NCBI RefSeq assembly: GCF_000786695.1
Contig: NZ_CP009962.1
Location: 2,418,001-2,482,000, forward strand
Source of the DNA: Collimonas arenae
GTDB taxonomy: Bacteria; Pseudomonadota; Gammaproteobacteria; Burkholderiales; Burkholderiaceae_D
Direction: 5' to 3'
DNA: 64,000 nucleotides
A program made the position numbers and the translations under genes. Positions 1 through 64,000 of the stretch are shown piece by piece (within the stretch, counting starts at the first letter, position 1; each line of letters opens with the position of its first letter). The notes beneath the pieces are model-generated. The model was not told where the DNA came from. It saw only the letters and a list, made by a program, of their open reading frames with translations, and ran no database searches.

Positions 1-1481
1 GCTACGCTGCCCGTCTGCGCCAGGACATGGCCATGCAGCAGTTGAACGGCGCTGTGCAATCAACCGCTTTTACACCGAAAACTGTCGCTACCCGCTTGTC
101 TGATATCAATGACCAAGAGCGCGACGTGCAAGAATTGCTGTTCAAGTCCGCCGATTATGCATCGCAGGTCAAGGTCACGGACGCCATGCTGCAGGATTAC
201 TATGCCAAGAATCCGAAGGAATTCGAGATTCCTGAACAGATCAAAGCAGATTATGTGGTGCTCGATAGCGCTGCGGTCGCCGCTCAAGTGACGGTCAGCG
301 ATGCCGACATCAAGTCTTACTATGACCAGAACGTCAGCCGCTATACCGTGGCGGAAGAGCGTCGGGCCAGTCATATCCTTATCTCGGTGAAGAAAGACGC
401 GCCAGCCGCTGAGCAGGCCGCGGCCAAGGCCAAGGCGGAAAGCCTGTTGGCGGAAGTGCGCAAGACGCCGGCAGATTTTGCAAAAATCGCCAAGGCGAAT
501 TCACAGGACACAGCTTCTGCTGAAATGGGCGGCGATCTCGGTTATTTCGCCGCAGGCTCAATGGTCAAGCCTTTTGAAGATGCTGCAAACAAACTGAAGC
601 AAGGCGAGATCAGCGATCTGGTGCAATCCGATTTCGGCTATCACATTATCGAGCTGACCGGCATCAAGCCGGCCCAGATCAAGCCGCTGGACGAGGTCAA
701 GACGGATATCGCTGCGGAAATCAAGAAGCAGCTGGCTGCACGCAAATTCGCCGAACTGGCGGAAGCATTCAGCAATACTGTGTATGAGCAGGCCGATAGT
801 TTGAAGCCGGTGGCGGACAAGCTGCATCTGCAAGTCCAGACTGTTGCAAATCTTGGCCGTCAGCCAAATCCTGCTGCTGCGCCTACCGTCCCGTACAATA
901 ACCAGAAATTCTTGACCGCCTTGTATTCGAATGAGGCACTGAAGAATAAGCACAATACCGAAGCGATCGAAATTGCGCCGAACACCTTCATTGCCGGCCA
1001 TGTCGTCGAGTACAAGCCAGTGACCAAGCGTGCGTTTGAAGAGGTCAAGGCAATTATCAGCGACAAGGTGACGCGTACGGAAGAGGCTGTGCTGGCCAAG
1101 AAAGCTGGCGAAGATAAGCTGGCCGCCTTGAAGGCGCAGGATAACGCCAGCGGCTTTGCCGCCGCGCAAACTGTTTCGCGCACCAAGAACCAGGGCGTCA
1201 ACCCGCTGGCGTTTGAAGCGATAATGAAAGCTGACGTCAATAAATTGCCGGCTTACATCGGTGTGGTATTGCCGCAGCAAGGTTATGGCTTGTACCGTAT
1301 AGGTAAGGTCGGACAACCGGCGACCCAGGATGCAGCGCGCCGCGTTGCGGAGCAACAGCAGATCACTGGGATTCTGGCGCAGCAGGAATTGTTGGCTTAC
1401 GTGGATGTCTTGAAAGAGAAAGCCAAGGTCAAGATCCTGAAACCGATCGTTGCGGCACCCGTAAGCACCGACGATAAGTAA
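1..1481 (+). CDS. ppiD: PpiD-type periplasmic peptidyl-prolyl isomerase, C-terminal part
   Basis: The reading frame is open to the left edge (first full codon at base 3), so the true start lies outside the window; the ATG at 27 is internal. The protein is a parvulin-family foldase that helps exported outer-membrane proteins fold in the periplasm. Counting from the ATG at 27, residues about 112-214 form the parvulin domain (ASHILI near its start, GGDLGYF in the middle, FGYHIIEL at the end). It is followed by a long SurA/PpiD-like C-terminal region. About 484 residues are visible, whereas PpiD proteins are near 630, so the cytoplasmic tail, membrane anchor and part of the N-terminal chaperone domain are missing here. 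SurA is the alternative, but the single parvulin domain and long C-terminal region favour PpiD. Confidence 0.85.
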   Translation, partial: YAARLRQDMAMQQLNGAVQSTAFTPKTVATRLSDINDQERDVQELLFKSADYASQVKVTDAMLQDYYAKNPKEFEIPEQIKADYVVLDSAAVAAQVTVSDADIKSYYDQNVSRYTVAEERRASHILISVKKDAPAAEQAAAKAKAESLLAEVRKTPADFAKIAKANSQDTASAEMGGDLGYFAAGSMVKPFEDAANKLKQGEISDLVQSDFGYHIIELTGIKPAQIKPLDEVKTDIAAEIKKQLAARKFAELAEAFSNTVYEQADSLKPVADKLHLQVQTVANLGRQPNPAAAPTVPYNNQKFLTALYSNEALKNKHNTEAIEIAPNTFIAGHVVEYKPVTKRAFEEVKAIISDKVTRTEEAVLAKKAGEDKLAALKAQDNASGFAAAQTVSRTKNQGVNPLAFEAIMKADVNKLPAYIGVVLPQQGYGLYRIGKVGQPATQDAARRVAEQQQITGILAQQELLAYVDVLKEKAKVKILKPIVAAPVSTDDK

Positions 1482-1502
1482 GCTGCTGAAGAAAGCCTTA
1501 AC

Positions 1503-1532
1503 AAAAAAAGCCACTGAAAAAGTGGCTTTTTT
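1503..1532 (+). terminator. Rho-independent terminator after ppiD
   Basis: A hairpin with stem AAAGCCACT/AGTGGCTTT and loop GAAAA is followed by a run of T, 20 bases past the ppiD stop. The matching A run on the left arm could let it also stop transcripts arriving from tesA on the other strand. Confidence 0.85.
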
Positions 1533-1563
1533 TATGAGCAATTTTTTCTAATTGCTTAATTGC

Positions 1564-2211
1564 TTATTTGGTTAGCAGCGGTTTCAGCTCCGGCCAGACG
1601 TTATTCAAGATGATCGGATGTGCCTGGGCGAGAGGATGCATGCGGTCAGCCTGCATCAGTTCCGGTTTGTCTGCCACGCCATCCAGCAGGAACGGTACCA
1701 GGGGCACTTTGGCTTGCTTGGCCAGCGTAGCAAATTGAGAAAAGAACTTTTCCGTATAATCGCGGCCGTAGTTTGGCGGAATCCGCATGCCGACCAGCAG
1801 TACCTTGGATTTTGCTTGCTGGGCTGCATTGATCATTGCGCGCAGGTTGTTTTCGGTAGCGCTCAACTGCAAGCCACGTAGCGCATCATTGGCGCCCAGT
1901 TCAATGATGACGATATCCGGTTTGTGCTGCAGCAGGGCGGGAAGGCGCGTCTTTCCACCGCTGGTGGTTTCACCACTGATGCTGGCGTTGGTGACGGTAG
2001 CCGCAATTTTTTCCGTGCTTAGCCGTTGCTGCAACAGGGCGACCCAGCCGCTGCCGCGGGCCAGTCCGTATTCTGCGGAAAGACTGTCGCCTAACACCAG
2101 GATCGATTTTGATGCAGAATAGGCGCTGTTCGTCCATACTAGCCCCAGCAAGCCAAGCAGCAAGATCGCCCGCCGTGGATTGCTGGCGGTTTTGGCCATG
2201 GACGTGGCCAT
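1564..2211 (-). CDS. tesA: Arylesterase / multifunctional acyl-CoA thioesterase I (GDSL family)
   Basis: A periplasmic SGNH/GDSL hydrolase that cleaves acyl-CoA thioesters, lysophospholipids and aryl esters. From the start chosen at 2211 the protein has 215 residues. It has a signal peptide (hydrophobic ILLLGLLGLVW, cleavage near AYSA), the nucleophile motif GDSLS with Ser about 43, a conserved Gly in ISGETTSGG, GAND at about 106-109, and the catalytic D..H pair (DRMHP) at about 189-192. The frame is open further upstream to 2277, but AAGG at 2220-2223 sits 8 bases before the ATG at 2211, which also gives a normal signal peptide. The gene is divergent from the ybbA-type ATPase at 2276, the same tesA/ybbA arrangement as in E. 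coli. Confidence 0.92.
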   Translation of the reverse strand: MATSMAKTASNPRRAILLLGLLGLVWTNSAYSASKSILVLGDSLSAEYGLARGSGWVALLQQRLSTEKIAATVTNASISGETTSGGKTRLPALLQHKPDIVIIELGANDALRGLQLSATENNLRAMINAAQQAKSKVLLVGMRIPPNYGRDYTEKFFSQFATLAKQAKVPLVPFLLDGVADKPELMQADRMHPLAQAHPIILNNVWPELKPLLTK

Positions 2212-2275
2212 AGACTTGACCTTACGTACAATCCGTTTCTGACAACCATTCTCCAACCCGGAGTCGATAATCTGC

Positions 2276-3025
2276 ATGCCTCAGTCCTCTTCTGTTAATC
2301 CTGCAATGGTCAATCCCAGAGCTCCCGCCATCGATGTCCAGCACCTGACCAAGCGCGTTGCCGATGCCAGCGGCGAACTGGTGATTCTTGATGATATCAA
2401 TTTTAACGTCCAGGGCGGTACCACGCTGGCGATCGTAGGCGCTTCGGGTTCCGGTAAGTCGACATTGCTCGGCCTGCTGGCGGGGCTCGATACGCCGTCT
2501 TCCGGCACCGTACATATCGATGGCAGTGATATTTTTGCACTGGACGAGGATGGGCGTGCAGGTTTGCGCAAGGAAAAACTTGGCTTCGTGTTCCAGTCCT
2601 TCCAGCTGCTGAGCCACCTGAGCGCGCTGGAGAACGTCATGCTGCCGCTTGAGCTGCGCGGCGATAAGGATGCGCGGGAAAAGGCGCAAGCCAAGCTGGA
2701 GCGGGTTGGCCTGGCCAGCCGCTTGCAGCATTATCCGAAGTATCTGTCGGGAGGCGAGCAGCAACGTGTGGCGCTGGCGCGCGCTTTCGTGACCGAACCG
2801 CCGTTATTGTTCGCCGATGAACCTACCGGCAGTCTCGATGCCGCTACCGGCGATGCCGTGATCCAGCTGATGTTTGACCTGAACCAGGAGCGCGGTTCGA
2901 CCCTGGTGCTCGTGACGCACGATACGTCGATTGCCATGCAGTGCCGCCAGACCGTCACTATTGCGGCTGGCAGGCTGTTGCGTCCGGGCGATACCAGCGT
3001 GGCAGATGCGCAGATATTTCAGTAG
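2276..3025 (+). CDS. ybbA: ABC transporter ATP-binding protein, YbbA/LolD-type
   Basis: An ATPase of the MacB/LolD class that normally pairs with a FtsX/YbbP-type permease to extract or export envelope lipids or lipophilic substrates. Walker A GASGSGKST is at residues 55-63, the Q-loop Gln at 107, the signature LSGGEQQR at 157-164, Walker B ending LLFADEP at 177-183, and the switch His at 215. Length 249 is normal. A second ATG at 2306 is possible. The expected large permease gene does not follow; the next gene encodes a 112-residue protein of unknown function. The ATPase therefore either serves a permease encoded elsewhere or has lost its partner. Divergent from tesA. Confidence 0.88.
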   Translation: MPQSSSVNPAMVNPRAPAIDVQHLTKRVADASGELVILDDINFNVQGGTTLAIVGASGSGKSTLLGLLAGLDTPSSGTVHIDGSDIFALDEDGRAGLRKEKLGFVFQSFQLLSHLSALENVMLPLELRGDKDAREKAQAKLERVGLASRLQHYPKYLSGGEQQRVALARAFVTEPPLLFADEPTGSLDAATGDAVIQLMFDLNQERGSTLVLVTHDTSIAMQCRQTVTIAAGRLLRPGDTSVADAQIFQ

Positions 3026-3079
3026 TTCCAGATCATCTGCAGGGTTTGAAGCAAGTAGTAAATAATTGGAGAGAAACAC

Positions 3080-3418
3080 ATGTCAGCGTGGTTGTCGGCA
3101 ACAAAAGCAATACTTCCGTATGTCAGCGATATCATCTCGGTGGCGGCGCCGGTATTTACCCGGCGCAAAGGGAATACGGAAGAGAGCCAGGTGCAGATTC
3201 TGCAGCAACAGGTGGTTGAGCTGCAGAGTGCTTCATTGCAAAATGCTGTCGATATCAAGGCGCTTGCGGAGCAATTCAAGGCAGCCTTGCCGCTGCTGGA
3301 GCGTGAGATAGAAGCAACCGATGCAAAATTGGCGCGCGCTCATCTGCTGTGCGGCCTGAGTGTCGGCGTCGCGATACTGGCGCTGGTGGTCAGCTTCATG
3401 GCGTTGCTGAACAAATAG
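3080..3418 (+). CDS. Small hypothetical protein with coiled coil and C-terminal membrane anchor
   Basis: 112 residues, not recognised. The start has a good ribosome-binding site (GGAGAG, 7 bases before the ATG). Residues about 36-85 are rich in Gln, Glu, Ala and Leu with heptad-like spacing, suggesting a coiled coil. Residues about 88-110 (LLCGLSVGVAILALVVSFMA) form one hydrophobic segment ending close to the C-terminus, as in tail-anchored proteins. It lies 54 bases after the ybbA-type ATPase on the same strand and could be co-transcribed, but nothing in the sequence shows that it replaces the missing permease. Confidence 0.65.
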   Translation: MSAWLSATKAILPYVSDIISVAAPVFTRRKGNTEESQVQILQQQVVELQSASLQNAVDIKALAEQFKAALPLLEREIEATDAKLARAHLLCGLSVGVAILALVVSFMALLNK

Positions 3419-3460
3419 CATACTCGCTGGACCAAGCAATAAAGAGAAGGGAAGTAAAAG

Positions 3461-4375
3461 ATGGATCGCTTGCAGTCGATGCGGGTATTCGCCAAGGTAG
3501 TGGAGCAGGGCAGCTTTGTTGCCGCCGCCCAGGTGTTGGACATGTCCAATGCAGTAGTCACACGCCTTGTCGCCGATCTGGAAAATCATCTCGGGATCCG
3601 TCTGCTGCATCGCTCGACTCGCAGGATGGCACTGACCGAGCCGGGGCAAGCTTACCTGGAGCGTGTGCGGCAAATCCTGGACGAGATTGACGAGGCTGAG
3701 GCAGCCGCTTCGGTACTTTCGACCAACCCGGCTGGCACCCTGCATATCTATTCACAGATTGGTTTCGGCCAGACCCAGTTGGCGCGTTTGTTGCCGCTGT
3801 ATTCAAAGCAGTATCCGGATGTCCAGCTGGATGTGACTTTGTCGGATCGTACCGTCGATCTGATCGAAGAAGGTTTCGATGTCGGGATTTTTTCGGTCAA
3901 CCAGAAATTCGATGTCAGCATGGTGGCGCGCCAGCTGGGCATCGCCGAAGTGCTGTTATGTGCTTCGCCAGCCTATATTGCGGAACATGGCGCACCGCAG
4001 GTGCCAGAGGATCTGGCGCACCACGCCTGCCTGAATTTTTCATTGGAACATTTGCGCCATCACTGGACTTTCCAATCTGCGGAAGGCACCTCGGTCATCC
4101 CGATCACCAGTAAAGTGATGTCGAACAATACTGAGTTGCTGCGCCATTGCCTGCTGGCAGGGATGGGAATCGCCTTGCGTAGCTCATATACGCTGGGTGA
4201 TGACATGGCGGCAGGGCGCGTGGTAAGGGTGCTGCAGGATTTTCAAATCAATAAGGTGGCGGTACGCCTAGTGTATCCGAGCAGGCGCTTGCTATCGGCC
4301 AAGGTACGTAGTTTTGTCGATTTCATGATGGCGCAATTTCCACAACCGGATTGCGATCCCTGGCTCGAATCCTAA
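3461..4375 (+). CDS. LysR-family transcriptional regulator
   Basis: 304 residues with the standard LysR layout: an N-terminal winged helix-turn-helix (residues about 1-60, MDRLQSMRVFAKVVEQGSF, with VVTRLVADLENHLGIRLL as recognition helix and wing), then a two-lobed substrate-binding domain from about 90 (DVTLSDRTVDLIEEGFDVGI). A purine-rich site (AAGGGAAG) precedes the ATG. It belongs to the large CrgA/DsdC-like LysR group common in Burkholderiales. The neighbours (a small membrane protein upstream, a mobile element and a convergent thioredoxin-like gene downstream) give no clear target, so the effector cannot be named. Confidence 0.88.
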   Translation: MDRLQSMRVFAKVVEQGSFVAAAQVLDMSNAVVTRLVADLENHLGIRLLHRSTRRMALTEPGQAYLERVRQILDEIDEAEAAASVLSTNPAGTLHIYSQIGFGQTQLARLLPLYSKQYPDVQLDVTLSDRTVDLIEEGFDVGIFSVNQKFDVSMVARQLGIAEVLLCASPAYIAEHGAPQVPEDLAHHACLNFSLEHLRHHWTFQSAEGTSVIPITSKVMSNNTELLRHCLLAGMGIALRSSYTLGDDMAAGRVVRVLQDFQINKVAVRLVYPSRRLLSAKVRSFVDFMMAQFPQPDCDPWLES

Positions 4376-4403
4376 ATGGAACCCTCGGCAGCGCAGGAAC
4401 TTA

Positions 4404-4581
4404 GAGGCTGTTGCGAACACAGATGGCTAGGCGCTCCGACGAAGGCAGTACGAGTAGTACGGCAAGGAGGGCGTAGCAGGGTTTTCAGACGACATTGTCG
4501 TCTGCCTGCGGAACGCCCCGGCTTGCAAGCCCGGGTGAGTCCTGCAAGGGCAACAACGCCAGGTGTGTTTGCAACAGCCTC
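4404..4581. mobile_element. Non-autonomous IS5-like mini-element (MITE), long copy
   Basis: A 178-bp element with imperfect terminal inverted repeats (GAGGCTGTTGCGAACAC on the left; the right end reads the same inward with A for G at one position). It is flanked by a 3-bp direct repeat TTA (4401-4403 and 4582-4584). It carries no coding capacity of its own. A second copy lies at 17488-17587; the two match closely over the first about 65 and last about 35 bases. This copy has about 78 extra bases inside (roughly 4470-4547) containing two palindromes. The GAGG ends and 3-bp T-N-A duplication are typical of the IS1031-like branch of IS5, so it probably moved with a transposase supplied elsewhere in the genome (inference). 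Confidence 0.8.
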
Positions 4582-5004
4582 TTAGTTGTCCCTCAGCCGC
4601 CGCAGTAAATTACCCTCCTGTTGCCACTGGCGGCGTTCATCACTGCTACCGGCTTCTGCCTGCAACTCTTCGGTGCTCTTAGCCATTTGCGCTTGCAGGA
4701 TCCTCTCCGCCAGGCGCAGATCCATTTCAACCGGACCCAGGAACGTCACTATATCTCCACGCTGGATCAGCAAGGTGGGAAAGTTGTCGACATCCAGATC
4801 TCCGACCAGGTCCGCCTGATCCTCGATATCGATCCAGGCAAATTGTACTTGCGGATGGCGTTGCGCCAGCGCCGTAAAATTGGCAAAATATTCCCGGCAG
4901 CTGCCGCACCATGCGGCGCACAGGCAAGCCACCACCCAGCCATCGTCGCTGAGGATATCGGCAAGTTGCAAGTGATTGTGATTGTCGAGAGTCAGGATCA
5001 GCAT
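4582..5004 (-). CDS. Thioredoxin-family protein
   Basis: 140 residues, thioredoxin fold. The active site is CGSC in AAWCGSCREYF (residues about 30-40), with the cis-proline after DVDNFPT near residue 80. This points to a cytoplasmic thiol-disulfide reductase or thioredoxin-like chaperone; no signal peptide is visible. The C-terminal 35 residues are charged and outside the fold. The TAA stop codon is exactly the TTA target duplication of the mobile element at 4404-4581, so the insertion landed on the stop codon and preserved it. The start has no Shine-Dalgarno sequence: TAAAAT lies 7 bases before the ATG (see 5005-5084). Confidence 0.85.
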   Translation of the reverse strand: MLILTLDNHNHLQLADILSDDGWVVACLCAAWCGSCREYFANFTALAQRHPQVQFAWIDIEDQADLVGDLDVDNFPTLLIQRGDIVTFLGPVEMDLRLAERILQAQMAKSTEELQAEAGSSDERRQWQQEGNLLRRLRDN

Positions 5005-5084
5005 AGGCGGTATTTTACCGTGACTACGCCAGATTCTGGTCGAATAGCAATCAGAGCACCGCCCGGCGCGGTAAAATACCGCTT
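5005..5084. promoter_or_regulatory. Divergent mirrored promoters of thioredoxin-like gene and tsaB
   Basis: The 80 bases between the two start codons carry a perfect 14-bp inverted repeat at their outer ends: GCGGTATTTTACCG (5007-5020) and CGGTAAAATACCGC (5069-5082). Read outward, each arm places TAAAAT, a good -10 hexamer, 7 bases before its ATG, which would put the transcription start on or next to the A of the start codon. Neither gene has a Shine-Dalgarno sequence. This suggests two leaderless transcripts from mirrored promoters; no strong -35 boxes are visible. Confidence 0.55.
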
Positions 5085-5795
5085 ATGCCGACTATTCTTG
5101 CCATCGAAACATCTACCGAACTGGCGTCTGCTGCTTTATTGCGCGACGGTCAGGTGATTACCCGCGAATCTGCCGGTGTTCAAACACATTCCCTTTCCAT
5201 TTTGCCGATGGTACAAAGCTTGCTGACCGAAGCCGGCATCAGCTTGGCGCATTGCGACGCGTTGGCGTTCGGCGTGGGCCCCGGTTCGTTCACTGGAGTG
5301 CGTACCGCCTGCGGCATTGTCCAGGGGCTGGCGTTTGGCGCTGACTTGCCGGTGTTGCCGGTGGTGACGCTGGCGGCCATGGCGCAGGCCTGCCGCGAGC
5401 TGAACGGCGCCGACGAAGTGCTGGCGATACTGGATGCGCGCATGGGCGAGGTCTACTGGGCGCAATACCGCTTTGCCGACAATCAATGGCAAGTGCTGGT
5501 AGAGCCGACTTTGTCTGCGCCTGCCGTCGTTGCGCCCTTGCCTGTAGGGCCGCAAGGCAAACAGCTGCAAGCCTGCGGCAATGGCCTGGCGGCCTATGCC
5601 GAGGCCTTTGCAGCGATGCCGTTTGCCGCTGCCGGCTTGCCGGATGTGATGCCGAATGCACGTCAGATCGCTTATCTGGGCAACCTTGCTTTCGTCCAAG
5701 GGCAAAGCTTAAGTGCGGTGGAAGCACAACCTTTGTACTTGCGTAACAAGGTAGCGCTGACTACCGCCGAACGTGCTGCCAAGGTGCAGTCATGA
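5085..5795 (+). CDS. tsaB: tRNA threonylcarbamoyladenosine biosynthesis protein TsaB
   Basis: 236 residues, ASKHA-fold scaffold protein that pairs with TsaD (and TsaE) to make t6A37 on ANN-decoding tRNAs. The N-terminal strand ILAIETSTELASAAL and the loop GVGPGSFTGVRTACGIVQGLA (residues about 63-83) are the family hallmarks. The start at 5085 is preceded by a -10-like TAAAAT rather than a ribosome-binding site. It overlaps rimI by 4 bases (ATGA), so tsaB, rimI and the glycosylase gene behind them are probably translated as a coupled operon. Confidence 0.95.
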   Translation: MPTILAIETSTELASAALLRDGQVITRESAGVQTHSLSILPMVQSLLTEAGISLAHCDALAFGVGPGSFTGVRTACGIVQGLAFGADLPVLPVVTLAAMAQACRELNGADEVLAILDARMGEVYWAQYRFADNQWQVLVEPTLSAPAVVAPLPVGPQGKQLQACGNGLAAYAEAFAAMPFAAAGLPDVMPNARQIAYLGNLAFVQGQSLSAVEAQPLYLRNKVALTTAERAAKVQS

Positions 5796-6277
5796 GCGCG
5801 AGTCCCAAGCCGTCGCCGGGATTGCAGCGGCCGCTGGCGTTTGCCGCGATGCGTGTCGAAGACCTAGATGAAGTGTTGGCGATTGAGAAGAGTGTGTATT
5901 CCCATCCCTGGACGCATGGCAATTTCATCGATTCGATCCAGAGCGGTTATCAATGTTGGGTGCTGCGTGACGCCGGCGGAGCGTTGCTGGGTTATTTTTT
6001 CATGATGGGGGCGCTGGACGAAGCCCATTTGCTGAATATCAGCGTTCATGGCGATATGCACAGGCGGGGCATCGGCAAGATGCTGCTAGATAAAGTCTGT
6101 ATCCTGGCGCATCAGTCGCAGATGCAGTCGGTGTTGCTTGAAGTACGACCGTCCAACACGCGTGCAATCGAGATCTACCAGCGCTATGGTTTCGCCGAAA
6201 TCGGCCGGCGCCGTGATTATTATCCTGCAGCGGGCGACAAGCGCGAAGAGGCCATCGTCATGAGGTTGTCTTTATGA
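5792..6277 (+). CDS. rimI: Ribosomal protein bS18 N-alanine acetyltransferase RimI
   Basis: 161 residues, GNAT acetyltransferase. The acetyl-CoA loop is RRGIGK at residues 91-96, preceded by the beta-4 strand HLLNISVHGDM. The C-terminal NTRAIEIYQRYGFAEIGRR is the usual Asn/Tyr segment of RimI. It acetylates the N-terminal alanine of ribosomal protein S18. Start and stop overlap tsaB and the next gene by 4 bases each. The tsaB-rimI pairing is common in proteobacteria. Confidence 0.93.
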   Translation: MSASPKPSPGLQRPLAFAAMRVEDLDEVLAIEKSVYSHPWTHGNFIDSIQSGYQCWVLRDAGGALLGYFFMMGALDEAHLLNISVHGDMHRRGIGKMLLDKVCILAHQSQMQSVLLEVRPSNTRAIEIYQRYGFAEIGRRRDYYPAAGDKREEAIVMRLSL

Positions 6278-7182
6278 ACGGAATGACTAGACGCAGTATT
6301 TTCCTTGATGAGATCGGCCTGGGGCCGCTTTGGCTGCAACGTGAAAGTACGGTTGAGGTGGCGCTGGACGAGATAGGCATTGCGCCGCAGTTGGTTGCCG
6401 CCGAGGAAATTGCTTCGCCGGTCATCGCTGTTTCGGATCGGCAGGAACAAATTGATGCAGCTGTAATGCAACCGGTTGCGGTGAATGTCGCACCGGTGAT
6501 AGATACTTCGCTCCCGGCCTGGAATGACGATGACGTTGTCGTGCCTGTCGTGCCACCGCCACCCTCGATGCCAGCACAGGTCCCGGCGGTGCATTCGCCG
6601 TCCGTGATGGACTGGCCGCAATTGCAAACAGCCGTGGCGGGATGTACAGCCTGCGGGCTTTGCCGCGGGCGTAAAAATACCGTGTTCGGTGTCGGAAACA
6701 ATAAGGCGAAATGGTTGTTTATCGGTGAAGGGCCGGGCCGCAATGAGGATATCCAGGGTGAGCCTTTTGTCGGGCCTGCCGGCAAGCTGCTCGACAATAT
6801 ACTGCTGGCGATGGGTCTGGCGCGCGGCGAGAATGCTTACATCGCCAATATTGTCAAATGCCGTCCGACCGATGCAACCGGCCGCGACCGGCCGCCGGCC
6901 GCCGATGAGGTCGCTGCTTGCCTGCCGTATCTGCAACGCCAGATCGAACTGATCCAGCCGACCGTGTTGGTGGCCTTGGGCAAGACCGCAGCATTGTCCT
7001 TGCTGGGACTGGATCCGAGCACTCCAGTCTCCAAGCTGCGCGGTAGTGTTCATCGCTATGCGGAGCGACCTCTTATCGTGACCTACCATCCTGCCTATCT
7101 GCTGCGACAGTTAGCTGACAAAGGCAAAGTCTGGAGCGATCTCTGCTTGGCAATGAGCACCTATGCCGGTATCGCAGAATGA
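6274..7182 (+). CDS. Family 4 uracil-DNA glycosylase (4Fe-4S)
   Basis: 302 residues; removes uracil from DNA in base-excision repair. The catalytic domain covers roughly residues 113-302. Cluster ligands are CTAC (C124, C127), C196 in VKCRP and C216 in ACLPYL. The uracil pocket motif is GEGPGRNEDIQGEPFVGPAG (151-170), and the C-terminal motif is VTYHPAYLLR. Residues 1-112 are an N-terminal extension rich in Val, Ala and Pro (PVVPPPPSMP), probably a flexible tail; many homologues in this order have a similar region. It overlaps rimI by 4 bases and the next gene by about 20 if that gene starts at 7163. Confidence 0.92.
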   Translation: MNGMTRRSIFLDEIGLGPLWLQRESTVEVALDEIGIAPQLVAAEEIASPVIAVSDRQEQIDAAVMQPVAVNVAPVIDTSLPAWNDDDVVVPVVPPPPSMPAQVPAVHSPSVMDWPQLQTAVAGCTACGLCRGRKNTVFGVGNNKAKWLFIGEGPGRNEDIQGEPFVGPAGKLLDNILLAMGLARGENAYIANIVKCRPTDATGRDRPPAADEVAACLPYLQRQIELIQPTVLVALGKTAALSLLGLDPSTPVSKLRGSVHRYAERPLIVTYHPAYLLRQLADKGKVWSDLCLAMSTYAGIAE

Positions 7183-8152
7183 GTTTGCGGGTGCTTTCGC
7201 GATGATCGGTTCCGCTTCCTATCAGGAACAATTTCATCGTCGCTGGAATCATCTGCTTGATCCCCATGTCCGCGCATTGGCATGGCTGCTGGATGCGCCG
7301 GACTTGCTTGATCCGCACGCAGTCCAATGGCAAGGTCAGATTGCCACTTATACAGATCCCGACCTGGCTTCTTGGTTGGGCGAACTGGATCAGGTGCCGC
7401 AAAAACTGCAGGGTTTGCATAGCTATATTGGCAGTCTGCCGTCTACTCGTCTCGGCCTGTATGCGGAAAAACTTCTGGCTTTTTATTTTGAGCAGCGACA
7501 GTTGCTTGTGGCGCACAGTGTCCAGGTCCGCGCCAGTAAAAACGATACGATAGGCGAGTTCGATTTCCTGTTGCGGCTGCATGGCGATCTGGTGCACTGG
7601 GAATTTGCAACCAAGTTCTATTTGCTGGAGTCCAGCGCCGGCAGTTTGCAGGCCGATGATTTCCTGGGGCCGAACCTGGCCGATTCGCTTGGCGCAAAAA
7701 TGCAAAAGATCTTGAAGCGCCAACTGGCGTTGTCGCAACACCCCGCAGCCCAGATTCATCTCACTGAGCCTGTCGTTTCGACGCAGGCGCTGGTGAAAGG
7801 TTGGCTGTTTTTTCTGGATCACCTGTATCCGGCTTCGGTTCTGGGAGTATCCGCCAGCGCCTGCCGCGGCTATTGGCGGTCGTTGTCAGCGCTGGCGCTG
7901 AACGAATCCGCGTTATATCAACTATTACCGCGCCAGCGCTGGCTGGCGCCGGCCAAGGTAACGCTGGCAGATGCGCTCACTGCGGCGCAAGCGCGGCAGG
8001 CGTTGTTGCAACATTTTGCGAGCGACGCCGCGCCGGTGCTGTTGGCGACATTGCAACTGGAAGGTGAGTATTGCCTGGAAACAGAACGCGGTTTTATCGT
8101 GCCGGATGACTGGGCCGGGCGGGCCGTCGCTCAGCGTCATGCCAGTCGATAG
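7163..8152 (+). CDS. DUF1853 family protein
   Basis: 329 residues; a conserved protein of unknown function. Family features visible are the N-terminal HVRALAWLLDAPDLL, the stretch RLGLYAEKLLAFYFEQRQLLV, and GEFDFLLRLHGDLVHWEFATKFYL, whose acidic residues and Lys resemble a restriction-endonuclease-like core (E-D-E-x-K); this structural link is an inference. No signal peptide or membrane segment is visible. A start at 7202 (ATG inside the current frame) would avoid the 20-base overlap with the glycosylase gene and is equally possible. Probably the last gene of the tsaB operon. Confidence 0.85.
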   Translation: MPVSQNEFAGAFAMIGSASYQEQFHRRWNHLLDPHVRALAWLLDAPDLLDPHAVQWQGQIATYTDPDLASWLGELDQVPQKLQGLHSYIGSLPSTRLGLYAEKLLAFYFEQRQLLVAHSVQVRASKNDTIGEFDFLLRLHGDLVHWEFATKFYLLESSAGSLQADDFLGPNLADSLGAKMQKILKRQLALSQHPAAQIHLTEPVVSTQALVKGWLFFLDHLYPASVLGVSASACRGYWRSLSALALNESALYQLLPRQRWLAPAKVTLADALTAAQARQALLQHFASDAAPVLLATLQLEGEYCLETERGFIVPDDWAGRAVAQRHASR

Positions 8153-8207
8153 GCAGTTTGTGCCATCTCCAGATTACCCAAAACCAATAATTTCTTTTCA
8201 ATCAATA

Positions 8208-8276
8208 TTGTTCCCTACATAATGTGTTTGTAACAAAATATTTCAAAAAAACATTACAGCAATTGATAGGGAACAA
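8208..8276 (+). promoter_or_regulatory. Structured leader with inverted repeats masking the ribosome-binding site
   Basis: A perfect 10-bp inverted repeat, TTGTTCCCTA (8208-8217) and TAGGGAACAA (8267-8276), ends directly at the ATG of the outer-membrane protein. A second pair, TAATGT and ACATTA, is nested inside, and TTTGTAACAAA forms an inner hairpin. The right outer arm contains the only Shine-Dalgarno-like sequence (AGGGA, 5 bases before the ATG). If the RNA starts upstream of 8208, folding would pair the ribosome-binding site away, as in translational switches or thermosensors. An operator function at the DNA level is the alternative. Confidence 0.5.
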
Positions 8277-9095
8277 ATGAGGAAGTTAGCTATAGTCATC
8301 ACAGCACTGGCAGGTGTTTTTTTTTCGTCAGCCGCTCAGGCCGATGACATCATCTCGCGCTTTACCATCCGGGATCAGGGGCAATTTGCATTGGATGGTA
8401 GCCTGTCAGGCGGCCGCAGTACGTCGTCCAATACCAGTGTTTATGCGCCTGGGACTTCAATAGAGGAGCGTAGTTACACTAGCCAGGCATTTTTTAACGG
8501 TAATGTCGGCTTGGGTTACGGTTTTGAATTGTTTGCCGGTCTCCCCTATGTTTTACGCAATCGTACCGACGTGCATTACAGCTATGGGGAAGAGCGCGAA
8601 TCCAGCAGCTTTAATGGAGAAAAAGGGTTTAACGATGCAACATTCGGGTTGAAATATCGTGTGTTCAAGAGCGCCGACGGTAGTAACGAAGTATTGCTCC
8701 GGTTTTCCTTGCTGCGCCATAGTGGCTTCTCTGGATTCGTCGATAGCGAAGTAAGTTACCTGCATACATTCACACCGGCGATCAAGACGGTGCTGTCGGC
8801 AAGTTTTATGCGACGCCAGGGCGGTCCGAACAATACCGGTTATGGTGCTTACCTGATATGGCAGGCATCGCGGCAAATTGCCGTCGTACCGTTCATACGT
8901 GGCAATCGCTACGACGAGTACATGGGTGCTCCGAGTTTTAGCTCCGCAGGAGGTGGTGTAGAGTTGCGCTATACGCCAATCAAAAGCTGGAACATTACAC
9001 CCGGCCTGAGCGGAACTCATATAAACGCGCCCAATGGGTATTCTGGCTCGTGGAATGGTATTTCCGGTTCGCTAACAGTACAGAAAGAATTTTAA
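8277..9095 (+). CDS. Outer-membrane beta-barrel protein
   Basis: 272 residues. A clear signal peptide (MRKLAIVITALAGVFFSSAAQA, cleavage before DD) is followed by alternating polar/hydrophobic strands rich in Gly, Tyr and Ser and a terminal Phe (VQKEF), the usual signal for outer-membrane insertion. The pattern resembles the Phenol_MetA_deg/transporter-type small barrels, but no specific substrate can be read from the sequence. It stands alone, between the tsaB cluster and a bidirectional terminator, behind an AT-rich leader with inverted repeats. Confidence 0.75.
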   Translation: MRKLAIVITALAGVFFSSAAQADDIISRFTIRDQGQFALDGSLSGGRSTSSNTSVYAPGTSIEERSYTSQAFFNGNVGLGYGFELFAGLPYVLRNRTDVHYSYGEERESSSFNGEKGFNDATFGLKYRVFKSADGSNEVLLRFSLLRHSGFSGFVDSEVSYLHTFTPAIKTVLSASFMRRQGGPNNTGYGAYLIWQASRQIAVVPFIRGNRYDEYMGAPSFSSAGGGVELRYTPIKSWNITPGLSGTHINAPNGYSGSWNGISGSLTVQKEF

Positions 9096-9133
9096 CTGCC
9101 CGGTTTGCTTTAGCCGTAACAGAATTAGAGAAC

Positions 9134-9159
9134 AAAAAAGCGGGCAAGCCTGCTTTTTT
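9134..9159. terminator. Bidirectional terminator between outer-membrane protein gene and lplT
   Basis: Stem GCGGGC/GCCTGC (one G-T pair) flanked by six A on the left and six T on the right; it can terminate both the outer-membrane protein gene and the converging lplT transcript. Confidence 0.85.
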
Positions 9160-9183
9160 GTTGTCCGCATTTTCGTCACTTCG

Positions 9184-10446
9184 CTAGTGTTTGCTTTCAC
9201 CAATTAACGCCAGCGAATCATGCTCGCGCTGGTTGGCGGCATGCTTGCGCATGATCAGCAGCATGATGCCGGCGACAAACAGGCCAAACAGGAAAATCAC
9301 GACGTTCACGTTCAGGTCGATCTTGATCATCAGTGCGTACAGGACAAGCATGGTGAGAATAGACAGGTTTTCATTGAAATTTTGCACCGCGATCGAGTGG
9401 CCGGCACTCATTAATACGTGGCCGCGATGTTGCAACAGGGCATTCATCGGTACGACGAAATAACCGGACAGGGCGCCGATCAGGATCAGCAGCGGATAGG
9501 CGATCCAGACTGAATGCACCACGGTCATGGCCATTACGACTATGCCCATCGCTACGCCGACTGGCATCACTGTCAGAGATTTTTTCAAGGGAATCATGCG
9601 CGCTGCTGCTACGGCGCCTATAGCGACACCAAACGCCACCACGCCTTGCAGGATCGCGGCCTTGTCGAGCGGCATGCCAAGCGATTTCTCGGCCCATTTC
9701 AACACGATAAATTGCAGCGTTGCGCCCGCACCCCAGAATAAGGTGGTGACTGCCAGCGAAATCTGGCCGAGCTTGTCTTTCCACAGGATCGAGCAGCAAT
9801 TGGCGAAGTCGATGATCAGCTTGCTTGGCCTGTGCTGCTGATTGGGATAACGGGCGCCGGTATCGGGGATTTTAAGATTGAAGATCGTAGCGACCAGGTA
9901 CAGGAAGCCGATGACGGTCAGGGCCGCGTGAGTCGGGGTATTCAAGTGCCAGTCGATAACCGGTATATGCAGCTGCTGCAGGATCGAGGCAACGTGCGGG
10001 CTGATCAGGAAGCCACCGAGGACGGTGCCAAATATGATAGAGGCCATGGTCAAGCCTTCGATCCAGCCGTTGGCAGCAACCAGCTTTTCTGGCGGCAACA
10101 GTTCTGTGAGGATACCGTACTTGGCGGGGGAGTAGGCAGCTGCGCCGAAACCGACGATGCCGTAGGCAATCAAGGGATGGACGTCCGCGAACATCAGCAG
10201 GCAACCGAAAATCTTGACCATGTTGGTGATGAACATGACCCGGCTTTTTGGCATTGAGTCGGCAAAAGCGCCGACAAAAGCAGCTAAAAGCACGTAAAAC
10301 AAAACAAATACCAGCTTTAATAGTGGCGTCATCCAATCCGGCGAGGATATTTCTGCCAGTAAGGCGATTGCCGCTATGAATAGGGCGTTGTCGGCAAGCG
10401 AAGAAAAAAACTGCGCCGCCATGATGGTGTAAAAACCGCGATTCAT
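9184..10446 (-). CDS. lplT: Lysophospholipid transporter LplT (MFS)
   Basis: 420 residues from the start at 10446, about 12 hydrophobic segments. It is a major-facilitator flippase that moves lysophospholipids across the inner membrane for re-acylation. The N-terminus RGFYTIMAAQFFSSLADNALF and the loop YSPAKYGILTELLPPEKLVAANGW are characteristic of LplT. The frame continues upstream to 10632 but that extension is hydrophilic and unlike the family; an ATG at 10452 two codons earlier is equally plausible. No acyltransferase (Aas) domain is fused or adjacent. Divergent from alr, an order common in Betaproteobacteria. Confidence 0.9.
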   Translation of the reverse strand: MNRGFYTIMAAQFFSSLADNALFIAAIALLAEISSPDWMTPLLKLVFVLFYVLLAAFVGAFADSMPKSRVMFITNMVKIFGCLLMFADVHPLIAYGIVGFGAAAYSPAKYGILTELLPPEKLVAANGWIEGLTMASIIFGTVLGGFLISPHVASILQQLHIPVIDWHLNTPTHAALTVIGFLYLVATIFNLKIPDTGARYPNQQHRPSKLIIDFANCCSILWKDKLGQISLAVTTLFWGAGATLQFIVLKWAEKSLGMPLDKAAILQGVVAFGVAIGAVAAARMIPLKKSLTVMPVGVAMGIVVMAMTVVHSVWIAYPLLILIGALSGYFVVPMNALLQHRGHVLMSAGHSIAVQNFNENLSILTMLVLYALMIKIDLNVNVVIFLFGLFVAGIMLLIMRKHAANQREHDSLALIGESKH

Positions 10447-10634
10447 CCGCATCCCAGAATGTAACAATGTGTCCCCGGCCTGCTTTATACCATGAAAATA
10501 TGACCGATCCGTGATTATGAGAGATGCAAAAGATAAAACGTTCAGTGAAATTATTGGAGAATTGCCAATCCTTTGCGATCGTTGCATCCGGTAAAATAGA
10601 CGACTCTTAGAACCCTCGCAAACACCGTCCATAC

Positions 10635-11711
10635 ATGCCCAGACCCCTCGTTGCTTCCATAGAAATTTCTGCGCTGCAGCACAATCTGCGTATTGCCAAA
10701 TCGCATGCCCCGAACGCGAAAATCTGGGCGGTGGTCAAGGCAAATGCTTATGGTCATGGCTTGGAGAGAGGGATGCGCGGTTTTGCAGAAGCCGACGGAC
10801 TGGCTTTGATCGAGCCTGAAAATGCACTGCGCTTGCGCGAGCTTGGATGGCAAAAACCGATTCTGCTATTGGAAGGCATCTTCGATGCGGCTGATTTGGC
10901 GACGGCAATGCAGGCGGGCTTGGATTTCGCCGTGCATTCACCGGAACAGATCCTGCTGCTGGAACGTGCGGCCTTGTCAGGGCCGGTGGATGTACATCTG
11001 AAAATGAATAGCGGCATGAACCGGCTCGGTTTCAAGGCTGAAGTCTACCGCGCGGCGTATCAGCGGTTGCGGGCGATTGCCGGGGTGCGCAAGATCACCC
11101 TGATGACCCATTTTGCCAACGCCGATGATCCCCTCAATCCAGGTTTGCCATTGCAGCAACAAGTGCAACAGTTCGAGCAGGGTGCGATGGGCCTCGACGA
11201 AGAGCGCAGCATTGCCAATTCCGCCGCCGATTTGATGCATCCTGAATTGAAGTCGGATTGGGTACGGCCCGGCATCATGTTGTATGGCGCAACGCCTGGC
11301 GGCGCCAGCGCCGAACAATTCGGGCTGAAACCGGCCATGACGCTCAGTAGCCAGATCATAGGCGTCCAGCGCATCGGTGCGGGTGAGGCAATCGGTTATG
11401 GCAGCCGTTTTGTTGCCGCCGCGCCGATGATTGTCGGGACAGTTGCCTGCGGCTACGCTGATGGCTATCCGCGCCACGCGCCGAACGGTACGCCGGTGCT
11501 GGTCAATGGCGTGCGCACGGTTACCGTCGGTCGGGTATCGATGGACATGTTTTCGGTTGACCTGACCAATGTACCCGGCGCCGCAGTCGGCAGCGCCGTC
11601 ACCTTATGGGGTCACGGCTTGCCGATCGATGAGGTGGCGCATGCCGCCGGCACCATTGGCTATGAGTTGATGTGCGCTCTGGCTTCACGGGTTAAAGTGG
11701 TGGAGTCGTAA
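10635..11711 (+). CDS. alr: Alanine racemase
   Basis: 358 residues, PLP-dependent fold-type III enzyme that makes D-alanine for peptidoglycan. The PLP lysine is K35 in VVKANAYGHG. The second catalytic residue is Y255 in EAIGYGSRF. Other family motifs are MNSGMNRLGF, MTHFANAD and VGRVSMDM. Length is normal. Upstream, GGTAAAATA around 10590-10598 contains a -10-like TAAAAT similar to those of the thioredoxin-like gene and tsaB, about 38 bases before the ATG. Either Alr or the catabolic DadX is possible by sequence; the radA neighbourhood favours the biosynthetic enzyme. Confidence 0.95.
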   Translation: MPRPLVASIEISALQHNLRIAKSHAPNAKIWAVVKANAYGHGLERGMRGFAEADGLALIEPENALRLRELGWQKPILLLEGIFDAADLATAMQAGLDFAVHSPEQILLLERAALSGPVDVHLKMNSGMNRLGFKAEVYRAAYQRLRAIAGVRKITLMTHFANADDPLNPGLPLQQQVQQFEQGAMGLDEERSIANSAADLMHPELKSDWVRPGIMLYGATPGGASAEQFGLKPAMTLSSQIIGVQRIGAGEAIGYGSRFVAAAPMIVGTVACGYADGYPRHAPNGTPVLVNGVRTVTVGRVSMDMFSVDLTNVPGAAVGSAVTLWGHGLPIDEVAHAAGTIGYELMCALASRVKVVES

Positions 11712-11812
11712 AAATCGCAAGATAGCAGCGGACACTGAAAGTAAGGGGGATGGCAGGAATTTTCCTGTGTCTTCCGTGGACAAAACAGTTATTTACAGAA
11801 TTGCAGAATTGA

Positions 11813-13183
11813 ATGGCCAAAGCTAAAACCAATTACACCTGTACCGAATGTGGCGGCGTCGCCAATAAATGGACCGGCCAGTGCCCGTCGTGCGGGCAAT
11901 GGAACACCTTGGTGGAAACCATTGTAGAGGCTGTTGGCAACCGTTTTTCAAATCAGCATCAGGGCCTGGCGCAAGCCGCGCCGGTAATGACGTTGGCCGA
12001 TATTGACGCCATTGACGTGCCGCGTTTCGGCACCGGCATCGAGGAGTTCGACCGGGTGCTGGGTGGCGGTTTGGTTGCTGGCGGCGTGGTGTTGATCGGC
12101 GGCGATCCGGGGATCGGTAAGTCGACCTTGCTATTGCAGGCGCTGGCGAATCTGTCGAAGATCAAAAAAGTCCTGTATGTCAGCGGTGAAGAGTCGGGTG
12201 CGCAAATCGCATTGCGCGCCAAGCGACTGGTGGTGGATGCCAGGGATCTCAAGTTCCAGGCTGAAATCCAGCTTGAAAAAATCATCAACACGCTGGTGGA
12301 TCACAAGCCGGACGTGGCGGTCATCGATTCAATCCAGACGGTCTATTCCGATGCGCTCAGTTCGGCCCCTGGATCGGTAGCGCAGGTGCGTGAATGTGCG
12401 GCGCAGCTGACGCGTATCGCGAAGCAATCCGGCATTACTATCATCATGGTCGGCCACGTCACCAAAGAGGGCGCGCTGGCCGGTCCGCGCGTGCTGGAAC
12501 ATATCGTCGATACCGTGTTGTACTTCGAAGGCGATACCCACTCCAGTTTCCGCCTTGTACGAGCGATCAAGAACCGTTTTGGCGCAGTCAATGAACTCGG
12601 CGTTTTCGCGATGACTGAAAAAGGCTTGAAAGGCGTATCCAATCCTTCCGCTTTGTTTCTGTCGCAGCACGATAACCAGGTGCCGGGTTCTTGCGTGATG
12701 GTGACGCAAGAGGGAACACGTCCTTTGCTGGTTGAGATTCAAGCCTTGGTCGACGCCTCGCACGTGCCGAACGCGCGCCGCTTGTCAGTCGGTTTGGAGC
12801 AGAACCGTTTGGCGATGTTGCTGGCGGTGCTGCATCGCCATGCAGGCATCGCAGCGTTTGATCAAGACGTATTCATAAACGCGGTGGGGGGCGTCAAGAT
12901 CACCGAACCGGCCGCCGATCTGGCAGTGTTGCTGGCGATTAATTCGTCGATGCGCAACCGGCCGTTGCCGCGTGGACTGGTGGTGTTTGGCGAAGTCGGC
13001 CTGGCCGGAGAAATCCGCCCTGCGCCGCGCGGCCAGGAGCGCTTGCGGGAAGCGGCCAAGCTGGGATTTTCGATCGCCATGATCCCGAAATCGAATGCCC
13101 CGAAACAAGATATTGAAGGTTTGAAAGTGATCTCGGTGGAACGCATCGATGACGCTTTGAGCAAAATACGCGACGCTGAATAA
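11813..13183 (+). CDS. radA: DNA repair protein RadA
   Basis: 456 residues. RadA is a RecA-like ATPase that drives branch migration in recombination. It has an N-terminal zinc finger with C10, C13, C24 and C27 (CTEC...CPSC), Walker A GGDPGIGKS at 96-104, the RadA-specific KNRFG motif at 253-257, and a C-terminal Lon-protease-like domain (LPRGLVVFGEVGLAGEIRP). Full length. The start has no obvious ribosome-binding site. It follows alr on the same strand with a 101-base gap. Confidence 0.96.
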   Translation: MAKAKTNYTCTECGGVANKWTGQCPSCGQWNTLVETIVEAVGNRFSNQHQGLAQAAPVMTLADIDAIDVPRFGTGIEEFDRVLGGGLVAGGVVLIGGDPGIGKSTLLLQALANLSKIKKVLYVSGEESGAQIALRAKRLVVDARDLKFQAEIQLEKIINTLVDHKPDVAVIDSIQTVYSDALSSAPGSVAQVRECAAQLTRIAKQSGITIIMVGHVTKEGALAGPRVLEHIVDTVLYFEGDTHSSFRLVRAIKNRFGAVNELGVFAMTEKGLKGVSNPSALFLSQHDNQVPGSCVMVTQEGTRPLLVEIQALVDASHVPNARRLSVGLEQNRLAMLLAVLHRHAGIAAFDQDVFINAVGGVKITEPAADLAVLLAINSSMRNRPLPRGLVVFGEVGLAGEIRPAPRGQERLREAAKLGFSIAMIPKSNAPKQDIEGLKVISVERIDDALSKIRDAE

Positions 13184-13292
13184 TGAGCAAGATCGTTTGA
13201 TTGAAGGCATGATGAGAGAAGTTTTGCCCGCGTAAAGTGCGGACAAAGTACGGACACGATTCAGCATCCATCAAGATAACCAAGGACAGAAC

Positions 13293-14399
13293 ATGAAAAC
13301 CAAAGCAGCCATTGCATGGAAAGCCGGTCAGCCACTGACTATCGAAGAAGTCGAGCTGGGTGGCCCGCGCGCCGGTGAGGTGCTGGTGGAGATCAAGGCC
13401 ACCGGGATTTGCCACACCGATTACTACACCTTGTCCGGCGCCGATCCGGAAGGCATCTTCCCGTCTATCCTGGGCCACGAAGGCGCCGGCGTGGTGGTGG
13501 ATGTCGGTCCCGACGTCAAGAGTCTGAAAAAGAACGATCACGTGATTCCGCTCTACACGCCGGAATGCCGTCAGTGCAAATTCTGCCTGTCGCAAAAAAC
13601 CAATCTGTGCCAGTCGATCCGTTCGACCCAGGGCCGTGGCTTGATGCCAGACGCCACCAGCCGTTTCTCGATCGACGGCAAGCCGATTTTCCATTACATG
13701 GGAACGTCAACGTTTTCCAACTACATCGTGGTACCGGAAATCGCGCTGGCCAAGATCCGTGAAGATGCGCCGTTCGACAAGGTTTGCTATATAGGTTGCG
13801 GCGTGACTACCGGCGTGGGTGCGGTGCTGTTCACCGCCAAGGTGGAAGCAGGCGCCAATGTGGTGGTGTTCGGCCTTGGCGGCATCGGCCTCAACGTGAT
13901 CCAGGCAGCACGCATGGTCGGCGCCGACAAGATCATCGGCGTCGATATCAATCCGGCGCGCGAAGCGATGGCGCGCAAGTTCGGCATGACCCATTTCATC
14001 AATGCCAAGGAAGAAAAAAACGTGGTCGATGCCATCATCGGCCTGACCGACGGCGGCGCCGATTACAGCTTCGAATGCATCGGCAACACCACCACCATGC
14101 GCCAGGCGCTGGAATGTTGCCACAAGGGCTGGGGCCAGTCGATCGTGATCGGGGTGGCCGCCGCCGGGCAGGAAATCAGCACCCGGCCGTTCCAGCTGGT
14201 GACGGGCCGTGTCTGGAAAGGCTCGGCGTTTGGCGGCGCCCGCGGCCGTACCGACGTGCCGAAAATCGTCGACTGGTACATGGACGGCAAGTTGAATATC
14301 GATGACCTGATTACGCACCGCTTGCCATTGGAGCGCATCAATGAAGGATTCGACCTGATGAAGAGTGGCGAATCGATCCGTTCGGTAGTGATTTATTAA
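13293..14399 (+). CDS. frmA: S-(hydroxymethyl)glutathione dehydrogenase / class III alcohol dehydrogenase
   Basis: 368 residues, zinc-dependent medium-chain dehydrogenase that oxidises S-hydroxymethylglutathione (formaldehyde plus glutathione) to S-formylglutathione with NAD+. Catalytic zinc ligands are C40, H62 and C169; structural zinc ligands are C92, C95, C98 and C106. The NAD-binding motif GLGGIG is at 194-199. An AGGA-containing site (CAAGGACAGAAC) precedes the ATG. One base separates it from fghA, the next enzyme of the same pathway, so the two form an operon for formaldehyde detoxification. No FrmR repressor gene is nearby. Confidence 0.95.
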   Translation: MKTKAAIAWKAGQPLTIEEVELGGPRAGEVLVEIKATGICHTDYYTLSGADPEGIFPSILGHEGAGVVVDVGPDVKSLKKNDHVIPLYTPECRQCKFCLSQKTNLCQSIRSTQGRGLMPDATSRFSIDGKPIFHYMGTSTFSNYIVVPEIALAKIREDAPFDKVCYIGCGVTTGVGAVLFTAKVEAGANVVVFGLGGIGLNVIQAARMVGADKIIGVDINPAREAMARKFGMTHFINAKEEKNVVDAIIGLTDGGADYSFECIGNTTTMRQALECCHKGWGQSIVIGVAAAGQEISTRPFQLVTGRVWKGSAFGGARGRTDVPKIVDWYMDGKLNIDDLITHRLPLERINEGFDLMKSGESIRSVVIY

Positions 14400-14400
14400 G

Positions 14401-15249
14401 ATGGAGCTGGTCAGCGAACATGCCTGCTTCGGCGGTACGCAGGGATTCTATCGGCACACTTCGGCGGAGATCGGCTTGCCGATGCGGTTTTCCGTGTTCC
14501 AGCCGCCGCAGGCCAGACTTGGTGCGGTGCCGGTACTGTTTTTCCTGGCCGGACTGACTTGCACCGAAGAGACCTTCATGGTCAAGGCCGGCGCGCAGCG
14601 GTATGCGGCGCAACACGGCATTATGCTTGTGACGCCGGATACCAGTCCGCGCGATACCGGGATCGAAGGTGTGGGCGATAGCTGGGATTTCGGCAATGGC
14701 GCCGGCTTCTACCTGGATGCAACGCAAGCGCCATGGGCGGCGCACTTCCGGATGTATTCGTACGTGTTGCATGAGCTGCGGCAAACGATAGTGCGAGAAT
14801 TCCCGGCGCGGGCGGACCGCATCGGCATTTTCGGCCATTCGATGGGTGGTCACGGCGCATTGGTGCTGGCGTTGCGCAATCCGGATGTATATCGTTCCGT
14901 GTCGGCGTTTGCGCCAATTACAGCGCCCAGTCTTTGTCCGTGGGGTCAAAAGGCATTCAACAACTATCTGGGAGCAGGTCAGGCCGGCTGGCGTGACTAC
15001 GATGCAACGCAACTGATGCTGGGTTTGTCCAAGCCGTTTCCACAAGAGATTCTGATTGACCAGGGCCTGGGGGACAAATTCCTGGCTGAACAGTTGTTGC
15101 CGGAGCAGTTTGAGGCGGCTTGCGCGCAGGCGGGGCAGCGCTTGACGCTGCGACGCCACGCGGCCTATGACCATGGTTATTATTTCATTTCGACCCTGAC
15201 CGAGGATCATCTGGCTTTTCACCATAAGATACTTTCTGCAGAATCATGA
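14401..15249 (+). CDS. fghA: S-formylglutathione hydrolase
   Basis: 282 residues, alpha/beta-hydrolase (esterase D family) that releases formate and glutathione from S-formylglutathione. The nucleophile is S147 in GHSMGG, the oxyanion region is FFLAGLTCTEETF, and the C-terminal catalytic His lies in YDHGYYFI. It directly follows frmA and ends just before a strong terminator, completing a two-gene detoxification operon. frmB and yeiG are alternative names for the same function. Confidence 0.95.
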   Translation: MELVSEHACFGGTQGFYRHTSAEIGLPMRFSVFQPPQARLGAVPVLFFLAGLTCTEETFMVKAGAQRYAAQHGIMLVTPDTSPRDTGIEGVGDSWDFGNGAGFYLDATQAPWAAHFRMYSYVLHELRQTIVREFPARADRIGIFGHSMGGHGALVLALRNPDVYRSVSAFAPITAPSLCPWGQKAFNNYLGAGQAGWRDYDATQLMLGLSKPFPQEILIDQGLGDKFLAEQLLPEQFEAACAQAGQRLTLRRHAAYDHGYYFISTLTEDHLAFHHKILSAES

Positions 15250-15255
15250 GTCGAA

Positions 15256-15287
15256 AAAAAACTCCGCCTGGTCGGGCGGAGTTTTCA
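15256..15287. terminator. Bidirectional terminator between fghA and the terC-type gene
   Basis: Stem AAAACTCCGCC/GGCGGAGTTTT with a short loop, A-rich on the left and T-rich on the right, suited to both converging genes. Confidence 0.88.
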
Positions 15288-15325
15288 AGACAGTCCTTCT
15301 TGATTTTTCAATCTTGCCTTCGATA

Positions 15326-16048
15326 TTACTCGGCGACCTTGGTATCGCCGCGTCGCTTTGAGGCCAGCCAGCCACCGCCCAACACAACCACAAAACCCAC
15401 TACGTAAGCAGCATAGTTGAGTCCTGGCAGGCTATCCCAGAATGCTCGCAGGACTGGCTCGGCAACGATCATGTGCATCGCGGTGTACACCAGGATCGCG
15501 GCGCCGATGAAGATCGTCAGCGGGAAGCGTTCGATCAGTTTCAGCGCAAGGGTCGAGCCCCAGACCATGATAGGCACTGAAATCAGCAGGCCGATAATCA
15601 CCAGCGCCATGCTGCCTTTGGCGGCGCCCGCCACACCCAGCACGTTGTCGATACCCATCACGGTATCTGCAATGATGATGGTTTTCAATGCTGCGACCAT
15701 GGTGGTCGCTTTCACGCCATGGGCTTCGCCGTCATCGGACTGGGTCAATAAGCGGTAGGCGATCCAGAGCAGGGCGAGACCGCCGACCAGCAGCAGGCCA
15801 GGCACCTTGAGTAGCCAGACCACGCCGATAGTCATCAGCACGCGGGCAATGACTGCGCCTCCGGTACCCCAGATAATGGCTTTGCGGCGCAGATGTTCAG
15901 GCAGGCTGCGCGCAGCCATCGCGATGACGATGGCGTTATCACCCGCCAGCACCAGATCGATAATGATAATTGCCAGCAGCGCGGTGAAGAATGAACCCAA
16001 CGTCCAGTCAGCCATGCCGAGCATTGAAAGTAATCCAGAAAAATCCAT
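15326..16048 (-). CDS. TerC-family integral membrane protein
   Basis: 240 residues from the ATG at 16048, which is preceded by GGAG 7 bases upstream; the longer frame to 16231 runs through the leader and is not coding. About seven hydrophobic segments, with the conserved acidic motifs LVLAGDNAIVIA near the first and DTVMGIDNVLGVAG near the middle, typical of TerC/Alx/YjbE proteins. Members of this family export manganese (known for several) or are linked to tellurite resistance. The candidate manganese riboswitch in its leader supports a role in Mn2+ efflux or metal loading of exported proteins. Confidence 0.88.
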   Translation of the reverse strand: MDFSGLLSMLGMADWTLGSFFTALLAIIIIDLVLAGDNAIVIAMAARSLPEHLRRKAIIWGTGGAVIARVLMTIGVVWLLKVPGLLLVGGLALLWIAYRLLTQSDDGEAHGVKATTMVAALKTIIIADTVMGIDNVLGVAGAAKGSMALVIIGLLISVPIMVWGSTLALKLIERFPLTIFIGAAILVYTAMHMIVAEPVLRAFWDSLPGLNYAAYVVGFVVVLGGGWLASKRRGDTKVAE

Positions 16049-16142
16049 AAAGTCTCCAACAGGGTTAGCGAATAACCTCAAGCATGGATAACAACAGGAG
16101 TGGCGAGGACTGCGACACTTTGCCTGCATGGTATCCATGCTG

Positions 16143-16226
16143 ACAAAGGTCTTGCTCAACAGCGTTGCTGCCAAGGTAACCGGGTGCAGGCAGTGTGCCT
16201 GTTCCGTGATGACGACTACCTTGCAA
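16143..16226 (-). promoter_or_regulatory. Candidate yybP-ykoY manganese riboswitch
   Basis: On the minus strand, upstream of the terC-type gene, the 3' part reads GAGCAAGACCTTTG, matching the conserved L3/P1 end of yybP-ykoY aptamers. The 5' part reads GCAAGGTAGTCGTC, whose AAGGT pairs with ACCTT to close the P1 helix. Between them are two GC-rich hairpins. A further stem GCATGG/CCATGC lies between the aptamer and the start codon and could form the expression platform. TerC-type genes are classic targets of this riboswitch. The 5' half diverges from the textbook GGGGAGUA, so confidence is moderate. Confidence 0.6.
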
Positions 16227-16369
16227 AACATTGGGGCGGCCGGTGAATGATATCCGTCAACCAGTGCAATGTTTAGGAGCTACTCCCCTTTGAGAGGGTG
16301 TTGCACGCCAGAAGCTGTGCAACGACCGCAAATTATATATCAATCCGTAGAGACGAAAGGATTTTTTGC

Positions 16370-17275
16370 TCAACCTTTGCGCCAATAGTCCGGCTGGGCG
16401 TAAGCGCGTCGCAAAAAGTCGACAAATACCCGGATCCGCAGAGGCAGGTGCCGCCGTTGCGCGAACACCGCGTAGATATCGTTGCCCGGCGCTGCAAATT
16501 CGTCCAGCACCGTCACCAGCTTGCCGGATTCGATCTCGCTGCCGACTTCCCACATCGAGCGCCAGGCCAGGCCTTTGCCGGCCAGCGCCCAGTCGTGCAG
16601 CACCTGACCATCGTTGCAGACCATGTTGCCTTCTACCTTGACGGTGACGATCTTGCCGTTCTGGCGGAAGCTCCAGCCGCGCTGGCTGCCTTCGCTGCTG
16701 ATCGCCAGGCAGTTATGCTTTTGCAGGTCATCTACGGTTCCCGGTTTGCCATGACGTTTGATATAGGCGGGAGAGGCCACCACGATGCGTTTGTTGTCCG
16801 CCAGCTTGGCGCCGACCAGCGACGAATCCGATAAGGAGGCAATGCGGATGGCGACGTCGATGCCTTCCCCAATCAGGTCGACCACGCGGTCGTTCAGGTT
16901 AAGGGTCAGGGTGACGTCGCGGTGTTCGGTGAGAAAAGAGGGCATCAGCGGCGCCACGTGCTGCCGTCCGAAACCCGCCGGGGCCGAAATCAGGAGATGG
17001 CCGCTGGCGTGGGCGCTGCGCTCGGAGACGGCGGACTCGGCATTTTCCAGGTCGGACAAGATGCGCTGGCAATCCTCCAGGAAGGCTTCGCCTTCATTGG
17101 TCAGCGCGATCTTGCGCGTGGTGCGTTGCAAAAGCTTCACACCGAGCCTTTCCTCTAACGCATCCAGGCGGCGTCCGATCATGGCTGGAGCGATGCCTTC
17201 GGCGCGGGCCGCGGCAGACAGGCTGCCTTTGGCGGCTACCTCGACAAACGTTGAGATTTGCTTGAATTGGTCCAC
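16370..17275 (-). CDS. LysR-family regulator divergent from aceB
   Basis: 301 residues from a GTG at 17275 (GAGG about 11 bases upstream; the N-terminus then reads M-DQFKQISTFVEVAAKGSL, the usual start in this family). An ATG at 17335 gives 20 extra residues and is the alternative. Helix-turn-helix at residues about 1-60 and an effector domain from about 90. It is divergent from the malate synthase gene, and LysR genes in this position commonly control the glyoxylate bypass, so it probably regulates aceB (inference). The intervening region contains TAAATC-N14-GATTTA (17364-17389), a possible LysR site. Confidence 0.85.
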   Translation of the reverse strand: MDQFKQISTFVEVAAKGSLSAAARAEGIAPAMIGRRLDALEERLGVKLLQRTTRKIALTNEGEAFLEDCQRILSDLENAESAVSERSAHASGHLLISAPAGFGRQHVAPLMPSFLTEHRDVTLTLNLNDRVVDLIGEGIDVAIRIASLSDSSLVGAKLADNKRIVVASPAYIKRHGKPGTVDDLQKHNCLAISSEGSQRGWSFRQNGKIVTVKVEGNMVCNDGQVLHDWALAGKGLAWRSMWEVGSEIESGKLVTVLDEFAAPGNDIYAVFAQRRHLPLRIRVFVDFLRRAYAQPDYWRKG

Positions 17276-17645
17276 TGCGTACGGTTGCCTCGATTTGTGG
17301 AAAGTCAGTGCTGTGATAAGCTCATTGCGGCCCACTTGTGACTAAAACGCATAGATCAAATGATAAATCGTTCAACCTATGATGATTTAGTTTAAATATA
17401 CTATATAGCGTAAAAATTAGATAATGCCATTCGGGATTTTGCATAGCCGACATGGTAAAAAACGGAATGTAGCGCCGCACAATATAAGAGGTTGTTGCAA
17501 ACACAGATGGCTAGGCGCTCCGACGAAGACAGTACGAGTAGTACGGCTAGGAGGAGCAACAACTCCAGGTGTGTTTGCAACAGCCTCTAAGTTGTGTGAG
17601 CGGTAGAAGAAACTGAACAATTCATAGAACTAACAGGAGTAGAGC
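17276..17645. other. Intergenic region between LysR gene and aceB
   Basis: 370 bases. The LysR-proximal part (17340-17450) is AT-rich with several TATA-like hexamers and the inverted repeat TAAATC-N14-GATTTA (17364-17389). The next 100 bases are the mini-element at 17488-17587. The last 58 bases before aceB show a strong ribosome-binding site (AGGAGT) but no convincing promoter, so the aceB promoter is probably inside or upstream of the element. No small gene is supported. Confidence 0.5.
17488..17587. mobile_element. Non-autonomous IS5-like mini-element (MITE), short copy
   Basis: A 100-bp element with terminal inverted repeats (left GAGGTTGTTGCAAACAC, right end the same inward with C for T) and a 3-bp duplication TAA at 17485-17487 and 17588-17590. 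It matches the element at 4404-4581 except for the 78-bp interior of that copy. Its ends can fold into one long hairpin. It sits 58 bases before the aceB start codon and so may influence aceB expression. Confidence 0.8.
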
Positions 17646-19232
17646 ATGACGCAACTGACACTGCCAGCAGGAATGGAAATCAACGGCGCGATCGAAGCTG
17701 GCTACGCGGAAATTCTGACCCCGGACGCGCTGGCGCTGGTCGCCAAGCTGAGCCGTGCTTTCGAAGTACACCGCCAGGAACTGCTGGCTGTGCGTGTCGA
17801 GCGCGCCAAGCGCCTGGATGCTGGCGAGCGTCCTGACTTCCTGCCTGAAACCGCGCATATCCGTAACGGTGACTGGAAGATCGCACCGATCCCGGCAGCG
17901 CTGGAATGCCGTCGCGTCGAAATCACCGGCCCGGTCGAGCGCAAGATGGTCATCAACGCCTTTAATTCGGGCGCTGACAGTTATATGACCGACTTCGAAG
18001 ATTCCAACTCGCCGGTCTGGGATAACCAGATCACCGGCCAGATCAATCTGCGCGACGCAATACGCAAAACCATTTCGCTGGAACAGAACGGTAAATCCTA
18101 CAAGCTCAATGACAAGGTCGCGACTCTGGTGGTGCGTCCGCGCGGTTGGCACCTGGATGAAAAACATGTGCTGGTCGACGGCAAGCGCATCTCGGGCGGT
18201 ATTTTCGATTTCGCCCTGTTTATGTTCCACAACGCCAAGGAGCAATTGGCGCGCGGCGCCGGTCCGTATTTCTATCTGCCGAAGATGGAATCGCATCTGG
18301 AAGCACGCCTGTGGAACGATATCTTCGTGATGACGCAAAACGAACTCGGCCTGCCGCAAGGCACCATCAAGGCTACCGTGCTGATCGAAACCATCCTGGC
18401 TGCTTTCGAGATGGATGAAATCCTGTACGAACTGCGCGAGCACAGCTCTGGCCTGAACGCCGGCCGCTGGGATTACATTTTCTCCTGCATCAAGAAGTTC
18501 AAGCTGGACAAGGATTTCTGCCTGGCTGATCGCGCCAAGGTCACCATGACTGCGCCGTTCATGCGCTCCTATGCGTTGCTGCTGCTGAAGACATGCCACA
18601 AGCGCAATGCGCCGGCGATCGGCGGTATGGCCGCACTGATCCCGATCAAGAACGATCCGGAAAAGAACGATATTGCCATGGGCGGCGTTCGTACCGACAA
18701 GGCGCGCGATGCGACCGACGGCTACGACGGTGGCTGGGTTGCCCATCCTGGACTGGTTGAATTGGCCATGACCGAATTCAAGAAAGTGCTGGGCGACAAG
18801 CCGAACCAGATCAGCAAGCAGCGCGAAGACGTCAATGTCAGCGCCGCCGACCTGCTCGATTTCAAGCCGGAAGCGCCAATCACCGAAGCCGGCCTGCGCT
18901 ACAACATCAACGTCGGCATCCACTACCTCGGTGCCTGGCTGGCCGGTAACGGTTGCGTACCGATCCACAACCTGATGGAAGATGCTGCTACCGCCGAAAT
19001 CAGCCGCGCGCAAGTCTGGCAATGGATCCGCTCGACCAAGGGTGTGCTGGAGGATGGCCGTAAGGTGACAGCCGAGATGGTCGTTGCGATGATTCCGGAA
19101 GAACTGCTCAAGGTTAAGGCGCTGGTGGGCGAAGGCGCTACTTATGACCGCGCAGCCAAGATCTTTGAGGAAATGTCGACTTCGGCTTCTTTTGCAGAGT
19201 TCCTGACGTTGCCGTTGTACGAAGAAATCTAA
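17646..19232 (+). CDS. aceB: Malate synthase A
   Basis: 528 residues; condenses glyoxylate and acetyl-CoA to malate in the glyoxylate bypass. Family motifs visible are [15 protein letters not shown], the catalytic-base region [31 protein letters not shown] and [19 protein letters not shown]. Length is typical for the A isoform rather than the longer GlcB. AGGAG lies 7 bases before the ATG. Isocitrate lyase is not in the window. A terminator follows the gene. The long antisense frame over this gene is a codon-bias shadow. Confidence 0.96.
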
Positions 19233-19271
19233 ATCCGCCCTGCGGCTCGGTGAGCCGTTTGCCTGAGAAAG

Positions 19272-19297
19272 AAGCCGGTCATACGACCGGCTTTTTT
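19272..19297 (+). terminator. Terminator after aceB
   Basis: Stem AAGCCGGTC/GACCGGCTT with loop ATAC followed by a run of T, 39 bases after the aceB stop. Confidence 0.92.
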
Positions 19298-19387
19298 ATT
19301 TTGATTCGAGTAGCTGTCCGACACCATTTGTGTGCGAAAAAATGAACGTGGCAATCCAACTTGCCTGGCCAAGTGAGAGCAGGGTGT

Positions 19388-20422
19388 CTAATAATTCACA
19401 TTGACGGTAACGGTATCGGAGTAGCTGTCGGGCCTGTAATTGGCGCCCGGTACGGTCGCGTAGACATTCAGTGGCTGGGCCAGACCTGTTCCCGTCCCCG
19501 CCTTGCCATTACCCACCGTCGTCGAAGTCGCTGTGTTGCCCCATACCGTTCCGCTGGGGCCTGGCGTGGAACTGAGCTGGTAAGGCACCTTGTCGGTGTT
19601 GCCGCCGATGGAACCCGACATGACGCCAGCTCCAGCGGTGTTGGCGTTTGAGGGTGAAAGGCCTACGAAATAAGGCGTGCCATTGGTGCACGTCACGTTG
19701 ATGCTGCTGCTGGCAGTGGTGTTGACCGCAGTCGACGGAATTGCACCGAAATTGACGTTATTGGTGGTGACAAGACAGAATTTTTGGACTGTCGCGGACG
19801 TGACAAACGTGGCGCTGCCAGTATTGAGTACGGTTGTGCCGCTCGAGCAAGAGCTCAGTGGCGTGTTGGCGTTGAGAGTGTAAGAGCCACTGACCGCGAC
19901 GCCCAGCGTGCTGTTATAAGTACTCGCCGGCGCGCTCGTCTGTGTGCCAGGTAGTTGTGCGTAGAACGGCGTATTGCCATTGACAGTGGTTGAGAAGAGC
20001 AGGCCGGCCGGAATGCTCACTGGAATAAGCAGCGGTGTCGGCGTTGTCGGCGTTGCGGTGGAACCCCATATTTGGCTATCTCCAGCATTGGTGTATATCT
20101 GGTAGTTCAGCGTATTGCTGCCACTACTTAGCAAACGTGGATTGGCCTGCGCGCCACCGGTGCCGGTATTAAGATTGAGGCACATCGCGATGTTAGCCTG
20201 GGGAGACAAAATAAGTCCCAAGATTCCCGTGCTAGTACAGGACCAAGCGACCGAGCCGCTGACATTGACGGTTCCGGTTGCGAAATCGATGGTGCCGAAC
20301 TGAACGTTAGCGATGGTGGGGTTGGGGCAATTGACTGACTGGGCCAGGGCCGAGCTTGGCAGGCTGACGCTGCCGAGTAGCAGCAGAACGAACAGCATCA
20401 TGCGTTTAAAGTGATTGCTCAT
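19388..20422 (-). CDS. Spore coat U domain protein, CsuE-like pilus tip subunit
   Basis: 344 residues from the ATG at 20422, which overlaps the usher stop (ATGA). Signal peptide MSNHFKRMMLFVLLLLGSVS...SSALA. Two spore-coat-protein-U (SCPU) domains follow, about residues 28-190 and 195-344; the second ends VTVNVNY, the typical terminal strand. Two-domain SCPU proteins at the end of such operons form the adhesive tip of archaic chaperone-usher (Csu) pili. Cys residues in each domain (CPNP, CTST, CSSG, CTNG) could form disulfides. It is the last gene of the operon. Confidence 0.85.
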   Translation of the reverse strand: MSNHFKRMMLFVLLLLGSVSLPSSALAQSVNCPNPTIANVQFGTIDFATGTVNVSGSVAWSCTSTGILGLILSPQANIAMCLNLNTGTGGAQANPRLLSSGSNTLNYQIYTNAGDSQIWGSTATPTTPTPLLIPVSIPAGLLFSTTVNGNTPFYAQLPGTQTSAPASTYNSTLGVAVSGSYTLNANTPLSSCSSGTTVLNTGSATFVTSATVQKFCLVTTNNVNFGAIPSTAVNTTASSSINVTCTNGTPYFVGLSPSNANTAGAGVMSGSIGGNTDKVPYQLSSTPGPSGTVWGNTATSTTVGNGKAGTGTGLAQPLNVYATVPGANYRPDSYSDTVTVNVNY

Positions 20423-22824
20423 GGCAATGCGTCCTTGTGACAAAGCAGAGGACCGATCGCAGGAATGGTCTTGCTCTCGTTGTGATAATCGAAGCTTGCC
20501 CGGCAATCCCCGGCGGGCATATGCACGATGAGCGTGTTGTGTTCATCCAACGTATCCAGATAGACCGTACCATCGAACCCGATTATCGCGCCGTTACTGC
20601 TCTGGCCGTTGATGGTCACCTGGCTGCCGAGCGGCAACGGCTCGCCTTCGGCGCCATGCAGAATCACCGAGGCGGCGCGTATCGGCGTGATGCCAAAGTG
20701 CACCAGAGTCCCGGCGCGGTCGGTCGGCGTGGCAAGCGCCTTGACGCGATCGATCCGTACATCCGCAGGAAGATCCATGGGATCGATGCTGATCTGGTTG
20801 TTCTGATAGGCATTCAGCGGCGAGACCAGCAGCATGCCGCGGCTGTCGGTTGTGCCGATCAGGTTGTTCTCAAGTTTCACCGGCACCTTGGCGACGCCAT
20901 CGGTGGATATCACGGCGAAACCATCATTGATATGCCGCGCCGCAAAGACATCGCTACCCATCAACACCAGCGCGCCGTCGGCGCCTGCATATCCGTAGCG
21001 CGTGTTGCCAACGGCGTTGACGCCGGCTTGCACCTGGCCATAGCGGCCCAGGTAGTCCAGCTCGCCCTGGCCGCCGTTCTGCTTATCACCCTGGCGCAAT
21101 GCTGCGCGCCAGCTGAGGCCGCCCTCACTCGGCGGCGACTGGCTCGCATTGAGGACCAGGCCAGTGCCAGTACTATCGTGCTGCAGACTGCTGCTTACCG
21201 TCACATTGCGCTCCATCGAGAAGGTAGCGACCAGGAAGACGCTTCGTTCCGCCGCCTTATCCAGATTCTGATTGAGGTTCAGGCTCAGCGACGCTGACTG
21301 TCCCATGGATTTGGACCAATTTGCGTTGACATAGCGGGTGGCGTCCTGCAACGGGTAGCGCAGGTGTATGTAGCTAAGGCTGAAGTTGCCTAGGTGTTTG
21401 GTGCTGTAACCGGCTGCCATCTGCGCGCTGACGCTGGGCGGCGGCGGGCCGTAGAGTGTGGCCACGTCGCTGTAGTCGCCTGTGGTACGAATTCCGCTAC
21501 CGCTGAAATTGAAGCGGTCGTTGCGCCAGCTGTAGCCCAGCGAGTACAACGTACCGCTTTGGCCTGCATGGTCGCTGCGGGCCAGCGATCCGGAAACCAC
21601 GCCGCCGGCGCTGCCCAGCAACAAGGCACCGCCGCCGCCCGCGTTGATCAGGCCGCGGGTGGCTTCAGCATGCGCTTCCATCGTCATGTTGTTACTGACG
21701 CCGTAGCGCCAGGTGCCGCTGCCGGTGGGGTCATGGCTATAGCCGAACGATTCCAGCCCGTAGTTTTCGCGCACTACGCCGAATTCCGCCGACCAGTCGG
21801 ACAACCCTTTCTGCAGCAGCCGGTGTTCGTCGTACAACGAGAAATTGAGTGTGGTGCTGCGGCCCAGTGTATCGGTCAGTACCACCTGCGCGTTGCCTGC
21901 GCCACTGATGTTGGGAATCGTGCTGAGCTGGAACGGTCCGGCCGGTACCTTGCCGTTATATTGCTGGATGCCGTTGACATACAACTGCACATTGGACGGC
22001 AAAGTGGCGGAACCGATGAATGACGGCAGCGGCGCCGTAATCAGATAGGGCTGCAAGGCGAAATTGGTACCCAGTTGTACACCTGCGATGCGGGTGGCGC
22101 GCGACCAAGACAATGCGTCGGTCAATGTGTCGCCGATCCGCAGGGTCAACCGGCTGTCCGGAAACGAAGTGCTCCAGCTGGTATCGAGGCGCACGGAACG
22201 GTTTTGCCAGTGATCGCCAGCGCTGCGGGTAGCCTGTGAGAGGGCAGTGGAACTCAGTACGCCACTGTCGTTAAATGCGCGTATTTCGGTGAACGCGCTC
22301 ACGCTGCTGCTACCGTTCTGGCCACCGGTGCCGTAGATGTTGTAGTTCAACAGGACGCCGGGCGAGGCTGTGGCGCGTGGGCGGTTGTTCTCAGGCGCAT
22401 TGAGCACTGTCGTGTCCAGCTTGAGTATTTGCAAGGGCGCATTGATCGTCACGGCCTGGCGACTGGCTTCATAGTTGACTTCCACCCCTTGCATGCCGCC
22501 CAGGCGTACCGGATCCGGTGTATTGGCCGGCAGGACGAAACCAATCTGGCGCAGAGTCTCGGTACTGGCCCATAGTTCACCGTTAAGGTAGCCGAAATGT
22601 ACGAGGCCACCGTCGGCGCCATTGAGAGTGACTTCAAGGTACAGATCGGTGCCGCCGAGACGAACTACGCTATCGCTATTGACGGAGATAAGCTTGGTAT
22701 GTGCTACCTGGTCTGCTGTGGCCGTATCGGCGGCATAGCTGCCGGAAACAAGCAAGCTTTGCAGCAGAATGAGCTCAGCGAGAGCGGTCGGCCAGCGAAA
22801 GATGTTGCGCGCTCTTCGCACCAT
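20419..22824 (-). CDS. Outer-membrane usher, Csu/archaic type
   Basis: 801 residues. Forms the outer-membrane pore through which chaperone-subunit complexes are assembled. N-terminal signal peptide (MVRRARNIFRWPTALAELILLQSLLVSGSYA), N-terminal subunit-binding domain, then a 24-strand barrel with the plug (FALQPYLITAPLPSFIGSATLPSNVQLYVNG) and C-terminal domains ending RASFDYH. A GAGG site precedes the ATG at 22824. This start overlaps the chaperone gene by 50 bases, which is longer than usual but both reading frames look genuine there. Length fits the archaic (sigma) usher family. Confidence 0.92.
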   Translation of the reverse strand: MVRRARNIFRWPTALAELILLQSLLVSGSYAADTATADQVAHTKLISVNSDSVVRLGGTDLYLEVTLNGADGGLVHFGYLNGELWASTETLRQIGFVLPANTPDPVRLGGMQGVEVNYEASRQAVTINAPLQILKLDTTVLNAPENNRPRATASPGVLLNYNIYGTGGQNGSSSVSAFTEIRAFNDSGVLSSTALSQATRSAGDHWQNRSVRLDTSWSTSFPDSRLTLRIGDTLTDALSWSRATRIAGVQLGTNFALQPYLITAPLPSFIGSATLPSNVQLYVNGIQQYNGKVPAGPFQLSTIPNISGAGNAQVVLTDTLGRSTTLNFSLYDEHRLLQKGLSDWSAEFGVVRENYGLESFGYSHDPTGSGTWRYGVSNNMTMEAHAEATRGLINAGGGGALLLGSAGGVVSGSLARSDHAGQSGTLYSLGYSWRNDRFNFSGSGIRTTGDYSDVATLYGPPPPSVSAQMAAGYSTKHLGNFSLSYIHLRYPLQDATRYVNANWSKSMGQSASLSLNLNQNLDKAAERSVFLVATFSMERNVTVSSSLQHDSTGTGLVLNASQSPPSEGGLSWRAALRQGDKQNGGQGELDYLGRYGQVQAGVNAVGNTRYGYAGADGALVLMGSDVFAARHINDGFAVISTDGVAKVPVKLENNLIGTTDSRGMLLVSPLNAYQNNQISIDPMDLPADVRIDRVKALATPTDRAGTLVHFGITPIRAASVILHGAEGEPLPLGSQVTINGQSSNGAIIGFDGTVYLDTLDEHNTLIVHMPAGDCRASFDYHNESKTIPAIGPLLCHKDALP

Positions 22825-23542
22825 TGATCATCGCCTCGAGAGTGCCGCCAGCGGCAAAGACTGCTGCGGATGGCTTGAGCATCCAACGCATGGTTGCGCC
22901 GGGTAGAACGTAGCCAAGCAAGCCTGGGGTGATTTCAGTGCGACGACCGGTGGGATCGACGTAATTCAATCCGGCCAGCTGGGCATGGCTGCCACCGCGA
23001 TTGCTGACCACCAGCATCACATGATCGCCATCGCGTTCCAGGCTCCATTGCAGCTGCGATGGAGCAATAGAAGTCGCTACAGGTTCGACAAAAATGGGGA
23101 CCGAGTAATGCAACACAAACTGCAGTCCCTTCTTGCTTGGTGTGTCGAACTGCTGTTCTTTTTTGCCTGACGTGTCGATCGGTAGTTCGTCAATCGCCAG
23201 CCGGTAGGCATCTTCCACCGCATCGGCACCATTGGGTGGCGCACCGGTCCGGATGATCCGGATCAGCTGGCGTTCGCCAATTCCCAGCTCGAGCATCGGC
23301 GGACTGATCACCAGGCCGCGAGACGGCGTAAGCTGATCGCCCTGGCCGTCTTGCGTCCAGTGGTATACGCGTACCTGTGCATGCACCACGTTGTCGCCGG
23401 TGTTGCTGAGCCATAGCCCGTCGGCGTTTTGCGTAGCCTTCAGGCTGACGGTAGTAGGTGCTACCTGCAAGCCGCTGGCGTCAACTTTTCCGACGGCAGC
23501 TAGCAGGCAGATCAGCAGACTGCCGCACAATGCATATCGCAA
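22775..23542 (-). CDS. Periplasmic pilus chaperone, CsuC-like
   Basis: A PapD-like two-domain chaperone that donates a strand to SCPU-type subunits. Core motifs are LQVAPTTVSL (first strand), QVRVYHWTQDGQGDQLTPSRGLVISPPML and RQLIRIIRTG, and a second domain ending in VLPGATMRWMLKP. The start is uncertain: no ATG lies near the expected signal peptide (LRYALCGSLLICLLAAVGKVDA), so a TTG at 23542 was chosen, 23 bases after the preceding subunit gene. The frame is open further upstream, but that part is a shadow of the subunit gene. About 255 residues. Confidence 0.85.
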   Translation of the reverse strand: MRYALCGSLLICLLAAVGKVDASGLQVAPTTVSLKATQNADGLWLSNTGDNVVHAQVRVYHWTQDGQGDQLTPSRGLVISPPMLELGIGERQLIRIIRTGAPPNGADAVEDAYRLAIDELPIDTSGKKEQQFDTPSKKGLQFVLHYSVPIFVEPVATSIAPSQLQWSLERDGDHVMLVVSNRGGSHAQLAGLNYVDPTGRRTEITPGLLGYVLPGATMRWMLKPSAAVFAAGGTLEAMINGAKSAQHLSLADRSR

Positions 23543-23565
23543 CCAGGCGTGTTTTATGGAAGAAA

Positions 23566-24093
23566 TCAGAAGTTCACGTTGACGGTGACGGTATCGGCAT
23601 AGCTGTCCGGCGTGAAATTGGCGCTGGCAGCCGTGGCGTAGACGTTCAGCGATTGCGGCAGGCCGGTACCGGTGCCGGCTACTCCATTGCCGACCGTGGT
23701 CGAGGTGGCTGTGTTGCCCCACACAGGACCCGTGGCGCTAGTTTGATTCAGTTGATACGGCACCAAGTCAGCAGAAATCGCATCGGTCGTACTCATGGCG
23801 CCACTGCCGGTAGTGGTGCCGCCGTTGGCGGCTGACGGCGCAAGGCCAACATAGTACGGCGTAAGTTTTGAACATGTCACGCTGATAGTGTTGGTGCCGG
23901 TAGTATTCACGGCACTGGAACTCACTGTGCCTAAATTGATGTTGGAAGCGGCGCCAGCCGTCACGGAACATGCCTTCTGGATTGTGATCAACACCTGGAA
24001 GGTGGCCGTGGCTGGGCTGGCGGCAGTGGCAGGAAGAACAAAACCACCAGTGACAAGTAAAGCGGAGGCAAACAGTATCTTGTTGCACGACAT
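23566..24093 (-). CDS. Spore coat U domain protein, CsuA/B-like major pilus subunit
   Basis: 175 residues from the ATG at 24093 (GGGAG 8 bases upstream; the frame before it begins at a TTG). Signal peptide MSCNKILFASALLVTGGFVLPATA, then one SCPU domain with the paired cysteines (KACSV, VTCSK) and the terminal strand SYADTVTVNVNF. Single-domain SCPU proteins at the head of Csu operons form the rod. The C-terminal sequence is very similar to the second domain of the tip protein (both have the motif TVWGNTATSTTVGNG or PVWGNTATSTTVGNG). First gene of the operon. Confidence 0.88.
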   Translation of the reverse strand: MSCNKILFASALLVTGGFVLPATAASPATATFQVLITIQKACSVTAGAASNINLGTVSSSAVNTTGTNTISVTCSKLTPYYVGLAPSAANGGTTTGSGAMSTTDAISADLVPYQLNQTSATGPVWGNTATSTTVGNGVAGTGTGLPQSLNVYATAASANFTPDSYADTVTVNVNF

Positions 24094-24365
24094 GACGTCA
24101 TCTCCCAATGGGTATTTTTAAGAAAAACCTCGAACTAGCATCAGTTTTCCAGCTCGCCACCATTGCAATAACTTGGATATTTTTTTGTGGAACATTCACC
24201 GTTAGATATTTTCCTCAGTGAAATATTCGCTTGTGATTATATTGAGGCCTTAAAGGAAGCGTCGTCAAGTAACATTTGGTTTTTTATTGAAAACATATGA
24301 GTGCCAGTAAATTATAAAATTTCTTGTCGGAGTCAATGAATATCATGCGAGAAGGCTGGCAGTTA

Positions 24366-24390
24366 ATTGTTGCATTTGTAATGCAACAAT
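24366..24390. promoter_or_regulatory. NsrR-like operator upstream of nsrR
   Basis: A perfect palindrome with 10-base arms and a 5-base centre: ATTGTTGCAT - TTGTA - ATGCAACAAT. Its core GCATTTGTAATGC matches the published NsrR consensus (TGYATTTNAAATRCA) at most positions. It covers the -35 box of the nsrR promoter, so binding should block transcription (autorepression). Confidence 0.75.
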
Positions 24391-24398
24391 AATATAAT
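24370..24398 (+). promoter_or_regulatory. nsrR promoter
   Basis: TTGCAT (24370-24375) and TATAAT (24393-24398) are separated by exactly 17 bases. The -35 box lies inside the palindromic operator. The ATG of nsrR is 50 bases after the -10 box. Confidence 0.75.
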
Positions 24399-24448
24399 GG
24401 TCCCATCGCGGAAATATTCCCCGCCTTCATTCAGCAGGGAGCAGAGCC

Positions 24449-24895
24449 ATGCAATTCACCAAATTCACTGATTTCGGTTTGCGCGTCCTGATGTATCTGG
24501 CGGCAACTCCGGAGCAGGGCATGATTACCGTGGGCGAGCTGGCCGTCCAGTTCGATATTCCCAAGAACCATCTGAACAAGGTCGTCAATCGCCTGGTCAA
24601 GCTGGGATGGATCAGTGCGACGCCGGGCCGCAACGGCGGCTTGCGGATGGCGCAAGCGCCGGCCAGCCTGCATCTGGGCGATATCCTGAGTGCGCTGGAA
24701 GGAGACAAGGGCTTGGTAGATTGCGATGAGCCGCCTTGCGTACTGCGCGGCAGCTGTCATTTGAAGCGCGTGCTGGATATCGGCCAGCGGGAATTCTACG
24801 CTGGCATGAACCGGCACAGCTTGGCCGAACTGGTCTCGCCGCCTACCTCTACCGTGATTGCGCGCATGCATTTCCAGCCGATGGCAATTGCCTGA
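24449..24895 (+). CDS. nsrR: Rrf2-family nitric-oxide-sensing repressor NsrR
   Basis: 148 residues. N-terminal winged helix (MQFTKFTDFGLRVLMYLA, then NHLNKVVNRLVKLGWI) and three cysteines C92, C97 and C103 with spacing C-X4-C-X5-C, the same as the [Fe-S] ligands of E. coli NsrR. NO destroys the cluster and lifts repression of NO-detoxifying genes. The gene for the NO dioxygenase Hmp follows directly, and both genes carry a matching palindromic operator, which makes NsrR rather than IscR or another Rrf2 protein the best call. A terminator separates it from hmp. Confidence 0.93.
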   Translation: MQFTKFTDFGLRVLMYLAATPEQGMITVGELAVQFDIPKNHLNKVVNRLVKLGWISATPGRNGGLRMAQAPASLHLGDILSALEGDKGLVDCDEPPCVLRGSCHLKRVLDIGQREFYAGMNRHSLAELVSPPTSTVIARMHFQPMAIA

Positions 24896-24912
24896 TTCTA
24901 CTGAAGGCCGGA

Positions 24913-24937
24913 GCGCCGCCTGGCGGCGCATTTTTTT
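24913..24937 (+). terminator. Terminator between nsrR and hmp
   Basis: Stem GCGCCGC/GCGGCGC with a 3-base loop followed by A and seven T, 18 bases after the nsrR stop. It implies that hmp has its own promoter. Confidence 0.85.
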
Positions 24938-24943
24938 AATCTA

Positions 24944-24968
24944 ATTGTAGTATTTTAAATGTCACAAT
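24944..24968. promoter_or_regulatory. Second NsrR-like operator, upstream of hmp
   Basis: A 25-base imperfect palindrome centred on 24956: outer arms ATTGT/ACAAT and core ATTT-T-AAAT pair perfectly, with three mismatched bases between on each side. The core is identical to the NsrR consensus centre ATTTNAAAT. It ends 11 bases before the hmp start codon, overlapping the place where a promoter must lie. Confidence 0.7.
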
Positions 24969-24979
24969 AGGAGTTGATT

Positions 24980-26188
24980 ATGCTTTCCACTGCTTCCCGT
25001 CCCTATATCGCCGCTTCCGTCCCTGTTTTGCGTGAACATGGCGTCACCATTACCCGTTGCTTCTACCAGCGTTTATTTGTCGCCCACCCTGAGTTGAAGA
25101 ATATTTTCAACATGCCGAACCAGGAATCCGGTACCCAGCAGCAGGCGTTGGCCTCGGCCATCTTTGCCTACGCTGCCAATATCGATAATCCCGATGCGCT
25201 GGCGCCGGTTATCAGCCGCATCGTGCAAAAGCATGTGAGCCTGGGAATAAAGGCTGAGCACTATCCGATCGTCGGCAAACATTTGCTGGATGCGATTGCA
25301 GAGATCCTCGGCGCTGCGGCCACGCCGGAACTGTTGGCTGCATGGGCCGAAGCCTATGGCTTGCTGGCCGATGCCCTGATCGCGGAAGAGCGTAAGCTTT
25401 ACCAGGCGCATGGCGTCGAACCGGGCGAGTATCGTTCGATGACTGTGATACGCAAGCAGAAAGAAAGCGAAACGGTCACGTCCTTTTATTTGCAAGCGAG
25501 CGACGGTTCCGAGCTGCCGTCCTTCCAGCCCGGCCAGTACATTAGCGTCGCCGTCAATGTCGCGGAACTGTCATTGCGCCAGTTGCGGCAGTACAGTCTG
25601 TCCGATGCGCCCGGCACCGGCTATTGGCGTATCAGCGTCAAGCGCGAAGAGGGGAGTCCGGCGGGCCTGGTATCGAATCTGCTGCATGACCAGTACCAGG
25701 AAGGCGACGTACTGTGGGTCAGCCCGCCTTGCGGCGACTTTGTTTTGTCGCCGGAGAGTACCGTCACGCCGCTGGTAATGATCAGCGCCGGCGTCGGCGT
25801 TACGCCGATGATGAGCATGCTGCACAGTAGTCTGGAGCACAGTCCGGAACGGCCAGTCAATTTCCTGTATGCCACGCTCGACGGCCAGCACCATCCGCTC
25901 AAGCATGAGTTGAACAAGCTGCTGTTGCAGCATGCGCAGATGCAGTCGTATGTTGCTTATGAGCGGCCGGCGGCGAACGATTGTGTGCCGCAGGATTATC
26001 AGCAACAAGGTTATCTGCGGCTGGCGGCGGTGCCGGATGCCTTGTTGCCGCAGAACGCCGTGTATTTCTTGTGCGGACCTGCGCCGTTCATGCAAGCGCA
26101 ACGTAAGGCTTTGCTGGAGCGCGGCGTCGCCGAGCAACAGATCCAGCAGGAAGTCTTTGGGCCATCTTTGCTGGAACATTTGCAATAA
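24980..26188 (+). CDS. hmp: Flavohemoglobin, nitric oxide dioxygenase
   Basis: 402 residues from the ATG at 24980 (AGGAG just upstream; a TTG two codons earlier is not needed). Converts NO and O2 to nitrate with NAD(P)H. Globin domain 1-140 with Y29, Q53 and proximal H85 at the same positions as in E. coli Hmp. A FAD domain follows with RQYS at 203-206, then an NAD domain with GVGVTPMM at about 271-278. Regulation by NsrR is indicated by the adjacent repressor gene and the operator at 24944-24968. Confidence 0.96.
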   Translation: MLSTASRPYIAASVPVLREHGVTITRCFYQRLFVAHPELKNIFNMPNQESGTQQQALASAIFAYAANIDNPDALAPVISRIVQKHVSLGIKAEHYPIVGKHLLDAIAEILGAAATPELLAAWAEAYGLLADALIAEERKLYQAHGVEPGEYRSMTVIRKQKESETVTSFYLQASDGSELPSFQPGQYISVAVNVAELSLRQLRQYSLSDAPGTGYWRISVKREEGSPAGLVSNLLHDQYQEGDVLWVSPPCGDFVLSPESTVTPLVMISAGVGVTPMMSMLHSSLEHSPERPVNFLYATLDGQHHPLKHELNKLLLQHAQMQSYVAYERPAANDCVPQDYQQQGYLRLAAVPDALLPQNAVYFLCGPAPFMQAQRKALLERGVAEQQIQQEVFGPSLLEHLQ

Positions 26189-26202
26189 GCGCAGAGCAGG
26201 AC

Positions 26203-26228
26203 AATGGCCGGCGTGCAATGCGCCGGCT
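26203..26228 (+). terminator. Weak hairpin after hmp
   Basis: Stem GCCGGCG/CGCCGGC with a loop of about 7 bases, 16 bases after the hmp stop. There is no run of T behind it, so it may be an RNA-stabilising hairpin rather than an intrinsic terminator. Confidence 0.4.
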
Positions 26229-26420
26229 AGTTATGGCTGCAGCCTAGCACCGGGTCAAGCCGGTACAAATATCTCCCTTCCGAATGTCAAACAATACGTT
26301 AGCTACAGGCGAGTAAATGTCTAATTGTTCCTGTGGAATCGGCGATGTATACATGATGACGATTCTCATTTTGATGTGGTAATGTTCCACTCCTAAAAAT
26401 TTATTAATGATAGGAAGACG

Positions 26421-28484
26421 ATGCGAATTCATTGGCTTTTTGCCGCACTGCTGGTTCCAGGCATGACGATGGCAGCGGAGGGGATGTGGACGCTGGACAA
26501 TTTACCGAAGGCGAAGATGCAGGCCGAATACGGGTTTACTCCGAACGATGCGTGGATCAAGCGCACCATGCTGGGTTCGGTGCGGATTGCCGGCGGCTGC
26601 TCGGCATCCTTTGTATCGAAGGACGGCCTGGTGATGACCAATCACCATTGCGCATCCGAATGCCTTGATCAAATGTCGACGGCGAAAAAGAACCTGATCA
26701 AGGATGGCTTCCTGGCCAAGAATCGTGAGCAGGAACTGAGCTGTCCTGAGATCGAACTGAACCGTCTGGAGCAGATCACCGACGTCACCACCCAAGTCAA
26801 GAGCGCGACCGCTGGCCTGGATGGCGCGGCCTTCAAGAATGCACAAAACGCGATCAAAGCCAAACTGACTTCAGCATGCGTCGGCAACGATAAGGAAACC
26901 GTGCGCTGCGACGTCGTCGATTTGTATCATGGCGGCCAGTACCAGGTTTACAAATATCATCGCTTCCAGGACACCCGCCTGGTATGGGCGCCAGAAAAAG
27001 CCGCGGCTTTCTTCGGCGGCGATCCTGATAACTTCAATTTCCCGCGCTACGATCTCGATATCACCTTGCTGCGTGCCTATGAAGACGGCAAGCCTGCCAA
27101 GATCGAGAACTATTTCCCGTTCAGTAAAAATGGCGCCGAAGAAGGCGAAATGGTATTCGTCACTGGCCAGCCGGGTTCGACCCAGCGCCAGCTGACCGTA
27201 TCGCAGCTGACTACTTTACGCGACCTGACGTTGGTCAACACCCTGATCCGCTTGTCGGAATTGCGCGGCGTGCTGGAACAATACAGCAAGAGCAGCCCGG
27301 AAGCGGCTCGCAATGCGGGTCAAATGTTGTTCGGCGTAGAAAACGGCTACAAGGCCCTGCGTGGCCGCCTCAGCGCCTTGCAAGACCCGGTGCTGATGCA
27401 GCAAAAGCAAGACGATGAAACTGCACTGCGTAAATTTGTCGCACAAAATCCAGCCTTGCAAGCCAAGGTGGGCGGCGCCTGGGATGCGATCGCCGCTTCC
27501 CAGCAAGCGTATCGCCAGATCGAAGCGCCTTACGGCATGATCGAAGGCGGTCGCGGTTTCAACAGCAAGTACTTCAGCTACGCACGCGACCTGGTGCGTG
27601 GAGCAGAAGAACGCGCCAAACCGAATGGCGAACGGCTGCCGGAATATGCCGATGCCAAGCTGCCTGAGGTCGAGCAGGAGCTGTTCTCTACAGCGCCGAT
27701 ATACCCTGATTTCGAAAAAGTGACACTTGGGCTGTCGTTCACCAAGATGCGTGAAATCCTCGGCGCCGACGATGCTTTCGTCAAGCAGGTACTCGGTAAG
27801 CAAACGCCGGACCAGCTCAGCGCCGCTTTGATCGATAACACCAAGCTGGGCGACCCGGCGGTACGCAAGGCGCTGTGGCAGGGCGGCAAGGAAGCCATCC
27901 TGAAATCCAACGATCCTTTCATCAAAATGGAGTTGGCGCTGGATTCGGCCTCGCGGGCAATTCGCAGCCGTTATGAAAAAGAGGTGGAGTCAGTCCAGCA
28001 AAAGAATTCGGAGCTGATTGCCCAGGCGCGTTTTGCGCAACAAGGCACCAGCGCCTATCCGGACGCGACGTTCACCTTGCGCCTGTCCTATGGCGAAGTG
28101 AAGGGCTGGAAAGAGGGCGACAAACAGATCCCGCCGTTTACCACTATCGGCGGCGCGTTTGAGCGCGACACCGGCGCCGACCCGTTCGCCTTGCCGGCAT
28201 CCTGGCATGCTGCCAAGGCAGCGGGCAAGCTGAACCTGGCGCAACGCTACGATCTGGTCACAACCAACGACATCATCGGCGGCAATTCCGGCAGCCCGAT
28301 GATCAACCGCAACGGTGAGATCGTCGGCCTGATTTTCGACGGCAATATCCATTCGCTGGGTGGCGCGTTCTGGTTCGACCCGCGCTACAACAGGTCGGTT
28401 GCTGTGCATAGCGGTGCGATTCTGGAAACGCTGAAAAATGTCTACGGCGGCGAGGAACTGGCCAAGGAAATCCTGGCGCATTGA
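26421..28484 (+). CDS. S46-family dipeptidyl-peptidase, DPP7-like
   Basis: 687 residues with a signal peptide (MRIHWLFAALLVPGMTMAAE). Serine peptidase with a chymotrypsin-like double barrel split by a helical domain: catalytic His in VMTNHHCASE (H75/H76) and Ser S623 in GGNSGSP. The residue 18 positions after the serine is Gly (FDGN), matching DPP7 enzymes that prefer hydrophobic P1 residues rather than the Arg of DPP11 (acidic P1). It removes dipeptides from the N-terminus of oligopeptides in the periplasm. It stands alone, followed by a terminator. Confidence 0.9.
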   Translation: MRIHWLFAALLVPGMTMAAEGMWTLDNLPKAKMQAEYGFTPNDAWIKRTMLGSVRIAGGCSASFVSKDGLVMTNHHCASECLDQMSTAKKNLIKDGFLAKNREQELSCPEIELNRLEQITDVTTQVKSATAGLDGAAFKNAQNAIKAKLTSACVGNDKETVRCDVVDLYHGGQYQVYKYHRFQDTRLVWAPEKAAAFFGGDPDNFNFPRYDLDITLLRAYEDGKPAKIENYFPFSKNGAEEGEMVFVTGQPGSTQRQLTVSQLTTLRDLTLVNTLIRLSELRGVLEQYSKSSPEAARNAGQMLFGVENGYKALRGRLSALQDPVLMQQKQDDETALRKFVAQNPALQAKVGGAWDAIAASQQAYRQIEAPYGMIEGGRGFNSKYFSYARDLVRGAEERAKPNGERLPEYADAKLPEVEQELFSTAPIYPDFEKVTLGLSFTKMREILGADDAFVKQVLGKQTPDQLSAALIDNTKLGDPAVRKALWQGGKEAILKSNDPFIKMELALDSASRAIRSRYEKEVESVQQKNSELIAQARFAQQGTSAYPDATFTLRLSYGEVKGWKEGDKQIPPFTTIGGAFERDTGADPFALPASWHAAKAAGKLNLAQRYDLVTTNDIIGGNSGSPMINRNGEIVGLIFDGNIHSLGGAFWFDPRYNRSVAVHSGAILETLKNVYGGEELAKEILAH

Positions 28485-28505
28485 AACGGATAAGTCTTCT
28501 ATAAT

Positions 28506-28541
28506 AAATCCCTCCCGGCGGAAACGCCCGGAGGGATTTTT
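28506..28541 (+). terminator. Terminator after the S46 peptidase gene
   Basis: Stem AATCCCTCC/GGAGGGATT with an upper GCG/CGC pair and GAAA loop, followed by TTT, 21 bases after the stop. Confidence 0.85.
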
Positions 28542-28583
28542 CATTGCAGCTCCCATCGATAGCCCATCATGAAGGAGAGTGAT

Positions 28584-29150
28584 TTGGAAATATTAATTCT
28601 TGGCCTGGTTCTCTTTCTAGGTCTTCATCTGATTCCCACCTTGCCATTATTGAAAGCAAGGTTGGTCCAGAGTGCCGGTGAAAATCGCTACAAAGGCATG
28701 TTTGCGATCCTGTCCGCGCTTGGACTGATTCTGATTATCTTCGGCTATGCCAGGGCCCCGGCCGAACCTCGGCTGTTCAATTCATTCATAGGTGCGATCC
28801 ATGGCGCACCGCTGGCAATGGTGATCAGTTTCATCCTGCTTGCGGCGGCAAATATGAAGACGCATATCCGCGCATGGGTAAAACATCCGATGTTGCTGGG
28901 GATAGGCATCTGGGCTCTGGTGCACTTGCTGGCAAACGGCCATGCCAAAGCCACGGTGTTGTTTTCCGCGTTCCTGGCTTACGTCGTGTTTGATTTGATT
29001 TCAGTCATCAGGCGTCAAACATACAAGCCATTCGTACCGGCGCTAAAGTTTGACGTGATCGCCGTTATCTCGGGTTTGCTGCTGGCGTTGCTGGTCATGA
29101 CTTTTCATCGCCAGTTGATGGGCGTGGCGGTGGTGCCTTGGGGTGTATAG
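28584..29150 (+). CDS. NnrU-family membrane protein
   Basis: 188 residues from a TTG at 28584, chosen because AAGGAGAG lies 5 bases before it and the protein then starts EILILGLVLFLGLH as in relatives. An ATG at 28569 is the alternative but has no ribosome-binding site. About six hydrophobic segments; motifs RYKGMFAILSALGLILIIFGY, KTHIRAWVKHPMLLG and WALVHLLANGH are typical of NnrU. NnrU was named for a role in nitric/nitrite reductase expression and is related to plant zeta-carotene isomerase, a haem-containing membrane protein. Its exact role here is unknown; hmp and nsrR lie 2.4 kb away. Confidence 0.88.
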   Translation: MEILILGLVLFLGLHLIPTLPLLKARLVQSAGENRYKGMFAILSALGLILIIFGYARAPAEPRLFNSFIGAIHGAPLAMVISFILLAAANMKTHIRAWVKHPMLLGIGIWALVHLLANGHAKATVLFSAFLAYVVFDLISVIRRQTYKPFVPALKFDVIAVISGLLLALLVMTFHRQLMGVAVVPWGV

Positions 29151-29193
29151 CAAGTTCCGGTGGGCCGGTGGCGCAATCTTATTTTAGGTGAAC

Positions 29194-29514
29194 ATGACTT
29201 TTCTACACTATGTGGCGGTTTTTTTCGCCGGAGCGTTCCTGTGCAATTGCATTCCGCATTTGGCCAGCGGCTTGCGCGGTGACGCGTTTCCCACGCCTTT
29301 CGCCAAGCCGCGCGGGGTGGGCGATTCGTCGCCGGCGCTGAATTTTCTCTGGGGCTCGGCAAATCTGCTGGCCGGTGCAATCCTGTATGTGTGGTCAGCG
29401 GTGACGATGGGCGTCAGCCTGGAATTTGGCTTGTTCATTGCCGGCTTTCTCATTTTGGGACTTTACCTGTCAAGTCATTTCGGCGTGGTTCGCCGCGACA
29501 GGAAGCAGCTATAG
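29194..29514 (+). CDS. Small hypothetical integral membrane protein
   Basis: 106 residues from the ATG at 29194 (AGGTGA 5 bases upstream). Three hydrophobic segments: about residues 4-22 (YVAVFFAGAFLCNCIPHLA), 47-70 (ALNFLWGSANLLAGAILYVW) and 73-95. The loop GLRGDAFPTPFAKPRGVGDSS is polar and proline-rich. Not recognised beyond a conserved-looking small membrane protein. It lies 43 bases after the NnrU gene on the same strand and its stop overlaps the converging NAD(P)HX-repair gene by 6 bases. Confidence 0.7.
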   Translation: MTFLHYVAVFFAGAFLCNCIPHLASGLRGDAFPTPFAKPRGVGDSSPALNFLWGSANLLAGAILYVWSAVTMGVSLEFGLFIAGFLILGLYLSSHFGVVRRDRKQL

Positions 29515-31029
29515 AGCAGGCTGTCGGCGCTCTTGCACCAGTTGGTTCAGTAGCAGCCGGACTTCAGGAATCAGTTCACTGGCAGTCAAGCCGATCGGCC
29601 CGACGCCTTGCGCCACCAATTGATCGGCGGCGTGCCCGTGCAACCATACTGCGGCCAGTGCAGCTTCCCACTGCGGCCAGCCCTGCGCCAGCAAGGCACC
29701 GCAAATGCCTGATAAGACATCACCGCTTCCGGCAGTCGCCAGCGCCGGATTGCCTGTGGAGTTGACGACTACTGCGCCATCGGCGCGAGCGATAATGCTG
29801 CCGGCCCCCTTGAGCACCACGACTGCATTGAAGCGGTAGGCAAGGCTGCGTGCCGCCGCTACCCGACTAGCCTGGATCTCGCTGGTGCTGACGCCGAGCA
29901 GACGCGCCGCTTCCAGCGGGTGTGGTGTCATGAGTACAGCGTGCTGACGTTGCCCCACCTGGGCGTGTAACTGTGGCTGGCGCGCCAGCAGATTGAGAGC
30001 ATCCGCGTCCAGCACCAGCCAGCTGAGCGCATCCAGCGCCCGCGTCAGCAGCGCCAGCGCACTATCAGCCATCCCTAAACCAGTACCGACAACTAGTACG
30101 GCGGATGAGAAATCGAGATCGGCGGCATGGCGGCACATTAATTCCGGCTGCGCATTGTCATACGCCGGCGGGTTGTCCGCATAGCCGACAAACACGCGTC
30201 CGGCGCCACATTTGGCGGCTGCGCGCGCTGCCAGGATCGGTGCGCCAGCCATGCCCGGCGCACCACCGATCACGGCGACATCGCCAAAACTGCCTTTGTG
30301 CGAGTTGCGCTGGCGCGGTTGCAAATACTCGCCGAACAGGTCCGGCTGGTTCAGCCACATATTCGGCGCGGGCAAGTAATGCTCGGCAATCGCTAGTGCC
30401 GCTACATCGACAATGCCGGCGTAATCGGGGCCGTCGCCGGTATGCAAGCCGGCTTTGTCGGCGATGAAAGTAATGGTGTGGCTGGCTTTCACGGCAATGC
30501 CGCTGGCGCCGCCGACGACGGTGCCTGTATCGGCGTCAAGGCCGCTTGGCACATCCAGCGCCAGCACCGGACAGGGCATGGCATTCATTGCCAGCACCAG
30601 GTTGCGCCACTCGCCGTCAAGGGGGCGGCTCAAGCCGATGCCGAACAGGCCATCGATGACCAAGGTCCATTGACTGGCGTCGATTTCAGGGAATTGTTCG
30701 GGCGGCATCAGGTGCACGCCCTGTTTCTGGGCGCGGACCAATGCCTGCGCGGCGTCTGATGGTAATTGCGAGGGTGGTGTTTTGAGCAGGACGACGACCT
30801 CGGCGCCGGCTTTGGCCAGGCCGGCTGCGGCTTCCAGTGCGTCGCCGCCGTTGTTGCCGGGGCCGGCCATGACCAGTATCGCGGCGCTATGGGGCGGGCA
30901 GGGTAGCAGCCGCAAGGCTGCTTGCGCTGCAGCTTGGCCGGCGCGTTGCATCAGAGTGTAGGCTGGCAGATCGCGCAGGGCGGCTTGCTCGATTTTTCTG
31001 ACTTCGGCTACTGTGTAGATGACGCTCAT
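29509..31029 (-). CDS. nnr: Bifunctional NAD(P)H-hydrate epimerase / ADP-dependent NAD(P)H-hydrate dehydratase
   Basis: 506 residues. Repairs hydrated NAD(P)H: the N-terminal YjeF_N domain (about 1-215; GPGNNGGDALEAAAGL and DGLFGIGLSRPL) epimerises the S/R forms. The C-terminal ribokinase-like domain (about 225-500; HKGSFGDVAVIGGAPGMAGAPILAARAA, LTPHPLEAARLLG and the GSGDVLSGICGALLAQG nucleotide site) dehydrates the S form with ADP. Full-length two-domain version as in E. coli YjeF. It converges on and overlaps the small membrane-protein gene by 6 bases. Confidence 0.93.
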   Translation of the reverse strand: MSVIYTVAEVRKIEQAALRDLPAYTLMQRAGQAAAQAALRLLPCPPHSAAILVMAGPGNNGGDALEAAAGLAKAGAEVVVLLKTPPSQLPSDAAQALVRAQKQGVHLMPPEQFPEIDASQWTLVIDGLFGIGLSRPLDGEWRNLVLAMNAMPCPVLALDVPSGLDADTGTVVGGASGIAVKASHTITFIADKAGLHTGDGPDYAGIVDVAALAIAEHYLPAPNMWLNQPDLFGEYLQPRQRNSHKGSFGDVAVIGGAPGMAGAPILAARAAAKCGAGRVFVGYADNPPAYDNAQPELMCRHAADLDFSSAVLVVGTGLGMADSALALLTRALDALSWLVLDADALNLLARQPQLHAQVGQRQHAVLMTPHPLEAARLLGVSTSEIQASRVAAARSLAYRFNAVVVLKGAGSIIARADGAVVVNSTGNPALATAGSGDVLSGICGALLAQGWPQWEAALAAVWLHGHAADQLVAQGVGPIGLTASELIPEVRLLLNQLVQERRQPAL

Positions 31030-31174
31030 GGTAATGGAATACTCCGTGGTCCGTTAGCTGGGGCAGCGCCGCGTGGCCATAGACACTTGGCTATAGCAAT
31101 TTTACGACGATAAGGCGTGTCGTAAAAAAAACTGGCCGCACGTCACTGTGACGCTGATCAACCCTGAGCAAGGG

Positions 31175-32440
31175 TCAGCGATAGCGGGTTACCGTCAACC
31201 CATCCAGGTCGACTTCGGGCGCCCGTCCTGAGATCTGGTCTGCCAATACCTTGGCTGCGCCCAGCGCCATGCTCCAGCCTGAACCGCCATGGGCGATGTT
31301 GACGAATACATTGCTGGCGCCGGTAGGCCCAATCAACGGCACTTCATCGGCCAGCATAGGTGTGTGACCACACCAGAAACTGGCGCTGTTGAAATTGGCG
31401 GCGTCGGGGAACCAGTCGTGCGCGACTTTGAGCAAGGTGCGCAGCGCCTTGTCGTCGATCGCCATGTCTTTGGCGCCGAACTCGGCGATGCCGGCCAGGC
31501 GCATGCGGTCGCCGATGCGCGCCATGGTGATTTGGTATTTGTCGTCCAGCGCTGCCATGTGCGGCGCCACTTCGTAATTCTTGACGCTGGCGGTGGCGGT
31601 ATAGGTCTTGATGGCGTGTAGCGGCAAGCGCAATCCCAACGGCTTCAACAGCTGGGCGCTGGCGCTGCCGGCGGCGCAGACGACGGCATCAGCGTGCAAG
31701 ACCTCGCCGCCTATGTGCAAGCCGACCTTGGCGCCGTGCGGATCGATCGCGGTGACCAGGCTGTCGAAATGGAACTGCACGCCCAGTCCTTGCAGGATGG
31801 CTTTCAACTGCTTGGTAAACAAGGTGCAATTGCCTGAGCCCGTATCCGGGAAGTGCAGGCTGCCGGCAAGTTTTCCGGCGCTGGCCAGGGACGGTTCCAG
31901 CGCCCGTGTTGCGGCTTCATCCAGCAACCGGTGAACCACGCCGCATTCTGTAAGCAGTTCCTGGACGGGAGCCAGCGCGGCAAGTTCGGCTTCGTTGCGA
32001 AACAAGCGCAGCAGGCCTGGGTTCTGCTCGAAATCGAGCTGGAAATGTTGCTGGATTTGCTCCAGCAGATCCTGGCTGTACGATGCCAATCGCTGCATCT
32101 GATGGGTATGGGCGCGAAACCGCTGGATCTCGGATTCGGCCATCCAGCGCCGCATCCAGCGCCAGAGCGAGGGGCTGAGGCGGGCGTTGAGGACGTTAGG
32201 GGCCTCTTGATTGAACATTCCAGCCAGGATTTTTTTGCGCATGCCTGGCACCGACCAGGGCATTGCCGCTCCGGCCGACAAGATGCCGGAATTTCCCAGC
32301 GTCGATTGTTCGGCCACATTGCTGCGTTTTTCAACCACTGCCACCTGGTGTCCGGCTTCGGCTAGAAAATAGGCACTGCAGACTCCCATCACGCCGCCGC
32401 CGATAACCACGATTTGTTTCTGTGTCTGGTGCTGTATCAC
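31175..32440 (-). CDS. FAD-dependent D-amino-acid dehydrogenase, DadA-like
   Basis: About 421 residues from a GTG at 32440 (GAGA 6 bases upstream); a TTG at 32452 is the alternative. FAD-binding Rossmann motif VVIGGGVMGVCSAYFLAEAG close to the N-terminus. The C-terminal HGGSGWSMALGAAKVLADQISG is the second FAD motif of the DAO family. STLGNSGILSAG and the overall length fit the DadA small subunit, which oxidises D-amino acids at the membrane and passes electrons to quinones. No dadX or lrp gene is adjacent; the window does contain alr about 20 kb away. A glycine-oxidase-like activity is an alternative. Confidence 0.82.
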   Translation of the reverse strand: MIQHQTQKQIVVIGGGVMGVCSAYFLAEAGHQVAVVEKRSNVAEQSTLGNSGILSAGAAMPWSVPGMRKKILAGMFNQEAPNVLNARLSPSLWRWMRRWMAESEIQRFRAHTHQMQRLASYSQDLLEQIQQHFQLDFEQNPGLLRLFRNEAELAALAPVQELLTECGVVHRLLDEAATRALEPSLASAGKLAGSLHFPDTGSGNCTLFTKQLKAILQGLGVQFHFDSLVTAIDPHGAKVGLHIGGEVLHADAVVCAAGSASAQLLKPLGLRLPLHAIKTYTATASVKNYEVAPHMAALDDKYQITMARIGDRMRLAGIAEFGAKDMAIDDKALRTLLKVAHDWFPDAANFNSASFWCGHTPMLADEVPLIGPTGASNVFVNIAHGGSGWSMALGAAKVLADQISGRAPEVDLDGLTVTRYR

Positions 32441-32768
32441 TATTGTTCTCAAGGGGGTTCTGCGAAGATATCCGGGCGATTGCTACAGGACGTCTTATTG
32501 ATCTGCGTGCCGGAACGTCTTCCACGGAAGTGCGTGAAAGGCGTTCAATGTCATGCAGCGAACAGAATCATACCTTGAATTACTTGATAACAGGACAGCA
32601 CAGTACGCTTTTACATTTTTCTACAGAGGCGGGGCGTTATCGCCCCTGTGAATGCAGCACTTTAGCGATTGCGCACCGGTTTTCAAACTGTTACTGACGT
32701 ACTGCGCAATCGATGTGGAAATGACGGAAAATCCGCATCGCCAGAGGGCAGGTCTGAACGTGCGGCAA
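32441..32768. other. Intergenic region between the DadA-like gene and DUF2252 gene
   Basis: 328 bases between two minus-strand genes. It should contain the promoter of the DadA-like gene. A hairpin GGGGCG-TTAT-CGCCCC is at 32631-32646. Short frames present do not look coding, and no regulator site is clear. Confidence 0.4.
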
Positions 32769-33971
32769 TTACAATTCAAACGCTCCGGCATCATATCCCT
32801 TGCAATACGTCTGCCAATCCTTGCGTACCTGTACCGCACAAGCCTCGGCCGCATCCTGCAGCTGTTTTTTCCATTTCTTGCTTTGCCCGAAAGCGATCAG
32901 TTCGTCGGCAATCGCCGAGCCCTGGCGGCCGGCACTGCGCAATTGTGCCCAGCCGACGATGCTGCCCATGGTGGCCATCACTTGCTGGATTTCATTGGCG
33001 CCGTGGTGTGGCTGCTTGAGCGTCACCCGGTCTTCGCTTGGTTGCAAGCCGCGCAGCACGTAGGAAGTCTTGCCGAGCATGACCGGTTGCAGGAAAGCCA
33101 TGGAAACCGCCTGGCAGCGTCGCTGCAGCGACACCACGCGCTGCGCGTCGCTGTTCCATTTAGGTTGCGCCACTTTCAAAAACGGTGTCAGGGAAGATGG
33201 CAGGGCCTGCTTCAGATCCAGCAAGAAGTTGCCGTCTGGAGAGCCCTTGCCCTGTATCAGAATGACATAGCGGTCGACGCCGAGACTGCCGGTGCCGGCG
33301 ATGCGGCGCGCCACGTCCAGCACTTTGTAGAACTCCGGATTCGGCTGTTCGCTGGCGAATTTTTGCATGAATTTGCTGACCTTGGCGCGCTGCTTGTCGG
33401 TGACCGGCAGTGCTTTTTTGCCATCCACCCGCAAGGTGCGCTTGGTGCCTTTGCGCACTGTACGCGTATCGAGATAGGCAGAACGCAGGCGGCCACGCAA
33501 GCCGTTGAGCAGATCGCCGACCATGCCTGAAGCGGTATCGCGCTCGATCCAGCGCGATTTGCCTAGCGTTAGCACGTTGGCATAGGCGTCGATAAAGCTG
33601 CGGCATAGCAAGCGTGTATCGGCTGGTGTGGCGGATGTGCCGTCGGCCGCAATCAGCACGCTGGTCAGGAAGCGCACTAGCTCCCAACTGGCCGGCGCCA
33701 GCATGGCTTCGTCGAAGTCGTTCATGTCGAAGTAAGCCAGGCGATTGTCGCCTTTGTAGCTGCCGAAGTTTTCAAGGTGCAGGTCGCCGCATATCCACGC
33801 CAGCGGTGCGGTCCGCATCAAGCCGCTGTAAGGAAGGCGCTCGTAAAACAGATGGCAGGTGCCGCGCAAGAATGTAAACGGGTCGCTGCGCATGTTCTTG
33901 TACTTGAGTCGCAGCCGCTGCGGATCGCGGCCGGCGTTGTACTCCTGGATGCGTTTTACTACACTGACCAT
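32769..33971 (-). CDS. DUF2252 family protein
   Basis: 400 residues, kinase-like fold of unknown substrate. Family motifs: RMRSDPF-type entry (KNMRSDPFTFLRGTCHLFY), the catalytic-loop-like WICGDLHLENFGSYKG, and the metal-loop-like YFDMNDFDEAMLAPASWELVRFL. These resemble the HxDxxxxN and D motifs of aminoglycoside phosphotransferases. GAGAGG precedes the ATG by 6 bases. No neighbour hints at the substrate. Confidence 0.88.
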   Translation of the reverse strand: MVSVVKRIQEYNAGRDPQRLRLKYKNMRSDPFTFLRGTCHLFYERLPYSGLMRTAPLAWICGDLHLENFGSYKGDNRLAYFDMNDFDEAMLAPASWELVRFLTSVLIAADGTSATPADTRLLCRSFIDAYANVLTLGKSRWIERDTASGMVGDLLNGLRGRLRSAYLDTRTVRKGTKRTLRVDGKKALPVTDKQRAKVSKFMQKFASEQPNPEFYKVLDVARRIAGTGSLGVDRYVILIQGKGSPDGNFLLDLKQALPSSLTPFLKVAQPKWNSDAQRVVSLQRRCQAVSMAFLQPVMLGKTSYVLRGLQPSEDRVTLKQPHHGANEIQQVMATMGSIVGWAQLRSAGRQGSAIADELIAFGQSKKWKKQLQDAAEACAVQVRKDWQTYCKGYDAGAFEL

Positions 33972-34081
33972 GAAAAACCTCTCGGGGATAAGACTGCTTG
34001 CATTAATCTTGCCGCCAATCTTACTGCATCATCTTGATCAAAACCTGACAAAAATAACGCAGTTCCCCCTGAGATGATGTC

Positions 34082-34684
34082 TTACCGCCAGACTCGATAG
34101 ACCTGGCCGGTTTGCGCACCTTCGACGCTGCGGCTGTAGGCCAGGGCGACGCGACTGGCAGGGGCGGCCTCAAAGCCGTAAAAGAACGGGCCGTAACTGG
34201 CCAGCGATTCTTCCAGTACGGTCGGGCTGACGATATTGATGCGGATGCCACGCTTCAGTTCGATTGCAGCCGCGCGCACGAAGCCGTCCAAAGCCGAATT
34301 CACGGTGGTAGCGTTGACGCCTTGCAGGATAGGTTCTTCGCCGACGATACCGCTGGTGAGGGTGATCGAGCCGCCGTCGTTGAGGCGATGTTGGGCCACC
34401 AGCGCCAGGTTGATCTGGCCCATCAGCTTGTCGCGTAGTCCGACCTGGAAATTTTCCGGGGTCAGTTCTTGCAAAGGTCCGAAATGCAATTTGCCGGCAG
34501 TGGAGACTACGGCGTCGACCTTACCGATTTGTTCGAACAAGCGTTCGACGCTGTGGATGTCGGTCATGTCGACCTGATACTGGCCGCTGCTGTTGCCGAC
34601 CTCGATGATGTCATGGCGAGTTGCCAATTGTGTCACAACTGCCTTGCCGACTGTGCCAGTGGCGCCGATAACTGCGATTTTCAT
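34082..34684 (-). CDS. Short-chain dehydrogenase/reductase-like protein lacking the catalytic Tyr/Lys
   Basis: 200 residues, SDR fold. The nucleotide motif GATGTVGKAV is at residues 8-17 and the later SPT loop is present. However, where classical SDRs have YxxxK the sequence reads ATTVN (in GVNATTVNSALDGF), so both catalytic residues are missing. This matches the Lin1944-like SDR subgroup, described as lacking the active-site residues. It may bind NAD(P) or act as a regulator rather than a standard reductase. Divergent from a LysR gene 108 bases away, which probably controls it. Confidence 0.85.
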   Translation of the reverse strand: MKIAVIGATGTVGKAVVTQLATRHDIIEVGNSSGQYQVDMTDIHSVERLFEQIGKVDAVVSTAGKLHFGPLQELTPENFQVGLRDKLMGQINLALVAQHRLNDGGSITLTSGIVGEEPILQGVNATTVNSALDGFVRAAAIELKRGIRINIVSPTVLEESLASYGPFFYGFEAAPASRVALAYSRSVEGAQTGQVYRVWR

Positions 34685-34792
34685 GCTGTGCTCCGAGAGA
34701 AGTGAAATCAGGCTTTGATTATGATTGCTTCCTATTGGTGGATAAATATCATATTATTACTTTTACTTAAAACTCCTGGTGTTTAATGAGGT

Positions 34793-35704
34793 ATGGATAG
34801 ACTGACCAGCATGCAGATTTTCGTCCGCGTGGTAGAAAAGGGTGGTTTTTCCGCCGCAGCGGAGGAAGCCAGGATTTCTCCCACCATGGTCGGTAAGCAT
34901 GTGCGCCAGCTGGAGGAACAGCTCGGTGTTCGTTTGCTAAACCGCACCACGCGGCGTCAGAGCCTGACCGAGATCGGCCAATTGTATTTCGAGCGTTGCA
35001 AGCAGGCGCTGTTGGAAATCGAGGCGGCCGATGCATCGGTCAAGCAAATGCAGCTGTTGCCGCGCGGCGTATTGCGCGTTACCGCACCGGCGACTTTTGG
35101 CGGCCAGATGTTGACCGCTGTGATACGTGGCTATCTGGAGCGTTATCCGGATGTCGAACTTGACCTGTCCTTGAATGACCGTGTGGTCGACCTGGTTGAA
35201 GAGGGCTTTGAAGTAGCGCTGCGGATCGGCCCGCTACCCGATTCCAGCCTGATTGCGCGGCCTTTGCAGCCGTATCGTTCGGTGGTTTGCGCCTCGCCGG
35301 AATACCTGGCACGTCGTGGCACTCCGCAAACGCCGCAGCAACTGGCAGCCCATAACTGCCTTAGTTTTGTTCATGGCAGTCGCTATAATCTCTGGCCGTT
35401 TTCCGTGGATGGTGCGTTACAGGAGATTGAAGTGCATGGCAATTTCCGCGCAAATAGCGGCCTTGCCTTGCGCACCGCCGCCTTGCAAGGAATAGGTGTC
35501 ATCATGCAACCGGAAGCTTTGCTGCGCGACGCGGTCGCCGCCGGCCGGCTAGTGCATCTGCTGGCCGATTACGCATCGGAACACCGGCCGATGCACCTTG
35601 TGGTGGCGTCGAACCGCAAGATGACGCCCAAACTGAAGTCATTCATCGAGTTTGTCGTAGAACATTTCGGACGCGATGCGCCGCCTTTTACTGCGACAAA
35701 TTGA
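34793..35704 (+). CDS. LysR-family regulator divergent from the SDR gene
   Basis: 303 residues: helix-turn-helix at about 1-60 (MDRLTSMQIFVRVVEKGGFSAAAEEARISPTMVGKHVRQLEEQLG in pieces typical of the family) and a substrate-binding domain from about 90 (LDLSLNDRVVDLVEEGFEVALRIG). The divergent layout with the SDR-like gene suggests control of that gene. The C-terminus overlaps the converging LysR gene by 17 bases. Confidence 0.88.
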   Translation: MDRLTSMQIFVRVVEKGGFSAAAEEARISPTMVGKHVRQLEEQLGVRLLNRTTRRQSLTEIGQLYFERCKQALLEIEAADASVKQMQLLPRGVLRVTAPATFGGQMLTAVIRGYLERYPDVELDLSLNDRVVDLVEEGFEVALRIGPLPDSSLIARPLQPYRSVVCASPEYLARRGTPQTPQQLAAHNCLSFVHGSRYNLWPFSVDGALQEIEVHGNFRANSGLALRTAALQGIGVIMQPEALLRDAVAAGRLVHLLADYASEHRPMHLVVASNRKMTPKLKSFIEFVVEHFGRDAPPFTATN

Positions 35705-36596
35705 GGGTGGCAAACTGCGCGCGCAAAAACGCCAGCAAAGCCCGTAGCGAAGGCGACATGCTGCTGCGATGCGGATACACCATGTTGAGCGGGGTTTCTT
35801 CGCCGCCATACTGTTCCAGCAAAATCTCCAGACGGCCTTCAGCCACGTCTTGCCGCACATCGAGCCAGGATTTATAGGCGATACCGATGCCGGCAATCGC
35901 CCAACTACGAGCAATTGCAGCATCGTCGGTCATGCGGTCGCCACGTACCTTGACGTCGATCGGCGTTTTGCCAGGATTACCTGAGTAGAAGCGCCAGTTA
36001 TTGAACAAGCCGTGCTGCAGGTAATACAGCAGGCAGTTATGCGTCGCCAGGTCTTTGGGCGTCGCCGGCCTGCCGTGTTTTGCCAGATAGGCAGGCGCGG
36101 CCACCACCACGCGGCGACTTGCCGCCAACTCTTGCGACACCAGCGTCGAATCGTCCAGCGGCCCATAGCGGAAGGCGACGTCGACAGGGTCGCGGAACAG
36201 GTCGATTACCCGGTCGGAAAACTGTAGCGATAGCGTGACCTGTGGATGGAGCGCCTGGAAGGCGTCGAGCCACGGCAGCAGCACATTGCGGCCGACGTCC
36301 GATGGCATCGATAGCCGTAAATGGCCGCTCACCGGGCCGCCGGCATTCAGCAGCGCCTGGCCTTCACTGAGCAAGGTCAATGCCTGGCGGCTGTAGTCGA
36401 GAAACACGCTGCCCTCGGGCGTCAGCCGCATGCTGCGGGTGGAGCGCACAAACAAGCGGGTGTTGAGTTGCTGCTCCAGTCGTTTGAGGCTGGCGCTGGC
36501 GGTCGCCGGTAGCAGATCCAGCTGACGCGCCGCATTCGACAGGCTGCCCAGATCGGCCGTGTGAATGAAAAGCTGGAGGTCCGTGGTTGAGTACAT
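35688..36596 (-). CDS. LysR-family regulator divergent from a quinone reductase-like gene
   Basis: 302 residues from the ATG at 36596 (the frame upstream begins at a TTG with no ribosome-binding site). Standard LysR domains: DLQLFIHTADLGSLSNAARQL at the start and LSLQFSDRVIDLFRDPVDVAFR in the effector domain. Divergent from the medium-chain reductase gene at 36735, its likely target; 138 AT-rich bases lie between them. Confidence 0.88.
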   Translation of the reverse strand: MYSTTDLQLFIHTADLGSLSNAARQLDLLPATASASLKRLEQQLNTRLFVRSTRSMRLTPEGSVFLDYSRQALTLLSEGQALLNAGGPVSGHLRLSMPSDVGRNVLLPWLDAFQALHPQVTLSLQFSDRVIDLFRDPVDVAFRYGPLDDSTLVSQELAASRRVVVAAPAYLAKHGRPATPKDLATHNCLLYYLQHGLFNNWRFYSGNPGKTPIDVKVRGDRMTDDAAIARSWAIAGIGIAYKSWLDVRQDVAEGRLEILLEQYGGEETPLNMVYPHRSSMSPSLRALLAFLRAQFATLNLSQ

Positions 36597-36734
36597 TATC
36601 AAATTTCAATTGAAAGTGAATCAAATAATGATCTGTTTATAAAATAATTCAACATTATCATAATGGTGACCAGTTAATCCAATTCACCGGCCGGATTCAG
36701 TTTGAAGGGGCCACCATTCCAGGAGTTTATATAT

Positions 36735-37751
36735 ATGAAAGCCATCGCCTTAACCCGTTACCTGCCTATCGAAAATCCCGAGTCGCTGATCGATATCGAG
36801 CTCGACAGGCCGAGTCCGGCAGGACATGACGTATTGGTCGCAATCAAGGCCATCGCCGTCAATCCGGTCGACGTCAAGGTGCGCGCACCGAAAGATGCGG
36901 TTGAAAAGTCGCCGCGCGTGCTGGGCTGGGATGCCGCCGGCGTGGTACACGCAGTGGGGCCGGATGTCAGTCGCTTCAAGGTAGGCGACCGCGTGTTCTA
37001 CGCCGGCGACATCACCCGTCCCGGCAGCAACAGCGAATTCCAGTTGGTGGACGAGCGTATTGTCGGCAACATGCCGCAATCGCTGTCGTTCGAGCAGGCT
37101 GCTGCCTTGCCGCTGACGGCAATTACAGCCTGGGAGGCATTGTTTGATCGTCTCAAAGTACCTGTTGGCTCCGGCACTCCGGCCAAATCGATCCTGATCA
37201 TCGGTGGCGCCGGCGGCGTCGGTTCGATCGCGATCCAACTCGCCGTCAAGGTCGCCGGCCTGAGTGTGATTGCGACCGCGTCGCGTCCCGAGTCGGAAAA
37301 ATGGGTGCGCGAACTGGGCGCGCAGCATGTGATCAACCATTTCGGCGATCTGCCGGCACAACTCAAGGAGCGCGGCTTCGATCACGTCGACTATGTACTG
37401 ATCCTGAACGATACCGACCGCCATTTCCCGGCCGCCGCCGCCGCGGTTGCTCCGCAAGGCATGATTTGCACCATCGTCGAGAATGCAGCGCCGCTTGACG
37501 TCAGCTTGTTGAAAGCCAAGAGCGCCGGCTTCGTTTGGGAGTTCATGTTCACCCGTTCGATGTTCCAGACTGCCGACATGCAAGAGCAGGGTAACTTGCT
37601 GGATAAAGTGGCGGGCCTGATCGACGACAAGACAATTGTCAGCACGCTAAGCCAGGTTTTATCGCCGATTAACGCCGCCAACTTGCGCCAGGCTCATGCG
37701 ACGCTGGAAACCGGGCGTGTGATCGGCAAGATCGTGCTCAAGGATTTTTAA
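36735..37751 (+). CDS. Zinc-independent alcohol dehydrogenase / NADPH:quinone reductase family protein
   Basis: 338 residues from the ATG at 36735 (AGGAG upstream; a longer frame from 36702 is not supported). Medium-chain reductase: GroES-like domain with NPVDVKVRAP and LGWDAAGVVHAVG, then a Rossmann domain with IIGGAGGVGSIAIQLA. The zinc-binding cysteines of true alcohol dehydrogenases are absent, which fits the quinone-oxidoreductase branch (ZADH/YogA-like). Divergent LysR gene suggests induction by an electrophile or quinone (inference). Confidence 0.87.
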   Translation: MKAIALTRYLPIENPESLIDIELDRPSPAGHDVLVAIKAIAVNPVDVKVRAPKDAVEKSPRVLGWDAAGVVHAVGPDVSRFKVGDRVFYAGDITRPGSNSEFQLVDERIVGNMPQSLSFEQAAALPLTAITAWEALFDRLKVPVGSGTPAKSILIIGGAGGVGSIAIQLAVKVAGLSVIATASRPESEKWVRELGAQHVINHFGDLPAQLKERGFDHVDYVLILNDTDRHFPAAAAAVAPQGMICTIVENAAPLDVSLLKAKSAGFVWEFMFTRSMFQTADMQEQGNLLDKVAGLIDDKTIVSTLSQVLSPINAANLRQAHATLETGRVIGKIVLKDF

Positions 37752-37889
37752 GGTGTAAGTTGTTTTAACGATAATCAAATGCGATTGTGGAGCGGGAGCT
37801 TTTGTGCTTTTCCGGTCCACAACGCTTTTAGAGGAAGCCGCAAGGTGATTTTGTCATCACTTGCAGGGGCAAGGGGCTGGTCAGCACTG

Positions 37890-37895
37890 TATAAT
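37890..37895 (+). promoter_or_regulatory. Possible -10 box of purL
   Basis: A consensus TATAAT lies 51 bases before the purL start codon. No good -35 hexamer is found at 16-18 bases upstream, so this is tentative. Confidence 0.35.
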
Positions 37896-37946
37896 GACGG
37901 CTTCTGATTTAACCCGCAGCCACGCTGCATCAACTCCCCCCTCGCC

Positions 37947-41951
<4,005 letters not shown>

Positions 41952-42003
41952 ATCCCCGGCTGGCGTTCCGCAAGAGAGCGCCAGCATGTTTGTGCAATAG
42001 ATG

Positions 42004-42028
42004 AACCCGGCCTTGGCCGGGTTTTTCT
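42004..42028 (+). terminator. Terminator after purL
   Basis: Stem AACCCGGCC/GGCCGGGTT with loop TT followed by TTTC, leading straight into a long polypyrimidine tract. Confidence 0.88.
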
Positions 42029-42094
42029 TTTCTTTTCTCTTTCTCTTTCTCTTTCTCTTTTCTCTTTTCTCTTTTCTCTTTTCTCTTTTCTCTT
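42021..42094 (+). repeat. Pure T/C tract with hexamer and heptamer repeats
   Basis: 74 consecutive pyrimidines on the plus strand: three CTCTTT hexamers (42037-42054) followed by five CTCTTTT heptamers (42055-42089). It begins in the purL terminator and ends at the stop codon of the converging permease gene (TAA on the minus strand at 42093-42095). It lies outside both coding regions. Such tracts slip easily during replication and can form triplex DNA. Confidence 0.9.
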
Positions 42095-43394
42095 ATTCGC
42101 GCTGCGCGTCGCGCCGAAATTTCCAGATGGCCGTGCCACCGAACAGCACGGTAAATCCGAGCTGGACGGCTATCGCGGGTAGCGCTGCATCGAATCCCAG
42201 TCCGCGCCAGGTCATGGCGTCAAGGCCGTCCACCGCCCAGCGCGTCGGCACCACCAGCGTGAACGTCTGTAGCCACTGGGGAAAGAGAAAAGTCGGCACC
42301 CAGGCGCCACCTAGCATCACCATGATCAGCGTGGAGAACATGGCTAACCCGCGCGCCGCTTCCGGAGTTTTACCGAAGGCTGCGATCAGCAGGCCAAAGC
42401 TGGCGGTGACCAGAGAGAAGCAGATGCCGACGCCGATGAAGCCAGCCAGGCTGCCTGCAATCTGTACGTGAAACACTAGCATCGCGAACAGGAAAATCAC
42501 GCACAGGATGGCGAAGGCGATGATCGCGCTGGACAGGGCGCGCGCCAGTAGCACCGTGTTGAGGGTGATAGGCGCTGCCAATAGCCGGTTCCACAGGCCC
42601 ATGCGGCGCCACAGCAGCACCGCAATCCCGGCGTCGATGCCCATGAACAGGATGAACTGCACGCTCATGCCGGCAAAGGCGTGGGCGTAGCCATTGTATT
42701 TCTGCAAACCTGAAGTCAGCGCCTGGTCGCTAGTGGAGTAGGGTACCGACAAACCGGCCTGCTCTGGTTTTGTCTGCGCCTCATCTTTGTTGTTTTCTTC
42801 TTTTTTGACGGCGCGTGACTGGTATTCCTTGATGCTGCTCAACATCTTCAGCAAGGCCGGGTTCTGCGAGGCGTTGCGCTGCAAGGTCTCGATACTGCTG
42901 TTCAGATAGGAGTCGGTGGCCTTGATGTCGAACATCTCGGCGCTGACGTTCTGCATCACGTACTGGGTAAGCATGCCTTTCACCATCGCTAGCACCGCTG
43001 CCTGCGACGGGTCGTAGTAGACCGGAATCTCTGGCTTGTGGTGGCCACCGAAGAAGGCATTTTTGGCGGCGGCGCCGAAACCAGCCGGCAGCACCACGGC
43101 TACGCTCAGCTTGCCGTGGCGGACCTTGTCCTGAGCGACTGCCAGGGGTAGTTCCTGTACGTTCAGGGCGCTGTCGCCCTTGAGCCCGGCAGCGATCTTG
43201 CTGCTGGTGCCGCTGTTGTCGAGCTGAACCAGTGCGATGTCGATCTTGCCGTTGCTGACGGCGCCGGAACCACCGAACAGATAGCCGAAGAAACTACCCA
43301 GCACGATGGGCATCAATAAGCTGATCAGCAGCGCGCGACGGTTGCTCAGGTACAGGATCAGGTCTTTGCGGACCAGGGCGATCAAGGCGCTCAT
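42093..43394 (-). CDS. ABC-2 type exporter permease
   Basis: 433 residues. One N-terminal membrane helix (about 20-42), a large extracytoplasmic domain (about 43-230), then five hydrophobic segments (about 240-425), the ABC2_membrane_3 layout of YhhJ/YbhS-type exporters. The C-terminal helix ends FRRDAQRE. It follows the ATPase gene by 52 bases on the same strand and must have been its partner. That ATPase is split by an IS, so this permease may now lack a working motor unless another ATPase substitutes. Its stop codon borders a polypyrimidine tract. Confidence 0.88.
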   Translation of the reverse strand: MSALIALVRKDLILYLSNRRALLISLLMPIVLGSFFGYLFGGSGAVSNGKIDIALVQLDNSGTSSKIAAGLKGDSALNVQELPLAVAQDKVRHGKLSVAVVLPAGFGAAAKNAFFGGHHKPEIPVYYDPSQAAVLAMVKGMLTQYVMQNVSAEMFDIKATDSYLNSSIETLQRNASQNPALLKMLSSIKEYQSRAVKKEENNKDEAQTKPEQAGLSVPYSTSDQALTSGLQKYNGYAHAFAGMSVQFILFMGIDAGIAVLLWRRMGLWNRLLAAPITLNTVLLARALSSAIIAFAILCVIFLFAMLVFHVQIAGSLAGFIGVGICFSLVTASFGLLIAAFGKTPEAARGLAMFSTLIMVMLGGAWVPTFLFPQWLQTFTLVVPTRWAVDGLDAMTWRGLGFDAALPAIAVQLGFTVLFGGTAIWKFRRDAQRE

Positions 43395-43446
43395 GGGTGG
43401 TGCTCCGAAACGGAAGAGGTGGGAGGTACAGCGTGAGTGCCTGCGC

Positions 43447-44298
43447 TTAGTCGCGCAGGCTACGTCCGGTCAGACCTAGAAAAATGTCTTCGAGCTTGGC
43501 CTTGGCGGTCATGAAATGCAGCGGTGGCTGGCCGTTCGCGGTCAACCATTGCAGCAGCGGCAGCGCATCCTCGGTTACGCGCAGTCCGATCTGCAAGTTG
43601 CTGTCTTTGCCAGCGATGTCGATGACGCCTGGCTGGCGGCGGATCTGTTCGAGCAAGACGGCGTCAGCCGGTTGCGCCAGGTCTACCTGCAGCGCCGCTT
43701 GCGCTGGGAGCCTCCGGTGCAAGGCGGCCGGGGTTTCGTCGGCCAGCACCTTGCCGTGGTCGATGACGACGATGTGGTCGGCCAGCCTTTCGATTTCTTC
43801 CATGTAGTGGCTGGTGTAGATCAACGAACGGCCCTCGCGCTTCAATTGTTCCAGGCTGTCGAAGATCGCATTGCGGCTTTGCGGATCGACGCCAACAGTT
43901 GGTTCGTCCAGGATCAACAGTTGCGGATCGTGGAGCAACGCGGCAGCGATGTTGAGCCGCCGTTTCATACCACCCGAAAAGCTACTGGGTTTGTCGGCAG
44001 CGCGATCGCTCAGGTTGACCAGCGCCAGTACTTCGCGACAACGCGTTTTTAGCTGGTTGCCAGTGAGGCCATAGAGCGCGCCGAACAGTTTCAGATTTTC
44101 GTTGGCTGACAAATCGTCATAGAGCGCCAGCTCTTGCGGCACCAGGCCGATCTTGTGCTTTGCGCTGCTGTTGCCGGCGCTGACTACTTCGCCATCAAGC
44201 AGAACCTGTCTGGCGTCGGGCCGTAGCAGGCCGCAGATCATGCTCACCGTGGTCGATTTTCCGGCGCCGTTGGGGCCAATCAAACCTAGTGTTTGTCC
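43447..44298 (-). pseudogene. ABC exporter ATPase, 3' part, interrupted by IS3-family element
   Basis: Residues from QTLGLIGPNGAGKSTT (Walker A) to the C-terminus are intact: Q-loop in LVPQELALY, signature FSGGMKRR, Walker B LLILDEPTVGVDPQSR, His in YTSHYMEE. The first about 31 residues are on the other side of the IS (45593-45682). The frame continues into the IS, so a hybrid ORF starts at an ATG at 44349 with 18 residues from the IS (MPDSLLLIGTVYWDRVKG) replacing the native N-terminal strand and A-loop. This hybrid keeps all catalytic motifs but has no clear ribosome-binding site; whether it works is unknown. Confidence 0.85.
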
Positions 44299-44379
44299 TT
44301 TGACCCTGTCCCAATAAACAGTCCCGATTAAAAGTAAAGAATCCGGCATAATTTTCTGACAATAGACAGGAGAGTAGCC

Positions 44380-44646
44380 GTGAAGAGAAGCAAATTTACA
44401 GAACAGCAGATTGCGTTTGCACTGAAGCAGGCGGAATTGGGAACGACGGTCGATGAGGTATGCCGCAAGCTTGGGATATCTGAGGCGACGTTTTACAACT
44501 GGAAGAAGAAGTATGGTGGCCTAGGGCCTTCCGAGCTACGACGGCTTCGTCAGTTGGAAGAAGAGAACACGAAGCTCAAGAAGCTGGTTGCAGATCTGAG
44601 TCTGGACAAAGTCATGCTTCAGGATGTTCTGTCAAAAAAGCTCTGA
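44380..44646 (+). CDS. IS3-family transposase OrfA
   Basis: 88 residues: helix-turn-helix of the IS3 OrfA type (MKRSKFTEQQIAFALKQAE, then ATFYNWKKKYGGL) followed by a leucine-zipper coiled coil (LRQLEEENTKLKKLVADLSLDKVML). It binds the IS ends and, when the ribosome shifts frame near its end, forms the N-terminal part of OrfAB. A GGAG site precedes its start. The ATPase gene it sits in is on the opposite strand. Confidence 0.93.
   Translation: MKRSKFTEQQIAFALKQAELGTTVDEVCRKLGISEATFYNWKKKYGGLGPSELRRLRQLEEENTKLKKLVADLSLDKVMLQDVLSKKL
44634..44640 (+). other. Programmed -1 frameshift site A-AAA-AAG
   Basis: The heptamer AAAAAAG lies 4 codons before the OrfA stop. A -1 slip moves the ribosome from TCA-AAA-AAG-CTC into the frame GCT-CTG-AAG, which is open into orfB. 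This is the usual way IS3 elements make the OrfAB transposase. Confidence 0.85.
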
Positions 44647-44723
44647 AGCCTTCCCGTCGCCGTACGCTGATCGATGAATTATGCGACCGTTACCGGGCCA
44701 GCCTGACGAAAGTCTGTGCACTG

Positions 44724-45521
44724 TTGCGTACGTCTCGGGCGTTGTATCGGTACCAGTCCGTGGCGCGTGATTCATCTGCCTTGACAATGCGTATTAGGGA
44801 AATAACGGCAACACGCATTCACTATGGCTATCGTCGAGTGCATGTGATGTTGAAACGGGAAGGCTGGCAAGACAATGTCAAACGCGTCTATCGGTTATAT
44901 CGCGAACAAGGGCTGTCGCTACGCCTCAAACGCCCCCGCCGTAATCGGACAGCGCGACTAAGGCAGCCAAAGAGTCTGGTGACGGCCATGAATCAAATAT
45001 GGAGCATGGATTTTGTAGCCGACGCTCTATTTGACGGCAGAAGACTCCGTATGCTGACGGTCGTCGATAACCATACGCGTGAGTGCTTGGCGATTGAGGT
45101 CGGGCAAAGCCTAAAGGGAGAGAATGTTGCCATGACGCTGAACCAGATTGCCGCTACCAGGGGATTACCTGAGACGATCAAATCGGATAATGGATCGGAA
45201 TTCATTTCGAAAGTGATGGATCGCTGGGCCTATGAGCGTGGTGTCGAGCTGGATTTCAGTCGGCCTGGGCGGCCGACCGATAATGCCAAGTGTGAAAGCT
45301 TCAACGGCCGCCTGCGGCAGGAATGCCTGAACGAGCACTGGTTCATGTCGTTGGACGATGCAAAACAAAAAATTGAAGCCTGGCGCAAGGAGTATAACGA
45401 GAGCAGACCCCACTCTGCATTACAATGGGCAACACCCGCAGAGTATGCCCAGATGGCAAGGGATAGCGTCATTTCTGGGCAAACAAAAACGTCGGAAATC
45501 TCTACTTCTGATCGGGACTAA
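44724..45521 (+). CDS. IS3-family transposase OrfB (integrase core)
   Basis: 265 residues from the first possible start (TTG at 44724), but the frame is open back to the frameshift site at 44634-44640, so it is probably made mainly as an OrfAB fusion. DDE residues: Asp in SMDFVADALF, Asp in IKSDNGSEF, and Glu in CESFNGRLRQE. HTH_21 region in HYGYRRVHVMLKREGW. Intact, so the IS may be active. Confidence 0.93.
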   Translation: MRTSRALYRYQSVARDSSALTMRIREITATRIHYGYRRVHVMLKREGWQDNVKRVYRLYREQGLSLRLKRPRRNRTARLRQPKSLVTAMNQIWSMDFVADALFDGRRLRMLTVVDNHTRECLAIEVGQSLKGENVAMTLNQIAATRGLPETIKSDNGSEFISKVMDRWAYERGVELDFSRPGRPTDNAKCESFNGRLRQECLNEHWFMSLDDAKQKIEAWRKEYNESRPHSALQWATPAEYAQMARDSVISGQTKTSEISTSDRD

Positions 45522-45587
45522 TTCGGGTACAGGGTCAAAACGTCGGAAATCTCTACTTCTGATCGGGACTAATTCGGGTACAGGGTC
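45486..45587 (+). repeat. 51-bp tandem duplication of the IS right end
   Basis: Two identical 51-bp units (45486-45536 and 45537-45587), each starting AAAACGTCGG and ending GGTACAGGGTC, hence each carrying a complete right inverted repeat. The element therefore has one left end and two right ends in tandem. The unit is 17 codons long, so a frame running through it encodes a 17-residue repeat (KRRKSLLLIGTNSGTGS), probably without meaning. Confidence 0.95.
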
Positions 45588-45592
45588 AGTCC

Positions 45593-45682
45593 CTGCCGGA
45601 CCTGGAATGAAATACCGTCGACTGCCCGTCTGTCGCCGTAGGATTTGGTGAGGCTGGATACATTGAGCAGCATGGTTGCCAT
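45593..45682 (-). pseudogene. ABC exporter ATPase, 5' part, interrupted by IS3-family element
   Basis: From the ATG at 45682 the sequence reads MATMLLNVSSLTKSYGDRR, then AVDGISFQVRQG, the first strand and A-loop (Tyr) of an ABC ATPase. It then runs into the IS, where six foreign residues and a stop follow. Joined to the part at 43447-44298 across one GTCC, the frame is continuous (VRQG-QTLGLIGPNG), proving that a single gene was split. Native promoter and start remain here, cut off from the catalytic part. Confidence 0.88.
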
Positions 45683-45783
45683 CGCGCTATCCCGGTTTTT
45701 AGTTGCCCAATTGTAATTGTTTGTTTCATTCCGCTCAACATCAATGGAGCGTTTTTCTGTCATTGTGATAAAAATACCGACGT

Positions 45784-45812
45784 AAAAAAAGCGCTCCGAA
45801 GAGCGCTTTTTT
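45784..45812 (-). terminator. Terminator of the PPIase gene
   Basis: Stem AAAGCGCT/AGCGCTTT extended by A and T runs on both sides, 26 bases beyond the stop of the PPIase gene on the minus strand. The symmetric A/T runs make it potentially bidirectional. Confidence 0.88.
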
Positions 45813-45837
45813 AGTTGGCGGATGTTTTGCCTCGGTA

Positions 45838-46626
45838 TTACTTGACCACGGCTTTAGCGCGCAAATCTTGCTGATACGCTTGCAGTTTTTTCTGTTGCAG
45901 CGCTTCAGTGATTTGTGGCTTTACTTCTGCCAGGGTAGGGATCTTGGCTGGACGTACTTCGTCCAGCTTGATGACGTGGTAACCAAACTGGGTCTTGACT
46001 GGAGTGTCAGTCAGTTGGCCCGGTTTCAGTGCTACCAGCGCATCGGAGAAAGGCTTCACGAACGAAGCAGGCGTTGCCCAACCCAGATCGCCGCCATTGG
46101 CTGCCGAACCTGGATCCTTCGATTGCTTGGCCAGATCTTCAAACTTGCCGCCGGCTTTCAGCTTGGCGATGATGGCTTTTGCATCGGCTTCGTTTTCAAC
46201 CAGGATGTGCTGAGCGTGGTATTCCTTGTCGCCGGCTTGTGCCTTGAACTTGTCGTATTCAGCCTGAATGTCAGCATCCTTGATCGGGTTCTTCTTGATG
46301 AAGTCGGCGACCAGGGCGCGGATCAGGATCGATTGGCGGGCGATGTCGGCTTGTGCCTTGACGTCAGGGTTGTTGCCCAGGCCCAGTTTGTCGGCTTCCT
46401 GGATCAGCACTTCACGGTTGATCAGCTCGTCCTTGACCATGGCGCGCAGTTCAGGGGTGTCAGGCTGGCCGCCTTGAGCGCCTTGAGCCGACAATTGCTT
46501 GATCATCATGTCGGCGCGCGACGATGGGATGGCCTTACCGTTCACGACTGCCAGGTTTTGGGCCATAACAGGCAATGCAGCAGCTGCAAAAAGTACCACC
46601 AGTAAACGTGAAGGTTTAAATGTCAT
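45838..46626 (-). CDS. Periplasmic parvulin-type peptidyl-prolyl isomerase
   Basis: 262 residues from the ATG at 46626 (AGGA upstream). Signal peptide MTFKPSRLLVVLFAAAALPVMAQ, an N-terminal SurA-like chaperone helix bundle (about 22-130), and a parvulin domain (about 134-225: YHAQHILVENEADA, GGDLGWATPASFVKPF, TQFGYHVIKLDEV). Similar in kind to plant-pathogen and Bordetella Par27-type proteins. It assists folding of exported proteins and is a second parvulin in this window besides PpiD. Last gene of the selO-msrB-yciB-bolA series, after a gap of 126 bases, and may have its own promoter. Confidence 0.9.
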   Translation of the reverse strand: MTFKPSRLLVVLFAAAALPVMAQNLAVVNGKAIPSSRADMMIKQLSAQGAQGGQPDTPELRAMVKDELINREVLIQEADKLGLGNNPDVKAQADIARQSILIRALVADFIKKNPIKDADIQAEYDKFKAQAGDKEYHAQHILVENEADAKAIIAKLKAGGKFEDLAKQSKDPGSAANGGDLGWATPASFVKPFSDALVALKPGQLTDTPVKTQFGYHVIKLDEVRPAKIPTLAEVKPQITEALQQKKLQAYQQDLRAKAVVK

Positions 46627-46752
46627 TATCAAATCCTAAATTGGGGAGGTTGTTAATAAATTAATCAATGCGGAATCAGAAGAGAATAACCGAAGTAAAT
46701 TTGAACGACAATTATTCTTTCCGATTACATATAAATATGTAGGTGCATATAT

Positions 46753-47031
46753 TCAAGCAGCTTTTGTTTCAGATGGAGCCAGTGCAGTGATAGCCAGTGC
46801 ATGAATTTCGGCGTGCATCATATCAGCGAGGCAATCATACACCAGCCTATGCCGTTTTAAGCGATTTTGTCCTTCAAAAACCGCGCAAACTATCCGTACC
46901 CGATAATGCCCGCCGCCTGAAGCCGCACCGGCGTGTCCCACATGCAGCGCCGATTCATCCTCCACTATACATTCCAGCGGGGCAAGCCCAGTCGTCAATT
47001 TGTTACGAATGGTATCAAGCCTTGGGTTCAT
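46753..47031 (-). CDS. bolA: BolA-family protein
   Basis: 92 residues from the ATG at 47031, inside the end of yciB (17-base overlap); the longer frame is not needed. BolA fold with the conserved [47 protein letters not shown] segment; the invariant His in RHR/HRLVY is present. BolA proteins work with monothiol glutaredoxins in Fe-S trafficking or as stress regulators. Overlap with yciB implies translational coupling. Confidence 0.9.
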
Positions 47032-47647
47032 CTGGATCCTTGATGTATTTGGAGAGCATGATACTTTGGCCGATGACAAATGCAAACATCAGCCCCATGC
47101 CACCGAACAATTTGAAATTGACCCAGGTTGCGGTAGGGAAGTTGAAAGCGATATACAGGTTGAGACAGCCCATGAAAACAAAAAAAGCTACCCAGGCAAA
47201 ACTTACGCGCAGCCAGATCGGATCAGGCAGGGCTAGCTGTTTTTCCATTATTGTGCGGATCAGGTTCTTTTTCAGCAGCAGTTGGCTGATCAGCAATGCG
47301 GTCGCAAACGCCCAATAAAGGACGGTCGGCTTCCATTTGATAAAGGTCTCATTATGGAAATAGATAGTGAGGCCGCCGAATACGGTAATGATCAGGAACG
47401 ATACCCACAGCATGCCGTCGACTTTCTTCCGGCGCAGCAGCAGATAACCAATCTGCGCCACAGTGGCCACAATCGCCACTGCTGTCGCCAGTAGTACCGG
47501 CGTTTGGGAAGCGGTGACGACGCCGCCGGAAACGAAACCGGACAAGTAATGGCTGACCAGCGATTGTGCTGCGTCCGGACTGCCTTCGCTCCATTTGAAG
47601 ATACCGAAGAAAAGTATTACCGGGAAAAGGTCGAACAAGAACTTCAT
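47015..47647 (-). CDS. yciB: Septation protein A / inner-membrane protein YciB
   Basis: 210 residues, five or six hydrophobic segments. N-terminus [18 protein letters not shown] and the motif [20 protein letters not shown] near the C-terminus are family signatures (IspZ/YciB). It affects cell-envelope integrity and septation, and interacts with cell-division and elongation proteins in E. coli. It sits between msrB and bolA, a frequent betaproteobacterial order. Confidence 0.93.
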
Positions 47648-47704
47648 GTGTTTGCGGTGCTTTCAGTCAGGGTAAATGGTTGTAGATGGATCGGTCCGGT
47701 GTGC

Positions 47705-48106
47705 TTAGCCGGCAGGTTCGAACCGCAGCGACGCCGAATTGATGCAGTAACGTAAGCCGGTGGGCGGCGGCCCGTCCGGAAACACGTGGCCGAGATGGGC
47801 GTCGCACACTTTACATAAAATTTCAGTGCGCATCATGCCATGAGTCCGGTCAACGCGCTCTTCTACGTTATCTGGATTGATAGCTTTGAAATAGCTAGGC
47901 CAGCCGCAGCCGGAGTCGAATTTGGCATCCGATTCAAACAATGGGGTGTCGCAGCACACGCAGGTATAGATACCGTGCTCGTGATGATCCCAGAAGCGGC
48001 CGGTAAAAGCCCGTTCGGTCGCCGCATGGCGGGTAACTTCGTATTCCATCGGTTCGAGTTCGGCGCGCCATTCGGCGTCGGTCTTGCTGATTTTGGTCGT
48101 GCTCAT
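47705..48106 (-). CDS. msrB: Peptide-methionine (R)-S-oxide reductase MsrB
   Basis: 133 residues from the ATG at 48106 (GGAAC upstream). Reduces methionine-R-sulfoxide in proteins. Zinc ligands C49/C52 (CVCC) and C98/C101 (CKVC), resolving Cys in SGCGWPSY and catalytic C121 in [13 protein letters not shown]. No signal peptide, so cytoplasmic. It starts 11 bases after selO ends on the same strand. Confidence 0.95.
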
Positions 48107-48117
48107 GTTTTCAGTTC

Positions 48118-49614
48118 CTAGGACGAACAACTGACTTCCAGCCCGCGCGCCCAGTCCGGCGGCAATGCGGAGTATTTTGCATGTTGCGGTTGTTCGTCAA
48201 ACGGGTTTTCAAGGATTTCCAATAGTTTTCCGACTTCCGAGAAGTCTTTATTTTGCGCCTGTTCGATTGCAGTTTGCGCCAAATAGTTTCGCAGCACATA
48301 TTTGGGGTTGCAAGCATCCATTGCAAGCTTGCGGCTCTGGTCCTGGCTATTCTCCAATTTCAGGCGTGTGCGGTATTGTAACGCCCAGGCGTCGAATGCC
48401 GCACGGTCGATAAACAAGTCGCGCAGGGCGCTATCGCCGCCTGCGTCGTCCAGCCGCAAATTGCCCAACTGGCGGAAAAACAGCGTGAAATCGACGTGAC
48501 TGGCTTGCATGATGGCAAACATGGCGTCTAGTAATTTATCGTCATCCGCCTGTTGCGTAGCCAGGCCCAGCTTGGCATGCAGCAGTTCATCCAGCTTCTT
48601 GTCGTAATGCGCCTGATAGCTGGCCAGCGCCGCCTCGGTCGCCTCGACGCTGCCGATCAAAGGCAGCAGAGCCTGGCCCAGCGCAAAGCAATTCCAATGG
48701 CCGATCTGCGGTTGCTTGTTATAGGCATAACGACCTTGCTGGTCGGTATGGTTGCAGATATGGCCCGGATCGTAGGCTTCCATGAAGCCGTACGGACCGT
48801 AATCCAGCGTCAGGCCCAGGATCGACATATTGTCGGTATTCATTACGCCATGCATGAAGCCCACCGCCTGCCATTGCGCCATCAGATGTGCGGTACGGCG
48901 CGTTACTTCGGCCAGCAGCGCCTGATAAGGATTGGCGGCCGCCAGCAATTCAGGATAAAAGCCGGCGATGGCATAGTCCGCCAGGGTTTTCAGATTTTCA
49001 GGCTGGTTGTTGTAATACCAATGCTCGAACGACCCAAAGCGCACAAAGCTTGGCGCCATACGCGTCACTACCGCGGTGGTCTCGGGCCGCTCGCGCATCG
49101 CAAGCTGATCGGAGCCGATGACAGCTAGCGCGCGGGAAGTAGGGATGCCAAGCGCCGCCATGGCCTCCGAGCACAGATATTCACGGATCGACGAACGCAG
49201 TACGGCGCGGCCATCGCCCATGCGCGAGTAAGGCGTAGCTCCCGCGCCTTTAAGTTGCAATTCCATCCGGCCGCCGTCGCGGGCGGCGACATCACCCAGC
49301 AGAATTGCCCGGCCATCGCCCAGTTGCCCAGCCCAGACGCCGAATTGATGGCCGGAATAGACCGCTGCCAGCGGCGCTGAGTTGGGCAGGGGGCGGTTGC
49401 CGGCCAGAGCTTGCACTAGTTCTTCGTCGCTCAAAGTTGTTTGGGGTAATCCAATCAATGCCGCTGCGGACCTACTGGTGCCGACTAGATAAGGCGACGG
49501 CAAAGGGCTGGGTGCCAGGTGGGTATAGAAAGGTGCGGGCAGAGTAGCGAAGGAGTTGCTGACAGTGAGGGTATCGATGCTCCGTGGTATTGGTGATGCG
49601 GAGGGGGTGTTCAT
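48118..49614 (-). CDS. selO: Protein adenylyltransferase SelO (YdiU family)
   Basis: 498 residues from the ATG at 49614. SelO is a pseudokinase that transfers AMP from ATP to Ser/Thr/Tyr of redox proteins. Family motifs: [51 protein letters not shown] and [12 protein letters not shown]. The C-terminal selenocysteine/cysteine region reads LEVSCSS, with a Cys third from the end, as in many bacterial forms. Directly followed by msrB, forming an oxidative-stress unit. Confidence 0.95.
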
Positions 49615-50253
49615 GAGCAAATTTCGTCCTGGTGAATATAGAGGGGCGCACGATGCCGTAGCCAAGCAAGGGAGCATTTTAGTTTACGTCCGTATTTATT
49701 GTGCGAAGACATCGATATTGCCATCTGAGAATCGGGTGCCCGCGAGTCCCTGCTGAAATTAATGCAACATTTTCCAATTACCCTCCAGAAATTAGTTGCT
49801 TTTCCACATTGATATATAGATAATGCGAAACATAATGTAACAAAACGTACAAATAGTAACTAAATGTAAGTACATTATTTCCCAGGGGGGGAATTCCTTG
49901 TTTTCTTATCAAATTACGTTGCAGCCGCCATGCGGCTCGTCGTCGCGTCCTTGCGCGCTGAAATCCTGCTGCGTTCCTGTTTCTGTATCACGAAATGGTC
50001 GCGCTCGGACCCGTCTTCCGAATTTGCCGCCCGCCGAAGTGTCCTGAAACTGTCGGGGATAGTTTGCCTGGATAGTTGCAAGTCAGGAAACGAATATCTG
50101 GCGCTGGGTCAATAACAATCGATTCGTTTCCTTGTCGCCGATTTTCCCAAATAGTTTTCAGCAGGCCTTGAGCAGATCCTGATTGGCCTCGTCCCGCAAG
50201 GGATCGACTGGCAGGACTGCAATGCGCGTTTTCACTAGCACTGAATCAATCTT
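49615..50253. promoter_or_regulatory. Control region between selO and the large surface-protein cluster
   Basis: 639 bases without a supported gene. Right of the selO start the DNA becomes strongly AT-rich (49745-49880), with a short palindrome AATGTA-AG-TACATT at 49864-49877 and a run of seven G at 49885. This is a likely promoter region for the downstream cluster, with a long leader. A frame at 49930-50115 has no ribosome-binding site or recognisable features and is not called. An 11-bp inverted repeat lies at 50085-50132. Confidence 0.5.
50085..50132 (+). repeat. 11-bp perfect inverted repeat in the leader of the surface cluster
   Basis: AGGAAACGAAT (50085-50095) and ATTCGTTTCCT (50122-50132) enclose 26 bases. 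As RNA it would form a stable hairpin 121 bases before the first start codon. No T run follows, so it is not a plain terminator. Confidence 0.7.
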
Positions 50254-53200
50254 ATGCCGCCTTTTGCCTTCCTGCGACACACTTACAGATGTCAGTCGAC
50301 GTCACTGTTTGCCCTTCCAATGATAGAGGGCGGATGGCTGTCGGCCAGTCGTTTGGCGCAGGTAATTCTGGCCAGGCTTTCGCACCTCGGATTGTTCGCG
50401 GCAGGCGTCCTGTGCCTGCTGTACGGCATGTCGCAAGCGACGGCGCAGACCATGGTGTCAGAAGCGATTGCGGCTGACGCTCACTGGACCCTGGCCAACA
50501 GCCCATACGTGATTAATGGCGAGGTTACCGTGCAGGGCGGCGCCATGCTGACGATTGATGCCGGCGTTACCGTGTACATGACGGCGAATGCCGGGCTAAC
50601 AGTGCAGGCCGGCGGAATTCGCGCTGCGGGCACCGCGGCCAATCCGATCCGCGTGTTATCTGACAAGTCCCGGCAGGGACAAGCTGCTGTTGCGGGCGAC
50701 TGGAATCAATGGGTTTTTAATGCCGGCACCGTCAACACACAACTCGACCACGTGCTGTTTCAACATGGCAAAGGTTTGGCAGTCAATGGCGCAGCACCCG
50801 TGTTCAACTACCTCAATCTTCGCAATCACAAAGGCGCGGCGATCGCAATCGATCTGTCAGCTTCTCCGACCGGCATCGCTAACCAAGCCAGCGGCAACGG
50901 CTTGAATGGCGTCGCGGTTCCTGCCGGGGATATTGCCGGCAGCGTCAAATGGGGCTTGCGCGGCATTCCCTACATAGTCACGTCTGGCATCGTATCGGTG
51001 GGAGCGTCGCCGACGCTGCAAAGCGTCACGCCGAACACTGTAGAGCAGGGGCAGACGGTGACTTTGACACTTAGTGGTAGCCGGCTCGAAGGCGTCGGCA
51101 AGCTGGCTTTTGATAAAGCCGGACTGGCGCTGACGCCGTTTAGCGGTGGCTCCGCCAGTCAGATATTCGTACAAGTCAAAGTGGATCCCAAGGCTGCTAT
51201 TGGAAGCGCCAACCTGGAAATGCAGGTAGATGCGGGCTTGCTCACTCTTGCAAACGCGATCAGCGTAACGCAGCCGATGTCGGTGATCAGCACGGTAGCG
51301 CCAACTACCATCATAGCGGGCGGAGGAGAAACCGAGATCACGCTGACTGGCCGCAATTTCAGCAATGTGTCTGAAGTATTGTTCAATGGCGCCGCGGTGC
51401 CGACGCGCTTTGTCAATTCGACTGAACTGCGCGCAACCTTGCCAAGCCAGACCGTGATAGGGACCTTGCAGGCGCAGGTGCGCTGGCCGGATGCTCAGCA
51501 AGTCGGAAAATTCCTGCTGTCGAATCAGGTGGGACTCGCCGTCCAGGCACCAGTGCCGCCTACCGTCAGCGTTGAGCCGACGCCGATTGCTTTGCCACCA
51601 GACAGCAAGGCGCGCAATATCACTGTGCGTTTGTCAAAAGCGGATTATCGCGCCAACACATTGCGCTTCTCGATTTCCGATGCGAGCAAGGCGTCGGTGA
51701 CGGCAAGCGTGCTGATTCCTGCCGGCCAGACTACCGCTCAGGTCACGATTACGCCATTGGCAACTGGGACGGTCAGCCTGAGCGTCAGTTCGGACACCTT
51801 GCAAGGGATCAGCGTGCCGGTGTTCATCACCGCCGATTTCCGCGGCGCCAATACGGCCTACGCAGCAGCAGTTGGCGTCAACGTGTTGTCCAATGCGGTG
51901 CCAGTGACGCGTCAGATCACGCTGGTGAATGCCAATGTCGGCGTCGCCGTCGGCGCCGTGCTGAGCAATGTGTCGCCAGCCGCCTGGGTTGTCGGCAGCA
52001 AACCGCTTGTCACTATCCGTGGTGCCGGAATTCCTGCCAACGCACAACTGGCACTGGTGCCGAACACTGGCGTGACGCTTGGCGCGGTAACTGTCAGCGA
52101 CGATGGCAGCCAGCTTAGCGCCACCTTCGACACTGCCGCAGATGCCCCGCTCGGTCCGCGCAAGCTAGTAATCAAGGATGCTGCCGGCAAGGAATTGACT
52201 TTCGCCGATCCGGCCAAGACTACCGTGCAACTGATGAGCGGTTTGCCGCAGATCGTCTCTATCGATCCGCTGTTCGGCGCGCGCGACTCGACTGTCAAGT
52301 TGGTGGTGCAGGGGCGCAATCTGCAGCAAGGCCAGGTCCGTGTCCTGAACGATGCCGGCATCCGTATCGACAGCATGCCGCAGGTGAATGCCGACGGCAC
52401 AACGTTGACGGCCTACCTGCAGATTGCGGCCGATGCGCCGACAGGCAGCCGCGTGATACAGATTGCCACGCCGGCCGGCAGTTCGACAGCGACTGCTGCG
52501 ATCGCCAATACATTCACGGTGGTCAGCTCTGTCAGCGGCACCTTGTCGCCGATTGCTGCGCCGTTGGTCGGAGTCATGGTGGGCGCGGCTCCAGGTCCAA
52601 ATACCAATCCCTATCTGGTGAATGCCAAGTCGGTTGGCGTGGTGCTGGGCAGTGGCATCACAGAGGTGGTGCCCAATACCGGTGTGATCGGCACTGATGT
52701 CAGCGTGACAGTACGCGGCGCAGGATTGCAAGGCGTGACCACCGCCAGCCTGTTGCCTGCGACTGGCGTGACGATACTTGGAACACCGAACGTCAATCCT
52801 TTGGGCACCGACTTGTCTTTCACCGTGCGGATCGATGCGGATGCGGCATTGGGCACCCGGAAACTGGTGTTGGCGACGGCTAACGGACCGGTGACATTTG
52901 TCAATGCCAGCGGCGCCAATTTCCTGATCAGCGCCCGTGTTCCGGAACTGATTTCGGTGACGCCGCAAGTGCTGCAGATCGGCCAGCCGGCCGTAAAGCT
53001 GACAGCGCGTGGCCGCAATTTCTCGAACGTCGCAGCAGTGCGCCTCGATCCGGCGCAAGGCGTAACCGTGACCGGACCGCTTGATACCAATCCTGATGCC
53101 ACGGTCCTGAGTTTCTCTGTTGCGGTAGCTGCCGGCGCGCCAGCGGGCGACCGTGTCGTGGTTGTGACATCTGCTGCCGGCGATTCTTCTTCATCGCCGC

Positions 53201-54009
53201 AGCCTGGCAATACAGTGCATGTCGCCAGCCAGAGCGGCGTTACCTACGCCGACTTACCTTCGCAGGTGGTCGGGGTGCAGAACGGCGCCGTGATCGTGCC
53301 GCCGCCGCAACGTATCGATGGCACGCTGGCATCGTCAACTGTTGGTGTCTTGGTAGGCAGTGCATCGCCGCCGCAAAGTGCAGTGCGCAGTGCTTCCAGC
53401 ATGCCGGTCGGCGTGTTGCTTGGCAGTGGTGCGCTGACGCTCAGTCCGAACGGTTGGTTGCAAGGCGCTAACGGCAATATCACCCTCAATGGTCGTGGCC
53501 TGAACAATGTCACTGCCGTCAGCGTGACGCCGGCGACAGGGTTGTTGTTAGGCACGCAGGCGATTAGCGACGACGGTACGCAATTGTCGGTATCCTTGTC
53601 TGTTGCGCCGGATGCGCCAAGAGTACTGCGCCGGTTAATCCTGGCGACTGCGAGCGGCGCCGAACTACCGTTCGCAGATCCTGCCACCGGGCGCTTCGGC
53701 ATTGGCATGCTGCCTAGCGTCAGTTCGATGTCGCCAATTGTCCTGTCGCAAGGGAAGGGCAGCAGCCTGACCGTGCGCGGCGCTAACCTGAAGGACGTCA
53801 ACGGTCTTGTCTTCCTGCCCGCCAGCGGCGTGCATGTCGGCTCAGATCTGATCTGGTCGCAGGATGCCCTGGGCGAATTGCTGACGGTTTCGATCTATGC
53901 CGATCCGGATGCCGCGCTGGGCAGCAGGGCGATCCGCTTCGATGTGCCGGGCGGCAGTACATCCACTACGCCGACGCCGTCCAACACCATCAATGTTGTC
54001 GCGCAATGA
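50254..54009 (+). CDS. Large exported IPT/TIG-repeat protein with N-terminal beta-helix-like module
   Basis: 1251 residues, not recognised as a named protein. Start uncertain: ATG at 50254 or at 50320; neither has a clear ribosome-binding site, and the second gives a more normal signal peptide ending YGMSQATAQ. Residues about 70-230 resemble a beta-helix entry module (GEVTVQGGAMLTIDAGVTVYM, GDWNQWVFNAG). Two IPT/TIG-like Ig domains follow (from about 252, PTLQSVTPNTVEQGQTVTL, and 342, ISTVAPTTIIAGGGETEI), then another Ig-like segment (435-530). The C-terminal 690 residues are three tandem copies of a two-domain unit (from about 561, 770 and 1029), each opening with VGVxVG. No catalytic motif, cysteine or sortase-like anchor is visible. 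Probable structural surface or secreted protein. Confidence 0.75.
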   Translation: MPPFAFLRHTYRCQSTSLFALPMIEGGWLSASRLAQVILARLSHLGLFAAGVLCLLYGMSQATAQTMVSEAIAADAHWTLANSPYVINGEVTVQGGAMLTIDAGVTVYMTANAGLTVQAGGIRAAGTAANPIRVLSDKSRQGQAAVAGDWNQWVFNAGTVNTQLDHVLFQHGKGLAVNGAAPVFNYLNLRNHKGAAIAIDLSASPTGIANQASGNGLNGVAVPAGDIAGSVKWGLRGIPYIVTSGIVSVGASPTLQSVTPNTVEQGQTVTLTLSGSRLEGVGKLAFDKAGLALTPFSGGSASQIFVQVKVDPKAAIGSANLEMQVDAGLLTLANAISVTQPMSVISTVAPTTIIAGGGETEITLTGRNFSNVSEVLFNGAAVPTRFVNSTELRATLPSQTVIGTLQAQVRWPDAQQVGKFLLSNQVGLAVQAPVPPTVSVEPTPIALPPDSKARNITVRLSKADYRANTLRFSISDASKASVTASVLIPAGQTTAQVTITPLATGTVSLSVSSDTLQGISVPVFITADFRGANTAYAAAVGVNVLSNAVPVTRQITLVNANVGVAVGAVLSNVSPAAWVVGSKPLVTIRGAGIPANAQLALVPNTGVTLGAVTVSDDGSQLSATFDTAADAPLGPRKLVIKDAAGKELTFADPAKTTVQLMSGLPQIVSIDPLFGARDSTVKLVVQGRNLQQGQVRVLNDAGIRIDSMPQVNADGTTLTAYLQIAADAPTGSRVIQIATPAGSSTATAAIANTFTVVSSVSGTLSPIAAPLVGVMVGAAPGPNTNPYLVNAKSVGVVLGSGITEVVPNTGVIGTDVSVTVRGAGLQGVTTASLLPATGVTILGTPNVNPLGTDLSFTVRIDADAALGTRKLVLATANGPVTFVNASGANFLISARVPELISVTPQVLQIGQPAVKLTARGRNFSNVAAVRLDPAQGVTVTGPLDTNPDATVLSFSVAVAAGAPAGDRVVVVTSAAGDSSSSPQPGNTVHVASQSGVTYADLPSQVVGVQNGAVIVPPPQRIDGTLASSTVGVLVGSASPPQSAVRSASSMPVGVLLGSGALTLSPNGWLQGANGNITLNGRGLNNVTAVSVTPATGLLLGTQAISDDGTQLSVSLSVAPDAPRVLRRLILATASGAELPFADPATGRFGIGMLPSVSSMSPIVLSQGKGSSLTVRGANLKDVNGLVFLPASGVHVGSDLIWSQDALGELLTVSIYADPDAALGSRAIRFDVPGGSTSTTPTPSNTINVVAQ

Positions 54010-54152
54010 GTACGAAACTGAATAACCGCCGCAGGCAAGGAGCCGTCATGGCAATTGAAAACACTATCAGCACTATTTTTGCAAAAGCACCAAAGCACGC
54101 GGGCGACCGCACAGCATTTCTTTCCCGTTATCCTAGTTTGAGGACTTCATCC

Positions 54153-55718
54153 ATGCATACCCAATATCCAGCGCTGAAGCAGGCATCGACGCGCACTGTC
54201 CCGCTACCGGCGAAGCGTAGCTTGGTCTTCCTGATTTCTGCGATTGCGGCGATGTCCGCGCATGCGTTCAGTAGCGGTAGCACGGGTGCCGACGGTGCGT
54301 TTAGCCCGACCGTCAATACGGAAATTGTGCTGCCGCCATCGGGGGTGTTTAACTACACCAGCATCAATATTCCTGTCGGTATTACAGTAACTTTCAAAAA
54401 AAACGTTGCTAACACCCCTGTTTTTCTGCTCGCCAGTGGCAATGTGACGATAGCCGGCAAGATAGACATTACAGGAAATGATGCAAAACCTACAGGTACA
54501 TACGGTGATGGCGCATTGGCTGATGATGGAGTTCCGGGAACGAGCGGCCCCGGCGGTTATGACGGTGGCCGTGGTGGTCGAAGTGACGCGGCATTACGTG
54601 GGGAAGTTGTCCGCGGAGGAAGCGGTCTCGGACCTGGCGGTGGGCAAGGGGGTATAGAAGGCCCGGACGATTGTTCAGGCGCTCCTTACTATAGTTACTA
54701 TAAATATGTCGGATCCGGCGGGGCCTATGCTACTGATACGCATCCGCCGTTTTCTATTTGGACATGTGGGAGCATCAAGGCTATGACGTTTAAAGCGTAT
54801 GGTTCAGCCTTGTTGCAACCGTTGATAGGCGGTTCCGGTGGCGGCGGAGGGCGAGGGGGGATAAGTTATCCAGGCAGTGGTGGAGGTGGTGGGGCAGGAG
54901 CTATTTTAATTGCGTCTTCAGGCGCATTCAATATTACTGGAACCATCGATGCCACAGGTGGTGACGGAGGCGGGAACGCTGGAACCGGAGCCGGAGGCAA
55001 TGGCGCAGGTGGTTCCGGCGGCGCGATCCGTATAGTCGCGTCATCGATTTCGGGTAACGGGGCGATGCTGGCCAATGGTGGGTGTATCAATTCCAACAAT
55101 CAACGTCGCCAATTCTGCGGTTCTGATGGGGCTTACAATCAATATGGGGGTTCGTCCGGGCGAATTCGAATAGAAGCTGATGCTATTACTTTCTCGGGAA
55201 CGTCTCAACCTGCTTACTCAAAAGATGTTCCCGGGCCGGTGTTCATAAGTAGCGTACCAAGTATGCGTATCGCGTCGGTCGCTGGTCAAGTTGTGCCGCC
55301 CAATCCAACTGGTAATGCCGATATTACGCTGCCCGCAACTACCACTGGCGCGGTTGATGTTACTTTTGAGACCAGTAATGTACCAGCTGGGAATACGGTA
55401 CTTTTACGCGTGGTTCCCGCTTATGGTCAACCGATCGAAGCACTGAGCCCAGCGATCTCCGGTAGCACTGGTACTGGTAGTGCCACTGTCTCGGTGACTT
55501 TACCAGCCGGCCCCAGCACGCTCCAGGCCACCACCACCTACACCATCGTGGTGGCCGGCACCATCGACCTCTCTCGCTTCGCACAAAACGAAGCAGTGGA
55601 AAAAGTCGAAGTAACCGTATCGATGGTCGGTGAAACCAAGGCTCGCCTGCTGACCGCCAATGGCAATATCTACCCGGTGTCCTATGCGACTTTGCGTGCA
55701 GCCGGATTCCAGGGGTGA
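54153..55718 (+). CDS. Exported glycine-rich protein of the surface cluster
   Basis: 521 residues from the ATG at 54153, which has GAGG 9 bases upstream and gives a signal peptide (KRSLVFLISAIAAMSAHA). The frame is open to 54006, where an ATG overlaps the previous stop, and an ATG at 54048 has AGGAG upstream, so a longer protein is possible. After the signal come beta-rich repeats (NTPVFLLASGNVTIAGKIDI) and two glycine-rich stretches (GGYDGGRGGRSDAALRG and GGSGGGGGRGG) with few charged residues. A C-terminal Ig-like domain includes TTTYTIVVAGTIDLSRFAQ. GC falls in 54300-55400. Not recognised; probably a secreted matrix or filament protein. Confidence 0.7.
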   Translation: MHTQYPALKQASTRTVPLPAKRSLVFLISAIAAMSAHAFSSGSTGADGAFSPTVNTEIVLPPSGVFNYTSINIPVGITVTFKKNVANTPVFLLASGNVTIAGKIDITGNDAKPTGTYGDGALADDGVPGTSGPGGYDGGRGGRSDAALRGEVVRGGSGLGPGGGQGGIEGPDDCSGAPYYSYYKYVGSGGAYATDTHPPFSIWTCGSIKAMTFKAYGSALLQPLIGGSGGGGGRGGISYPGSGGGGGAGAILIASSGAFNITGTIDATGGDGGGNAGTGAGGNGAGGSGGAIRIVASSISGNGAMLANGGCINSNNQRRQFCGSDGAYNQYGGSSGRIRIEADAITFSGTSQPAYSKDVPGPVFISSVPSMRIASVAGQVVPPNPTGNADITLPATTTGAVDVTFETSNVPAGNTVLLRVVPAYGQPIEALSPAISGSTGTGSATVSVTLPAGPSTLQATTTYTIVVAGTIDLSRFAQNEAVEKVEVTVSMVGETKARLLTANGNIYPVSYATLRAAGFQG

Positions 55719-55908
55719 TCGTTAGCTCCAGCCGCACATAAGCAAGCTTGACGCAACGCGATGAATCCAGCAGCGCTGCATGGGGATTCCAGAATCCTTG
55801 CAGTACCGGCCAGGATCTGTCCGGACCGGATTCATCGCGCAGGTTCTTGCAGCTGACCGTAACCATTCCACGGCCGTCGCCAGGATATCAACCGTTTTAC
55901 GATGACAT

Positions 55909-58900
55909 ATGACCACTGAAGTCAAATCGCAGCACGCACCGCGTCAACTAGCGCACAATCCCGCATTCCGTGGCGCGGCTGTTGGCTCAGCCGTCCTGAG
56001 GCCGGCGGTTTCGACCGCTCGGCGCGTGGTGGCGGCGCTGACCGCGTTGTCCATGCTGGCGGCATCGATGCCTGTCAATGCAGGTCAGTTGCGCATCGAT
56101 GGCGGTGTGGTCGTCAAATTCGGTGCTGACGCCGGCATGGTGGTGCGCGATCAGTTGTTGAACGGGCAAGGGGTCACGTTCACCAGTCAGAACGACGATG
56201 CTGCCGGCGGCCAGAGCAATACCTTGCCGCAAACACCCGCAGCCGGCGACTGGCGAGGCGTGCGCATGGAGAAATCGTCCGCCGTCAATCCTAACGCCAG
56301 CACGCAGCTGAACGATTTGACGTTGCGCTATGCCGGCGCATCTGGTGCCAATCCTGGCGCGGCGCTGACGCTACGCGGCATCAGCCCGGCGCTGCAATAC
56401 CTGCAAGTCACGGACAGCACGACAGGCCTGCGTCTGATTGATGCTGCTTCGCCGGCCATCACAGGCGCCAGTTTTCTGCGCAACGGCGTCGGCATAGATG
56501 CCGATGGCAATAGCGCGCCGACAGTTGTCAGTACGCAGTTTTCTCAAAGCGCTAACTTGGCGATTCTGAACCGGACGCCGGCTACCATCATCCAGGCCGG
56601 CAGTAACTGGTGGGGCCATGCCAGCGGTCCGAAAGACCTGACTGGCAATCCGCAAGGGCAAGGCGATGGCGTGTCCAGTGGTGTGAACTACAGCGGCTAT
56701 CTTTCATCGGCGCCCTTGCTTAATCCATCAGTACGCTTGGCGGCACCCGCTGCGTACTACCAGCAACGCAACGTCGCATTGGAAATCTCTTGCGTCAATG
56801 CCACCGAATACCGCATCGCCGAAGGCAGCGCCTTCGTCGGCATACCGTTCCAGGCGCTGGCCAACGGCCGTGCCGCGCTCGATTACACGGTTTCCGCCGG
56901 CGACGGCAACAAGCCGGTCACAGTGCAATTCCGTAATGCCAGCGGCACCATCACGACGGCGACGCTGGCCGGCGGAGTATTGATCGATACCCAGGCGCCG
57001 CAGCTGGCGATTGTCAATCCGGCCGCCGACAGCGTGATCAGCAAGCCTATCGTAGTCGAAGCAACCGCCACCGATGCCTCTGGCATCAACCGCGTTGAAT
57101 TCTATCTGGACAACCAGTTGGTGGCGACTCGTACCGCCGCGCCTTACACTTATAACTGGAACACCGATAGCAGCACCGAAGGCAGCCACAAGATACTGGT
57201 GATTGCTTACGACCAGGTCGGCCGCAATACCGAACAAAGCCTAGCCGTCACCCTGTCGCATGCACCGGTGACTCCAGACACAGAAGGGCCGCAGCTGAGC
57301 AATATTAAAGCGGATGGCGTGGCGCTGGCGAACGGCGCAGTACTGACGCGCAATGCCAATATCACGTTGGATGCCAGCGACCGCAGCGGAGTTTCGCGGG
57401 TTGAGCTGTTGCTTGACGGCCAGCTGATTGCAACCGCCAGCGGCTCGGGCAGCTACAGCGCTGCCCTCAATTTGGCCGCTGCCGCCAATGGCGCGCATAT
57501 CTTGGCGATCCGCGCCTTCGATTCGCTCAATAACGTCACCAGCAACAGCTACAGCATCAGCGTGTCGCACGCCGTTCCGGATGCGCCGCAATGGCTTAAC
57601 CCCGCCAGCGGCACGACCACCCGCACGGCCGCGCTGGCATTGAACGGCAGCGCACAAGCCGGTAGCAATATCCAGGTCCTGGTCAACGGCAAGGCCGCAG
57701 GTGCAGTCGTCGTTAGTGGGACGGACGGTCGTTTTGTCAGCAACGTGACGCTTAATCCCGGCGCCAACCAGATCCAGGCCACGGCTAGCGATCAATACGG
57801 CAGCAGCGCGTTGTCTGCCGTATTGCTGGTAACGCTCGACACCAACGTTCCTAGCAGTCCCGGCAACCTTGGTGCGACCGCGCAGGCCCAAGGTAAAGTC
57901 AAGCTGGTATGGAGCCGTTCTAGTGACGTCAACGTCACCGGATATGATGTATATCGCGCCACGACGGCCTTCAACGGCATTGCCGAAGCGGTCAAGATCA
58001 ACAGCAGCGCATTGAGCATCAACAGCTATGACGATCTGCCGCCACAGGACGGTGCTTGGTACTATCGGGTAGTCGCCGTCAACAGTGCTGGCACACCGTC
58101 ATTGCCGTCCAACCAGGTACAGATCGTTTCCGACAGCATCGCGCCGAAGGCTCTATCCATTGTGTACAAGCCGACAGGCAAGGTCGATCCGGTCAGCGGC
58201 CGTACCGGCCAGGGCCGTATCGACCTGATTGTTACAGTCAGTGAAGCCTTGCTGGCGACGCCGTACCTGTCGATCGTACCGCAAGGCGGCGCGCCGATTC
58301 CGGTAGATCTGCTCAAAACCGGCGACACCACCTACAGCGGCAATTTCATGGTCGACGCCAGCACGCCGTCGGGCGTGGCGAATGCCTTGTTCTCGGCACG
58401 CGATGCAGTGGGAAATCGCGGCACCGATATTGATGTTGGTGCAACGCTGAAGATCGATACCGAAGGTCCTGCGCTATCCGGTATTGTGCTGACGCCTTCG
58501 TCGCCAATCAAAAACGACAAGGCGCAACTTGTGCAGGCGACATTGACTTTCAGCAAAGCGCCGAAGACCATGCCAAAAGTGAGTTACCTGTTGTCTGGGC
58601 CGGTCCGCTCACCGGAAGCGGTATCGTTGAACCAGGTTAATCCAACCACCTGGCAGGCCAGTTTTACTCTGGCTAGCGATGCTGGTTTGGCCAGTCCTGA
58701 GATGCTGGTCTTTAGCAGCCAGGCGACCGATGACCTAGATAATATTTCCAATAAAGTAAACGCATTCAATCGCTTCCAGGTGTATCAAGGCAATCTGCCG
58801 CCTCTGAATGTCCCGTTTGGCTTCAGCGCCAAAGCGCAGCCGGGCGGCAAGGTCAAGCTGAGCTGGCAAGCGGTGGCTGACGCCAGCAGTTATCAGCTGT

Positions 58901-61900
58901 ACCGGCAAGGCCCGGGCCAGAACGCATTGCAGACATTGACGCGTGCTAGCGGCGAAGCCTATGTTGATCAGACTACACAAGATGGTGCTTATAAATACGC
59001 CATTGCAACCGTGCGTCAATCGAACGGCCAGGAATCGTTCTCGGTGCAAAGCGCAGCAGTCGATGTGCTGGTAAGCGCAACTGCACCGGGTTCGCCGCAA
59101 AACCTGACGCTGGCGCTGACCGGCCAGGGCATCAAGGCTAGCTGGCAACCGCCGCTGGCGAGCGTGGTCGATAGCTACAATCTGTACCGCGCCGGCGGCA
59201 CCAGTATCACCACGATCGAAGGCTTGACGCCGTTGAAGTCAGGCATCAAGGCACCGCTAGCGCTGGATCCTAGTCCGTCGTCAACCCAAGGGGCGTATGT
59301 AGTGACCGCGCTGGATGCGGCAGGCAATGAATCGGCGATTTCCAACTCCGCCTATCTCAATGCCAGCCTGCTGCCAGTGACGAATCTCAAGGTGGAGCAG
59401 CTGGGTAACGAATTGCCTGTGATTAGCTGGAATGCACCGAACGGCAACGTTGCCGGTTACCTGGTCTATGTCGGCCCTGATGCCAGCAAGACCAAGTTGA
59501 CGCCGCGGCCGATCACTAGCCTCAACTTTACCGATACCGGTTACACCAGCGGCGAGCGGCGCTATACGATTGCCACGGTGGATGCTAACGGCGTCGAGAT
59601 GCCGCGCAGCCTGACCTTGCCGAATGTGGTCACGCAAATCGCTTCCGGCCTGCCGATCAAACGCGGCATCATGAACAAGCTGCAAGTACAAGTAGTCAAC
59701 ACCTCGGCCGGCGCCCAAGACAATGTACGGGTAACCGTTCGTCTGCCGGTCAACAAGGACGCTACGCAATTCCAGATTCATAAATCGGAAGTCTTTACGC
59801 TCGCGCCCAATGAAACCAGGTTGGTGACCGTGGTGGTCGGCGGCTATGCCGATTTGCCGAGCCAGGCGCAGGCACAAGTCGGGGTCGAGATCAGTCCTAA
59901 CGATGGCGAACTGGTCCGCCTCAGCCACAACGACAGCATTACCGTCGGCGACAGTGCGCTGGTGGTGGGCATGGCGACCGATGAATTCACGCGCGGCGGC
60001 ATCGGCAAACTGAAGCTGACCATTGAGAATACGACCGAAGTCGATATCGAGCTGTTGACTGCCACTAATAATGGCAGCGCAGATTCGTCGGAACTGCGTT
60101 TCAAAATTCTCGATGCGGACGGCAACGTATTGGCAACCCAGGCATACAAACAGGTATTCGGCGCCAACGTGGTGACGCTGACCAACGGCCAGACCGTGGC
60201 GCGGATTCCTGCCGGGTCCAGCTATACCTCGGACGTGTTCAACCTGAGTGTGCCGGCGTCCAGCCCGAACAGCATCCGGGTCAGGCTCGACGTCGATCAG
60301 CTGCGTTATCACAGCGGCCAGGACGACCAGATCCTGATCAGCGGCCGCGGCTCCGAGAAGACCGTGTCGCTGGTCGACAGCGCCTATGTCGGTGAAGTCA
60401 CCAAGGTCAACCCGATCAGCTCGTTCGGCGACCAGGACATCCTGATCGGCGGCCGTGCGTTCGACCGCAAGACCAATGCCGCCTTGCCTAATACACGGCT
60501 CAAGCTGATTCTGAACCAGCAGGGCTTCGAGCGCACCTTCAGCGTGTTGACCGACGCATCCGGCGAATTCAACTACAACTTCAAGCCGACCGTCACTGAT
60601 GCAGGCTTGTACAAGGTGTCGGCCGTGCATCCTGATATTACGGATCGTCCGGAGCAGAAGGCGTTCAGTATCAACCGCGTGACGGTCAGCCCAACGCCGT
60701 ACAAGCTCGATATTCCGCGCAACTATCCGTTCACGATCCCGTTCACGGCCAAGGCTGGCGTTGGCACTGTCGCAACCAACCTCCGCTTGATACTTGATGC
60801 CGGTAGTCAGTCGACCGGGCAGTTGCCGCTTGGTGTCATAGCGCAATTGTCCGCGCCGGTATCTTTAGCAGAAAAACAGACCCTCAACATTCCAGTGGTT
60901 TTCAGTGCGAACAACGACGCTCAGCCTTCCGGTAATTTGATTCTTAATGTCATGAGTGACGATCATCCAAGCTCCCCGATAGGGCAGGTCAAGATTGACT
61001 ACACCTTGTCCGAGGCAAAGCCGTTCTTGATCACCATCCCGAGCTTTGTGCAAACAGGTATGGCACAAGGCGGTAGCGATATCGAATCGGTGGTTGTAGA
61101 GAACAAGGGATTGCAAGAAGCGCTGAATCTGCAATTCTCGTTCACCAAGGCCGACGGTTCCGCTGCGCCAAGCTGGGCCAGCATCGCTAGCCAGGCCAAC
61201 GGCACGCTGGCAATCGGCGAGAAGCGTTCGATCGACTTAGCCTTCACACCGCCTGCAGGCACGCAGGAAAGCGTGTACGAGTTCAAGCTCAAGGTGCAAG
61301 GCGACAACGTGCCACAACAGACGCTCAACGTTTACGTCAGCCTGACGCAAAGCGGCAAGGGCAACGTGCTGTTCAAGGCCAGCGATCTCTATACCGCCAC
61401 GGTCGACAAACAAGGCAAGCTGATTCCAGGCCTGGCGAACGCCAGCGTCACCTTGCAGAACGAAGATGTCATCACGGTGACGCAAGAGCTGGTCACCGAC
61501 AGTCTGGGCGAAGCACTGTTCCAGAACTTGCCATCAGGCCGCTACACCTATCGCGCCAAGGCTGACAATCATCAGGAACTGGGCGGCAGGTTGCAGATCA
61601 AGCCGGGTATCACTACAAACCAATCGGTGTTCCTGGACTACAACCTGATCAAAGTGGAATGGAGTGTCAGTGAAGTGTCGATCCAGGATCGCTATGACGT
61701 TACTCTCAATGCGACGTTCGAGACAGATGTCCCGGCGGCAGTTGTAGTGATGCAGCCACCCAGCATCAATTTGCCAAAAATGAATTCAGGCGACGTGTAT
61801 TACGGTGAGCTTGCCCTGCAAAATTATGGTTTGATCCGTGCCGACAATGTGCGTCAGAAGCTGCCCCAGAGCGACACATTTTTCCGCTATGAATTCCTGG

Positions 61901-62277
61901 TTGAAGTTCCTCCTGTTCTCAACGCCAAACAGCGCGTGACGATCCCATATCGCGTTATTGCGCTGCAAGCACTGGACGCTGCGGCAAGCACCGGAAGTGC
62001 CAGTGGAGGCGGTTGCTACAACTATAGCAGCACGACGAGTGTGAGTTGCCAGTTCACCTGTGCCAACGGTGCTGAGTCTTCTTGCGGAGCTTCGGCCTCA
62101 TGGTTTGCTGTCAGCAATAGTTCCTGCCCTGCCGGCGGCGGGGTGGGGGGCGGCGGAGCCGGTGGTGGCTTTGGCGGTGGCTTTGGCGGTGGCGGTACAG
62201 GCACCCCAGCCACGCCTATCAGTATCAAAGGCAAGAAGTGTGTAAAGGTACCAGATGGCAAGGGAGGCGACTGCTAA
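55909..62277 (+). CDS. Giant exported protein with beta-helix, Ig-like and FN3 domains
   Basis: 2122 residues. The long N-terminal signal region ends ALTALSMLAASMPVNAG. Residues about 57-270 are a right-handed beta-helix-like module (GGVVVKFGADAGMVV, GDWRGVRMEKS, NWWGHASGPKDL). Ig-like domains follow (about 360-640, e.g. VEFYLDNQLVATRTAAPYTY, VELLLDGQLIATASGSG). Four fibronectin type III domains begin at about 647, 964, 1057 and 1154, with a different Ig-like stretch at 740-960. Then come CARDB/APHP-like and carboxypeptidase-regulatory-like domains (about 1244-1900; DASGEFNYNF, LPSGRYTYRAKADNHQ). The last 90 residues hold several cysteines (CYNYSS, CQFTC, CGASA, CPAGGG) and a glycine-rich tail before KKCVKVPDGKGGDC. 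It precedes an RHS gene and overlaps its start by one base. Confidence 0.85.
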   Translation: MTTEVKSQHAPRQLAHNPAFRGAAVGSAVLRPAVSTARRVVAALTALSMLAASMPVNAGQLRIDGGVVVKFGADAGMVVRDQLLNGQGVTFTSQNDDAAGGQSNTLPQTPAAGDWRGVRMEKSSAVNPNASTQLNDLTLRYAGASGANPGAALTLRGISPALQYLQVTDSTTGLRLIDAASPAITGASFLRNGVGIDADGNSAPTVVSTQFSQSANLAILNRTPATIIQAGSNWWGHASGPKDLTGNPQGQGDGVSSGVNYSGYLSSAPLLNPSVRLAAPAAYYQQRNVALEISCVNATEYRIAEGSAFVGIPFQALANGRAALDYTVSAGDGNKPVTVQFRNASGTITTATLAGGVLIDTQAPQLAIVNPAADSVISKPIVVEATATDASGINRVEFYLDNQLVATRTAAPYTYNWNTDSSTEGSHKILVIAYDQVGRNTEQSLAVTLSHAPVTPDTEGPQLSNIKADGVALANGAVLTRNANITLDASDRSGVSRVELLLDGQLIATASGSGSYSAALNLAAAANGAHILAIRAFDSLNNVTSNSYSISVSHAVPDAPQWLNPASGTTTRTAALALNGSAQAGSNIQVLVNGKAAGAVVVSGTDGRFVSNVTLNPGANQIQATASDQYGSSALSAVLLVTLDTNVPSSPGNLGATAQAQGKVKLVWSRSSDVNVTGYDVYRATTAFNGIAEAVKINSSALSINSYDDLPPQDGAWYYRVVAVNSAGTPSLPSNQVQIVSDSIAPKALSIVYKPTGKVDPVSGRTGQGRIDLIVTVSEALLATPYLSIVPQGGAPIPVDLLKTGDTTYSGNFMVDASTPSGVANALFSARDAVGNRGTDIDVGATLKIDTEGPALSGIVLTPSSPIKNDKAQLVQATLTFSKAPKTMPKVSYLLSGPVRSPEAVSLNQVNPTTWQASFTLASDAGLASPEMLVFSSQATDDLDNISNKVNAFNRFQVYQGNLPPLNVPFGFSAKAQPGGKVKLSWQAVADASSYQLYRQGPGQNALQTLTRASGEAYVDQTTQDGAYKYAIATVRQSNGQESFSVQSAAVDVLVSATAPGSPQNLTLALTGQGIKASWQPPLASVVDSYNLYRAGGTSITTIEGLTPLKSGIKAPLALDPSPSSTQGAYVVTALDAAGNESAISNSAYLNASLLPVTNLKVEQLGNELPVISWNAPNGNVAGYLVYVGPDASKTKLTPRPITSLNFTDTGYTSGERRYTIATVDANGVEMPRSLTLPNVVTQIASGLPIKRGIMNKLQVQVVNTSAGAQDNVRVTVRLPVNKDATQFQIHKSEVFTLAPNETRLVTVVVGGYADLPSQAQAQVGVEISPNDGELVRLSHNDSITVGDSALVVGMATDEFTRGGIGKLKLTIENTTEVDIELLTATNNGSADSSELRFKILDADGNVLATQAYKQVFGANVVTLTNGQTVARIPAGSSYTSDVFNLSVPASSPNSIRVRLDVDQLRYHSGQDDQILISGRGSEKTVSLVDSAYVGEVTKVNPISSFGDQDILIGGRAFDRKTNAALPNTRLKLILNQQGFERTFSVLTDASGEFNYNFKPTVTDAGLYKVSAVHPDITDRPEQKAFSINRVTVSPTPYKLDIPRNYPFTIPFTAKAGVGTVATNLRLILDAGSQSTGQLPLGVIAQLSAPVSLAEKQTLNIPVVFSANNDAQPSGNLILNVMSDDHPSSPIGQVKIDYTLSEAKPFLITIPSFVQTGMAQGGSDIESVVVENKGLQEALNLQFSFTKADGSAAPSWASIASQANGTLAIGEKRSIDLAFTPPAGTQESVYEFKLKVQGDNVPQQTLNVYVSLTQSGKGNVLFKASDLYTATVDKQGKLIPGLANASVTLQNEDVITVTQELVTDSLGEALFQNLPSGRYTYRAKADNHQELGGRLQIKPGITTNQSVFLDYNLIKVEWSVSEVSIQDRYDVTLNATFETDVPAAVVVMQPPSINLPKMNSGDVYYGELALQNYGLIRADNVRQKLPQSDTFFRYEFLVEVPPVLNAKQRVTIPYRVIALQALDAAASTGSASGGGCYNYSSTTSVSCQFTCANGAESSCGASASWFAVSNSSCPAGGGVGGGGAGGGFGGGFGGGGTGTPATPISIKGKKCVKVPDGKGGDC

Positions 62278-64000
62278 TGCTTAATCGTACCTGCCCGCAT
62301 CAATTTTCAAATACCGATTTGACTATCACAAAGCGATTAACAAACATGGCAATATCATTTGTGCAGCATTGGCGCACGCGGAGAATCGGCTCTCGGGTCG
62401 GCATGACAATCCTGGGCTTCCTGATGGCTTGTGCGATAGCGCAGGCACAAACACCATCAGTTGGTGTCGTCAGCCCGCCAAACGGCACGTTCAGCCAGGA
62501 AATTGTTGATTTGCAGGTGCAGACTCCAGCAGGTGAAGTCAGTTGGCGCAGGGTTTTTAATGGCACAGGCTGGCGTTTCAATCGCCATTGGGATGGCATC
62601 TCCGCAAGTTATAAGCCATTGTCAACGCAAAGTACCGGCGGTGGCGCAGGTAGCAATATGTCTGGCGGTGGACAGTCCGGATGCTGGGTATGGGTTGACG
62701 AAGACTGGAGTCCGGGGGCTGCGGTGGCCGGTGGCGCATTTAAGGTTGACGCCATCAGCTACATTCCGTTTAATCAAGTCTACTCACAACAGGGGCAACC
62801 GCTTCAGGTATTCAATGTAAATTCCTGTGCTTCGTTAGGTGCCAGCTCGGAAATATTTGAAGGTTATCGGCGCCTGTCCGGCCTGTATGTGGGGGGCAAC
62901 GGCAGCTATGTATTCAAGAATCGCTACACATTAAAAAAGCAGTCTTCCCTTAAACTGCCGATTACTGCTACGGTGCCAGGTGGAAATCCACAAAGCGGGA
63001 GTGTCAGTGTTTCGAGTGCTATCACGGTACAAGGCTGGCGCTGGCAAGATCGCAAGGGCGATTGGGTTGAATATGATAGTCAGGGACAGATTTCGCGTTA
63101 TGGCGATAAAAACGACAACGTCGTTTGGATGCAGCGCGACACCCAAGGGCGGATAGAGCGCCTCATCGAGGGTAGCAGTGGCAAGACGATATTTACCTTG
63201 CACTATAATAGCGCTGGTTATCTGGTCGAAATCAGAGATTATTCTTTGACAGGCAATGGGCTTGATTTACCTCAACGTAGCGTCAAGTATGCTTATGACC
63301 CTGACGGTCAACTCATAAGCGTCACCGACGCTCGTGGTTTTGTCACGAACTACAATTATGACGCACAGCACCGGCTGAGTACGATCACCGACCCGGAGCA
63401 GCGAGCGTCGACCATCAGCTACGACGGCGAGTCCAGCAGCGTCTCCAAGCTGATTGCTGCAGATGGCGGTCAGAATGACTATTCTTTCAGTTACGACGAC
63501 GCCAAAAAATTCTTCTATAGCAAACTGCAGGGACCAGTTACAGCAAGTGGTCGCCGGGTTGAAGACTACACGCATGATCGTGCCGGAGATTTGGTCAAGT
63601 ATGAGGTGAACGGTCGCACTGACGTTGCGGTCACCCGGGATCCGGGAGCACGTACAGAAACGCGCGTTAATGCACGCGGTTTCACAACGGTGCTGACCAA
63701 GAACGAATTCGAGCAAGTGGTGCAGGTAAAAAATGAAGACGGCACCTTCACCAGCACCCAGTTCGACGCTCGCAATCTGAATCCGATTGAAACTGTCGAT
63801 GAAGCCGGCATCAAGAATCAATTTGCCTACGATGCCAAAGGCAATCTGATCCAACGTACTCAGGCCGCAGGTACTGCGGATGAGCGAGTTACTGACTATC
63901 AGCTCGATAATGCTGGACGTGTGAGCCGGGCGACTTTGCGAGGTCGTGCGGAAGAAAATGGCGTTGTAACGCAAGACGCGGTTTGGCAATTCACCTATGA
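62277..64000 (+). CDS. RHS/YD-repeat protein, N-terminal part
   Basis: 574 codons visible; the frame is open at the right edge. The ATG at 62277 shares one base with the preceding TAA stop and has GGGAGG 9 bases upstream, indicating translational coupling. The N-terminus (MLNRTCPHQF...) leads to a membrane segment MTILGFLMACAIAQAQ, so it is likely exported. Residues about 60-220 are a unique domain (GEVSWRRVFNGTGWRFNRHW, CWVWVDEDWSPGAAV). From about residue 240 there are RHS/YD repeats (YDSQGQISRYGDKND, YDPDGQLISVTDARGF, YDAQHRLSTITDPEQR, YDAKGNLIQRTQAAG). RHS proteins form hollow cages that often enclose a toxin encoded at the C-terminus, which lies beyond this window. Confidence 0.88.
   Translation, partial: MLNRTCPHQFSNTDLTITKRLTNMAISFVQHWRTRRIGSRVGMTILGFLMACAIAQAQTPSVGVVSPPNGTFSQEIVDLQVQTPAGEVSWRRVFNGTGWRFNRHWDGISASYKPLSTQSTGGGAGSNMSGGGQSGCWVWVDEDWSPGAAVAGGAFKVDAISYIPFNQVYSQQGQPLQVFNVNSCASLGASSEIFEGYRRLSGLYVGGNGSYVFKNRYTLKKQSSLKLPITATVPGGNPQSGSVSVSSAITVQGWRWQDRKGDWVEYDSQGQISRYGDKNDNVVWMQRDTQGRIERLIEGSSGKTIFTLHYNSAGYLVEIRDYSLTGNGLDLPQRSVKYAYDPDGQLISVTDARGFVTNYNYDAQHRLSTITDPEQRASTISYDGESSSVSKLIAADGGQNDYSFSYDDAKKFFYSKLQGPVTASGRRVEDYTHDRAGDLVKYEVNGRTDVAVTRDPGARTETRVNARGFTTVLTKNEFEQVVQVKNEDGTFTSTQFDARNLNPIETVDEAGIKNQFAYDAKGNLIQRTQAAGTADERVTDYQLDNAGRVSRATLRGRAEENGVVTQDAVWQFTY

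Follow-up and report, generated by a model that had tools for sequence, protein, structure and literature searches.

It has been proposed that Sec/T2SS is the default export route of a class of polymorphic toxins that combine RHS repeats, HINT and a signal peptide (Zhang et al. 2012, PMC3482391, in the part of the text available). According to the accessible sections of its description, Bcn-A of Xanthomonas perforans is an RHS bacteriocin found in the culture supernatant and accompanied by its own immunity gene, and its activity is lost in an xpsD (T2SS) mutant (PMC7259588). The available part of another report describes TLPs as exported shell toxins with immunity genes and without evident delivery machinery (PMC13018210), and a review, as far as its accessible text goes, records two large signal-peptide RHS proteins in myxobacteria whose role in kin discrimination does not depend on T6SS (PMC10433427). 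To the question of how signal-peptide RHS and teneurin-like toxins are exported, the locus described here offers a candidate machine and a rod partner that is fused to RHS elsewhere. It probably encodes a Sec-exported, multi-component RHS toxin that is carried on an Ig rod and released by a dedicated T2SS-like machine. Among the matches listed in a search of the open-access literature, neither this gene set nor a multi-component RHS system with its own T2SS-like machine was present.

The window is a stretch of 64,000 nucleotides, bases 2418001-2482000 of a 5.6 Mb genome, and positions above 64000 are window-equivalent, continuing the same numbering. An earlier note on this DNA, made from the window alone, had described a block of four plus-strand genes at its end; the block was confirmed, with all open reading frames recovered at the same positions. 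The features of the locus are as follows.

50254-54009, plus strand: TIG, an exported protein of 1251 aa with an IPT/TIG domain (Pfam) and a signal sequence judged by eye
54006-55718, plus strand: GLY, a glycine-rich exported protein of 570 aa (public version 556 aa)
55909-62277, plus strand: IGFN, a giant exported Ig/FN3 protein of 2122 aa (public version 2082 aa)
57277-62103, plus strand: IGFN residues 457-2065, which also align in proteins from distant lineages where IGFN and RHS are fused
62014-62274, plus strand: Gly/Cys-rich C-terminal tail of IGFN, residues 2036-2122, with conserved Cys 2036, 2051, 2073 and 2111
62238-64000, plus strand: 5' part of RHS, a polymorphic toxin gene starting at GTG 62238 or ATG 62277 and running past the window
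62466-63065, plus strand: N-terminal domain of RHS, residues 77-276, before most YD repeats, with Cys149 and Cys197 conserved (17 homologues)
67379-67900, plus strand: 173-aa candidate immunity gene, overlapping the RHS stop by 4 bases

All four proteins of the block carry signal sequences, as judged by eye. The start/stop overlaps noted previously also held: TIG and GLY share the four bases ATGA, as read from the DNA, although GLY is shorter in its public version, and IGFN and RHS meet at TAATG, in which the in-frame ATG at 62277 shares one base with the IGFN stop. GLY and IGFN are 190 bases apart, and the other junctions are tight. A scan for promoters and terminators gave counts close to those of shuffled controls, and the four-gene order can be placed beyond chance because it recurs in other genomes. 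No Pfam or NCBIfam family matched GLY, and Pfam recognised Big_7, fn3 and, as a sub-threshold match, CarboxypepD_reg in IGFN. The GC content of RHS is 50.2%, that of GLY 54.6%, and that of TIG, IGFN, the downstream Ig gene IG1357 and the machine genes 58-61%; the tip of RHS and the 173-aa gene fall to 45-46%.

The C-terminus of RHS, which the earlier note had proposed to seek past 64000, was found there. The reading frame ends at window-equivalent 67382, giving a protein of 1714 aa in which the RHS core is followed by a HINT domain (PT-HINT) and an AT-rich tip of 86 residues, and the overlapping candidate immunity gene comes next. Pfam identified RHS-repeat (PF05593) in 13 stretches, RHS (PF03527) and PT-HINT, and TIGR03696, the RHS-associated core, exceeded its cut-off. 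The protein thus has the features of a polymorphic toxin: RHS/YD repeats, an RHS-associated core, and a tip that varies among relatives. No known family matched the tip or the 173-aa protein, and eight database proteins, itself included, were found for the latter. The tip begins Gly-His-His, which is reminiscent of HNH-type toxins and has no family match.

A single IGFN protein used as query on genome contigs found nothing, and an IGFN alignment found 143 relatives. Since the best 80 of these were kept (79 loci), locus counts describe the best 79 loci, which lie in Betaproteobacteria, Xanthomonadales, other Gammaproteobacteria, Desulfobacterota and a few others, and which we divided by IGFN identity (close about 49% and up) and taxon into 32 close and 47 far loci. 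The four families do co-occur in other genomes, as their grouping into one block had supposed. Among these best 79 loci RHS is next to or fused with IGFN in 58 of the 60 that are testable, having at least 2 kb behind IGFN (24/25 close, 34/35 far), and 19 far loci carry both in one reading frame; RHS is not directly behind IGFN in L050 or in L097, where IG1357 intervenes. Of 24 testable close loci, 20 have TIG and 16 have GLY upstream of IGFN; 24 far loci have neither. Both precede IGFN in 16 of the 24 close loci, 14 of which also have RHS, the remaining two stopping right behind IGFN. The TIG-GLY-IGFN-RHS order is kept, with further RHS pieces after it, in G001, a genome of another genus of the family; a family-level search found full-length IGFN in the window and G001 only, and partial matches near the Big_7 region in 15 other genomes. 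In a class sample of 274 genomes, IGFN was present in four and GLY in seven (the window's own counted in both), and the window's genome alone carried the two together. Six of these genomes have GLY without IGFN: TIG and GLY precede giant RHS genes in four (a separate Ig gene intervening in one of them), and no RHS was found in the stretch available for the other two. At the level of sequence the effector side of the locus is firm, because co-occurrence, fusion and polymorphism all bear on it.

The earlier note had seen no delivery partner. This was not borne out, since the window ended before the machine genes: a T2SS-like cluster starts about 8 kb past its end. Behind the 173-aa gene come IG1357 (an exported Ig protein of 1357 aa), GspG, GspF, GspE, three family-less proteins and a secretin. 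Next are two proteins of prepilin type, one of 240 aa with no known family, a rhodanese and, closing the cluster at 84241, a transglutaminase-like enzyme (tgl); RHS, IG1357, the machine, the rhodanese and tgl all lie on one strand. GspG, at 172.8 bits against an NCBIfam cut-off of 88.85, is accepted as a T2SS major pseudopilin. GspE (490.8/630.25), GspF (255.8/424) and the secretin (146.8/351.35) score below their equivalog cut-offs and belong to the T2SS superfamily. None of the minor pseudopilins H-K or GspC/L/M was found above NCBIfam cut-offs; the three family-less proteins occupy the GspL/M/C places and are taken as L, M and C by position, and nothing in NCBIfam matched them or the 240-aa protein. 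The secretin carries TPR and a C-terminal cohesin, with a lipobox seen by eye, and tgl is a separate gene whose sequence retains a conserved, intact triad. As to the suggestion that the first three proteins form a dedicated surface scaffold or delivery structure for RHS, it is supported by the way in which the upstream genes accompany RHS.

The T2SS-like cluster is likely to be the exporter of RHS. We searched for the machine in 19 of 31 close genomes and in 25 far ones, selected because their contigs were longer, and in 16 of the 19 the secretin is on the locus contig, inside the locus or at most 13.4 kb from its end. In these 16 the cluster genes found keep their order: GspE, GspF, the secretin, the three small genes and IG1357 are present in all, GspG is in 14, and 13 carry tgl and a rhodanese in forward orientation. 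Neither of these last two is present in the three Xanthomonadales clusters, where GspL/M/C also went undetected. As for the other three close genomes, L036 and L042 stop at a contig edge, and L055 (Methylococcaceae) lacks the machine, with an IGFN-RHS-IG1357-rhodanese order and no T2SS in between. An unlikely alternative, which we nonetheless take seriously, is that the effector block is real and the adjoining machine exports IG1357 or other proteins, RHS leaving by a general T2SS or some other route, as the dependence of Bcn-A on the Xps T2SS would suggest (PMC7259588, available part). Consistent with this, the secretin type is present in 58 of 145 family genomes, 56 of which lack full-length IGFN; G001 has the four genes with no machine within the 39 kb examined, its two such secretins lying 0.28 and 4.2 Mb off; and a secretin match was present in just two of the 47 far loci, in the stretches of up to 10 kb examined on either side, at 25-26% identity. 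The exporter reading is weakest at this point, the lack of linkage in G001 and in most far loci. Against the alternative, however, stand the 16 of 19 close genomes in which the two are linked and the confinement of IG1357, rhodanese and tgl to IGFN-type clusters, none of the three being present in 20 other family clusters that we picked from 80 secretin rows (one from G001).

The repeated occurrence of this machine type near other RHS proteins likewise argues against other cargo. At least 11 of 79 secretin rows have an RHS core within 20 kb, 1.04 being expected under an assumed uniform placement, and at least 10 of 78 do so with the window's own genome removed; among the RHS matches listed, 68 of the 79 have none (the second piece of one G121 frame was dropped from the 80 rows). 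The neighbours include SpvB/TcdB/RHS giants or pairs (G085, G106, G037, G141, G138), a giant PPC protein with RHS (G143, G117), RHS on the strand opposite the machine (G016, G100, G078), and a giant of another kind, RCC1/fn3/Big_7 (G038). A tree of GspE (17 and 20 rows) required two changes each for IGFN-type and other clusters (about 12.4 in shuffles); the claim that it proves a single origin was rejected.

Long proteins of the Ig/FN3/TIG kind are characteristic of adhesins, and on that ground the cluster could encode a surface adhesin or a matrix, RHS being a structural part of it and no weapon, a reading that we regard as improbable. The structure model of IGFN matches Ig rods and pilins, as an adhesin might; the matches are non-specific (TMq at most about 0.2), and a specific fold identity was rejected in favour of an Ig-like chain. 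Residues 1240-2122 are predicted to fold as Ig-like and prealbumin-like domains in a chain, and residues 1250-2122 show 62-76% identity in the 119 other proteins listed out of 283, many named relatives being from Betaproteobacteria. It also agrees with a structural role that most of 47 RHS tails (46 and the window's; Pfam, E 0.001) match no toxin family. The tails are nevertheless very variable: the window's tip is present in none of 50 RHS proteins that reach the core end, and 47 tails fall into 37 clusters; PT-HINT is found in 11 of the 47 tails scanned with Pfam, the window's included, and a minority have recognised toxin domains, namely Tox-REase-9 (two), phospholipase A2 (two), GH-E, Ntox8, Ntox16, LHH, Tae4 and HNH types. 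Together with the AT-rich tip and its overlapping small gene, these argue for a weapon. Tae4 is a cell-wall amidase in T6SS, and its occurrence as the tail of a relative points to bacterial targets. A split bacterial teneurin-like protein, with IGFN supplying a transthyretin-like part and RHS the shell, is very improbable: a CarboxypepD_reg/prealbumin-like match near the IGFN C-terminus, the exported RHS shell, and sequence and structure matches to the TLP chains 9pt5 and 9ifo favour it, and membership was rejected for want of an NHL repeat in IGFN or RHS (Pfam, E 0.1).

Under the reading we prefer, that of a rod-borne RHS toxin with its own exporter, the block would be the effector half of the locus and the genes directly downstream the export half. 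In the periplasm RHS would fold up as a closed cocoon of YD repeats, similar to T6SS Rhs cores, with the tip toxin inside; a cocoon fold is predicted in the modelled structure of a fused IGFN-RHS relative. HINT and the core would free the variable tip, and the product of the overlapping 173-aa gene, as candidate immunity protein, would shield the producer. IGFN may form a long Ig-domain rod whose Cys/Gly-rich tail, which resembles the Gly/Cys linker joining IGFN to RHS in fused proteins, holds the cocoon, such that what is one polypeptide in many lineages would here be separate partners, perhaps joined by disulphides. TIG and GLY would be accessory exported proteins, perhaps a surface base, and the machine, with IG1357, the rhodanese and the transglutaminase-like enzyme, would carry rod and cocoon across the outer membrane. 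We infer periplasmic assembly, export by the T2SS-like machine, tethering, bacterial targets and killing, the outcome presumably being contact-dependent killing of non-kin bacteria. The locus would thereby add another way out of the cell for RHS cocoons, and supply a marker by which further ones could be located in genomes. A broader and more tentative proposal, to which we give less than even probability, is that a type IV filament branch marked by a lipobox/TPR/cohesin secretin is the dedicated exporter of several cocoon toxins (IGFN-RHS, SpvB/TcdB-RHS and PPC-type RHS). It would release the shell, already loaded and mounted on an Ig rod, or present it, and might form a distinct delivery class beside T6SS, CDI and Tc.

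The T6SS Rhs effectors RhsA, VgrG-Rhs, Tse5 and Tse15 share with this locus, by sequence, the RHS repeats and core, likewise the cocoon fold in the model of the fused relative, and a variable C-terminal toxin with an adjoining small gene. In contrast to these effectors, the window's RHS has a signal sequence (by eye) and not PAAR/VgrG. A T6SS or Tc locus, which had been raised as a possible refutation, does not apply to the block proteins or neighbouring proteins scanned with Pfam. T6SS membership was rejected since no PAAR/VgrG domain or T6SS gene was present in RHS or the neighbouring proteins scanned (Pfam), and Tc toxin B/C membership since SpvB and TcdB_toxin_midN are absent from IGFN and RHS (Pfam, E 0.1); two-partner/CDI was set aside, the scanned exported and cluster proteins showing no TpsA domain and no CdiB-type partner. 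Elsewhere in the genome, a further RHS gene adjoins T6SS-like open reading frames, as seen by eye. TLPs were identified with FN-plug, NHL and YD-shell models (PMC13018210, accessible part), and NHL was not found in the window locus; fold comparisons leave room for an FN-plug. With T2SS the cluster shares an accepted GspG and, at superfamily level, GspE, GspF and the secretin. It differs in that the latter three are sub-equivalog, GspC and H-M are unrecognised, and the secretin carries TPR and cohesin. Bcn-A is a protein of 1398 aa with a predicted plug and propeller, reportedly without a signal sequence, and has small partner ORFs; the available text describes no TIG, GLY or IGFN and no machine of its own (PMC7259588). 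The earlier suggestion that this could be a new class of RHS system was too strong as stated, because a Sec/T2SS RHS class was proposed in 2012 and Bcn-A requires a T2SS (PMC3482391 and PMC7259588, in the parts available), and the locus files as a variant of Sec-exported RHS polymorphic toxins. For the 2012 class the accessible part of the paper lists no signature neighbourhood gene and gives a transglutaminase that is fused and inactive (PMC3482391); in the locus described here, by contrast, the enzyme is separate, its triad is intact, and the machine is linked.

Approximately 5 kb upstream of the four-gene block (TIG, GLY, IGFN and RHS), an ORF at window positions 44724-45521 resembles an IS3-type transposase by eye. 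Beyond the window's end, the rhodanese-domain protein of the T2SS-like cluster (L012:2441-3361) seemingly lacks the usual catalytic cysteine, also as judged by eye. The Collimonas arenae genome encodes another RHS protein, of 1520 aa, within genome positions 4006000-4025000 (L011), where its neighbours by eye are VgrG-, ClpV-, TssF/TssG- and TssA-like ORFs; this protein has the appearance of a typical T6SS Rhs effector.

G001, the genome from another genus of the family with the same four-gene order, contains 33 RHS core matches, many of them in short open frames. Elsewhere, TIG-GLY pairs precede other giant RHS genes (L148, L149, L151 and L153), and in an Accumulibacter MAG (L050) IGFN is followed about 5 kb further on by T2SS-like genes, with no RHS gene between them.

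In two genomes of the same genus as the window, giant proteins with PPC domains are encoded behind the T2SS-like cluster, together with RHS genes (L157-L159). T2SS-like clusters with the same type of secretin also adjoin giant SpvB/TcdB_midN/RHS proteins, or an SpvB/TcdB gene and a separate RHS gene, at L127, L130, L131, L160, L161 and L164; these neighbours are Tc-BC-like cocoons in a different setting.
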